From a virus: a stretch of DNA of 41,129 bases. The notes beneath the pieces were generated by a model. The model had not been told where the DNA came from. It made no database searches and saw only the letters and a program-made list of their open reading frames with translations. The stretch lies in IMG/VR virus record IMGVR_UViG_3300030117_002062, positions 1 through 41,129 of that record. The stretch is one strand, 5' to 3'. A program made the translations under genes and the position numbers. Of the stretch, positions 1-41,129 are shown piece after piece. Each line of letters opens with the position of its first letter. The first letter of the stretch is position 1.

Positions 1-117
1 CAATATCCCAGGATTTGGTACTGTCTTCGTAAGAGATATCGACCAAGATGCAAACGCTAGAATTGGAAAAGCAATTTATATGGAGATGGGATTCGAGTTC
101 GGACCTCCTTCATATCA
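1..117. repeat. Contig-end overlap, left copy (pairs with 41013-41129)
   Basis: Bases 1-117 align without gaps to 41013-41129, with one mismatch (19 T against 41031 A). The overlap lies inside the capsid gene and keeps its frame. This is best read as circular closure of an assembled genome, giving 41,012 unique bases. It is not a biological terminal repeat, which would not normally sit inside the MCP gene. Confidence 0.9.
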
Positions 118-142
118 TGCAAAGATTCAAGCAGTAGCTTAA
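1..142 (+). CDS. Major capsid protein, C-terminal part (continues from 40027)
   Basis: This is the 3' end of the capsid gene that begins near the right end of the window. The reading frame is open from base 2 and ends at TAA 140-142. The peptide NIPGFGTVFVRDIDQDANA matches the C-terminal end of the gene at 40027. Joining 1-142 to 40027-41012 gives 1128 nt, an uninterrupted 375-codon gene. The piece is split only because the circular contig was opened inside it. The overlap carries one synonymous GGT/GGA difference. A hairpin terminator follows directly. Confidence 0.93.
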   Translation, partial: NIPGFGTVFVRDIDQDANARIGKAIYMEMGFEFGPPSYHAKIQAVA

Positions 143-152
143 TTTAATAAAC

Positions 153-188
153 AAGATTAGGGTGGAACTCCACCTCCACCCTTTTCTT
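153..188 (+). terminator. Intrinsic terminator after the capsid gene
   Basis: GGGTGGA (160-166) pairs with TCCACCC (175-181) across an 8-nt loop and is followed by TTTTCTT. Outer AAGA/TCTT bases can also pair after a small internal loop. It begins 10 bp after the MCP stop, so it probably ends the abundant scaffold-MCP transcript. Confidence 0.8.
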
Positions 189-207
189 GTGCTATAGTAA
201 GGAATAT

Positions 208-540
208 ATGATACAATCAAAATTAGCTTTAATAGATGTTTCCGCAGACAATAATGATAGCTTAGGTGTAAAAACTGATGGCATGTTATTATGTGGTGTA
301 CAATTTCCTGCAGCCATGACAGGCACTGCAATCACATTTGACTTTGCATTAGACAATAGTACTTGGATTGACGTTAAAGAAACAGATGGAACAGAGGTAA
401 GTTACACAGTTTCAGCAGGAGATGTTGTAAGGGTTGACCCTTCAGGTTGGGCTTTTGCAAGTGGTGGCTACTTAAGAGTCTCATCTAACGGTTCGGAAGC
501 AGCAGACAGAGAAATAATATTACACTTTAGACATAGTTAG
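208..540 (+). CDS. Small beta-rich probable virion protein (head decoration or fibre candidate)
   Basis: This 110-aa protein is not recognised by family. The ATG at 208 is preferred over an upstream TTG because AAGGA (199-203) sits at the right distance. The product is rich in short alternating hydrophobic and polar stretches (GMLLCGVQFPAAMTGTAITF, DGTEVSYTVSAGDVV) that suggest an all-beta domain, ending in LHFRHS. It is the first gene after the MCP terminator. A TATAGT box at 193-198 could start a separate transcript. Its place between the capsid and tail genes suggests a head-surface or connector-associated role, but that is inference from position. Confidence 0.75.
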   Translation: MIQSKLALIDVSADNNDSLGVKTDGMLLCGVQFPAAMTGTAITFDFALDNSTWIDVKETDGTEVSYTVSAGDVVRVDPSGWAFASGGYLRVSSNGSEAADREIILHFRHS

Positions 541-549
541 GAGATACAA

Positions 550-735
550 ATGGGTATACTCTTAATACTAAAAGAGGGTAGAAATCTTAATATAGAAAGT
601 ATACCTGACCAACCTTTGGAACCTTCGTTTCCTATTGTTAATCCTAACGATACAGCTAATGATGGTTGGTTTGGTACAGGTGCATTTGGTCAAGCTATCT
701 TTGCTAAATCATTACAGGAAGAAGGTGCAGCATAA
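550..735 (+). CDS. Hypothetical small protein (61 aa)
   Basis: Unrecognised protein of 61 aa, rich in Pro, Asn and Gly, with no membrane segment. GGAG (540-543) lies upstream of the ATG. Its TAA overlaps the next ATG (TAATG at 733-737), so it is probably translated with the following structural gene. Its position between capsid and tail genes suggests a minor virion or assembly role; nothing in the sequence shows more. Confidence 0.65.
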   Translation: MGILLILKEGRNLNIESIPDQPLEPSFPIVNPNDTANDGWFGTGAFGQAIFAKSLQEEGAA

Positions 736-1739
736 TGGCTACTATTGGAAATTTAGTTGATAGAGTTTACAGAGAATATCTAGAACCTATGGACGATTTA
801 CAACCATATACTTTATTATCAACAGGTATTAATGCTAGTGAGACTACTGTATCTTTTGACGGTTCATTACTTACACAAGAAGAAGAAGATGTAATGGAGG
901 CAGGCTCTATTATAGAAATAGGACAAGAGTTACTTCTATGTAAAGAGTTAAGTACAGTAAATAATACAGTTACAGTTGTGAGAGGTGTAAGAGGAACTGA
1001 ACCTACAGGACATGCTGCAGGAGATACTATAAAAATATCACCTCCATTTCCTAGGAAGAATGTTTATGATGCTGTTCTTGACCAAATAAATACATTGTTT
1101 CCTTCTTTGTTTGCTGTAGATGTACAAGAAATTACAGCTTCAACTGGTTATACACTTATAGGTACACATGATAATCCTGGTACAAATAACTATATAGTAT
1201 CTGTAATGAAAGCTATATCACAATACACAGACTTTTCTGCTGGTTCAGATAGTACAGGCGTAGTGTTTGCTCCTGTAGTATGTCAACTAGTAGAGTTACC
1301 AAATCCATTTACATTTGTAGATAGTGATGGTGTGTCAAGAACTATAACTTATTCATCAGGTCCTAACGTTGTAAATGCTTTACAATTTTCTAATATATCT
1401 GCAGGTCATACTACATTTGTAACATTTAAAAAGAAATTTATAGAACCAACATCAGAGACTGATACCTTGGCAAGTATAGGATTAGAGCCTGAATATGAAG
1501 GTATAATTATGGCAGGGGTAACTGCACAGTTAATATCAGGTAAAGATTTACCTAAAGCTACCGCAGAATATATTACTGAACAAATGGCAATATCTAATTA
1601 CCCTGTAGGTTCATCTTCATCTATCAGAAACTCATTATTACAGTACAGAAATTTGCTTATAGAACAAGCAAGAAAGTATTTGAGGTCTAAATATCCTGAA
1701 GCTATTTCAGTAAATGATATTACAGTAAGCGTGCAATAA
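735..1739 (+). CDS. Probable head-tail adaptor or tail structural protein (334 aa)
   Basis: This 334-aa protein begins with a helical start (MATIGNLVDRVYREYLEP). A beta-rich region follows with the pattern VTVVRGVRGTEPTGHAAGD (about residues 84-102), seen in phage virion proteins that present short beta domains. The C-terminal third is helical and basic (about 285-325). It overlaps both neighbours by TAATG. Position after the capsid genes and before a large beta-rich protein fits an adaptor or tail-hub component. The exact role is not resolved from sequence alone. Confidence 0.7.
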   Translation: MATIGNLVDRVYREYLEPMDDLQPYTLLSTGINASETTVSFDGSLLTQEEEDVMEAGSIIEIGQELLLCKELSTVNNTVTVVRGVRGTEPTGHAAGDTIKISPPFPRKNVYDAVLDQINTLFPSLFAVDVQEITASTGYTLIGTHDNPGTNNYIVSVMKAISQYTDFSAGSDSTGVVFAPVVCQLVELPNPFTFVDSDGVSRTITYSSGPNVVNALQFSNISAGHTTFVTFKKKFIEPTSETDTLASIGLEPEYEGIIMAGVTAQLISGKDLPKATAEYITEQMAISNYPVGSSSSIRNSLLQYRNLLIEQARKYLRSKYPEAISVNDITVSVQ

Positions 1740-3685
1740 TGCCTAGACTTACTACTCAAGCAGAAGTCTCAAATCCAAAAAGAAAAGGGTATGATTTTCG
1801 TATAGATAATCAACTTTATAGAGCTGCTATAGGTCCTGGTAGACAAATGACAATAGAATCATCTGATGTTAATCAACAAGGTATTAATGTTAAACAAAAT
1901 CCTGAAGATTTTACATCTAACTTAGGTCGTATATATTCAAGAAATGATTTTAGTGGTGGTTCTAATTTAGACAATGCACACAGAGCAAATGGTACTCCTG
2001 CTGACACAACTAGATTTTGGGATAGTGAAGGCGTAGATGTATTTACCCAAGACTTAGGTAAAGGATATAATATACAGTTATTAAACTCAACTAAAAAAGA
2101 ACAATCATTAAGTTCGTCTGATAATGATAATCATATGGCTGTGGTTGGTACAAACATATTTGTATCTGATGATGCTACTTTATATATATCAACTGATGGT
2201 GGTGATAACTGGAGTACACAGTCTACAAATTTAACAGCAGGTTATCATATTAAAGGCCTTGCAGCTAGCGGTACAGACCTATACATAACTGCTAACAATG
2301 GTTCTGCAGGAGAAATAGAAGTACTACCTACTGCTAATGCAACACCAGGTTCATCTACACAGAAAGTATCTGCAGCTATATACGATAAAATATTTGCAGT
2401 AAAAGGTCAATTCATGGTAACCATAGGTAATGCTATACATCAATATGATGGTGATACTACAGTAGGTTCTGCAATAATAACATTGGCAACTGGAGATACA
2501 TTTACAGACGTTACTGATGCAGGTGCTGTAATACTTGGTACTGCCACAGATGGTAGAATATATTCTTTTAAAAATGTTACAGGTACATTTACTGCAAAAG
2601 GTCAAACAGAAATTAAAGGAGGAGAGCAACCTACATGCATAATAGAATCGCAGGGTATAGTATTCTATGGTACTAAAGATACACAGATTACTGGCAACAA
2701 AGTTATTGGAAGGTTATACCGTGCTCAGTTAAATGTTGCAGATGATTTGTATGTAGTAGGCAATCAACAATTAGTAAAGGAATGGGACGTAGATAATATA
2801 GACAATGCACCTCATACTTTATTTAGTACAAGAGATAGTGTTTATTTAGGTATAAAAGAATCAAGTAGCTCTTCTCATTTATGGAGATACTATTTGCCTA
2901 CAGCAGGTATAGCTAGATATTACAAAGCTAATGCAGGAGGTATAGTAACAAATATTAATTTAGTAGATGAAAAGTTTTTCTTTACAGTTAGTGGTGATGG
3001 TGTATATCAACAAACTAGCAACTTTGAATCTGAAGGTTTTTTAATAGCTGCACCTGCAGATTTTTTTACAGCAGAAAATAAACAATTTGTAGAAGCCAAT
3101 GTATCTGTAGAAGAATTAGACAGTGGTTCAAGTGTAGAGTTACATATATCAAATAAATACGAAGCTATTAACAATAGTAATGACAGCACTTGGACTTTAG
3201 AAGTAAATGTAAATTCAGGTATTGGTGAAGAACCTGTTCAGTTGTCTAGGTTAGCTAGGTATGTAGCTGTTAAAATTGTTTTAAAGTCAAGCAACAACAC
3301 TGCCACTCCTAAATTTAAATCGTTTGAAGTAAGAGCATTGGCAAGTCCTGAGCTTGTAGTTGTACAAATACCTGTAAATATATCTGACAGAGTAGAAAGG
3401 CCTTATCGCAAACCTTTGCACGTAAAGAATTTAGGAGAAATAATATATCAATCTTTAAAACAAAAAGAAGGTACTTCAATTACTTTAGAGTTATATGACC
3501 CTGCAGAAATAATTAGAGGTGTAGTAGAAAAGATTACATATCCTATAGAAGATAATCCTAATATAGGCAGTGTTACTCATTATGCTATACTTACAGTTCG
3601 TGGAACAAGACAGCAAACATTTAGTCAATTAACTTCAGGAGACGTTGCAGGTGTAAAAGGTTTTGCTATTATGAGATACGGATAA
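1739..3685 (+). CDS. Large beta-rich tail protein with propeller-like repeats (648 aa)
   Basis: The middle of this 648-aa protein has recurring beta-hairpin units: AVVGTNIFVSDDATLYISTDGG, then SGTDLYITANNGS, then ILGTATDGRIYSFKN. One is a BNR/Asp-box-like motif, STDGGDNWST (about residues 157-166). Such motifs occur in beta-propellers. The last 120 residues look like a separate beta domain. There is no signal peptide or membrane segment. It lies between the probable adaptor and the fibre-like gene, so a tail-tube, hub or receptor-contact role is plausible. It would serve as the side tail apparatus of a short-tailed phage, but the family is not identified. Confidence 0.7.
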   Translation: MPRLTTQAEVSNPKRKGYDFRIDNQLYRAAIGPGRQMTIESSDVNQQGINVKQNPEDFTSNLGRIYSRNDFSGGSNLDNAHRANGTPADTTRFWDSEGVDVFTQDLGKGYNIQLLNSTKKEQSLSSSDNDNHMAVVGTNIFVSDDATLYISTDGGDNWSTQSTNLTAGYHIKGLAASGTDLYITANNGSAGEIEVLPTANATPGSSTQKVSAAIYDKIFAVKGQFMVTIGNAIHQYDGDTTVGSAIITLATGDTFTDVTDAGAVILGTATDGRIYSFKNVTGTFTAKGQTEIKGGEQPTCIIESQGIVFYGTKDTQITGNKVIGRLYRAQLNVADDLYVVGNQQLVKEWDVDNIDNAPHTLFSTRDSVYLGIKESSSSSHLWRYYLPTAGIARYYKANAGGIVTNINLVDEKFFFTVSGDGVYQQTSNFESEGFLIAAPADFFTAENKQFVEANVSVEELDSGSSVELHISNKYEAINNSNDSTWTLEVNVNSGIGEEPVQLSRLARYVAVKIVLKSSNNTATPKFKSFEVRALASPELVVVQIPVNISDRVERPYRKPLHVKNLGEIIYQSLKQKEGTSITLELYDPAEIIRGVVEKITYPIEDNPNIGSVTHYAILTVRGTRQQTFSQLTSGDVAGVKGFAIMRYG

Positions 3686-3697
3686 GAAAAATTAGTG

Positions 3698-3703
3698 TAT
3701 AAT
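3698..3703 (+). promoter_or_regulatory. TATAAT box just upstream of the fibre-like gene
   Basis: A perfect TATAAT lies 8 nt before the ATG at 3712, overlapped by a GGAG ribosome site (3705-3708). No clear -35 is seen. It could be a near-leaderless promoter like those at 5555 and 21525, or chance in AT-rich DNA. Confidence 0.4.
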
Positions 3704-3711
3704 GGAGAAAT

Positions 3712-4413
3712 ATGGTAGCTAGAGAAACCAATTTAGTAAACGCATTTGAAACCACATTAGCTGCACAATTAGCTAGTGGTGGTACATCTATAAATTTAAC
3801 TGATGACCCTGGAGTAGATGCTCCTGTATATTTAGTTATAGACCCTGACAATGACAGCAACAGAGAAGTTGTATTATGGTCAACAGGAACAAACCACGCT
3901 GCTGCTACAGTCACAAGAGATATAGACAGTAAGCATGGAACAGACCCTACACACGCATCAGGAACAAAAGTAAGATTAGCTGTAGTTAAACAACATATAG
4001 AAGAAGCACATGATGCTATTCAACAAGGTTTTATATTAGAAGATGGTGCAGGCACAGAGGTTACAATTAACCCTGCTGTTTCATCAGGTGTTTATACAGC
4101 TAGAGAAATTAAGTTTGTAGATGGTGATGGTGTAGATATTACCTGGACAGATACAGACAATGGTACAGATGCAGACCCATATGATTTAACATTTAAAGTA
4201 GACATAGCAAACGCTACAGAGTTAGCTTCAGGTCTTGCATTAACAGATGAATTATTAGTATCAGATGCAGGGACTATTAAAAGAATGGATATATCCTTGA
4301 TAGCAGATGCTATTGCAGGAACAGGATTGTCAGCTAGTGGTGGTCAATTAAATGCAACCGCAACAGGTTTTGAGTTAAATAGTGCAAAAGCGTTTTTTGC
4401 ACTTAATGGATAG
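3712..4413 (+). CDS. Tail fibre or baseplate-like protein (233 aa)
   Basis: This 233-aa protein starts VARETNLVNAFETTLAAQL. The segment EVVLWSTGTNHAAATVTRDI, followed by GTKVRLAVVKQHIEEAHDAI, is a layout common in phage fibre N-terminal domains, which attach to the tail. The rest is Gly/Ala/Thr/Asp-rich beta sequence ending near a short hydrophobic tail. It has its own ribosome site (GGAG) and a possible promoter just upstream. Small beta proteins that may be fibre tips or accessories follow. The family call is by resemblance only. Confidence 0.65.
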   Translation: MVARETNLVNAFETTLAAQLASGGTSINLTDDPGVDAPVYLVIDPDNDSNREVVLWSTGTNHAAATVTRDIDSKHGTDPTHASGTKVRLAVVKQHIEEAHDAIQQGFILEDGAGTEVTINPAVSSGVYTAREIKFVDGDGVDITWTDTDNGTDADPYDLTFKVDIANATELASGLALTDELLVSDAGTIKRMDISLIADAIAGTGLSASGGQLNATATGFELNSAKAFFALNG

Positions 4414-4426
4414 TAGGAGATAAAAT

Positions 4427-4744
4427 ATGGCAAGTGGAATATTAGGACAAGCAGTAGGTACAGGCTCTGAAGCTGACATCTACACAGTTCCTTCTAATAC
4501 ATTAGCAGTTGTGAATGTTTCTATCATCAATAATGATGCTAGTAACAATGAAGCAGTAGTTCTTAGATTAATTAATTCAGGAGAAACTACAGGTGCAAAA
4601 CACAATCTTGAAAATATGTCTATTGTTTCTAATGGTGTAGTTGAAAGAACTGCAATCGTTATGACTGATGGAGATAAAATTTCATTAAATGCTAGTTCAG
4701 ATGTATCTATTTCAGTTTACGGCATAGAAGAAAGTACAAGCTAA
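4427..4744 (+). CDS. Small beta-sandwich-like virion protein (105 aa)
   Basis: A 105-aa beta-rich protein, preceded by TAGGAGATAAAAT as ribosome site. It opens MASGILGQAV and continues with alternating strands (TLAVVNVSIINNDASNNEAV, DKISLNASSDVSISVYGI). It resembles small phage proteins that decorate fibres or heads. Its TAA overlaps the next ATG (TAATG). Function is inferred only from fold-like composition and position in the tail block. Confidence 0.6.
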   Translation: MASGILGQAVGTGSEADIYTVPSNTLAVVNVSIINNDASNNEAVVLRLINSGETTGAKHNLENMSIVSNGVVERTAIVMTDGDKISLNASSDVSISVYGIEESTS

Positions 4745-5043
4745 TGGCTAGAAAGAAAAGTTGGCGTAGTGGTGAGATTAAGTCTATACAGACTTTCTCT
4801 TATCAAGATAGTTCAAATGCCAATGGAGATTTTACTTTAGGTATTAATGCAGTAGATTTATCTCATAGTTTTGTTGGACATACTTCTGCTTATGATAGTG
4901 GTAATTCAAATCCAATTACTTCTACAAGGCAAGTATATTTAAATAGCACAACTCAACTTGTTGGACAAGCAAGAAACTCAGGAGGTAGTGGTTCATCTTT
5001 ATTTACTGCAGGAGCAGGACAGGTGGTAGAGTTTTATGCCTAG
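4744..5043 (+). CDS. Small repeat-family tail protein, copy 1 (99 aa)
   Basis: This protein of 99 aa shares an ordered set of motifs with the next gene: a Gly/Lys-Ser-Ile-Gln opening (GEIKSIQ), a SINAV/GINAV core, an ST-T turn (STTQLV) and a C-terminal VVEFY/VLEFY. The two genes therefore look like a diverged tandem duplication. It overlaps the next gene by 8 nt. It lies among fibre-like genes, so it may be a fibre-tip or host-contact module. No known family was recognised. Confidence 0.65.
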   Translation: MARKKSWRSGEIKSIQTFSYQDSSNANGDFTLGINAVDLSHSFVGHTSAYDSGNSNPITSTRQVYLNSTTQLVGQARNSGGSGSSLFTAGAGQVVEFYA

Positions 5044-5314
5044 ATATAGTTTAGAAAATCAAGCAGGTGCAGTTAAATCTATTCAACAAGAACTTTGTGG
5101 TGCAAGTCATAATGGAAGTTCTACAACAAAATCAATTAACGCTGTAAATACTAATTATGCTTATGTTGTGAGTTCAGGTGGTAGTGAACAAGCACCTGGA
5201 GTTAATATACAAGATAGTACAACATTATTTTTAAGGTGGCGACATAGTCAACAACATTATTACAGAACAACATCTACAGTATTAGAGTTTTATGGTGGTC
5301 GTGGATATGAATAA
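5036..5314 (+). CDS. Small repeat-family tail protein, copy 2 (92 aa)
   Basis: Paralogue of the preceding gene. It shares GAVKSIQ near the N-terminus, SINAV in the middle, DSTTLFLRW and a C-terminal TVLEFYGG. The spacing between shared motifs is similar, while the loops differ freely. This suggests a conserved beta core with variable loops. It begins inside the previous gene and ends overlapping the next. The role is inferred to be adsorption-related. Confidence 0.65.
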   Translation: MPRYSLENQAGAVKSIQQELCGASHNGSSTTKSINAVNTNYAYVVSSGGSEQAPGVNIQDSTTLFLRWRHSQQHYYRTTSTVLEFYGGRGYE

Positions 5315-5549
5315 AAGTTCTGCTCAATTAAGTTCAGGTAATGTAGTAACTATGGTTTTGACAGATAGTTTGGGTAGAGTACCTGAAGGAAATGTACCTT
5401 TAAATATAGAAGTTCCTGAAACTATTTTAGGATATAAATATGATGAAAATGCTGAAGAGGTAGTAGACAAAACTGTAAGCAGTTTTACTGCACCTAGCGA
5501 AGGTAAATATTTTGACAATGATGGGAATGAAATAGATATTCCTTCTTAA
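5307..5549 (+). CDS. Hypothetical small acidic protein (80 aa)
   Basis: Unrecognised protein of 80 aa from ATG 5307; ATG 5292 in the same frame would add 5 residues. The later start gives a short overlap with the previous stop (ATGAATAA) and is preferred, although no strong ribosome site separates the two. It contains GYKYDENAEEVVDKTVSSF and ends in an acidic tail DNDGNEIDIPS. It is the last gene of the tail block. Confidence 0.55.
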   Translation: MNKSSAQLSSGNVVTMVLTDSLGRVPEGNVPLNIEVPETILGYKYDENAEEVVDKTVSSFTAPSEGKYFDNDGNEIDIPS

Positions 5550-5554
5550 TATGA

Positions 5555-5560
5555 TATAAT
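5555..5560 (+). promoter_or_regulatory. TATAAT box positioned for a leaderless transcript of the lysis group
   Basis: A perfect TATAAT lies 7 nt before the ATG at 5568, and no ribosome site lies between. This spacing would place transcription start on or next to the start codon. It sits exactly at the boundary between tail and membrane/lysis genes. A -35 was not recognisable. Confidence 0.5.
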
Positions 5561-5567
5561 CCGATTT

Positions 5568-5729
5568 ATGGATTTACTCATATACTTACTTTTAATTGTT
5601 TTAGTTATAGAAAACTATGGTAATCTATATAAATTTTTGACAGGTAAATCACAGAAAGCACCTTACTATCATAAGAAAAAAGACCCTTGGAATTGGCAAG
5701 ATGATTGGAATACAGATGACATCTTATAA
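5568..5729 (+). CDS. Small N-terminally anchored membrane protein (53 aa)
   Basis: A 53-aa protein that begins with a hydrophobic segment (MDLLIYLLLIVLVIENYG, residues 1-18). A basic, then Trp/Asp-rich cytoplasmic-looking tail follows (KKKDPWNWQDDWNTDD). Its 3' end overlaps the start of the next gene by 14 nt. It has no ribosome site but follows a TATAAT box by 7 nt. A single short membrane span beside an XhlA-like gene suggests a lysis or membrane-association role. The family is unknown. Confidence 0.6.
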   Translation: MDLLIYLLLIVLVIENYGNLYKFLTGKSQKAPYYHKKKDPWNWQDDWNTDDIL

Positions 5730-5910
5730 TAATGGTAATGGCTTTACACAAAAAGAAATGTTAAATCTTATATTAGAAGGGCAACAAGATATAAATAAAC
5801 GTATAGATGAGTTACACGAAAAGGTTAATCAAAAAATATCAAGACAAGAGCTAAGTGGTTGGTTAGTTGCAATCTCGGCACTGGTGGTGTTAATCAATAA
5901 CTTAATGTGA
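5716..5910 (+). CDS. XhlA-like small membrane protein, possible lysis accessory (64 aa)
   Basis: The protein has a predicted amphipathic or coiled-coil region (DINKRIDELHEKVNQKI, about residues 27-43) followed by one C-terminal membrane segment (GWLVAISALVVLINNLM). This is the plan of XhlA/hemolysin-type phage lysis accessories. ATG 5716 is chosen; ATG 5701 in frame would add five residues but lies deeper in the previous gene. It overlaps the next gene's GTG by 4 nt, suggesting coupled translation with the exported acidic protein. Confidence 0.6.
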   Translation: MTSYNNGNGFTQKEMLNLILEGQQDINKRIDELHEKVNQKISRQELSGWLVAISALVVLINNLM

Positions 5911-7775
5911 AAAAACTTGCAGTATTAACTGCAGTTCTTTTACTTGCTATACCTATACATTCTATAGCAGAAGAAACTACAGTCACAGAAACATTTGATA
6001 ATCAAGAAATAAATACAGATATTACATTTGTGTATGGAGCTAGTGATACAGTTGTAAGTGCTGCTACCACACAAAGTCCTGATTGTGCTAGTACACAAGA
6101 ACAGGGTCTTATAGGTATAGAAGACATGGATTGTTTTCAGAGTGTATATTTTGGTAATGATAGATATCAATTAGGTATAAGAGGTAGTTCAGATAATCTT
6201 ACTATTGCATTTCCAAACGAACCATACGAAGTTGGTTTTAATTATGGTGCTATTGACCAAGAAGGTGGTGTATCAGGTGTTGTATATTATGACAATGGTG
6301 CATCAGAAAACTTTACATTAGATGTAAATACAGATATGACAGTAGCAGGTAGCAAGGTATTTGCAGTAGCAGAAGAAGTAGATACATTTATTACAGAGAT
6401 AGTAATAGAAGGAATAACTGATTGGTGGCTTATAGATAATGTATACTATAAATATGATATACCTGATAACACGCCACCTAGTACGACAACAACTAGCACA
6501 ACCCTCCCCAAAGCAGAAGATGTCGTTGAAGATAATATTACAACGTATTTGGCATGGGACGAAAATGGCTGTGAACACCCAGATAATCCTTTATCGTATA
6601 AACAATATTTGGAAGCCATAGAAAGTGGAGATTGGTTTGGTTATCAGCCTGGTGATTGCACCGATATACCTGATGTTATTACTATCATTGTCGAACCCGA
6701 AGAAGAAGAAGATACGGAGGTACTAGGGGACGGCACCGTTACAGATATAGAACCTGAAGAAGAGGTCATAGAACTTACAGAAGAAGAGATAGCTGCTATA
6801 GAAGCAGAGATAAAAGCTGAAGAAGAACGTTTAATTCAGGAACAGATAGAAGCTGAAGAAGAATTACTTATACTGGAAGAGCTAGAAGATAGTGTAATTA
6901 TTCTTGAGGATATGTCTGAAGAAGAACTAGAAGAGTTTGTAGATGTCATACAAGAAATAGAAGACACTCTTGAAATCATAGAAATAGTAGAGGAAATAAT
7001 TGAACTAGATATACCTGATGATATAATCATAGTCATAGAAGAGGAGGTAATAGAAGATGAGCCTGTTATTGTGGTGGAAGATACAGAAGTGGCTGAGGAA
7101 GTTTTGGTTGAGCCAATACAGGAAGATGTTAAGAAAGAACCTATAGAGCTAACCGAAGAAGAGGTAGTCGAAGAAGTAGCTGAAATTGTAGAAGTTATAG
7201 ATATACCTATAGTAGAAGAAGATGCTACTGAAGAAGAGATAGCCGAAGTCATAGAGGAATATGTAGAGGAACTAGAGACAGAAGAAGTCATAGAAGTTCT
7301 TGAAGAAGTAAATGACGTAGGTGTACAGCAACTAGAAACTGTATCAGAAGAGGTTCAAGAAGTTATACAAGCAGTTGTGGAGGAGGCCATAGATGATGTT
7401 GAAGTACTTACAGAGGAGCAAATCGAAGTTGTTGCTGAGGTATTACAGGTGGAGACTGAAGACGTTGCTATCGTTGCAGAAGCAATTAGAACAGATGAAG
7501 TAGTAGCTGAAGCCGTAGAGGTATACGTAGAAAGAGCTGTAGAAAACTCTGATGTAGAGAACTATACACTAGCTGACGTTGTCACTGAGGTACAGTTTGA
7601 AACATTTATTGAGAATCCTATAGAAGTATTAGTTGATTTTGAACAAATAGATTTATCTAACATAGGTAATGATATGACTCAAGACCAAAAAGAAAAAGCA
7701 CAAGAAGTTGTTGTGCCAGTTATTCTTACTAGAATAGCTAGTATGGCAGCTTTAATATTTAGGAGAAGTTTATGA
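5907..7775 (+). CDS. Exported, extremely acidic Glu/Val/Ile-rich protein (622 aa)
   Basis: This protein begins at GTG 5907 with a clear Sec signal (MKKLAVLTAVLLLAIPIHSIA-EE). A beta-rich domain follows at about 22-190. Next come a low-complexity linker TTTTSTTLP and a small Cys-containing segment (DENGCEH to PGDCTD). About 350 residues dominated by Glu with Val/Ile/Ala then follow, likely forming long charged helices. It ends with a short hydrophobic stretch and Arg-Arg (RIASMAALIFRRSL). It sits between an XhlA-like gene and a two-span membrane protein. It may act at the host surface or wall, for example as a spanin-like, exclusion or adhesion factor. No family was recognised; the architecture, not the role, is certain. 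Confidence 0.75.
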   Translation: MKKLAVLTAVLLLAIPIHSIAEETTVTETFDNQEINTDITFVYGASDTVVSAATTQSPDCASTQEQGLIGIEDMDCFQSVYFGNDRYQLGIRGSSDNLTIAFPNEPYEVGFNYGAIDQEGGVSGVVYYDNGASENFTLDVNTDMTVAGSKVFAVAEEVDTFITEIVIEGITDWWLIDNVYYKYDIPDNTPPSTTTTSTTLPKAEDVVEDNITTYLAWDENGCEHPDNPLSYKQYLEAIESGDWFGYQPGDCTDIPDVITIIVEPEEEEDTEVLGDGTVTDIEPEEEVIELTEEEIAAIEAEIKAEEERLIQEQIEAEEELLILEELEDSVIILEDMSEEELEEFVDVIQEIEDTLEIIEIVEEIIELDIPDDIIIVIEEEVIEDEPVIVVEDTEVAEEVLVEPIQEDVKKEPIELTEEEVVEEVAEIVEVIDIPIVEEDATEEEIAEVIEEYVEELETEEVIEVLEEVNDVGVQQLETVSEEVQEVIQAVVEEAIDDVEVLTEEQIEVVAEVLQVETEDVAIVAEAIRTDEVVAEAVEVYVERAVENSDVENYTLADVVTEVQFETFIENPIEVLVDFEQIDLSNIGNDMTQDQKEKAQEVVVPVILTRIASMAALIFRRSL

Positions 7776-7987
7776 TAAAGAAACTATGGTCCTGGATTGT
7801 TGCTGCAATAAAAGAAACACTCAACCTTAGCTGGACATTAGTGGGTCTTGTAATTGCTACACTTACTTTAACTGGAAGTGCTCAACAAATAACAGGATTA
7901 GCTACTATAATTACATTAGTAATATGGTTATTGACCATAGGGTTTAGAAGTGATAAACCAAATACAAAAAAGAATGTGAGTAAATAA
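7772..7987 (+). CDS. Two-span membrane protein, holin candidate (71 aa)
   Basis: This protein of 71 aa has two hydrophobic segments (about 20-38 and 42-58: LSWTLVGLVIATLTLTGSA and ITGLATIITLVIWLLTIGF). A basic C-terminus follows (RSDKPNTKKNVSK). Size, topology and location after the exported protein fit a class II holin or related membrane factor. It overlaps its upstream neighbour by ATGA and the next micro-gene by TAATG. A second holin candidate is encoded at 10584, so the division of labour is unclear. Confidence 0.6.
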   Translation: MIKKLWSWIVAAIKETLNLSWTLVGLVIATLTLTGSAQQITGLATIITLVIWLLTIGFRSDKPNTKKNVSK

Positions 7988-8025
7988 TGGACTGTTGTGG
8001 TAACGGCTGTTGTGGCGGTAACTAA
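7987..8025 (+). CDS. Cys-rich 12-residue micropeptide gene
   Basis: A complete micro-ORF encodes MDCCGNGCCGGN. Its ATG overlaps the previous TAA (TAATG), and its own TAA overlaps the next ATG in the same way. Both neighbours in the chain use the same overlap, which argues that ribosomes pass through it. Two Cys pairs could bind metal or form disulfides. With only 13 codons, chance cannot be excluded without comparison to relatives. Confidence 0.45.
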   Translation: MDCCGNGCCGGN

Positions 8026-8111
8026 TGTGTACTATTGATACAAAGGAAGATGGTTCTTTTGTACAGATATGTAACTGCAAACATGGTTCATTTTTTTGTG
8101 AGGAGGAATAA
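8025..8111 (+). CDS. Small Cys-rich protein (28 aa)
   Basis: The gene runs from ATG 8025 to TAA 8111 and is linked by TAATG at both ends. The product contains C2, and then ICNCKHGSFFC, so it has four cysteines and one histidine that could bind a metal ion. The terminal Glu-Glu-Glu is encoded by the GAGGAGGAA ribosome site of the next gene. The small size lowers certainty, but the overlap chain and strong Cys content support it. Confidence 0.5.
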   Translation: MCTIDTKEDGSFVQICNCKHGSFFCEEE

Positions 8112-8398
8112 TGTCACACGCAAATCGTAAAAAATCTTTACTTAAAAAACACGGGCTAAGTGGTGTAAACAAACCTAAACGTACACCTAAACACCCCAAG
8201 AAATCTCATGTTGTTCTTGCACAAGAAGGACATCAACTTAAGTTAATAAGATTTGGACAACAAGGAGCAAAGACAGCAGGTAAAAAACAAGATGCTAAGT
8301 CTAAAGCTAAGCGTAAATCATTTAAAGCTAGACATGCTAAGAACATTAAGAAAGGTAAGATGTCTGCAGCCTATTGGGCTAACAGGACAAAATGGTAA
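8111..8398 (+). CDS. Conserved Lys/His-rich basic phage protein (95 aa)
   Basis: This protein of 95 aa is highly basic. The N-terminus is MSHANRKKSLLKKHGLSG, the middle has KSHVVLAQEGHQLKLIRFGQ, and the C-terminus has KSFKARHAKNIKKGKMSAAY. I recognise this arrangement as a conserved hypothetical family in marine tailed phages, without an assigned function. AGGAGGAATA gives a very strong ribosome site. The charge suggests nucleic-acid binding, perhaps packaged DNA or host nucleoid, but this is inferred. Confidence 0.75.
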   Translation: MSHANRKKSLLKKHGLSGVNKPKRTPKHPKKSHVVLAQEGHQLKLIRFGQQGAKTAGKKQDAKSKAKRKSFKARHAKNIKKGKMSAAYWANRTKW

Positions 8399-8586
8399 TG
8401 AATATATTTAAACAACCAGGTAGTTTAAAGCGTTGGGCATTAGATGTGTCTGATGCTTGCGGTAGTGTAATAACTAATAAACCACCTGATATAAAAAAAA
8501 TAGATAAGCTAGTAGAACAATTCGTAAAAGATTATAATGAAAATATGGAGGTGGTAGCAAATGCCAGCAAAGAAGAAGCCAGCTAG
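8398..8586 (+). CDS. Hypothetical protein (62 aa)
   Basis: Unrecognised protein of 62 aa, MNIFKQPGSLKRWALDVSDA at the N-terminus and a mixed-charge helical C-terminus. ATG 8398 overlaps the previous stop by TAATG and is preferred over an in-frame ATG six bases earlier. The gene's end overlaps the next by 26 nt and carries the next gene's GGAGG site. No membrane segment is visible. Confidence 0.6.
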   Translation: MNIFKQPGSLKRWALDVSDACGSVITNKPPDIKKIDKLVEQFVKDYNENMEVVANASKEEAS

Positions 8587-8833
8587 AAAACCAATTAATG
8601 CTAAAACTAAAGCAACACTTCAGAAGAAGGCTGCGAACTCTAAGTATACTTATGGCCAACTGGCACAGGTATACAGGCGTGGACAAGGTGCGTACCTTAG
8701 TTCAGGAAGTAAATCAGCTTCTATGGCTGCTTGGGCTATGGGTAGAGTTAACTCTTTTATTAGGGGTGGTCATTCTCAAGATAATGATATAAAGAGAAAA
8801 GGTAAGAAGTCTAGTGCCAAGAAAAAAAAGTAA
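8561..8833 (+). CDS. DUF5824-like basic phage protein (90 aa)
   Basis: The core YTYGQLAQVYRRGQGAYLSS and AAWAMGRVNSFIRGG (about residues 28-70) matches my knowledge of DUF5824, a conserved phage family without known function. Basic tails surround it (MPAKKKPARKP and KRKGKKSSAKKKK). A GGAGG site precedes the ATG. It overlaps both neighbours. Basic charge and company suggest nucleic-acid contact, but no activity is known. Confidence 0.75.
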   Translation: MPAKKKPARKPINAKTKATLQKKAANSKYTYGQLAQVYRRGQGAYLSSGSKSASMAAWAMGRVNSFIRGGHSQDNDIKRKGKKSSAKKKK

Positions 8834-9008
8834 ACGTAAAGTTAAGTATGAGAAGGGCGTACCTGCTAAGTATTTACAGAATAAAAAAAATTCTAAAAGC
8901 TCTGTGGCACGTGAGATTCGAAGTACAGCTAAGGCTTATAAAGAAGGACGGTACATAGATTTAAAGAAAGTACAAAAGTCTAGAGCAGTAAGAAAGAAAA
9001 AGAGATGA
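8814..9008 (+). CDS. Very basic small protein, GTG start (64 aa)
   Basis: Starts with GTG 8814 inside the Lys-rich end of the previous gene, overlapping it by 20 nt. The product is strongly basic (KKSKRKVKYEKGVPAKYL, then REIRSTAKAYKEG, ending RAVRKKKR). It stops with an ATGA overlap to the DUF5675-like gene. It resembles small conserved marine-phage proteins, but I cannot name the family. DNA or RNA binding is only suggested by charge. Confidence 0.6.
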   Translation: MPRKKSKRKVKYEKGVPAKYLQNKKNSKSSVAREIRSTAKAYKEGRYIDLKKVQKSRAVRKKKR

Positions 9009-9568
9009 AGTTACAAGTAGTAAGAACACAGTTTGGTACAGATGCAACAAATGGTTTGTTGTTTATTAATGGACAGTTTGAATGCTATACATTAGAAGAC
9101 CAGTATCAGGCCGTAAAGGTTATGCATGAAACATGTATACCTGAAGGTACATATGATATAAAGTTTAGAACTGTTGGTGGATTCCATGAGAAGTATAAAG
9201 CTAGATATGGTGCCTCTCACTACGGTATGTTACATTTACAAGACGTACCTAACTTTACTTATATTCTTATACATGCAGGTAATACAGATGAACATACATC
9301 AGGTTGCCTGATTGTAGGAGAAACACAACAAGATTTAGATTTAAGTGATGACGGATTCATAGGACATAGCGGCAAAGCATATGTAAAGGTCTATGATAAA
9401 GTTGCAAAAGAATTATTACTAGGTAATGAAGTAACAATAGAGTATACAACTATACAAGCATTACTAGATAAACCTGCCGAAGATACAGACTTACATGAGA
9501 AATTACAAGAGATTAATGGAAATGTGATTAAGTTGTCTGCTAAACTAGATGGCAGGAGAATGATATAA
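9005..9568 (+). CDS. DUF5675-like protein, possible envelope enzyme (187 aa)
   Basis: The 187-aa product fits DUF5675. It has an N-terminal beta half with TLED (about 29-32) and PEGTY (46-50), then YILIHAGNTDEHTSGCLIVG (about 86-105). H90, H97 and C101 look like a His/Cys site reminiscent of L,D-transpeptidase folds. This family is widespread in phages; its activity was not known to me. Wall modification or lysis is a reasonable inference given nearby membrane proteins. The C-terminal 50 residues form a mixed-charge helix. It overlaps the previous gene by ATGA. Confidence 0.75.
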   Translation: MKLQVVRTQFGTDATNGLLFINGQFECYTLEDQYQAVKVMHETCIPEGTYDIKFRTVGGFHEKYKARYGASHYGMLHLQDVPNFTYILIHAGNTDEHTSGCLIVGETQQDLDLSDDGFIGHSGKAYVKVYDKVAKELLLGNEVTIEYTTIQALLDKPAEDTDLHEKLQEINGNVIKLSAKLDGRRMI

Positions 9569-10306
9569 ATGCGTAGAAAAAAGTTTAAAAATATAACACG
9601 AACTACACCTACTGCTGCAGCAAAAGCTGCTGCACAAGCAAGAAATAAACAGGCAATACAATTAAAAAAAATGTACCCTGAATCAATGAGAGCTCGTGTA
9701 TATGATTCTAAAAAGGTACCTAGATATGGCACACCTAAGCCTCCAACAATAGCTAAAGGTGCTGACGGATATAAAAGAGTTTCAGCAGTTGTAGGTGATA
9801 CACGTACCCATGAATATTACAGGGGAAAACCTACTATTAAAAGTGTTGCACGTACAACTCAAACCCAACCAATCAGAAGACCTGCAACAAAAGCTGTAAG
9901 AGATTTAGCTAGACAAAGAGCCTTACCAACTAACCAAATTGCAAGAGCAACTCAAGTAAGAAATAACATGAGAGCATTCTATAGAATGCAAAAGCCCCTT
10001 AAAAATCCTAGAGGTTCTATTGCAAGAGCTAAACAAGCAGTACCATTAACAAGAGCAGGTAAAGCATTGCAGGCTGCTAACCTTTCAGGTATGAGTCACC
10101 CTGCTGCATCACGTGCATTAGCAAGAGCTACTGCAGGTGTAACAATAGGTGGTGCATTACTAGCATATGACGCATATAAAGCATTAGACAAATACTCTAA
10201 AACTTCAGGTCCTGAAAAACAAATGGCTAAGTATAAAGCTAAGGGTGGCTTTTCACATATGACTTCTAACCCTAAAAAAAGAGGCAAGCAAGGATTGGAT
10301 TACTAA
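9569..10306 (+). CDS. Arg/Ala-rich basic protein (245 aa)
   Basis: This 245-aa protein is rich in Arg, Lys, Ala and Thr throughout. Examples are MRRKKFKNITRTTPTAAAKA near the start and RGSIARAKQAVPLTRAGKA in the middle. A short hydrophobic stretch lies at about 185-200 (GVTIGGALLAYDAY). AGGAG precedes the ATG, and the stop overlaps the next ATG. It resembles no family I can name. Composition suggests a DNA-binding or packaged internal protein, or a membrane-active basic protein. Confidence 0.65.
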   Translation: MRRKKFKNITRTTPTAAAKAAAQARNKQAIQLKKMYPESMRARVYDSKKVPRYGTPKPPTIAKGADGYKRVSAVVGDTRTHEYYRGKPTIKSVARTTQTQPIRRPATKAVRDLARQRALPTNQIARATQVRNNMRAFYRMQKPLKNPRGSIARAKQAVPLTRAGKALQAANLSGMSHPAASRALARATAGVTIGGALLAYDAYKALDKYSKTSGPEKQMAKYKAKGGFSHMTSNPKKRGKQGLDY

Positions 10307-10587
10307 TGGCAGGCATAGGCGGTTCTTCAAGAGATGATGCTAGACCGTTCATATATCCTAACATGAAGGGTATGGGTGAACGTGAGAAAGTTATGAGAGC
10401 TACTGCTGAAAAAGGTAAAGCAAGAGCAGCACAAAAAAAAGCACAAGATTTTGCTAAGCAATCAGAGATAGCTTTTCAACAAGGTAACTATGCTTTGGGG
10501 TCTATGCTTCGTGCTAAATCATTAGATAGAAGATTACAAGAACTTACACATACATTTAGGTTTTCAAGATACAAAACAAATAAATGA
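10306..10587 (+). CDS. Hypothetical basic helical protein (93 aa)
   Basis: Unrecognised 93-aa protein. It begins MAGIGGSSRDDARPFIYPNM and has a long Ala/Lys/Gln-rich predicted helix (about 25-75). It overlaps its upstream gene by TAATG and the holin candidate by ATGA, so it is probably co-translated with both. It may be a structural or lysis accessory protein, but nothing decides this. Confidence 0.6.
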   Translation: MAGIGGSSRDDARPFIYPNMKGMGEREKVMRATAEKGKARAAQKKAQDFAKQSEIAFQQGNYALGSMLRAKSLDRRLQELTHTFRFSRYKTNK

Positions 10588-10871
10588 GTTTATTTAAAAA
10601 ATCTAAAAGAAAAAGAAACCAAGACGGCACGTTCAAGAAGGACGTGGGGTGGACTCCTTGGTCTGAAGCATGGGAGTATAAGATGAGTGACGACCTCAAA
10701 GATATGTTGGAGCGTACAGCTTGGACATTTATTGAAGCGTTCATTGGTGCCTTAACAGTTGCACCTCTTGTTGGTGTAGAAGCTGAGACACTTCAGTTAG
10801 CTGCATTAGCAGGTGGTGGTGCTGCTTTAGCCGTCATTAAAACTTACGCTAAAAAACAAATTACTAAGTAA
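10584..10871 (+). CDS. Holin candidate of r1t-like type (95 aa)
   Basis: A basic cytoplasmic-looking N-terminus (MSLFKKSKRKRNQDGTFKK) precedes two hydrophobic segments: AWTFIEAFIGALTVAPLVGV (about 46-65) and LQLAALAGGGAALAVIKTY (about 70-88). Aromatic-rich WTF followed by an AALAGGAAALxxIK segment is typical of r1t-type phage holins. It is the last gene of the rightward block, directly before a strong terminator. It could release the GH24 lysozyme. The longer-than-usual N-terminus is a little atypical. Confidence 0.7.
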   Translation: MSLFKKSKRKRNQDGTFKKDVGWTPWSEAWEYKMSDDLKDMLERTAWTFIEAFIGALTVAPLVGVEAETLQLAALAGGGAALAVIKTYAKKQITK

Positions 10872-10872
10872 T

Positions 10873-10914
10873 ACAAAAACCCCTTAGAAATTAACAAAAC
10901 TAAGGGGTCTTTGT
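10873..10914. terminator. Bidirectional intrinsic terminator between convergent blocks
   Basis: CCCCTTAG (10880-10887) pairs with CTAAGGGG (10900-10907). The flanking ACAAAAA and TCTTTGT extend the stem to 15 bp with one mismatch. T-runs follow on both strands. It sits between the converging holin and annealing-protein genes, so it should stop transcripts from both directions. Confidence 0.9.
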
Positions 10915-10927
10915 TTCCTGTTGGGTT

Positions 10928-11764
10928 TTAAAATGGAGCGTCTTCAGGTCCAATGTCTTCCATTGGTCTAGCAAGTAACTCCGATTCTTTCTCTATTACT
11001 TTGTGATAATGTGTCTGATACTCCTTTGGTGTCTTTGCATTGTCAAGCCACCATGACTTTGCAAAGGTCTTACCATTAACAGTATCACCTTCAGTACAGA
11101 AACCTGCTGCACTACATCTTATGTCAGGTGATTTCTCTGACTTCTTTTCTTCAGGTCTAATAATCATAATGGCTTTACCACATCTACATGTAGGCACACC
11201 GTTCTCATCATATTTCTTATTACCATTGTCCCACGTTGGTATTTCTGTAAGTGTTACACCTGCTTCCTTTGCTATATCCTCAACGCTAGACAAGCCTGAT
11301 TTTTGGGAAGGGGATTCTAATGAAACCTCAGACTTGTCTACGTTGACCTTTGAATCTAAGATTTCTTGTTTCTTTTTTTCCCACTTGGTATCAAACTGCC
11401 TAGGTTCTGTGGTGTTCTTTTTCGTAGCATTACTACCTCCTACTTTGCTCATCTCTTGGCGAGATGGTCTTTTATTACTACCTTGATATTTCCAATTAGC
11501 CAACGCTCTACCAATAGCAGATGTCTCACAGTTTTCTACCCATGCATCTTTATTAGCAAAGCCACCTTGACCTTTAGTTTCTTGTGCAATACCTGTAGCA
11601 ACAAGTCTTCCCTCATTGTCAGTTATTTCTGCTTTGATTGTTACACAAGTTCCATCTTGAGTTATGTGTACAACATTTGTTGTAATCATACCTTCAGGAT
11701 TATCTTCCCAATATGCTTTGAGCCTATCTTCAACTAACTCGTATTCTTCTAAATTAAAAGACAT
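10928..11764 (-). CDS. Probable single-strand annealing protein with zinc-binding C-terminus (278 aa)
   Basis: The N-terminal half contains NCETSAIGRALANWKY (about residues 78-93), a signature seen in phage ERF/Rad52-like or related recombination proteins. It lies after an alternating beta segment (ITQDGTCVTIKAEITDNEG). The middle is a charged linker. Four cysteines (C193, C195, C217, C223) in a KYDENGVPTCRCGKAI to CSAAGFC region could bind zinc. GGGAGACAC provides a ribosome site. It is next to a phosphoesterase that might process DNA ends. The annealing call is moderate: motif-based, not alignment-based. Confidence 0.6.
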   Translation of the reverse strand: MSFNLEEYELVEDRLKAYWEDNPEGMITTNVVHITQDGTCVTIKAEITDNEGRLVATGIAQETKGQGGFANKDAWVENCETSAIGRALANWKYQGSNKRPSRQEMSKVGGSNATKKNTTEPRQFDTKWEKKKQEILDSKVNVDKSEVSLESPSQKSGLSSVEDIAKEAGVTLTEIPTWDNGNKKYDENGVPTCRCGKAIMIIRPEEKKSEKSPDIRCSAAGFCTEGDTVNGKTFAKSWWLDNAKTPKEYQTHYHKVIEKESELLARPMEDIGPEDAPF

Positions 11765-11777
11765 GTGTCTCCCTTCC

Positions 11778-11826
11778 CTATATCTACAAGATATAGAATA
11801 TACTTGTCTAGTTTATATGCAAACTA
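11778..11826 (-). promoter_or_regulatory. Leftward promoter overlaid by two palindromes, before the annealing gene
   Basis: Read on the minus strand, TTTGCA (11818-11823), 17 nt, then TATTCT (11795-11800) form a plausible promoter for the gene ending at 10928. CTATATCT/AGATATAG (11778-11796, 3-nt loop) covers the start site. TAGTTT/AAACTA (11809-11826) covers the -35. The arrangement looks like operators for a regulator. Confidence 0.5.
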
Positions 11827-11979
11827 TTCTATATTATTTTTTTCAGTCACATCATTGATAAGACTTATACCTGTTCTAATAGGCATGTGTTTGTACTTAC
11901 CATCTACAATGACTACGAACTGTGGTCTTGTGCCGACTCCTGCAAATTCAACACCGACTACTTTTGTATCGCTTCCCAT
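11824..11979 (-). CDS. Hypothetical small protein (51 aa)
   Basis: A short gene on the minus strand from ATG 11979 to TAG 11824. GAGGAG lies just upstream of the ATG. The product begins MGSDTKVVGVEFAGVGTRPQ, continues FVVIVDGKYKHMPIRTG and ends in an acidic tail. The pattern looks like a compact beta-hairpin protein. It lies between the phosphoesterase and annealing genes. Its coding frame fills an otherwise empty interval. Function is unknown. Confidence 0.65.
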   Translation of the reverse strand: MGSDTKVVGVEFAGVGTRPQFVVIVDGKYKHMPIRTGISLINDVTEKNNIE

Positions 11980-11980
11980 G

Positions 11981-13039
11981 TTACTCCTCTAGGTTTACTA
12001 GGTACTCTGCTGTTACACCCTTGTCAGGTTTCACAAACAAAGTAAATTGTGAAGGTCTACCCATAGATGCAAGTTGTTCTTGTGCATATGAGTTATGACT
12101 TTCAGTAGAACCATTTACCCATAGACGTACATCATTAAGATAAAGTGATGTAGGTGTGTGGTAATGGCCGCAGACAGCATGAGTAAAGTCTTCCATAAGA
12201 CCTGCAGATGCTAAGGCTTTCCAACCTAGCACCTTTTTATTATACCCGTAAAAAGGTAGACCCATACTACCTCTAATGTTATCACCATGAAAGCATAAAA
12301 TCTTGCATTTTTCACCAAGATTTACCACCTTGTACCAATTCTTTTTCTTGTCTCCGTCAGGTACTGTGAACTTAATACGCTTTTCTTTTTCAAACATTGT
12401 CTCAAGTATTCTGCCTAGCATTCTATCTGCATTAGTTTCGGGATTATAGTCACGTCTAGACCTACCTCCTAATGCACCATGGTTACCGATTACCCATACA
12501 ACTTCTACTTCTTTAAACTCTGTGAGTAACTTAGCAAAGAAGTTATAGAATATACGTGGGCCATCAACTGTTACCTGTCTATATAGAGAACTATCTATCT
12601 CATGTGCTTGACCTGGGAATATAAGTTCTCCTTCTATGATATCTCCTACAGCTAGCACAACACACTTGTCAACTGGCGTAGTTGCTTTGTGTAACCTAGC
12701 TAATTTAATTATCTTATCTGCATATAGTAGAACTCTTTCCTCTGCTATTTCAGAATTGTATGTAGGAGTTACCTTAGATAATTGAACATCACTAAGAATT
12801 GGTACGCATATTTCCTTTGCACCTCGCTTCTTACTGTGGGGTGGCACCGTAATCTTTGGGATACTAAGTGTTCTAAAGCTATCTAAAACAGCAGTTTCTA
12901 ACGCTTCTACATACTGTTCTTTCTTAGCTCTAAGTTTATCTATGCGTTGTAGCAGTCTTAGATTTGTTTGTTGCAAGTCTCTTATCTGTATGCTTTCAGC
13001 TTCAGCGACTAGCTTAGATAATTCTTTATCTTTACTCAT
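11981..13039 (-). CDS. Calcineurin-like metallophosphoesterase (352 aa)
   Basis: The phosphoesterase motifs occur in order: SDVQ (D84), GDIIEG (D133), GNHG (N186, H187), FHGDN (H251) and GHYH (H292, H294). They should bind two metals and cleave phosphodiester or phosphomonoester bonds. In the first motif Gln replaces the usual His (D-V-Q). A helical N-terminal region (about 1-55) precedes the enzyme. ATG 13039 is chosen over a TTG one codon earlier. It overlaps the HTH-like gene by 8 nt. Beside an annealing protein, a nuclease role like Mre11/SbcD is possible but unproven. Confidence 0.88.
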   Translation of the reverse strand: MSKDKELSKLVAEAESIQIRDLQQTNLRLLQRIDKLRAKKEQYVEALETAVLDSFRTLSIPKITVPPHSKKRGAKEICVPILSDVQLSKVTPTYNSEIAEERVLLYADKIIKLARLHKATTPVDKCVVLAVGDIIEGELIFPGQAHEIDSSLYRQVTVDGPRIFYNFFAKLLTEFKEVEVVWVIGNHGALGGRSRRDYNPETNADRMLGRILETMFEKEKRIKFTVPDGDKKKNWYKVVNLGEKCKILCFHGDNIRGSMGLPFYGYNKKVLGWKALASAGLMEDFTHAVCGHYHTPTSLYLNDVRLWVNGSTESHNSYAQEQLASMGRPSQFTLFVKPDKGVTAEYLVNLEE

Positions 13040-13274
13040 CAATGACTGTTTCTTTGTACTGTTGTTTTATCCACCTGTTAGCAGTACTGTGACTAATCTT
13101 TACATCAAATTCTCTTTCAAGTATTTCCTGTAGTTTGGTGGCGTTGGCTTTGTTGCCTTGCTTAATGTGAGTGCCTAGTTGAGTTAGAAATTCTTTTGCA
13201 CCATCAGATAAGTTATCCAACCATGTGTAAGTATGACTAGCTTCATCTATCAACTCTTTGTACATATTTGTCAT
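13032..13274 (-). CDS. Small HTH-like protein, possible regulator (80 aa)
   Basis: The protein of 80 aa from ATG 13274 (GTG 13292 in frame would add six residues) ends with a helix-turn-helix-like segment. That segment is LQEILEREFDVKISHSTANR followed by WIKQQ, about residues 49-73. No ribosome site precedes the ATG, but TACAAT lies 7 nt upstream, giving a leaderless arrangement. It could be a DNA-binding regulator. A small-terminase role is less likely given its distance from the large subunit and opposite direction. Confidence 0.6.
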   Translation of the reverse strand: MTNMYKELIDEASHTYTWLDNLSDGAKEFLTQLGTHIKQGNKANATKLQEILEREFDVKISHSTANRWIKQQYKETVIDE

Positions 13275-13281
13275 AGTATTT

Positions 13282-13312
13282 ATTGTAGTCACTATTATGC
13301 AGAATACGCGTA
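13282..13312 (-). promoter_or_regulatory. Leaderless promoter with palindromic TACGCGTA at the -35 position
   Basis: On the minus strand TACAAT (plus 13282-13287) lies 7 nt before ATG 13274. The palindrome TACGCGTA (13305-13312) starts 17 nt upstream of this box, where a -35 or regulator site would sit. No canonical TTGACA is present, so an activator may be needed. Confidence 0.45.
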
Positions 13313-13365
13313 GAAAAGAAAAAAAAAGGTTACGCTGAATACGCGTATGAAAGAAAAAAAAAGGG
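13302..13365. repeat. Two direct copies of GAATACGCGTA followed by a purine tract
   Basis: GAATACGCGTA plus an A/G-rich tract occurs at 13302 and again at 13337, about 35 bp apart. The palindromic core TACGCGTA is at 13305-13312 and 13340-13347. A third core copy is at 19871-19878, also outside genes. Repeated palindromes in control DNA suggest a protein-binding site. Confidence 0.6.
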
Positions 13366-13392
13366 GGACAAACTCTCGCGAGTCTGTCCCCC
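13354..13392 (-). terminator. Strong terminator for the ATPase-VWA operon
   Basis: GGGGGACA-ACTC (13363-13375) pairs with GAGT-TGTCCCCC (13380-13392) with one mismatch and a 4-nt loop. Read leftward, the hairpin is followed by a run of T bases (complement of the A-tract at 13354-13362). It lies about 55 bp beyond the VWA gene's stop and should end that transcript. Confidence 0.85.
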
Positions 13393-13448
13393 TGAGGTCA
13401 GTGGGCGAAAGGAGGAAACTCCCACTACCCATATTGTATCATCTATAC

Positions 13449-15386
13449 CTATAGACGTTTCACTGATTTTGCAAAATCAATCACATCAGTGATATCGGAT
13501 AGTGTGACAATCCCTGCCCTTTTCACAAGGTCTAGACATTGTTCAGTACCAGCTCGTGATACTTCCTCTGAATAGCCTGCACCATATTTGTATAGCATGG
13601 TGACCTGTTGGTCAGATACCCATATGCGTGGCTTAGGCATTTTACTTAGCCAAACCAACGCAGGATAATCTACAATATTTTCTACCAGTGATGCAGGTAG
13701 TTTGGAAACCATGCGTTGGTTCTTTGCCAATATGCATAGTTCGCCATCACCCCCACCTCTAGCAGGTTGTCTACTTTTGTTAGATGTACCTGAGTACATA
13801 GCAACTAAGCCTGCAGGTAATGCTTCAATGATACTCATAATATCATCTTCACTTAAGCTCATAGAACCTGAGGCATCAATGAGTACTGTACCACCACGAA
13901 TATTTTTCTTTACACGAAACATTCTCTTATCACTAAAATATCTGTCCGTGTAATGTGGTATCACACCATACTCATTTGGTTTGTGAGTAGCACCTTTAAT
14001 CTTGTGTTTAAGGTTTTGTGTCAATGGCTCTTGTATGACAGCCAAATCACCCCACCTATAATTGCCTCTACGACCACGATATGACTTAGAAGGTAAGGCT
14101 CCATCTCCAGGTATTACGTATGAACTAGAAGTAGAATGCTTTGCTTTGAACATACGAAAGTCAAACTCTGCTTTCGCATCAGTCTTTGCTTTAGCTTTCT
14201 CTGCAACTTTACGTGCAGTCTTCTCGTCCATGAACTTAGACAAACTGTCAAAGTTTCTCATACCTGTAGCAGATGAACTTTTCTTGCTATGGCTTCGTAT
14301 GTAATCAGCACCACCCGATAATATACGAGCAGCTCTTTTGTATCTGCCTGTAGTAATCTTTTTGTACTGATACATACCTTGTTGCAAATGCCACTTAGCT
14401 TGATAGCCTTGACTTAGCAAATACTCCAAGTCGCTTAGCTTATCTTTGTATACCATCTTGGTTTTCTCGTATGCAATGCCTGAGTGTGCTAAGACATACT
14501 CTCGCAAAGATACCTTTTCTATCTTACCTGTAGTTACATCTGTATATGGTATGGCTATACTATCTTTACCATAACTAGTTTGACGAACAAACTCATACAG
14601 TATGTTCGCTTCAAACACAGAGTTAAGCAACTCATAATACAAATTTACGATTGCATCATCATCTTCACTTAGGATTGCTTGTGTAATCTTTTGTGCAAGA
14701 ATTACTTTAGCCACATCAGTTAAGTTATTCACAGTAAGTTTCCTGTACCATGTATACTTATCAAGATGATACTGCCTGAGCAAGTTGTATAAGCTATCCC
14801 AATCTAGCTTAGTAAATCCCTTGTACTCTCTGATGCGTGGTAACTCTTTCTGCAAGTCAAGATATGCACCAGCATTTCTTAGCTTTTCAAGAGTAATAAC
14901 TTCCATAGGTACATGTAAGTACAATGCATACTTAGGATAACCATATGCTTTTAGTTTCACTTCGTGTAGTACATAAGGTGAATGTGTTTCACCTATCTTA
15001 ACCATCTCTTCACGAAAGTCATGGTACGCATAAGAGAATAGACTACCTTTCTTGTTCTCTTCTCTTATCTCTTCTAGTGTAAGGTCACTCCAGTTTCGTA
15101 AGACTTGGACAGCGTATGTTTTGTGTTGACATAGTCCATGCTCATAATCATCTTGTTGATTTAAACGACATAACTTTAGTCTCATGTCACACTTAGTACC
15201 TATAATATCAACTACTTCAGTTTGCAACTGTGTAGAATAGATAGGTATATCGCCACCAAATGTGTAGATTGGTGTAAGGTCGTTAGGCACTTCTGCTTGA
15301 AGTGCCTTAACATCTACTACTGTATTACCTTTTTCGTTTTCTCCTATGTCCCACGAGCCAGCGACTTGTGCTTCAGGATAAAACAT
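13449..15386 (-). CDS. VWA-domain protein paired with an AAA+ ATPase (645 aa)
   Basis: The C-terminal region carries a VWA metal-ion site: TVLIDASGSMS with D504, S506 and S508. WVSDQQ lies further on, where a third metal-site residue is expected. About 500 residues before it are helical and charged, including a Lys/Ala-rich segment near 385-415. This long N-region plus C-terminal VWA plan resembles CobT-type or MoxR-associated VWA partners. Its ATG overlaps the ATPase stop (TAATG), so the two are surely a working pair. Such pairs remodel or insert metals into protein targets; the target here is unknown. Confidence 0.85.
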   Translation of the reverse strand: MFYPEAQVAGSWDIGENEKGNTVVDVKALQAEVPNDLTPIYTFGGDIPIYSTQLQTEVVDIIGTKCDMRLKLCRLNQQDDYEHGLCQHKTYAVQVLRNWSDLTLEEIREENKKGSLFSYAYHDFREEMVKIGETHSPYVLHEVKLKAYGYPKYALYLHVPMEVITLEKLRNAGAYLDLQKELPRIREYKGFTKLDWDSLYNLLRQYHLDKYTWYRKLTVNNLTDVAKVILAQKITQAILSEDDDAIVNLYYELLNSVFEANILYEFVRQTSYGKDSIAIPYTDVTTGKIEKVSLREYVLAHSGIAYEKTKMVYKDKLSDLEYLLSQGYQAKWHLQQGMYQYKKITTGRYKRAARILSGGADYIRSHSKKSSSATGMRNFDSLSKFMDEKTARKVAEKAKAKTDAKAEFDFRMFKAKHSTSSSYVIPGDGALPSKSYRGRRGNYRWGDLAVIQEPLTQNLKHKIKGATHKPNEYGVIPHYTDRYFSDKRMFRVKKNIRGGTVLIDASGSMSLSEDDIMSIIEALPAGLVAMYSGTSNKSRQPARGGGDGELCILAKNQRMVSKLPASLVENIVDYPALVWLSKMPKPRIWVSDQQVTMLYKYGAGYSEEVSRAGTEQCLDLVKRAGIVTLSDITDVIDFAKSVKRL

Positions 15387-16075
15387 TATTCTATTTCCGT
15401 GTCGCTATTCAAAGCAACTAGCATATCTTCACCCCTGCTACCGAATACAGCTTGTGCAGCAACATCAGCGTTGTACTTCTTACGTAGCTTATCAAACTCA
15501 ATCCAAGAACGAATAGAAGTTCTTCTCTCATCATTTGCTACTGCAAGCTCACCAGCAAGTTGTCTGAGGTCTTCACTCAAAACTTCCAATGCTTTAGGGT
15601 GTACGCTATCAACATTAATCTTGACAGGAAACCTATCGGCTAGTGCAGGGTTAAGCATATCGGGTGTACCATTCATGGTAGCTACCACATGAAAACCACT
15701 AGCAGGTTTAACTACTTCGGCTTCATCATTGGGTAATGTAATGAATGCATACTCAGGGTCATCAAGTAGAGCATGTAAGAAAGTACTTACATCACCACCT
15801 GCATGGTCAATCTCATTGACTACAAGGCGACCACCTTTAAGCCAAGCATTGATGCCTGTCCCGTATTGCCATTTGAACTCTTCCTTTGAGGGTAGGTAGA
15901 AACCCCTTAGTTCTGCAGCTGAACTATCTTCTGTTAGTGTAGTAGCATCTACACCATTCTCGTTTAGATTGTAGGTAGTGGCTGCGTATGTTTTACCCGT
16001 ACCAGGTGGTCCGTATAACAACACTCTCCTACTTTCGCCAATCATCTTGTTGGCTAAATCCCAGCATGTTAACAT
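15386..16075 (-). CDS. MoxR/CobS-like AAA+ ATPase (229 aa)
   Basis: Walker A is GPPGTGKT (22-29), sensor 1 lies in ATMNGT (N135) and an arginine finger in ALADRF (R148). These place it in the MoxR-like AAA+ group. The Walker B segment reads LVVNEID, so Asn87 replaces the usual Asp while Glu88 is kept. At 229 aa it is shorter than many MoxR proteins and may have a reduced lid domain. ACGAAAGGGG upstream is the ribosome site. It likely uses ATP to drive the VWA partner against a protein complex. Confidence 0.88.
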   Translation of the reverse strand: MLTCWDLANKMIGESRRVLLYGPPGTGKTYAATTYNLNENGVDATTLTEDSSAAELRGFYLPSKEEFKWQYGTGINAWLKGGRLVVNEIDHAGGDVSTFLHALLDDPEYAFITLPNDEAEVVKPASGFHVVATMNGTPDMLNPALADRFPVKINVDSVHPKALEVLSEDLRQLAGELAVANDERRTSIRSWIEFDKLRKKYNADVAAQAVFGSRGEDMLVALNSDTEIE

Positions 16076-16102
16076 GTTGAAATCCCCTTTCGTTTCTTAT
16101 AC

Positions 16103-16456
16103 TTATGTTGTTGTTGTAGGTTCTTCGTTAATAATGAATACTTCTACACGATTGCCTTGCTTTCTTTGTGTTGCAACAAAGTTATCCATACCATTTTGTT
16201 TGAAGTACTTTGATGCAAAGCCAGCACTAGCATGTCCTTTTTGTTTGACTTGCTTGAAGCTGCTACTTGAAAAAGAATACCACTTAACAAACATGTTAGG
16301 GTTTTTCTTTGCAATCTCTACAGCATCATAGAACATAGGAATATCAAATTCACTTGTTCTACCTCTGCCTGTAATTCCGTACTGCTTATCAAACTCATCT
16401 GCTGATAATACAGTTATTTCTTTTTGTTGGTTCATGTCTATGTTTGGCATATTCAT
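16103..16456 (-). CDS. Hypothetical protein upstream of the ATPase-VWA pair (117 aa)
   Basis: Unrecognised protein of 117 aa. It is basic in the middle (SSSFKQVKQKGHASAGF), with an EVFIINEE strand near the end and a terminal Thr run. ATG 16456 overlaps the preceding TGA by 4 nt, linking it to the next gene upstream. It is just before the MoxR gene in the operon and could be a substrate or adaptor of that pair, but no motif shows this. Confidence 0.65.
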   Translation of the reverse strand: MNMPNIDMNQQKEITVLSADEFDKQYGITGRGRTSEFDIPMFYDAVEIAKKNPNMFVKWYSFSSSSFKQVKQKGHASAGFASKYFKQNGMDNFVATQRKQGNRVEVFIINEEPTTTT

Positions 16457-16989
16457 TCCTCTTCTTTCCCGTTCTGTAAGAACGTTTCAATGTCGCTGAC
16501 TAATGTTTCGTTAGCACGTAGTTCCTCCAGCGACAGTATAGGAACATCTTCGCTAACTATGTTGTCTAAACTAGACAAGTCACTTGCCATGTGTTCGTAC
16601 ATTACCATGCTTTGTGGTACATCAGGCAAACAATCAAACGCATCAATAGGTATGTCTAACCATACATCAATCCGTTGTAAGTTTCCTAGTGCATCAACTT
16701 CTTTGCAGATAACTCTCCATAAGGTACGTACATGTTGTTCACATGGTACTTCCTTACGCGTACTGTTAAGCATTGACATCATAAGTGTGGCAGGATATGT
16801 AGGGTTAGCATACACTTTGTCCTTATCATCACGAGTATCGGTTTGATACATATCGTATACAGAAAAGAACTGTGGGTATACAGTCTTATCATATCCGTTA
16901 GCCATTGCTAGAGAGTTTAGAAAAGCTAGGACTTCCACAGTCACAGCTACATGTCTAGTTGTTAGTTCATATGCATCTTCATCAGGCAT
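16453..16989 (-). CDS. Hypothetical acidic protein (178 aa)
   Basis: Unrecognised protein of 178 aa. ATG 16989 is chosen because GAGAGGAG lies just upstream and the earlier possible starts run into the preceding gene. It has a helical N-terminal half (MPDEDAYELTTRHVAVTVEV) and an acidic C-terminus that ends in Glu-Glu-Glu. Those Glu codons form the ribosome site of the next gene. No membrane or catalytic motif is visible. Confidence 0.65.
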   Translation of the reverse strand: MPDEDAYELTTRHVAVTVEVLAFLNSLAMANGYDKTVYPQFFSVYDMYQTDTRDDKDKVYANPTYPATLMMSMLNSTRKEVPCEQHVRTLWRVICKEVDALGNLQRIDVWLDIPIDAFDCLPDVPQSMVMYEHMASDLSSLDNIVSEDVPILSLEELRANETLVSDIETFLQNGKEEE

Positions 16990-17003
16990 ATAACTCCTCT
17001 CTC

Positions 17004-17474
17004 TTATTCGTTTTCTTGCAGAGGTTCTGTGAGTTCTCCGTGTATACAGATTAACTCTCTGCCAGTATGACCAGCATACAACCCACCAAACCAATCAGCT
17101 TGGTCTTGTGTACCGAACCTTGCAATAGGATATAGTGTGTTATCTTTCTCAATGTACAAGTACTTATCTGCACTTTCATTGGTACAACAACTACACCAAC
17201 CTATTCGGTCATACATTGTTAGGTCATATGTAAAGGCTTGCTTCACATCATCTTCACACAATGCATGAGTATTGTTTAATACAAATACAGACAAAGGTTT
17301 CCCATCATCAGTTTGTACTTCTATCTCTTTATTACAAAAATCACATGTGTAGAGATACTCAGGTACATCATACACATTGAGTACGACATTGTCGCTACCC
17401 GATACAACTACTTGACTACCATTGTTCTCTCTGTGTAACACGGGATTTTCATAAACTATAAATTGTTCTTGCAC
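17004..17474 (-). CDS. Cys-rich probable zinc-binding protein, GTG start (156 aa)
   Basis: This protein of 156 aa has CDFC (C44, C47), C73 and a GWCSCC cluster (C94, C96, C97), likely forming one or two zinc sites. GTG 17474 overlaps the previous stop (TGAGTG), and GGAGGAAGAG upstream serves as ribosome site. Zinc ribbons in early phage genes often bind nucleic acids or host proteins. The actual partner is unknown. Confidence 0.65.
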   Translation of the reverse strand: MQEQFIVYENPVLHRENNGSQVVVSGSDNVVLNVYDVPEYLYTCDFCNKEIEVQTDDGKPLSVFVLNNTHALCEDDVKQAFTYDLTMYDRIGWCSCCTNESADKYLYIEKDNTLYPIARFGTQDQADWFGGLYAGHTGRELICIHGELTEPLQENE

Positions 17475-17963
17475 TCACTCTTCCTCCATACTTTTAGAAT
17501 GTTGCATACGAGTTACAAGATTTTTCCATTGCATCTCGTCTATATGCATATCACCATCGATACTCGCGTCTTTATCTTTTAGAATTTTTAGTACTTCTGC
17601 ACTATCCTCTGCAAGCATAGGGTCTTCAAGTATTTGGTCAGTAAGTACTTCCATAAACAAATCGCCAGCAGATACATCAATTTTCTCAAATGCTTTGATT
17701 GCTGCTTGCACCACATAATTAGTCATCATAAGTATTTTGCTTGAAGTCAATGCTACTGTTTCAAGTAATTCCTTATGATGCATAGTTTCGTTTACAAGTT
17801 TGGTATTTATCCAAGCAAATTCAAGTAGCATGTCTAAGTCTTGTTCGCTTAGCTCTTTGCTAAATTGTTTCTTGCCTTCCTTGTAATCAAACAACTGTGG
17901 TTTCTCAAATGGAAATGTATCGTTAGGATTTTTATCGTTAGAGTTATCACAGTTTTTACACAT
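17475..17963 (-). CDS. Hypothetical acidic helical protein with N-terminal Cys pair (162 aa)
   Basis: Unrecognised protein of 162 aa. ATG 17963 has GGAGG upstream; longer reading to 18023 lacks such a site and would overlap more. It begins MCKNCDNSN, a Cys pair at C2 and C5, and continues as mainly helices with acidic residues. It ends SKSMEEE, the Glu codons being the next ribosome site. No family recognised. Confidence 0.65.
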   Translation of the reverse strand: MCKNCDNSNDKNPNDTFPFEKPQLFDYKEGKKQFSKELSEQDLDMLLEFAWINTKLVNETMHHKELLETVALTSSKILMMTNYVVQAAIKAFEKIDVSAGDLFMEVLTDQILEDPMLAEDSAEVLKILKDKDASIDGDMHIDEMQWKNLVTRMQHSKSMEEE

Positions 17964-18114
17964 AATCTTCCTCCCATTTCTGTATTGCAAGTTGGATTTC
18001 ATCTTTGTTTTTGCCTTCCTCAATGAGTTTCCACATTAAGTTTATTTGGGCTACTTGTTTCTCTATGCGTAATTCCATACCTGCTATTACCATAGGTAAA
18101 TTAATTTCTCCCAT
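17956..18114 (-). CDS. Small hypothetical helical protein (52 aa)
   Basis: A short gene from ATG 18114 to TAA 17956 encodes MGEINLPMVIAGMELRIEKQ followed by a charged helix ending KWEEDYV. GGAGGAAGAG lies immediately upstream. It is joined to the stop of the upstream gene and overlaps the downstream gene by 8 nt. The perfect fit into the gap and ribosome site support a real gene. Function is unknown. Confidence 0.65.
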   Translation of the reverse strand: MGEINLPMVIAGMELRIEKQVAQINLMWKLIEEGKNKDEIQLAIQKWEEDYV

Positions 18115-18732
18115 TCACTCTTCCTCCGTTTCTATGTTCATAAGTTTTTGGAACTCTTTGATGAGTTCATCACCTACAGTTTCTTCATGTTCTTTGCTAG
18201 CTGTCATACCATTTGCTTGCATTACACCAACCTTCTTAGCATTACTTATCGTAATGAGTAAAGGCTCGTTTGTTTTTAGCGTAGGGTAGTCTATACCATA
18301 ATGTATATCTGACTTCTCTAAGCTATCGTCATGCAAATGCATAGCAGTATATAATCCCATTCTCATGTGAGCACCTGTATCCATATGATGACAAGCATTG
18401 TACCAAAAGCTCATGGCTTTACTATGAGCTACCTGCATGTTCTCTGCTTCCAACTCAAATGTAAAGTTCACAGGTTCCTTGTGTCCAATGTCTGCTACTA
18501 GGTTTACCATGTATGGTGTCATGCTGTCAGACTTGTATGCTACTAGCCGTTTGTTGTTTTCGCTTGCGTCCATGACTGCATCTTGTAGCCACATACTATC
18601 AAGCCTAGATACTCCGTGTTTGTCTTTACGTGTATCTATTCTGTGATGAGGTATGTCGCAATCAGTTGCTTTACATATGGATAAGTAGTCCCCCTCTAGT
18701 AACTCTTCGGGGAACGCTTCTTTATCTGACAT
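18115..18732 (-). CDS. Hypothetical His-rich protein (205 aa)
   Basis: Unrecognised protein of 205 aa from ATG 18732, chosen for GAGAGGAG just upstream. It contains several His clusters (CDIPHHRID, NACHHMD, MHLHDD), and a beta-rich middle (EPVNFTFELE). Clustered His and Asp could bind metal. No known enzyme motif is clear. It ends IETEEE, encoding the ribosome site for the next gene. Confidence 0.65.
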   Translation of the reverse strand: MSDKEAFPEELLEGDYLSICKATDCDIPHHRIDTRKDKHGVSRLDSMWLQDAVMDASENNKRLVAYKSDSMTPYMVNLVADIGHKEPVNFTFELEAENMQVAHSKAMSFWYNACHHMDTGAHMRMGLYTAMHLHDDSLEKSDIHYGIDYPTLKTNEPLLITISNAKKVGVMQANGMTASKEHEETVGDELIKEFQKLMNIETEEE

Positions 18733-18742
18733 ATGTCTCCTC

Positions 18743-18892
18743 TCATATTCTCTTTGTGTTTGCTTTTCGTACACTTCCGTAACCACAGGTGAAACACTTA
18801 ACCATGTTCATTACAGTTGATTTGACATTTGCAAGCTGACCCGTGACGACCATCTTGTTTTGCCTACAGTTATCACATGTCATGTCTGACAT
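18743..18892 (-). CDS. Small zinc-ribbon protein (49 aa)
   Basis: This 49-aa protein has two CxxC knuckles (C6/C9 and C33/C36), the plan of a compact zinc ribbon. AAGGAGG precedes ATG 18892. Such small zinc ribbons in phages can bind RNA polymerase, DNA or ribosomes. Its partner cannot be told from sequence. It is followed closely by the His-rich protein gene. Confidence 0.7.
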   Translation of the reverse strand: MSDMTCDNCRQNKMVVTGQLANVKSTVMNMVKCFTCGYGSVRKANTKRI

Positions 18893-18978
18893 ATGTACCT
18901 CCTTTGTAAAAATGCTACCCACTAACATTTGTAGATATTAGATATGGACTTTGTGCTAGTGGATAGCAAACCTAAATT

Positions 18979-19053
18979 GCCTACGCTACCTACTTTCAGT
19001 TGTTAGGACAACAGGGAATTAACCTAACTCTTACTCATAGGTAGCTTGTAGGC
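18979..19053 (-). ncRNA. Candidate structured RNA in a leftward intergenic gap
   Basis: Plus bases 18979-18992 (GCCTACGCTACCTA) pair with 19038-19053. This makes a 14-bp stem with a 2-nt bulge. Inside, GTTAGG (19002-19007) can pair with CCTAAC (19023-19028). An alternative GTTG/CAAC hairpin (18999-19012) competes with it. The gap lies between two leftward genes and has no T-run, so it is not a simple terminator. It could be an attenuator, processing site or small RNA. Confidence 0.45.
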
Positions 19054-19059
19054 GTCTCA

Positions 19060-19548
19060 TCACGAAAGGCGTTTGTGTATGAGAACTATTGAATAGTTGT
19101 CTTGCTCGCAATAACCTAAGCCAATAGGTATTGCAAGACCACATCTATTGCAGAAATCTTGTTGCACAACATAGTGTTTGGGCTTGGGATTTTGTATTCG
19201 CTCTAGGAACTCTTGCTTGCGAACTTCCCTGTCGTGTGCCTCTAGCTGTGCAAGTATCTTACTACCATGTTGTTCCTCTACATACTTGTCGGTGACACGA
19301 TAGTATCTGGGTTCTATGTCTGTTGTGTATCTCTGCTCTGGTTGATTGAGTAGTGCTACTACAATTCGTACAACCAAGTGCATACAAGAGAAACACAAGG
19401 TAGGTTTGACTAGCCTACGATTACACAAAGGACATGAATAGTCCAATGGAAATCTCTGCGACATAGCAGTCTCCCGTGGTGTCGTGTAATGTACTAAGTC
19501 CGTACCCCAACGGGAAGTCCGTAACTTAGGTATATCTTTGTTAGTCAT
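19060..19548 (-). CDS. Double zinc-knuckle protein, first gene of the leftward operon (162 aa)
   Basis: Protein of 162 aa with an N-terminal CPLC...CFSC site (C39, C42, C52, C55). A C-terminal CNRC...C site follows (C133, C136, C147), possibly completed by a nearby residue. A charged helix joins them. ATG 19548 is preceded by ACGAAAGG. A strong promoter lies about 50 bp upstream, so this should be the earliest leftward gene product. Zinc-knuckle regulators and host-takeover factors fit, but no family was recognised. Confidence 0.68.
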   Translation of the reverse strand: MTNKDIPKLRTSRWGTDLVHYTTPRETAMSQRFPLDYSCPLCNRRLVKPTLCFSCMHLVVRIVVALLNQPEQRYTTDIEPRYYRVTDKYVEEQHGSKILAQLEAHDREVRKQEFLERIQNPKPKHYVVQQDFCNRCGLAIPIGLGYCEQDNYSIVLIHKRLS

Positions 19549-19599
19549 GTGATTGCCTTTCGTATAACCCCACAGAAAAATGGAGTTGGATTGGCTTCT

Positions 19600-19628
19600 A
19601 CAATAGGACAAAATCAAAATGTTGTCAA
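19600..19628 (-). promoter_or_regulatory. Leftward early promoter, TTGACA-N17-TATTGT
   Basis: On the minus strand TTGACA (plus 19623-19628), exactly 17 nt, then TATTGT (plus 19600-19605). The -35 is perfect and the -10 fits TANNNT. Start would be near 19593, leaving a leader of about 45 nt before ATG 19548 with ACGAAAGG in it. It probably drives the whole leftward block. Confidence 0.75.
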
Positions 19629-19740
19629 ATCCAATTTGCTCACAAAGGCTCGTAAGTTTCTGTATAAATATACAGGATTGTGCGTATAAAAAATTTTTTA
19701 TTTTTTTTCTACTGGGGTTCTGTGTTGTTCTATGTCAACG

Positions 19741-19862
19741 TACGTGTATCGCATATTATGTATGCTTATATATTATGCATGTACGTGTGGTTATGTATGT
19801 ATGTGTGGTGGTTATGTGTGTATGTATAGGAGAGATTATATTATGTGTGTATGTATGAGGTA
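19741..19862. repeat. Low-complexity ATGT/GTGT tract
   Basis: A run of degenerate TATG, TGTG and GTAT units such as ATGTATGTATGTGTGG and GTGTGTATGTATAGG. It may be a flexible or easily melted DNA segment. It explains spurious open frames here. Confidence 0.7.
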
Positions 19863-19894
19863 CTGTGGTGTACGCGTAGGAAAAAACTTAAACC

Positions 19895-19940
19895 TAAAAG
19901 AAAAAATAAAGCTAGTGCTAGCCAATTAAGACTAGCACTA
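19895..19940 (-). terminator. Terminator after the gene at 19950-20576
   Basis: TAGTGCTAG (19913-19921) pairs perfectly with CTAGCACTA (19932-19940) across a 10-nt loop. Read leftward, it is followed by a T-rich stretch (complement of AAAGAAAAAATAAAG). It ends transcription 10 bp after the stop at 19950. Confidence 0.85.
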
Positions 19941-19949
19941 ACTATAAGT

Positions 19950-20576
19950 TTATTGCTTACCTAAGGCTTTAAGCACTTCGGCAACAATAGTATTAACATC
20001 AACTTCTGGTTTAGAAGGTTGAGTATTAGTAGGTTGGACTGAAGGTGAAGCTGGAACTTGCACATTAGGTTGAACAACGATTTGCTGTTGAACTTGGGGT
20101 GCTTGCCAATCTAGAGTACCTTCGTTATATTTAGCAGTATAGGACTTATTATCCAAGTTGGATATAACTTCCATATACTCAGCACTAAACATACCATTGT
20201 CTTGGTATCCAACTTCAGTTCTACGAACTAGAATATCAAACAAGGCGTTGTCAACTCTACTCAAAGTATCGCTAAAGTATAGGACACAAGCGTCAGTCTG
20301 GTTATATATAAACCAAACATTAGGTTTGTCTATGAACTTAGGAACATGAGTACCTAAGAATAGATTTAACTTTGTATCATTGAAGTCAATTAATGATGTA
20401 TTAATAGCTTTCGATACAATGTAGGATTTACCAAGTATTTCTGTACTGTTAGCACGGAAGTTGTTGGTAGTTTTGCAATAATCAAATATAGATTGAATTA
20501 CTGCGTTATAGTTTTCGCCAAGAGTAGCATTGAAGTTAAGCAACGCAACCTTTGGACTAAGTTTACTAGTATTCAC
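19950..20576 (-). CDS. Hypothetical protein with Pro/Gln-rich tail, GTG start (208 aa)
   Basis: Unrecognised protein of 208 aa from GTG 20576 with ACGAAAGG upstream. Residues 1-150 look like a folded alpha/beta domain (SPKVALLNFNATLGENYNAV; CVLYFSDTLSRVDNALFDIL). Residues about 155-190 are a Pro/Gln/Val linker, and the end is a short helix (VNTIVAEVLKALGKQ) that could be a partner-binding or oligomer tip, as in some phage DNA-binding proteins such as SSB. It has its own terminator, so it is separately expressed. A replication or DNA-binding role beside the repeat-rich region is possible. Confidence 0.65.
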   Translation of the reverse strand: MNTSKLSPKVALLNFNATLGENYNAVIQSIFDYCKTTNNFRANSTEILGKSYIVSKAINTSLIDFNDTKLNLFLGTHVPKFIDKPNVWFIYNQTDACVLYFSDTLSRVDNALFDILVRRTEVGYQDNGMFSAEYMEVISNLDNKSYTAKYNEGTLDWQAPQVQQQIVVQPNVQVPASPSVQPTNTQPSKPEVDVNTIVAEVLKALGKQ

Positions 20577-20666
20577 AAGTAAGCCTTTCGTTATGGTGCA
20601 GTATTTATAATTAGGTAATATCTACAACTACACATATAAATATTACACTGTCTCATAAATCAAATA

Positions 20667-20734
20667 AAAAAAGTGCGTATCTTACTAAAGAGTGGGTGGG
20701 TTTTTTGGGTGGGATATATGTTACGCACTTTTTT
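20667..20734. repeat. 13-bp perfect inverted repeat enclosing a potential G-quadruplex
   Basis: AAAAAAGTGCGTA (20667-20679) is exactly complementary to TACGCACTTTTTT (20722-20734). The loop holds GGGTGGG-TTTTTT-GGGTGGG (20694-20713), four G-triplets with loops of 1, 6 and 1 nt, the classic quadruplex pattern. The structure could act in replication start, packaging or transcription stop. Confidence 0.8.
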
Positions 20735-20866
20735 GGTATGCCATAAGCTACGCTTTCTATTTGTATTTGTTTATGGTGAGTGAGTGAGAGAGTGTTAGTA
20801 ATTGACACATGAATAAAGAAATACAAATAGATACATGGCATAATTTGATATAATTGTATAAGGGGT

Positions 20867-20892
20867 TTGGGGCAAGAGTGGGAACGCCCCAA
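20867..20892. repeat. GC-rich hairpin
   Basis: TTGGGGC (20867-20873) pairs with GCCCCAA (20886-20892) across a 12-nt loop. It lacks a T-run to the right, so it is not an obvious terminator. It belongs to the inverted-repeat cluster. Confidence 0.6.
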
Positions 20893-21017
20893 GAAAGAAA
20901 GCGTCAGCAATTCAAAAATACATAGGGGGGATAGATAAATAGTTTGATTGATTGTCTGTGGTCTAGCTTCATAGGAATGCAAGTAGAGTACAAACTAGGA
21001 CATACGAAAGAACTACA

Positions 21018-21048
21018 GCACGGCAGAGCTAGGGTGCTAGCACCGTGC
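21018..21048. repeat. Nested palindrome GCACGG...CCGTGC with GGTGCTAGCACC
   Basis: GCACGG (21018-21023) pairs with CCGTGC (21043-21048). The 12-bp perfect palindrome GGTGCTAGCACC (21033-21044) overlaps the right arm. The two pairings compete. The core TGCTAG recalls the terminator at 19913. A dimeric DNA-binding protein could recognise it. Confidence 0.6.
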
Positions 21049-21141
21049 GGGGAGTGCATGTCAATGCGGGCGGGGGGTGTGTGTATACAGTAACCCCTTA
21101 CAAAATATATGGTAAGTAGGGGTAAAAAAAAACTATATGTA

Positions 21142-21209
21142 ACTTGGGTAGTGCTTTGAGTGGGTTACAGGAGGTACTATAAGTAGTACCGTAGATACAC
21201 CACCCAAGT
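21142..21209. repeat. Nested two-level stem structure
   Basis: ACTTGGGT-a-GTG (21142-21153) pairs with CAC-c-ACCCAAGT (21198-21209). This makes 11 pairs with one mismatch. Inside, GGTACTA (21173-21179) pairs with TAGTACC (21184-21190) across TAAG. Two independent nested stems are unlikely by chance. It could be a structured RNA or an origin element. Confidence 0.6.
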
Positions 21210-21237
21210 GTACACCGTTAGTACCCATTATACACTA

Positions 21238-21254
21238 TCTTACTGCTAGTAAGA
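21238..21254. repeat. Short perfect hairpin TCTTACT/AGTAAGA
   Basis: A 7-bp perfect inverted repeat with a 3-nt loop, 30 bp beyond the nested structure. A second short hairpin TATAGC/GCTATA lies at 21308-21323 and is followed by an A-rich tract. Both add to the repeat cluster. Confidence 0.55.
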
Positions 21255-21524
21255 AGTGTTTAATAAAAAAATTGTTCTATGGAAGTGCTTGCGGGCGAGA
21301 GCGGGCATATAGCGTAGGCTATAAAAAAAATATAATTATTTATTTTTAGAGGTCCTTGGGTACTACCTTTGCCTTTCTAGTGTATAGGTCGAACCTATCA
21401 GTAGCTTTCCGAATCCCGATTCCATCTTTACCTGTAACCTCTTACTTGTAAATAATGTTTGTTGTTCTATTATTGCATATATAAAAATATAATCTAGTAA
21501 ATACAAAATTTTTTTTTCACGCAC

Positions 21525-21530
21525 TATAAT
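21525..21530 (+). promoter_or_regulatory. TATAAT box for a leaderless rightward transcript
   Basis: Perfect TATAAT lies 6 nt before ATG 21537, with no ribosome site between. Another TATAAT lies at 21488-21493. A -35 is not clear. Start would fall on the first codon. This would open the packaging and virion block. Confidence 0.55.
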
Positions 21531-21536
21531 TATAAA

Positions 21537-21692
21537 ATGGATAAATGTCCAGCATGCGGTAGAAACTACATGGTCATTGGTGGACAAACTATGTGTAAAT
21601 ATTTGCTATGCATAAATTATCAGGTAATAGTTAGGAGACAGTATGCCAGGTTACAAAAAAGGCAAAAAGAAAAACGCAAAAAAAAAGCGTAA
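21537..21692 (+). CDS. Small zinc-finger-like basic protein (51 aa)
   Basis: A short gene from ATG 21537 to TAA 21692. The product starts MDKCPACGRN with a CxxC pair (C4, C7). Further cysteines are at C20 and C25, and a very basic tail follows (RLQKRQKEKRKKKA). It has no ribosome site but has TATAAT 6 nt before the ATG. The next micro-gene begins inside it in another frame. A zinc-binding nucleic-acid protein is likely; the target is unknown. Confidence 0.6.
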   Translation: MDKCPACGRNYMVIGGQTMCKYLLCINYQVIVRRQYARLQKRQKEKRKKKA

Positions 21693-21708
21693 ATCAATGA
21701 GGTACTAA
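21643..21708 (+). CDS. Lys-rich 21-residue micro-protein
   Basis: ATG 21643 has a TAGGAG ribosome site. The 21-aa product is MPGYKKGKKKNAKKKRK plus four residues, so over half are Lys or Arg. Its TAA overlaps the next ATG as TAATG. Similar Lys-rich mini-proteins occur in other phages. It overlaps the end of the previous gene in another frame. DNA condensation is a guess from charge. Confidence 0.5.
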   Translation: MPGYKKGKKKNAKKKRKSMRY

Positions 21709-21881
21709 TGAAAGTAAAAGGTGTGGATATTTCTAAGTTGTCTAAAAGACAACAAGAAACAATGAAAAAACATAGTAAACATCATAGTAAGAAACATATG
21801 CAGTATATGTATAATTCTATGCGTAGAGGTTCTACTTTTACGCAGGCACATAAAAAAGCACAGAAAGCTGTTGGTAAATAA
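21708..21881 (+). CDS. Small conserved His/Lys-rich phage protein (57 aa)
   Basis: This gene encodes MKVKGVDISKLSKRQQETMK, then KHSKHHSKKHMQYM, ending AQKAVGK. I know similar short proteins from marine phages, located near packaging or structural genes, of unknown function. It is joined at both ends by TAATG overlaps. Helical, basic and His-rich, it may bind DNA or metal. Confidence 0.65.
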   Translation: MKVKGVDISKLSKRQQETMKKHSKHHSKKHMQYMYNSMRRGSTFTQAHKKAQKAVGK

Positions 21882-22000
21882 TGGCTAGAGTAAGTTGGTT
21901 GTGGAAGGGTAAAAGATACTATGGCACGCTTATTAGAGAAACTAAAACACATAAGTTTGCAAGAACTAAAAATGGCAAAATAAAGAAAATAAAAAAATAA
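21881..22000 (+). CDS. Small basic protein directly before terminase (39 aa)
   Basis: Runs from ATG 21881 to TAA 22000, overlapping both neighbours by TAATG. The product is MARVSWLWKGKRYYGTLIRE followed by a Lys-rich end. It is the fourth member of a coupled chain leading into the terminase gene. A packaging-related role is suggested only by location. Confidence 0.6.
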   Translation: MARVSWLWKGKRYYGTLIRETKTHKFARTKNGKIKKIKK

Positions 22001-23907
22001 TGCCAAAAAATGTAATCTGTGCTTTGGAGGGGTGTACAAGTACGCTACCTCCGAAGCGTAGAAAATACTGCTCGGACAAGTGCAGTAATCACGCAAAAGT
22101 AAATAGATACAGGGCAAAGAAAAAAGGCACTACATATAGCGAACCTGTCAAACCAATAAATCTAGAACGTAAGTCTGCATCTATACGAAGAGGAGAACTG
22201 TACGATAAATTTATGGTAGAAGGTCATGCAAAAGATTTAATACTTAGTCACGCAACTATGCAAGAAGTAGCAGATATGTTGGGTTGTAGTGAAGGTCACG
22301 TATCTAGAATGCTTGCAGCATACAGAGAAGATTTGTTAACAGAACAAGAGCAAAGGGACTGGGAGACACCTCAGGAGGCCATAGAATCGCTTGAGACGTT
22401 TAAAACTTTCAGAGATAGGTATTTCCTCACAGAGAAAGGTAAACCCTTTGAAACAGCAGATTTCCATATGAATTGGATAAATAGCATATTAGATGCCATA
22501 GATACAGGTGGGCAACAAATGATACTAAGTCCACCACGTCATGGCAAAACAGAACTGCTAATACACTTTTGTGTATGGTTGATTTGTAAGAATCCTAACA
22601 TTAGAATTATGTGGGTAGGAGGTAATGAAGACATTGCAAAGAACTCAGTTATGTCAGTACTTGACACATTGGAAAACAACAGAGGGCTTATTGACGATTT
22701 CACAGGACCTAGGGGAAGTTTCAAGCCTAAAACGAGGACGGGCAAGAGCTGGTCATCAGGCGGTTTTACAGTATCAACTCGTTCCGTTTCAGGAATTAAA
22801 TCCCCAACAATGGTTGGGCTAGGTCGTGGGGGTAAAATACTTTCTCGTGACTGCGATATTATTATTGCTGATGACATAGAAGACCACTCATCTACAGTAC
22901 AACCTGCTGCTAGAAACAACACAAAGAACTGGTGGACTACTACATTAGGTAGTCGTAAAGAGGAACATACAGCTATGGTTGTTATAGGTTCTAGACAACA
23001 CCCTGATGACTTGTACTCTGCATTATTAGAAAGCAACGCCTGGGAATGCATAGTAGAAGAAGCTCATAGTGCTGAATGTATGATACCTGAAGATGCTATA
23101 GAGGAACACGAAGACTGTATGTTATGGACAGGATTTAGAAGTTACAAATGGCTTATGTCAAGAAAAGCAGATGCACAAACTACAGGTGGACTAGCTAGAT
23201 TTGAAATGGTGTATTTAAATAAAGCATTTCAAGCTGGTGCTGTTTTGTTTAGGCCTGATGCTATTGAAGCGTGTTACGATTATAGCACAAAGATAGGTGA
23301 CGTTCCACCAAGAACTAGACTTATTGCAGGCCTTGACCCTGCTGCTACAGGATATCAAGCAGCTTTCTTATGGTCAGTATCTGTAGAAGGTAATAGTCTT
23401 AATATGCAGTTAGTAGATTTAGAAAATCATAAAGGTGGTGGTATAGCAGAAGCATATAGAATTATAGAAGATTGGTATCTAAGATATCATTGTTACCACT
23501 GGGTTATAGAAGAAAACAACTTTCAAAAAGCTATACGACAAGATTCTACTATTAGAGAACTATGTAACAACACAGGTATTATTCTAGACGGACATGAAAC
23601 ATACAAAAATAAATGGGACGACCAAATGGGTGTAACAACTTTAGTACCTTTGTTTGAAGAAAGAAAAATTGTATTACCTTATGCTGATGCAGACTCACAA
23701 TATAAAACTACAATGTATAAAAAACAATTAGTATCTTTTGCAAGTAAATCACGCTATGCTAAATCAGATTTAGTTATGGCTAGTTGGTTTCCTATGAAAG
23801 AAATAAGAAAAATGTTAAAACAAACAATATCAGAAATGGGTGTTGATTATGAGCCAAGTTTTGGTAATTATGATATGATTGACATAGATACGTCCCCTTG
23901 GAGTTAA
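22000..23907 (+). CDS. Terminase large subunit with extra N-terminal zinc and HTH domains (635 aa)
   Basis: The ATPase part has Walker A SPPRHGKTE (177-185) and Walker B DIIIADD (286-292). The nuclease part has LIAGLDPAATG (D446) and VIEENNF later. These power and cut DNA during packaging into the head. In front lies an unusual N-terminus: a Cys4 site (C7, C12, C24, C28) and a helix-turn-helix (ATMQEVADMLGCSEGHVSRM, about 88-107). No separate small subunit gene was found, so this N-terminal region may provide DNA recognition. ATG 22000 is fixed by a TAATG overlap. At 635 aa it is longer than many terminases because of this extension. Confidence 0.93.
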   Translation: MPKNVICALEGCTSTLPPKRRKYCSDKCSNHAKVNRYRAKKKGTTYSEPVKPINLERKSASIRRGELYDKFMVEGHAKDLILSHATMQEVADMLGCSEGHVSRMLAAYREDLLTEQEQRDWETPQEAIESLETFKTFRDRYFLTEKGKPFETADFHMNWINSILDAIDTGGQQMILSPPRHGKTELLIHFCVWLICKNPNIRIMWVGGNEDIAKNSVMSVLDTLENNRGLIDDFTGPRGSFKPKTRTGKSWSSGGFTVSTRSVSGIKSPTMVGLGRGGKILSRDCDIIIADDIEDHSSTVQPAARNNTKNWWTTTLGSRKEEHTAMVVIGSRQHPDDLYSALLESNAWECIVEEAHSAECMIPEDAIEEHEDCMLWTGFRSYKWLMSRKADAQTTGGLARFEMVYLNKAFQAGAVLFRPDAIEACYDYSTKIGDVPPRTRLIAGLDPAATGYQAAFLWSVSVEGNSLNMQLVDLENHKGGGIAEAYRIIEDWYLRYHCYHWVIEENNFQKAIRQDSTIRELCNNTGIILDGHETYKNKWDDQMGVTTLVPLFEERKIVLPYADADSQYKTTMYKKQLVSFASKSRYAKSDLVMASWFPMKEIRKMLKQTISEMGVDYEPSFGNYDMIDIDTSPWS

Positions 23908-25683
23908 ATGGCAGTTGAAGTAAGAAACGCAAAAGAAGTTATTGACAGAGTAGCACATCTAAGATATGAACATCAGAGTGCTTTAGTAGATAGATATAGG
24001 TTTAAATCTATTGTCAATGGTGGTGCTGCTGGTATACAAGAACTTCTAGGTTCAAAGTTTTTAAATGCAAATCAAACTAATGACATTCCTATTCCTAACC
24101 TTATGGCTAGTGGATTAGAAAGATTATCACAAAAAATAGGTAGAAGTCCAAATGTCAAAGTAGATATATTTAATGCAAAAGATTCTACACGTGCTAAACA
24201 ACGTAGAGATAAGTTAGAAAGAATTATACACGCGTATGATGACATGTCTGACTTAAAATCAAAGTTACCTCAAGTAGCAAGATGGTTACCTGGCTACGGT
24301 TTTGCTGTATTTATTATTACAACAAAACGTGCTAACAATGGTGCTATATATCCGTCAGTAGAATTACGTGACCCATACGACTGTTATTTTGGCTATGGAT
24401 ATGATGAGCCTGAGGACTTAGGTGTAGTAAAAACAATACCTAAAGATGTGTTAATAGAAACATATCCTTACCTCAAACCAAAGTTTGCTACTTTAGAAAA
24501 AGGTAAAAACCAAACAACAAGTTCCTTTAACTACGGTATTCTCCACAATCAAACTGGAGATGACGAAGGTAGTTGGGAAAGTATGAGAGATATCGGTGAA
24601 ACTGTAGTTGAATATTACAACCAAGATGGTACATACATTGTACACCCTGGCTTTAACGAGATTCTCGAATTTGTTCCGAATCCTCTCATATCAGGACCAC
24701 AGTTTGTAGTTGCAAAGAAATATTCTTTCGACAAAATACAAGGCCAATTCGACCAAGTTATAGGACTTATGTCTTCTATGGCAAAGATGAATGTTATGTC
24801 AATTATTGCTATGGAAGATGCTGTATTTACAGAAACAAATGTTGTTGGTGAATTAGAATCAGGACAATATAGAAAAGGTAGATTTGCAATAAACTATCTA
24901 TCTCCTGGTTCACAAGTATCTAAACCTGTAAGTAATTTACCTTATCAGTTATTTGAAATGATAGGAAGAATAGAACGTCAACTCCGTGTAGTCTCAGGCT
25001 ATCCTGTACAAGATGATTCTATATCTCCTAATAGTTTTGTAACAGGTAGAGGCCTTGAAGAATTACAAAGCGGTGTAAACATGATGGTACGAGAGTATCA
25101 AGAAGTATTACAGAAGTCTTTACAGTTAGTTGACCAAAGAAGACTAGAACTAGACGAAGTATTATTTGCTGACAATCCTAAACCTATTGCAGGTTATTAC
25201 AGGGGTGCAGCATTTTCTGAGAACTATAGGCCTAGTAAAGATATACAAGGTAATCATAGAACTAGACGTGTTTATGGTGCTATGGCTAGTTTTGATGAGC
25301 CACAAAAAATAGTTACAGGTTTACAGTTGTTACAAGCAGGAATTATAGATAGACAAACATTACAAGAAGAAATGGACGGTTTAGAAAATATAACTGCTAT
25401 AAACGATAGAATTACAAAAGAAAAAGCAGAAAGAGTATTGTTTGAGTCATTGTTGCAAAGAAGTCAACAAGGAGACCAAGGTGCTTTACTTGCTATAGTA
25501 GATATATTTAACAAACCTGCACAAATGGGTGATGTACTTAAATTATATTTTACTCCGCAAGAACCACAAATGTCTCCTGAAGAAGAAGCGTTTGTACAAA
25601 CTCAAGCAGGACAAGGACAAGGACCAGCATTACCACAACAGCCACCTAGCTTACAACAAGCTCTAGGTATGATTGGAGGGTAA
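23908..25683 (+). CDS. Portal protein (591 aa)
   Basis: Directly follows the terminase stop with no gap. A 591-aa length and location fit a phage portal, the dodecameric ring through which DNA enters. Features include RYEHQSALVDRYRFKSIVNG near the start, an RDPYDCYFGYG beta segment and long helices (about 285-420) like the portal stem and wing. The C-terminus is Gln/Pro-rich (QEPQMSPEEEAF). No motif is unique, so the call rests on context, length and secondary structure. It overlaps the next gene by TAATG. Confidence 0.85.
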   Translation: MAVEVRNAKEVIDRVAHLRYEHQSALVDRYRFKSIVNGGAAGIQELLGSKFLNANQTNDIPIPNLMASGLERLSQKIGRSPNVKVDIFNAKDSTRAKQRRDKLERIIHAYDDMSDLKSKLPQVARWLPGYGFAVFIITTKRANNGAIYPSVELRDPYDCYFGYGYDEPEDLGVVKTIPKDVLIETYPYLKPKFATLEKGKNQTTSSFNYGILHNQTGDDEGSWESMRDIGETVVEYYNQDGTYIVHPGFNEILEFVPNPLISGPQFVVAKKYSFDKIQGQFDQVIGLMSSMAKMNVMSIIAMEDAVFTETNVVGELESGQYRKGRFAINYLSPGSQVSKPVSNLPYQLFEMIGRIERQLRVVSGYPVQDDSISPNSFVTGRGLEELQSGVNMMVREYQEVLQKSLQLVDQRRLELDEVLFADNPKPIAGYYRGAAFSENYRPSKDIQGNHRTRRVYGAMASFDEPQKIVTGLQLLQAGIIDRQTLQEEMDGLENITAINDRITKEKAERVLFESLLQRSQQGDQGALLAIVDIFNKPAQMGDVLKLYFTPQEPQMSPEEEAFVQTQAGQGQGPALPQQPPSLQQALGMIGG

Positions 25684-25874
25684 TGGACGAAGAATTTAAT
25701 CAACTGTTTATAGACTTAATTGCTGCTAATGATTGGTCAGAGTTAAGTCCTGAAAATCAACCAAAATTTTATGATATTAATATACAATCTGTTCCTGATA
25801 TGACTATAATACCTATAGGCTATATTCCGAATATAGGGACTATAGAACTCATAATAAAGATGAAGGACTATTAA
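25683..25874 (+). CDS. Hypothetical small protein after portal (63 aa)
   Basis: Unrecognised 63-aa acidic protein with a helical N-terminus (MDEEFNQLFIDLIAANDW) and beta-like end (MTIIPIGYIPNIGTIELI). It overlaps both neighbours by TAATG. Position after portal suggests head assembly, possibly a chaperone or connector accessory. No motif confirms it. Confidence 0.6.
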   Translation: MDEEFNQLFIDLIAANDWSELSPENQPKFYDINIQSVPDMTIIPIGYIPNIGTIELIIKMKDY

Positions 25875-26170
25875 TGGCTGAAGATGTAATGGCTGGTGGC
25901 ACATATGGTGCAGAAAAAAATTTGCAATCTCAGATTGAACAAGGCGGTCCTATACAACAATCAGAACAACAAGAACCTCAATATTTACCTCCTGCGTTAA
26001 ATCAAATAGACGCATTTAATACTGTTACAGAAAGGCCAAGTGAAGCTACTATAACTGGAGCAGACCAAATGGGTATTCTAAAGATGAGTGGTAAAGAAGC
26101 ATTAAGAGCTGCATACAATGCTTACCCTAGTGAAAGTATATTGCAGTTGTACAACTCATTAGACGAATGA
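25874..26170 (+). CDS. Hypothetical Gln-rich virion-block protein (98 aa)
   Basis: Unrecognised protein of 98 aa. It is rich in Gln, Glu and Ala (IEQGGPIQQSEQQEPQYLPP) with a helical C-terminus (MSGKEALRAAYNAYPSES). ATG 25874 overlaps the upstream stop. It ends 1 nt before the giant gene. It could be a head completion or scaffold-like factor. The low-complexity middle suggests a flexible linker. Confidence 0.6.
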   Translation: MAEDVMAGGTYGAEKNLQSQIEQGGPIQQSEQQEPQYLPPALNQIDAFNTVTERPSEATITGADQMGILKMSGKEALRAAYNAYPSESILQLYNSLDE

Positions 26171-26171
26171 T

Positions 26172-29100
26172 ATGCCATTTGTATTTAATAATCTAAACCA
26201 AAAATTAGAAAACGCTCAGATAGAAGAGGCAGAACTACAATCTAAACGTATAGCTGCTTTAGGTAAACAATTAGAAGAAGACCCTGCACCTGTAGAAAAA
26301 TTATCTAGTTTTGTAGATAAATATAATTGGTTGCCAAAAGATATACTAGCTGGTTTAGGCATAGCTTCTTTAACTAATCCTGCAATAAATTTAGATGACC
26401 AGGAACCATTTGTAGGAGATTTAGTTCGTGCATGGACTAAACATAGTAAAGAAAATGCAAGTAGATTAGGAGCTTTAACAAAAGGTAGTATCAGAGGTTT
26501 GTTTGTAGGATTTGATGCTGCAGCAGAAAGAATATTAAAAAGACCTATACAAGCTGCAGGTGGTGTTTATACAGGAGAAAATATAAATCCTACTGTAGCT
26601 TTATTTGATATTATTCCTGGTTTAGGTTTTACTTTAGCAAAAGGTTTAGGCATGACTGATATGTCTTACTCTGAATTTTTTACTAAAAGAGAACAGAAAT
26701 TACAAGAGTTAGGTCCTACTGTAGGAGAACTTGCAGTTAAAAAATTAGCAGCAGGAGAAAAAGTAAACTTAGGCACAGGTTTCTTTGGTAATTCTACAAT
26801 GGCAGAAGATACAACAGTTTACGAAGAAATATCAAAACAAACACAAGACCCTGAAATTTTAGAAAGTGCACGTAAGTTAATACAAGAACAATTAGGTGAC
26901 CCTATAACTATAGAAGAAAGAAAAAGGGTAAATGCTAATAGTTATAAATTTGATGATGGAAATATAAGACCTATATCTCCTGGATTGTTATTTGCACATA
27001 ACTTTGTATCTCCTTCTGAAAAAGGATACAACATGATATCAGGATTAGTAGATGGTATTTTTACTTTAGGTCTTGACCCAGCTAACTTGGCTGGTGGATA
27101 CTTTGCTAAAGCAGGTAGATTAAAAAAATCACTTAACCCTAATGTAGTTAAGAATAGATTTATTACAGGTAGATTAGCTAGAAAGATGGTACATGTACCT
27201 AATTCAAAAGAATATCTTAGTAGTCCTGCTGTAAGAGAAATAGCTGCTATAGGTGCTAAAGCTAAAGACATAAGAGTTCAAAGACAGTTGTTAAGAGACC
27301 AAGTCAAGGACCCTAAAACATTAAGAAGACTTATAGATGCAGAAACACCTGACGAATGGATTCAAGCTATTGATGACTATGGATTAAAGAACATAGATAA
27401 ACGATTTGAAAAATCAAGCAAGTTTCACGTAGATTACAAAGACGGAGAAAAAATATTAAAGATGTCTCCTGAACATTTTAAACAAAGAAGAGTAGTCGAT
27501 TTATATAAACAAAGATTTAATTTGTTTACAGATACATTACCTACAGGTGGTTTAAAAGATTATTCTATGAGATTTTCTAAAAGTGTTTTGTCTAGTCCTG
27601 TAGGCAGGGCTATAAAAGATTTACCTCAAACTACATTAAACGCATCTGATTTACCTGAAGTAGGTATGTTGTTAGATGATTGGTTAGATTTTATGAATGC
27701 TCCTATGGCAATGAGAAATAGTTTAAATAAAAAAATGGTTGATTGGATTGACCAATATAATTTTAGAGCACAAATGGCAGCAGATTATAGAGCAGGAATA
27801 CTTACAGATGTTGATATAGATATGATTAAAGAAGCGTCACCAAGTTTAAGAAATATAAATCTAAAACGTGACCCTTCTTTAGTATCTGTTAGAAGTCAAA
27901 TACAAGACATGATTACAGGTGATAATCAAATGTCAGGAATACTTTATAAAGATAAAGATGGTAATGCAGTTCGTCATACAATATTTGGTTGGTTTGACGA
28001 TTGGGCAGAATCACAAGGACTACCACCTATAGCTTTAAAAACAACAAGAGATTTGATTGCTAATACTAACGAAGGTAAAAGAGCGTATCTTGTAGATAGA
28101 TTAGGTAAACCTGAATTTTTTCCTGGCACTGCTACTGGTAAAGGTACAGATGCAATAATAAAAAATGTACAAGAAGAAACACTTAAAGCATTACCTACTG
28201 CTTCTAAACTTACAGAGTATTTATCATACGCAATCACAATGCCTGACCCAAGAGAATTATCTAGGTATTTAGGAAATGTACGTAACTCATTTGCTTTTAT
28301 GGCAACTCTAGGAGCTAAAACAGAATTTCCTAGAGCTTTAATAATGGCAGAAAAAAGACCAGGACAATTAACAGAAGAAGTTGCTACAGGTTTTTTAAGA
28401 AAACTAGGTAGAGAAACACGTAATATGCTTAAGTATAAAATTACTGATGAAGGTATAGAACAAGCAACATTATTAAAAGTATTAAACAAATACATGACTA
28501 AAGCATGGAAGCCTTTAGCTTTGTTAAGATTTGCTTGGACACTTAGAGTTGTAGGCGAAGAACAAATGCGTATGTGGGCTTCTGACTTAGATAATGTATT
28601 TACATCTCCTATATCATATTTTTCTTATTGGTTCGGAGACAATGCTCCTATGAAAACTTTAGGTGGCAATATGCAAAATGCTATGAAATATAAAGCTGCT
28701 ATGTCAAAAGGTCATGGTGGTTTTATGGGTGTTAATCATTTTGGTAGAGATAGGGTGTTTGAAACAGTAGATAAATCTAGTAAAAAGTATGGTAGTTATT
28801 TAGCAAACAATCATTTGTTATATATTAATGATGCACTAGCACAAGATTTGTTTCCTGCTGCTATAGATATAACTGGTAAAAAATTAGATTTAGGTGATGC
28901 AAAAGTAATATTTCAAAGAGAATCACTTCCGTTTAATAAAAAACAAATTAATGCAATCATAGGTGACAATCAAGAAGTAGTACTAGATAAAACTGTAGGA
29001 GACTTCTTAGCAGACTTAAGAGACGGCCTTGTAGTAAGTGATGTAGAAAAATACGCAAACTTAGATAAGACTGTAGAAAAAATACTAAGAAGAGAACTTG

Positions 29101-32100
29101 AGTATTTAACTCAAGGCTTTCAAAAAAATATGAACTTAACTTTTAGACCTGCAGCGATAATAGCTAAATTAATGAAAGTAAAAGCTAATGCAAAAATGTT
29201 TGATGGCTTTAGTAAAAATTTAGTTTTAGATGAAGTAAGAAGAGTATTAGATGATTATGCAGTAACTAACTCCCCTACTGTAAAAGAAATACCGCTTAAA
29301 TCTATACCTGCAAACTATGAGTTTGTACTAGATAAACTTGCAGACGAGGGTACTACTAAACTTCTTGGTACAGGTGCTGTAGGTGACATTGTAGGTATAC
29401 CTAATAAAAAAGGTCAAGTTAGTTATTACAGAGTAGATAGGGTAGATGTATTAAAACAAAAAGTTTCGCCTGACGAAGAGTTTGCTTTAACTTTACAAAG
29501 AGCACAAGAAGTATTAGAAGGAGATGGTTATACAAAATCTGAAGTTAATAAATTACTAGGTGGTATTAGAGCAGGTAAACAAAAATTAAATAAATCAGAT
29601 ATTGAAGCAATTAAACAAGACGTAGATAGTTTAATTGGATATGCTGCAGTTAATGACCCTATTACAAGAATAAAAAGGGGAGATAAAAATGTATTAAAAA
29701 TAACAGACAATGTATTTAAAACAAAAGAAGGAATAATAGATTTAAATACATTTGAATATATTATAGTAAAAGATGGTCTTGTAGATATGAAAAAATTTGC
29801 AGATGCTGTAGGAGATGATGTAGCTGCAAAAAGAATAGAGCAATTAAATCATTTAGGTGCATCAAATGCAGAAAGCTATTTAAGAGAAATATTATATTAT
29901 GGTTTTGGTAAAAATATAGCAGGCAAACAAGTAAGACAACCTAAAAGATTTTTTACAGTTCGTGCAACAAAAGTTAATGGTATTGCACGTACAAAAATAA
30001 AACCAACTAAATTAGGTCAAAAAGTTATTGACTTAGGTCTTGTAAGTAAAGCAGAAGATTTAGAATTATTTGCTAAAAATGGTTCAGGAATAACAGCTCA
30101 AGCATTAAAAGTATATGGTGCAAGATTAGAAGATTTAGTCAAAAAAAATATTAAATTACTTGACCCTGCCGAATTAGGTGAAGAAATATTAGAAGATTTA
30201 ATTAGAGGTAATAAAATAATAAATGGTCAAATAGATTCTTTATTAAGACAAAACACAATACTTACACTTACTCCAACAGAAAAAAAATCATTTAACTTTG
30301 CTACTGATTTAGTAGAACAAAAAGTTGCACAAGTAATATCAGGTGGTCAGACAGGTGCAGACATAGCTGGACTTAAAATAGCTGCAGAAAAAGGAATACC
30401 TACAGGTGGTAGGCTACCTAGAAGGTATATGACTGAAGATGGTCCTAACTATTCTTTACAAAGTAGATATGGTTTAGTACCTGATACTAATCCATTAGAT
30501 TCTCAAACACTTGCAAATAAAGGCATTATTCCAAAAGGTCCATACAGTAAAGCAAAATGGAATAGAAAGAAAAAACAATGGACTGATGAAGTAGATGGTG
30601 AAGAGTTTGTATTAGATTTAAAAAAAGATGCTGGTAAAATAGCAGGTTTTGAATATAGAAGTCGTGCTATAAAAAATGTTGACCAAGCACATGTAACAAT
30701 AATTCTAACTAAAGCAGGTGTAGAAGCTACAGGAACTAAATCTACATTTGAGTATGCAGTCAACAGAAGGTGGGGTAAAGGTAAAGATAAAACAGGATAT
30801 ATATATCAAGATGATGACATATTGTTTCCTGATAAAGCAAAACATAAAGTGTTTTCAAAAAATGTTTCTGATGCAAGAACTGATTATTCAAAAAACAAAG
30901 ATGTAATTGTTATAAACATAGATAAATTTATAGCTGATGGTGGAGTAGTAGACGCAGACACAATGCAAAGAATTGATTTACTTTTGTCTAAATATGATTC
31001 GCCTATTGTAAATATAGCTGGTCCTGCAGAAACTAGAATAACACCTGTATTAAAAGAAAAAGTTCCTGAAGTAGGTAAAAGAAAATATGTACAAGATGAA
31101 CTTACCTTAGCAGTTGACAATACAAAAGCTGTAGAAGATGCTAAAAGTAAGTTGCCTGCGTTAAAAAAAGATTTATCTAAATTAGAAAAAGATTACAAAC
31201 AAGTTGAGATTGATTTACAAAATAGAATTAGAGCTATCCAAGGTAAAGATAGTAAATTAAAATTTAATCATTTAAAAATTAATGTTCCGTTTGGTAAACA
31301 AAAAGAAATACTTGCAAAAGGTGATGGTGATGTAGCTCAAGTAAAAGCTAAAACTATACCTAGTGGAAAATTAGAAGACACAAAATTATATTTACCTGAT
31401 GAAATTATGAGTGAAATAAAAAAGACATGGGTAAAGAAAGACAGTGCAGGTAATGTTATTAGTAAATTAGATAAAGGTGAATTAAAAATAGTTGAAGAAG
31501 CATTACAAAATTCTTTAATTATTTTTAGACAGAAAGCTCGTAAGTATAGTGAAATAGAAAGATTACAAAAGGTTGTTGATGCTGATGGTGCATTTCTACC
31601 TAGCGGTCAAAGTGCAAGGCTACAGTATACAGACTCAGAATTACTTAGACCATTTGAAAATAAAGTAGCAGCTGCCTTAGAACAAATACTTGAAGGTTCT
31701 AGAAAATCTAGACATGCAGATAGTTTTGAAGGTTTAGTAAGTAAGTATACAGGAGAAAACAGAGAGTACTTTAAAGAGTTAGCATCTGATTCTTTTGACC
31801 AAGCTAGAAAAGTTAAACAAGCAATATACGATAGTGACTTGTTAATAGAATCAGCTATGAAAGGTTATCTTGCTGATATACATTTATTAGCAGGTGGTGA
31901 CTACGATATTATTTTAAAAAATACAAATGATGTTAATTTTAGTTATCAAATAGAAGAAGGTAAAACATTACTTAAAAGTAGAAAGGACCCTAATCTTTCA
32001 GTAGAAGTAAAAGGTACAAATGCTAATCCTGATGCACCTGTAACAGTAAATATTGATGGTGAAAAGAAAGTATATAAAACTCTCAAAGAATTACAAGAAG

Positions 32101-34949
32101 CAAAGATTGGATTGTATCACGACTTTGTTCCTGAAAAATCTATACCTAAAAATCCTATGGGTAATAAAAGTTATAACTCTTTAGAAGAAATGTATGAAGA
32201 TGGTTATTACTTTGATTACAACATAACACAAACAGGAGACCAAGAAATGTTAAGAGTTATGGCTGGTGTTGACCCATTTAGAATTAATTACAAAGGAGGT
32301 ATGGTTGAAAAGTATGTTAGTCCTAACATGACACATACAGACAGAAGAGCCTATATTAAATGGTTAGAAACTAAAAAACATCTTGGACCTACAAGAGTTA
32401 AAGGTGCTAGGACAACTCCTACTACAAAAGAAGGATTAGGTACTGCATTAGACCAAGCTACAGAATATATGTTTGATTTGTTTATGTCAGGTCCAACTAA
32501 TATGTTTTCACGTTCTCCTGCATTTATGCAGTTTTATATGGACAAGATAAGACAACTTGCACCATTTGCAGATGAAGCTACAAAGAAAAGAATAGTAGCT
32601 GACTTTGAATTAGCTTGGGGTATTACAAAGAATGAAGGTGTAGATGTTGGATTAGTTAGACAGCTTAACGATAAAAGAAAAGATTTATGGTTTGATAGAA
32701 ACTTTAGACAAGAATTTTTGAAAGATATGGCTGCACCAAAGATAGATGAAGTATTTGATATAAAAGATATTCCTAAAGATAAACAATACACAATGAATTT
32801 TAATATGTCGCCTGCTGACAATATATACAATGAAGCAACTACAACTATGGATTTAGTTAGAAGTGGTAGAAGAAGGTCTACAACTAGAAAGTGGAAGACA
32901 TTACCTGCAAAGGGAGACATAATATCTTTTTCAGACAAGAATAACAATCGTATTTTAGTTAAAGTTACAGCAGTAAAAAGCTGGAAAGATGTTAAAGGTA
33001 GTGTGCAAGAGTTAACTAAGTGGTCTAAAGATGAAGGTTGGACTGTTACTTATGGACTTAAGAAAGCATTCTTTAATAAATACGACCCTAAAGATGTACA
33101 CAAAGTAGAGTTTGATTTATATACAGACAAGGTATATACAACCTTTGATGAAATAGATACTGTAGCTAAAGCATATGCATTAGAAGAAACAAAAAGATTG
33201 CTATACGATTTAGATAAACGTGGACAAATTACTGATGCTTTAAGATTAGTATTTCCTTTCGGTGAAGCATATAAAGAAATTTTAACTACACAGTTTAGAT
33301 TACTTAAGAACAATCCACAGAAATTACGTAAGGCAACTATAGCTATACAAGGTGCTAGAAGGGATTCCATATTTGGTTCTGACCCTAGTCATAATGAAGG
33401 TTTCTTTGCTAAAGACCCAATGACAGGTGAAGAAATGTATAACTTTACTGACCCTGGTGGTTTGCTTACAGGAATGGTTGTAGGAGATAGCGTAGATAAT
33501 ACAGGAGTAAGGCTTAATCTAAAAGGTTATGTTCGTAATTTAAATATGTTAACAACTACAATCCTTCCTGGTGTAGGTCCAGTAGTACAGATACCAGCAG
33601 CAGCTATATCAGGTGCAACAGAGTTTAGTAAACTTGGAGACTTGTTGTTTCCATATGGTAGGCCTGAAGTACGTTCAGGTTTAGCAGGGATATTAGATAT
33701 ACCTAAAGCATTTGCACAAGCATCTATTCCTTCTTACATGAGAAAACTGTTTACTGCATTTGGTAGAAACCCTGCAGGTAGAAGAGATGTAGATGGATTT
33801 GACCCTGGTAGTGACCCTGCTGGAGCATTAGCTTCTACTGTAAAAGATATATTAAAGGTTAGAGCATATGCTGGAACTGCAGACTTTTCTACCATAGAAG
33901 CACAGAATGCAGAAATAAAAAGTGCAACTAATGCAGCAAGGGTACTTACAGGTGTAAGAGCTGCAGTACAATTTATTTGGTTTACAGGTGCAGAACCTAG
34001 ATATGAAGCATTAGTTAGTCCTGGTGGTCAAGCATTCTTAGACCCAAGTGGTACAGAAGAGATAGACCCTGATGGACGTATGGTATCGTTTAATTCATTA
34101 GTTCAAGGATATTATAGATTATACAGTATGGCTGAAGAGTCTATAAGAAACAATGCTGAACTAGCTGGTCAAGACCCACAAATGATAGCTACTCAGGCTT
34201 ATATGACTTTGTTTGGTGATAACCCAATACCATTGTTAATTAGAAAGACAAGAGAAATAGAGCCATATCCTATGGGAGAAACAGGTTTAAAGTGGGCTAG
34301 AGAAAATAAACAAGCATTTGCTGAAGCACCGAACACTGCTGCTTTTGCTAGACCATATGAACCATATGACGAATTTAGTATTAGAGCATGGCGTGAAAGT
34401 ATATCAAAAGGCAAGAGAGTTGGTTTAACTCCTGAACAATGGATACATCTTAACAATCAAGCTATAGGTAGAATTGCAGAAACACATATCAGTAATGAAT
34501 TAGAGAATAATCCTAACTTTGCTTTATGGACACCTATGCAAAAGAATCACTATATGGCAAGTGTTAACTTTATGTTACAAGATTTATTCCCTGGATTTGG
34601 TTCACAACTTACTGCAGCAGGTCCAACAGATTTAGATACTAAGCTAAGAGAATTAAGAAGATGGAAAAATATACCTGGTCTAGGAGACTCACAAGCAGGT
34701 AAAGCATTAGAAAGTTATTTAAGGTATAGAGATTCTTTAATGGAGTTTCATAAACTACAGACAGGTAACCAACTTATAAGTATAGAAGGTTCACAAGCAT
34801 TAGCAGTTAGAAATGCTATGAGATTATTTGCTAATCAACTTATTATTCAATACCCTGAGTTTAGATATTTATATAGTAGTATATTATCAAGAGAATTAGA
34901 GGAAGACGAAAGAAGTGTACCTGACGGATTTAGGATACTAGGATATTAA
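26172..34949 (+). CDS. Giant inner virion protein with YpsA/SLOG domain, polyvalent-type (2925 aa)
   Basis: At 8.8 kb it occupies about a fifth of the genome. A SLOG domain of the YpsA/molybdenum-carrier type lies at about 1385-1625: VISGGQTGADIAGLKIAAEK (V1388), later NIAGPAETR. That family binds nucleotide-like ligands. Helical, membrane-contact-like segments occur near 270-320 and an ordered charged region near 2050-2600. The C-terminal part (FPFGEAYKEILTTQF, about 2360) resembles other large phage inner proteins. Proteins of this type, called polyvalent proteins, are thought to enter the host with phage DNA and protect it. Most regions have no recognised domain. The position between portal and lysozyme fits a packaged inner protein. 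Confidence 0.8.
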   Translation: MPFVFNNLNQKLENAQIEEAELQSKRIAALGKQLEEDPAPVEKLSSFVDKYNWLPKDILAGLGIASLTNPAINLDDQEPFVGDLVRAWTKHSKENASRLGALTKGSIRGLFVGFDAAAERILKRPIQAAGGVYTGENINPTVALFDIIPGLGFTLAKGLGMTDMSYSEFFTKREQKLQELGPTVGELAVKKLAAGEKVNLGTGFFGNSTMAEDTTVYEEISKQTQDPEILESARKLIQEQLGDPITIEERKRVNANSYKFDDGNIRPISPGLLFAHNFVSPSEKGYNMISGLVDGIFTLGLDPANLAGGYFAKAGRLKKSLNPNVVKNRFITGRLARKMVHVPNSKEYLSSPAVREIAAIGAKAKDIRVQRQLLRDQVKDPKTLRRLIDAETPDEWIQAIDDYGLKNIDKRFEKSSKFHVDYKDGEKILKMSPEHFKQRRVVDLYKQRFNLFTDTLPTGGLKDYSMRFSKSVLSSPVGRAIKDLPQTTLNASDLPEVGMLLDDWLDFMNAPMAMRNSLNKKMVDWIDQYNFRAQMAADYRAGILTDVDIDMIKEASPSLRNINLKRDPSLVSVRSQIQDMITGDNQMSGILYKDKDGNAVRHTIFGWFDDWAESQGLPPIALKTTRDLIANTNEGKRAYLVDRLGKPEFFPGTATGKGTDAIIKNVQEETLKALPTASKLTEYLSYAITMPDPRELSRYLGNVRNSFAFMATLGAKTEFPRALIMAEKRPGQLTEEVATGFLRKLGRETRNMLKYKITDEGIEQATLLKVLNKYMTKAWKPLALLRFAWTLRVVGEEQMRMWASDLDNVFTSPISYFSYWFGDNAPMKTLGGNMQNAMKYKAAMSKGHGGFMGVNHFGRDRVFETVDKSSKKYGSYLANNHLLYINDALAQDLFPAAIDITGKKLDLGDAKVIFQRESLPFNKKQINAIIGDNQEVVLDKTVGDFLADLRDGLVVSDVEKYANLDKTVEKILRRELEYLTQGFQKNMNLTFRPAAIIAKLMKVKANAKMFDGFSKNLVLDEVRRVLDDYAVTNSPTVKEIPLKSIPANYEFVLDKLADEGTTKLLGTGAVGDIVGIPNKKGQVSYYRVDRVDVLKQKVSPDEEFALTLQRAQEVLEGDGYTKSEVNKLLGGIRAGKQKLNKSDIEAIKQDVDSLIGYAAVNDPITRIKRGDKNVLKITDNVFKTKEGIIDLNTFEYIIVKDGLVDMKKFADAVGDDVAAKRIEQLNHLGASNAESYLREILYYGFGKNIAGKQVRQPKRFFTVRATKVNGIARTKIKPTKLGQKVIDLGLVSKAEDLELFAKNGSGITAQALKVYGARLEDLVKKNIKLLDPAELGEEILEDLIRGNKIINGQIDSLLRQNTILTLTPTEKKSFNFATDLVEQKVAQVISGGQTGADIAGLKIAAEKGIPTGGRLPRRYMTEDGPNYSLQSRYGLVPDTNPLDSQTLANKGIIPKGPYSKAKWNRKKKQWTDEVDGEEFVLDLKKDAGKIAGFEYRSRAIKNVDQAHVTIILTKAGVEATGTKSTFEYAVNRRWGKGKDKTGYIYQDDDILFPDKAKHKVFSKNVSDARTDYSKNKDVIVINIDKFIADGGVVDADTMQRIDLLLSKYDSPIVNIAGPAETRITPVLKEKVPEVGKRKYVQDELTLAVDNTKAVEDAKSKLPALKKDLSKLEKDYKQVEIDLQNRIRAIQGKDSKLKFNHLKINVPFGKQKEILAKGDGDVAQVKAKTIPSGKLEDTKLYLPDEIMSEIKKTWVKKDSAGNVISKLDKGELKIVEEALQNSLIIFRQKARKYSEIERLQKVVDADGAFLPSGQSARLQYTDSELLRPFENKVAAALEQILEGSRKSRHADSFEGLVSKYTGENREYFKELASDSFDQARKVKQAIYDSDLLIESAMKGYLADIHLLAGGDYDIILKNTNDVNFSYQIEEGKTLLKSRKDPNLSVEVKGTNANPDAPVTVNIDGEKKVYKTLKELQEAKIGLYHDFVPEKSIPKNPMGNKSYNSLEEMYEDGYYFDYNITQTGDQEMLRVMAGVDPFRINYKGGMVEKYVSPNMTHTDRRAYIKWLETKKHLGPTRVKGARTTPTTKEGLGTALDQATEYMFDLFMSGPTNMFSRSPAFMQFYMDKIRQLAPFADEATKKRIVADFELAWGITKNEGVDVGLVRQLNDKRKDLWFDRNFRQEFLKDMAAPKIDEVFDIKDIPKDKQYTMNFNMSPADNIYNEATTTMDLVRSGRRRSTTRKWKTLPAKGDIISFSDKNNNRILVKVTAVKSWKDVKGSVQELTKWSKDEGWTVTYGLKKAFFNKYDPKDVHKVEFDLYTDKVYTTFDEIDTVAKAYALEETKRLLYDLDKRGQITDALRLVFPFGEAYKEILTTQFRLLKNNPQKLRKATIAIQGARRDSIFGSDPSHNEGFFAKDPMTGEEMYNFTDPGGLLTGMVVGDSVDNTGVRLNLKGYVRNLNMLTTTILPGVGPVVQIPAAAISGATEFSKLGDLLFPYGRPEVRSGLAGILDIPKAFAQASIPSYMRKLFTAFGRNPAGRRDVDGFDPGSDPAGALASTVKDILKVRAYAGTADFSTIEAQNAEIKSATNAARVLTGVRAAVQFIWFTGAEPRYEALVSPGGQAFLDPSGTEEIDPDGRMVSFNSLVQGYYRLYSMAEESIRNNAELAGQDPQMIATQAYMTLFGDNPIPLLIRKTREIEPYPMGETGLKWARENKQAFAEAPNTAAFARPYEPYDEFSIRAWRESISKGKRVGLTPEQWIHLNNQAIGRIAETHISNELENNPNFALWTPMQKNHYMASVNFMLQDLFPGFGSQLTAAGPTDLDTKLRELRRWKNIPGLGDSQAGKALESYLRYRDSLMEFHKLQTGNQLISIEGSQALAVRNAMRLFANQLIIQYPEFRYLYSSILSRELEEDERSVPDGFRILGY

Positions 34950-36358
34950 TGGCAGAAGATAGATTTGATATAGAAGAATTTTTAGAAGAGAATGAATCTA
35001 AAATACAAGACTATGATTCTTATTTAGAATTAATAGGACCTGAATATGTATCAGGTACTTTTGGTGGAGGATTTGGTTTATATGCACCAGTTAAGATTAA
35101 ACACACTCCTGAAGAACAATGGGAAATAATTAAATCTGTAATTATAAATCAAGGCAATGTAGAAGCATTTCAAGAATACTTTAATCAATTAACAGACGAA
35201 GATGCATTTGATAAATTAGGTCAATTAATTGGATACAACATGAACCCTGAATTAATTGAAGCTATAGAAATAGCAGCACCCACAGAGAAAGATAAATTTA
35301 TCAGTTATATAGTTACTAATGAAACACAAGAAGTAGCACGAATATTTGATAATGCTCCTGGTTCAGAAGAATTAAAAAAATTATTAGGTATTGAAAACTT
35401 TGAAGATTTAACTGATTCTACGAAAGCTGATTTATTAGAGATAGTAAATGCAAGTATGAATATTCCAGGTGCTGCAGCATTAGCTCAGTATTATGGATAT
35501 GATAATCAATCTGCAGTATTTAATTTTGATTATCAAGGTACATCTACAAACGCACCTCCTGTATATAAGATGGGTATGGCTGAAGGACTACTTGCATCTA
35601 TGAGTGAAAATGAAGTAGCTGATATGCAATCATTGTTAATTAGAGCAGGATACTTGAGTCCTTTTTCTGCATATACATTGTTTGACCCTTCTGACCCTGC
35701 TACTCAAGTAGCGTTAGGTAAAGCTATGGCAGCACATAACAACAGAAAAAACGGTGCTCCACTACTAGATTTACCACAACAACAAGAAATATTAAGTGGT
35801 TTAATAAGTCCTGAACTTACAAATCTTGTACTAAATAAATTAAAGTTTGAATTAAATAAAGATGTCACGCAACTAGATAAAGAAGAAAAAACTAGGTTGT
35901 ATGCTACAAATGAACTTACATTAGCTGCAGCTACAGAAAGAGCTGATACCATAGCTGGAGGAGTTTTGCAACGTGATGTTGATATGATTACTGCAGGAAG
36001 ACTAGCTAAAGTATATCAAGATATCTATAATGAAAAGTATCAACAAGTTGTAGAAACAGCTTTAGAAAAGATGAGTACTGGAAGGAGAGCTGAGCTACAA
36101 AGAATTAAAAATGTACAAGCTGGTAAAGATGTTGAAGATACTAGATTTGTAGGTGTACCTGCATCATCTGAAACAGAAAGTTTGATACCTTCTACAGAAG
36201 AGTTAGGACAACAAGCTGCTACATTTGCTAAACTAGACTTTGCACGTAAATTGAAAGATACTTACTTTGCTCAGGAGATAGATGATAACGAACGTAGGAG
36301 TGCTATTACTCAATCTGCTATTGGTTTCAACACCGCTCTTAGGACACTCTCAGGATAA
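34949..36358 (+). CDS. Probable inner virion protein (469 aa)
   Basis: Unrecognised 469-aa protein. It begins acidic (MAEDRFDIEEFLEENESKIQ). The middle has repeated Leu/Ala/Asn-rich helices. C-terminal half carries an extended heptad-like section (about 285-375, TRLYATNELTLAAATERADT). TAATG overlap links it to the giant gene, and its 3' end overlaps a possible longer lysozyme start. Location suggests an ejection or core protein. No family assigned. Confidence 0.65.
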   Translation: MAEDRFDIEEFLEENESKIQDYDSYLELIGPEYVSGTFGGGFGLYAPVKIKHTPEEQWEIIKSVIINQGNVEAFQEYFNQLTDEDAFDKLGQLIGYNMNPELIEAIEIAAPTEKDKFISYIVTNETQEVARIFDNAPGSEELKKLLGIENFEDLTDSTKADLLEIVNASMNIPGAAALAQYYGYDNQSAVFNFDYQGTSTNAPPVYKMGMAEGLLASMSENEVADMQSLLIRAGYLSPFSAYTLFDPSDPATQVALGKAMAAHNNRKNGAPLLDLPQQQEILSGLISPELTNLVLNKLKFELNKDVTQLDKEEKTRLYATNELTLAAATERADTIAGGVLQRDVDMITAGRLAKVYQDIYNEKYQQVVETALEKMSTGRRAELQRIKNVQAGKDVEDTRFVGVPASSETESLIPSTEELGQQAATFAKLDFARKLKDTYFAQEIDDNERRSAITQSAIGFNTALRTLSG

Positions 36359-36362
36359 ACAT

Positions 36363-36965
36363 ATGGAAATATCAGAAGCAGGAATAGAAATACTTATAGA
36401 CTTAGAAACAAATGGACAAGGTCCAGCATTAACTGCATATAAAGACGGAGCAGGTTTTTCAATAGGATATGGTCACAACAGTAATGGACCAGGCAACTTT
36501 GAAGTAAATGAAGATACAACTATTACAGAAGAAGAAGCGGAAGAATTATTAAAATCAGATTTAGAATATTTTGAAGGACAAGTTAACAAGTTATTTGACA
36601 AAGTTAATTTGTCTCAAAACGAATATGATGCATTAGTTATTGCATTTTATAACAGACCACAAGCTGTAAAAAATAGTGGTTTGGTAAGTGCAATAGTATC
36701 AGGAGACGAAGACGCCATTGAAGATGCGTGGTATAATAGTATACCTGAGAAGGCACCTAGAGGAATTAGGTCTAAAAGAGTTCCTGCAGAATTGGAATTA
36801 TATTTTAGTCAGAATGTAGATACACCTGAAAGTACACCGTCAGAAGAACAAGCTACTGTGGGAGAAGCTGTTCTTTCGCAAGATAACGAATTAAGAGGAG
36901 TTATGGCAAAACATATGCTTGACGTTATAAGAGCTAAGACGGGTACTAATGTCCAAGCCGAATGA
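36363..36965 (+). CDS. GH24-type lysozyme/endolysin (200 aa)
   Basis: The N-terminal core is DLETNGQGPALTAYKDGAGF, then SIGYGHNS. It fits GH24 (T4-type) lysozymes that cut peptidoglycan. The presumed catalytic Glu is E15 and Asp D28; Ser33 occupies the place of the usual Thr. A short insertion separates E15 from D28 compared with T4. The residues after about 160 form an extra acidic tail. ATG 36363 is chosen with AGGAT upstream. An alternative start at 36282 with AGGAG would add a hydrophobic 27-residue leader. Among inner virion genes, it may be virion-associated as well as a lysis enzyme. Confidence 0.88.
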   Translation: MEISEAGIEILIDLETNGQGPALTAYKDGAGFSIGYGHNSNGPGNFEVNEDTTITEEEAEELLKSDLEYFEGQVNKLFDKVNLSQNEYDALVIAFYNRPQAVKNSGLVSAIVSGDEDAIEDAWYNSIPEKAPRGIRSKRVPAELELYFSQNVDTPESTPSEEQATVGEAVLSQDNELRGVMAKHMLDVIRAKTGTNVQAE

Positions 36966-38103
36966 TTTTAGCGAAGGTAATGTACCTAAACCTGACAAGG
37001 TAGGTAGAATCGGAAGTGTATTTTATTTCTTTTATCAGATACCCACAGAACTAACAGGCGGAGAAGTAGCATACATATCTTATACTGCACCAAGTGCATA
37101 TCAATATACAGTTGATACAACTAATAACGCAACACAAGCATTACTAAATCAATCATTTGATTCAGGTGACCATTTAGAAATAGAAGTCGGTGTAAGTCCT
37201 TTAGATACTTATGTAGATAGAATTAAAAAAGTAGCTAAAGTAAGACCTTATTTATTACAAAAAGAAACAGAGGGGGAAAACGAAGGGGAGTATGTTTTAC
37301 TTAGTTTATTTATTCAACAGTTGTTTGAACCAAATAAACCTATATCAGAAGAGGAGTACCTTGCATCATCAGCTATATATGCAAACATGTCTGATAGAGA
37401 AAAAGACTATCTAGAAGCAATTAGTTTAGGTGAAGATTCTGTTGCTTACCAAAACTTAATACAAAGTACAACAATAACATTATCTACTTTGTTGCGAACT
37501 GCTGGCATAACAGATATACCTGATGACGTACAAAATTTTTTATATACAAAATATTTGACAGGACAATACAGTTTAGATTTTTTAAATGAAAACATAAAAT
37601 ATTTAGCAACTCCTGATTTTGCTACACAATTTGACCCTGAGTTGAAAGAGTTAGTAGAAGGTAGAGGGCTAGATACTACCTCAACATTTAGAACTGCAGC
37701 TAAAACTACAGTAAATAAATACTTAGGTCCTTATGGTTTATCTCAACTTGATGATGAACAAATAGATAAATTAGGTCAAGTTTTGTCTCAACCTAATGGT
37801 CAAGAAATACTTAACAATGAACTACAAGAACAATGGGACTCACAGTTTCCAAATAGAAAAGGTAGCAACTATAGTGCTTCTTTTGCTCTAGTAGATAGAA
37901 TAGCTAGTCCTGTTTTAGGTTCTATAGATGAAGTTAAAGATGCAGGGTTGATAATAGATATGTTTAGTAAAGACAACAGCAATGATATTGCAACAGTAGC
38001 TAGAAAGTATGGACTACAAACTAATAACAATCAGACAGCTAGAATATTAGCTAACTCTGCTGCTAGGTCTTTTGGTACAACATATGGGAATGTGGACGTA
38101 TAA
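36949..38103 (+). CDS. Probable virion protein (384 aa)
   Basis: Unrecognised 384-aa protein. It starts with a beta-rich domain (GRIGSVFYFFYQIPTELTGG) and continues as helices (about 120-384). It overlaps the lysozyme end by 17 nt and the next gene by TAATG. It lies in a run of three long unrecognised genes between the giant protein and the scaffold. These are likely particle components, possibly of an inner core. No domain named. Confidence 0.65.
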   Translation: MSKPNDFSEGNVPKPDKVGRIGSVFYFFYQIPTELTGGEVAYISYTAPSAYQYTVDTTNNATQALLNQSFDSGDHLEIEVGVSPLDTYVDRIKKVAKVRPYLLQKETEGENEGEYVLLSLFIQQLFEPNKPISEEEYLASSAIYANMSDREKDYLEAISLGEDSVAYQNLIQSTTITLSTLLRTAGITDIPDDVQNFLYTKYLTGQYSLDFLNENIKYLATPDFATQFDPELKELVEGRGLDTTSTFRTAAKTTVNKYLGPYGLSQLDDEQIDKLGQVLSQPNGQEILNNELQEQWDSQFPNRKGSNYSASFALVDRIASPVLGSIDEVKDAGLIIDMFSKDNSNDIATVARKYGLQTNNNQTARILANSAARSFGTTYGNVDV

Positions 38104-39332
38104 TGGTAACTTTAGATGACGGACAATCAGTAGACGAAGTAATAAATAGAAAAAAGAAAAGTAAATCTAATACTAAAGCTAATCAAGAACTTCAATCAGA
38201 TGCTAAATTAAAAAGTATTGCTGCAGCAGAAGAAGCTAAACAAGCAAAAGATGCAGCAGCTAAAAGAGATACTCGTAGCGGCTTAGAAAAAGAAAGTGAA
38301 TTTATAAAAGATTTTGTAGGAAGAACTGATAAAACTACTACTACTACAGCAGCTGCAACTCCACCTCCACCTACAGCCACAGCCACAGGTGATGATGGTT
38401 CAGAGATTGCAATTAACATACCTGATTTTGACTTTAGTAATTTTGAAAGTTACTTCAATAGTTTATTTGAAAATAATTATTCACAACCTCCTGCATTTGA
38501 AGCACCTGAATTTATTCCTACTATAAAACAAGTAGAGCAATTAGTTCCATGGTTATCTCAGTCAGGTAATTTATTGCAAGTTTATCAAGATACTTGGTCA
38601 GAAACAGGTGACCCAAATTTTGCTTTGGCTGCAGTAAGAGATAGCGAAGATTACGATAACTTATTTCCTGGCAATAAAAGAGCTGATGGTTCTGTAAGAC
38701 ATAATGAGTCAGAATACAAAGCTATAGAATCAGGATATAAAAACGTAATTATAGAAAATGGTTTAAATCCTAAGTTATTTGAAAATAAATTTGGTGGTTT
38801 AATATCAGGTGCTATATCAGTAGCAGAGTTATCTCAAAGAGTAGGACTGGTAAGAAGAGCTATAGATGAAAACCCTGATTCAGATGAAGTACTTAAGTTT
38901 TATTCTGATAACTATGGTATAGAAATGAGTAAAGAAGGTTTGCTTGCAGCGTCTATTGACCCTGGCATGAGTGAAGAAATCTTTGCTCGTAAAATAACCA
39001 TGGCTGAAATAGGTGCTGAGGCTGCATCAGCAGGTGCTGCTATATCTTTCGGTACTGTATCAGAGTTGGCAAGTGCAGGGTTTACAGAGGAACAAGCAGA
39101 TTCTTTATTTACAAGAGCAGTAGAATCAGAAAAAACTTTATCAGCATTAGCGGCAAGTCAAGGAAGACAAGACTTAACAACAGAAGAAGTCGTAAGAGCT
39201 GAGGCTTTGAATGATGGTGAAACTCAACAAGAAATAGCTAGAATATTACAGCAATCTGCTTCACAAAGTTCCTTAAATGTAGGTGCAAGAAAAGTTCAAG
39301 GTGGAGCAGTTAGTGGCTTGACAGAGGTATAA
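38103..39332 (+). CDS. Probable virion protein with low-complexity linker (409 aa)
   Basis: Unrecognised 409-aa protein. The N-terminus is a Lys/Ala-rich helical region (residues 1-75). A Thr/Ala/Pro linker follows (TTTTTAAATPPPPTATATG, about 77-95). Helical domains then occupy the rest, with an Ala/Ser/Glu-rich final segment. It overlaps its upstream neighbour. Its last codons contain the -35 of the scaffold-capsid promoter. It may be an internal or scaffold-associated component. Confidence 0.65.
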   Translation: MVTLDDGQSVDEVINRKKKSKSNTKANQELQSDAKLKSIAAAEEAKQAKDAAAKRDTRSGLEKESEFIKDFVGRTDKTTTTTAAATPPPPTATATGDDGSEIAINIPDFDFSNFESYFNSLFENNYSQPPAFEAPEFIPTIKQVEQLVPWLSQSGNLLQVYQDTWSETGDPNFALAAVRDSEDYDNLFPGNKRADGSVRHNESEYKAIESGYKNVIIENGLNPKLFENKFGGLISGAISVAELSQRVGLVRRAIDENPDSDEVLKFYSDNYGIEMSKEGLLAASIDPGMSEEIFARKITMAEIGAEAASAGAAISFGTVSELASAGFTEEQADSLFTRAVESEKTLSALAASQGRQDLTTEEVVRAEALNDGETQQEIARILQQSASQSSLNVGARKVQGGAVSGLTEV

Positions 39333-39346
39333 TACTTCTCTATAAT
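39318..39346 (+). promoter_or_regulatory. Perfect consensus promoter for the scaffold and capsid genes
   Basis: TTGACA (39318-39323), exactly 17 nt, then TATAAT (39341-39346). Both boxes match the sigma-70 consensus completely. The -35 lies inside the end of the previous gene. Start would be near 39353, leaving a leader of about 200 nt before ATG 39552. It would give strong host-driven expression of scaffold and MCP, ending at the hairpin at 153-188. Confidence 0.85.
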
Positions 39347-39551
39347 TAATAACGAACCAAGTCGGGTGTTTATAACAGACATTAACTAGTGTATACCCTA
39401 CGTGTACACCGAATCTTAAAATTCGTAGAGTAAAAACAAATCCTATTATTCCTATGTAGCAGACAGGTATGTGTAATAGTAATTTTAGTCTGTCGCCAGC
39501 CAAATTATCCACACTTAATTTGAGTACTGTAAATGTGTGAGGAGAACAATA

Positions 39552-40007
39552 ATGAGTGAATTAGAAAATAATATAGAGGACTTAGCAGATTTATCAGAAG
39601 AGGATAGCTCTGTTATAAAAGAACTTAGACAGCAGTTAAAAGATTTAAAATCTGAAAATGCTGCCTATAAACCTTTGGTTCAAGATAAAGTTTTTAAAGA
39701 GGCAGGCGTAGACGTCAGCACTCCTTTTGGTAAAGCTGTATCTAAACTGTATAAAGGTCCTTTAGAAGCAGTAGCATTACGTGAATTTGTAGCACAAGAG
39801 TTTGGTGAACAACCTGACGTGCCGCAACAAGAACAGCCTATTGTCGAAGCACAAAAATCTGTTAATGAAGTAATGTCTATGTCAGGTTCTAAACAACCTA
39901 CAGATGCTATGGACGCTTTTGCAGAAGTAATTCAAGCAGGTAATGTTCACGATTCTATCAGAGCAAAATTGTATATGATGGATTCAGATAAACAAAAAGA
40001 TAAGTAA
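39552..40007 (+). CDS. Capsid scaffold-like protein (151 aa)
   Basis: Protein of 151 aa directly upstream of the capsid gene. A strongly acidic N-terminus (MSELENNIEDLADLSEEDSS) leads into a coiled-coil-like stretch (VIKELRQQLKDLKSENAAYK, about 21-40). A Pro/Gln linker (about 90-105) and a basic C-terminal helix follow. This plan and position are typical of phage scaffolds that shape the capsid shell. ATG 39552 has GAGGAG upstream; a GTG start 15 nt earlier lacks support. No protease domain is visible. Confidence 0.78.
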   Translation: MSELENNIEDLADLSEEDSSVIKELRQQLKDLKSENAAYKPLVQDKVFKEAGVDVSTPFGKAVSKLYKGPLEAVALREFVAQEFGEQPDVPQQEQPIVEAQKSVNEVMSMSGSKQPTDAMDAFAEVIQAGNVHDSIRAKLYMMDSDKQKDK

Positions 40008-40026
40008 TAATTTATAGGAGAATAAA

Positions 40027-41129
40027 ATGCCACAGATTCAAAGTGGGTCGTTAACAAACGACACAATTTATAGTCAGGTCATTAACAATTTCTCAGGTGA
40101 ACTATTTAAAGTTGGTGGTCAAAGAACACCTTTCTTGTCAGCAGTTGGAGGATTGAATGCAGGTAAAGTTATTCAATCATCTTACTGGCAAGTTCAAGTA
40201 GAAGACAACGTTGTTGTTTCTACTGAACCTGACAAGGCAAAAGAAGGTGCTTCACCAACAGAATACCTAGGACAAGATAGAGCTGCATATACATATGTAA
40301 CTCAGATTTTCCATAAAGGTGTTCAAATGACTTATTCAGCATTAGCAGGTACAAACAACCAAAACCCATTGACATTGAGTGCTAACATTGTAAATCAATC
40401 AGATGGTGATGGAACAACTACTGCTGGAGCTGCATTAGGTTTCTTTGATGGTTCCCCTGTTGTTGATGAGTTTGCTTTCCAAATGGAAAAAGCTATGGAA
40501 AAAGTAGCAAGAGAAGTAGAATGGTTTGCATTCAATGGTTCTTTCTCTGACGGTGCTAATGTCACCCCAGGTGCAGGAACTAGAGAAATGTATGGTATTG
40601 ACGTTTGGGTTTCCCTAAACAAAAATGCTAACAACGCTGCAGCCGTTAACCCTCTTGGTGGTAACTGTTACTACAACGATACAGATGGTGATGGAACAGG
40701 TTCTGCACAAGTTATCAGCTTTAAAACTATCGCTGAAACTTTGAAGAGAATGTATGATAATCATGCACCTATGACACAACCAGTATTGTGTGTTAGTCCA
40801 AAACAGTTACTTGACCTTAACAATGAACTTGTTAAAGGAACAGTTGATATTGCAGGAGCTATCCTACCTAGAGATAGAAATGTTGCTGGTATTGATATTG
40901 ACACAATCATAACCCCATTCGGTTCAATCGGAATGATGGTTCTTGACCCTAATATCATACCAACAGGTACTGCATTCATCTTAGACTTCGCTTACATTAA
41001 GCCAGTATTTACCAATATCCCAGGATTTGGAACTGTCTTCGTAAGAGATATCGACCAAGATGCAAACGCTAGAATTGGAAAAGCAATTTATATGGAGATG
41101 GGATTCGAGTTCGGACCTCCTTCATATCA
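40027..41129 (+). CDS. Major capsid protein, main part (continues at 1-142)
   Basis: ATG 40027 has AGGAG upstream. With 1-142 the gene encodes 375 aa. The plan, from MPQIQSGSLTNDTIYSQVIN through an extended N-arm and a central helix (AFQMEKAMEKVAREVEWFAF) to the C-terminal FVRDIDQDANARIGKAIYME, fits an HK97-fold shell protein as in SU10-like or marine podoviruses. Strong promoter and terminator fit very high expression. C-ending codons look commoner than in its neighbours, perhaps reflecting selection for translation. The 3' end is cut by the window and completed after the join. Confidence 0.9.
   Translation, partial: MPQIQSGSLTNDTIYSQVINNFSGELFKVGGQRTPFLSAVGGLNAGKVIQSSYWQVQVEDNVVVSTEPDKAKEGASPTEYLGQDRAAYTYVTQIFHKGVQMTYSALAGTNNQNPLTLSANIVNQSDGDGTTTAGAALGFFDGSPVVDEFAFQMEKAMEKVAREVEWFAFNGSFSDGANVTPGAGTREMYGIDVWVSLNKNANNAAAVNPLGGNCYYNDTDGDGTGSAQVISFKTIAETLKRMYDNHAPMTQPVLCVSPKQLLDLNNELVKGTVDIAGAILPRDRNVAGIDIDTIITPFGSIGMMVLDPNIIPTGTAFILDFAYIKPVFTNIPGFGTVFVRDIDQDANARIGKAIYMEMGFEFGPPSY
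41013..41129. repeat. Contig-end overlap, right copy (pairs with 1-117)
   Basis: Matches 1-117 without gaps except one synonymous base (41031 A, position 19 T; GGA and GGT both encode Gly). It shows that the sequence closes on itself inside the capsid gene. Confidence 0.9.

Follow-up and report, generated by a model that had tools for sequence, protein, structure and literature searches.

Results

We analyzed a 41,129-nt stretch of DNA from an IMG/VR virus record, hereafter referred to as the window, which contains a gene cluster in the order terminase, portal, carrier, lysozyme, and capsid. The cluster opens with the terminase large subunit (22000..23907, +; phrog_38) and the portal protein (23908..25683, +; profile match to the portal of Streptomyces phage Manuel, E = 2.3e-19). 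Directly 3′ of the portal gene, an open reading frame with an ATG start (26172..34949, +) encodes a 2925-aa protein, exactly as given in an earlier description of this DNA (the first-pass annotation). We refer to this protein, which consists of a frame and inserted modules, as the carrier. It is followed by a phage lysozyme (36282..36965, +; Pfam and PHROGs), a counterpart of Manuel gp14 (38103..39332, +; E = 4.8e-14), and a major capsid protein of the SU10 type (40027..41127, +; Pfam and PHROGs), which is truncated where the contig stops.

The cultured Streptomyces phages Manuel and Abafar share this gene order, with a 1646-aa protein (Manuel gp10, Abafar_00008) in the carrier position, and profile comparison matched the Manuel terminase, portal, gp14, and gp63 to the window. 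The Manuel protein is ortholog-like: its C-terminal frame aligns with the window protein over 493 columns (E = 5e-6), although it is much shorter and lacks the SLOG domain described below. Abafar is a podovirus, short-tailed by electron microscopy (PMC11536984).

The first and last 117 bases of the window (1-117 and 41013-41129) are identical at 116 positions; the record therefore probably represents an entire genome, about 41.0 kb long and circularly permuted. Two relatives (the contigs of L005/L010 and L027/L083) have two capsid-gene copies each, which on the L005/L010 contig lie about 41.2 kb apart by listed coordinates. The terminase large subunit has a CGNR zinc finger-like N-terminal stretch (residues 7-41, just below cut-off) followed by helix-turn-helix-like matches at residues 81-115; this part is perhaps a fused DNA-recognition part.

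The first-pass annotation had proposed a YpsA-like SLOG domain in the 2925-aa protein on the basis of VISGGQTGAD and NIAGPAETR, and both elements are in place: the signature loop SGGQTGAD, which includes the GxD/E ligand motif, at residues 1390-1397 (30339..30362, +), and NIAGPAETR at residues 1614-1622 (31011..31037, +). PF12694 (cpYpsA) matches the protein with 47.6 bits (E = 1.9e-12), above the curated Pfam cut-off of 26.2. A custom HMM made from 91 standalone cpYpsA proteins gave three collinear matches, at residues 1384-1438, 1493-1530, and 1575-1624, split by two lineage-specific loops (about residues 1440-1490 and 1540-1573). Together they score 88.9 bits, whereas no score above 6.6 was obtained when the 2925-aa protein was shuffled 500 times; these shuffles, together with independent relatives, rule out that the match arose by chance or as an artefact.

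Structure prediction produced the Rossmann-like fold expected of such a domain. The AlphaFold2 model of residues 1370-1640, built from 17 sequences, has a pLDDT of 69 and a pTM of 0.74, and the only PDB entry that Foldseek matched to it below 1e-3 is the cpYpsA protein 3IMK (E = 1.2e-5, probability 1.00, TM 0.62 by target length), which was also the only match from a PDB sequence search. It is near certain that residues about 1384-1624 (30321..31043, +) are a cpYpsA-type SLOG domain within a larger frame. Outside this domain almost nothing in the protein was recognized by Pfam, in line with the earlier view that the remainder mostly has no recognized fold, and no nucleic-acid enzyme domain was found in the protein by Pfam. 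The exception came from searching the protein in sections, which gave a sub-threshold ASCH-like stretch at residues 2226-2297 (32847..33062, +; 20.1 bits, Pfam cut-off 21.2).

The C-terminal part of the carrier is encoded by 148 IMG/VR stretches, 80 of which were retrieved for comparison. The full-length relatives measure between about 1630 and 3597 aa; the N-terminal part is missing from shorter open frames (1393 and 1629 aa), which possibly represent split genes. In L106, L110, and L154 the frame begins late, upstream of or inside the SLOG stretch, and the N-terminal part is missing, reflecting a split gene, a frameshift, or an assembly error.

Insertion sites were mapped onto L087, a SLOG-less relative of 1633 aa. 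The N-terminal frame of the window protein (residues 1-893; 26172..28850, +) is collinear with L087 residues 17-814. At site 2, about 1180 window residues stand against 168 in L087; the insertion (residues about 894-2014; 28851..32213, +) is absent from L087 and holds the SLOG domain and its flanks, X and Y. Frame block C1 follows (residues 2015-2143; 32214..32600, +), then site 3, where about 190 window residues face 35 in L087 and which includes the ASCH-like stretch, and finally the C-terminal frame, C2 (residues 2325-2912; 33144..34907, +), the most widely conserved part. Site 1 corresponds to about L087 residues 564-582 and is filled in the clade of L088, L091, L093, L097, L161, and L163; L088 and L093 have an additional insertion at site 2. 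The host protein is thus a conserved frame that extra domains enter at discrete sites.

SLOG occupies the site-2 insertion in the window, L002, L085, and L086, and in another clade it lies in the site-1 insertion, split by about 200-450 extra residues. It recurs in 22 of the 30 non-redundant full-length relatives at these two frame sites and is missing from the other eight, which rules out a one-off insertion in this contig. The tree built from the C-terminal frame groups proteins with SLOG at site 2 into one clade and those with SLOG at site 1 into a second, and SLOG-less clades are placed next to these. On an unrooted, long-branched SLOG tree, the site-1 domains, the site-2 domains, and all other sampled SLOGs each fall on one side of a branch. 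This topology would fit a single SLOG gain followed by relocation between sites, and two gains would also be compatible. Among the relatives without SLOG are L096, L124, and L136 (2019-2038 aa); an additional insertion in L096, following about residue 320, may mark a fourth site.

A model of the C-terminal frame (pLDDT 49.5) had no PDB match below E = 1 and is too uncertain in fold to use, and identity of this region with LPD38 was ruled out (hhalign probability 0.7 %). Because the frame gave no known fold, its likeness to ejection proteins would be one of position and size only.

In the comparison with L085, SLOG has a dN/dS of 0.20 and the ASCH-like stretch one of 0.16, both lower than the values of flank X (0.41) and flank Y (0.30). 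SLOG is under purifying selection. Within the GxD/E motif, the G and the D/E are retained in all 16 distinct loop strings of the family (14 from site 1 and 2 from site 2); SLOGs outside the family were picked for comparison by loop pattern, and the invariance of GxD/E among them is not evidence. For Bacillus subtilis YpsA, substrate binding by this motif has been predicted, and function is lost when the motif is mutated (PMC6459960). Matched by pattern, the window motif would correspond to YpsA G53/E55.

Neighboring loop positions drift in the site-1 clade (SGFYEGAE, TGGYEGVE, SNGGRGTE). This drift, the large coiled-coil-like inserts inside SLOG of the same clade, and the absence of SLOG from eight relatives would all suit a structural or assembly module that binds no signal and whose Rossmann fold provides a stable spacer or a surface for contacts. 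However, the window loop SGGQTGAD is fully intact, every loop version keeps GxD/E, and two further modules of the family described below also match large-phage records, which suits cargo over structure. We regard a purely structural SLOG as unlikely.

The suggestion that further domains may be hidden was borne out at the level of the protein family, where we found three kinds of module besides SLOG: ASCH-like, DUF7831, and phrog_9995. In the window and L086 the ASCH-like stretch occupies site 3; L088, L101, L112, L116, and L121 have it at site 1. L086 combines SLOG, phrog_9995, and DUF7831 in one protein, and the latter two stand at differing places in L086 and L093 (DUF7831 at residues 2021-2133 and 1841-1949, phrog_9995 at 1893-2006 and 642-763, respectively). 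Both match large-phage records; the phrog_9995 matches are from phiKZ-like phages and those of DUF7831 from alphaproteobacterial phages. By eye, DUF7831 has motifs (FGDN.AR.GKGGQA) that look macro-like. A DUF4326-like appearance of L086 residues about 2800-2850 received no support from Pfam, and one mixed alignment of SLOG and ASCH fragments (A4) was misaligned and left out of folding.

That SLOG shares its protein with other modules bears on a further explanation, in which it acts as a sensor or switch: a cytoplasmic nucleotide such as NAD would reshape the carrier and time DNA entry, processing, or the activity of a neighboring module. YpsA-clade SLOGs are described as ligand sensors, and phage fusions of SLOG with nucleic-acid enzymes have been read likewise (PMC9503650). 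Yet the window protein has no recognized effector domain besides the weak ASCH-like stretch, and the position of SLOG shifts relative to its neighbors, as would suit an independent module; we consider a sensor quite unlikely.

Beyond the carrier family, SLOG occurs within giant phage proteins without this frame (L181, L190, L195, L203, L214, L217, L241, and others); L197 and L280 also have a cpYpsA SLOG inside a giant protein. Some SLOG-bearing giant proteins additionally have ART-PolyVal, AAA_33/zeta-toxin-like, 2OG-Fe(II) oxygenase, or LPD38 domains. One of them, L181, differs in kind from the carrier and has ART-PolyVal; its SLOG is immediately followed by an ASCH-like stretch. The close cpYpsA matches found in cultured phages were confined to Maribacter phages, as a standalone gene, and virus Rctr197k.

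Standalone cpYpsA versions are common in phages and bacteria, and LOG-type relatives of SLOG cleave base-ribose bonds (PMC9503650). The domain might accordingly be an enzyme acting on host nucleotide metabolism, for example by N-glycosidic cleavage, in the service of phage replication rather than counter-defense. However, the window, L002, and L085 have His where 128 of 146 other SLOGs have a conserved Asp (L086 keeps the Asp), a change that makes catalysis unsure in the window lineage, and the few copies that would be packaged per cell fit an early signal better than bulk metabolism. Such a metabolic enzyme seems very unlikely.

Discussion

Our hypothesis is that the 2925-aa carrier resides inside the virion of a short-tailed phage and is probably ejected from it. 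Its frame (the N-terminal block, C1, and C2) would do the structural and ejection work, with a few sites tolerating inserted domains, and the SLOG domain at site 2 would enter the cell together with the DNA. There it would bind an NAD/ADP-ribose-type nucleotide, possibly cleaving a ribosyl bond, such that nucleotide-based host defense would be blunted before any phage gene is expressed. Large multidomain virion proteins have been proposed to be injected (PMC5512222), and viral YpsA-like SLOG domains have been proposed to act on host ADP-ribose-derived signals (PMC9503650).

As a whole, this reading of a virion carrier that delivers SLOG against NAD/ADP-ribose-type immune signals is tentative, with a little less than an even chance of being right; the interpretation given by the first-pass annotation is supported in part. 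Its parts are not equally secure. The carrier is very likely packaged in particles, SLOG probably binds a nucleotide, and entry of the carrier into the cell is on balance likely; an anti-defense role of SLOG is a possibility that we would not yet favor. For the carrier reading we count the identity and fold of SLOG; the position after the portal gene and the synteny with Manuel and Abafar; the discrete insertion sites, the lower dN/dS than in the flanks, and the retained GxD/E; and the recurrence of the SLOG-plus-ASCH pair in the ART-PolyVal protein L181. Against it we count the frame, whose model matched no known fold, the Asp-to-His change in the window lineage, and the drift of the site-1 loop beyond GxD/E, with which a structural role would be compatible as well.

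No account of SLOG in polyvalent-type virion proteins was found in the literature text searched. Because viral SLOG domains are called typically standalone (PMC9503650) and SLOG, YpsA, and ASCH are absent from the main text of PMC5512222, the combination of SLOG with an injected virion carrier appears not to have been described previously. A broader and rather doubtful extension would be that short-tailed phages of a widespread family share a single conserved protein of the virion that is ejected and delivers modules in general, its frame offering three or more docking sites at fixed positions. Recombination would exchange NAD/ADP-ribose-type modules (SLOG, ASCH-like, DUF7831, phrog_9995) at these sites, and counter-defense would arrive with the DNA as pre-made protein.

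The window SLOG resembles the cpYpsA family (PF12694; 3IMK) in sequence profile, signature loop, Rossmannoid model, and motif order, and differs in being embedded in a 2925-aa phage protein, in its two extra loops, and in the Asp-to-His change at one conserved site. The first-pass annotation had further likened the protein to the large phage polyvalent proteins of mixed domains. The likeness holds for its very large size, its inserted modules, and its place after the portal gene in the head/tail cluster of a portal-terminase phage (compare PMC5512222), but not for the characteristic domains: LPD, ART-PolyVal, MuF, and peptidase families had no match in the window protein (Pfam, whole protein to E = 1, sections to E = 10), and the carrier frame is a distinct conserved family. 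The SLOG, ASCH-like, and phrog_9995 modules are nonetheless common to the carrier family and the giant phage proteins L181 and L195, which have ART-PolyVal or LPD38 domains.

Like the T7 gp16-type ejection proteins and the N4 virion RNA polymerase, the carrier is of giant size and has its gene in the midst of those for head and portal, and domain swapping is known among ejection proteins (PMC8954989). Unlike them, it has no RNA polymerase or transglycosylase domain by Pfam, and RNA polymerase families had no match in it in PHROGs either.

Thoeris ThsA senses cADPR isomers via a SLOG domain, and the phage sponges Tad1 and Tad2 sequester such signals (PMC11204291, PMC12043709). The window protein differs from ThsA in having no SIR2, TIR, or macro family match (Pfam), and neither Tad1 nor Tad2 is among the PDB matches listed for the SLOG model. 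Phage factors known to block nucleotide immune signals, these sponges among them, are described as separate phage-encoded proteins. If our reading is true, a SLOG built into a virion protein would be active as soon as infection starts, ahead of the build-up of the immune signal, and the insertion sites would offer a practical handle for reading the modules that phages deliver, including the unassigned DUF7831 and phrog_9995.
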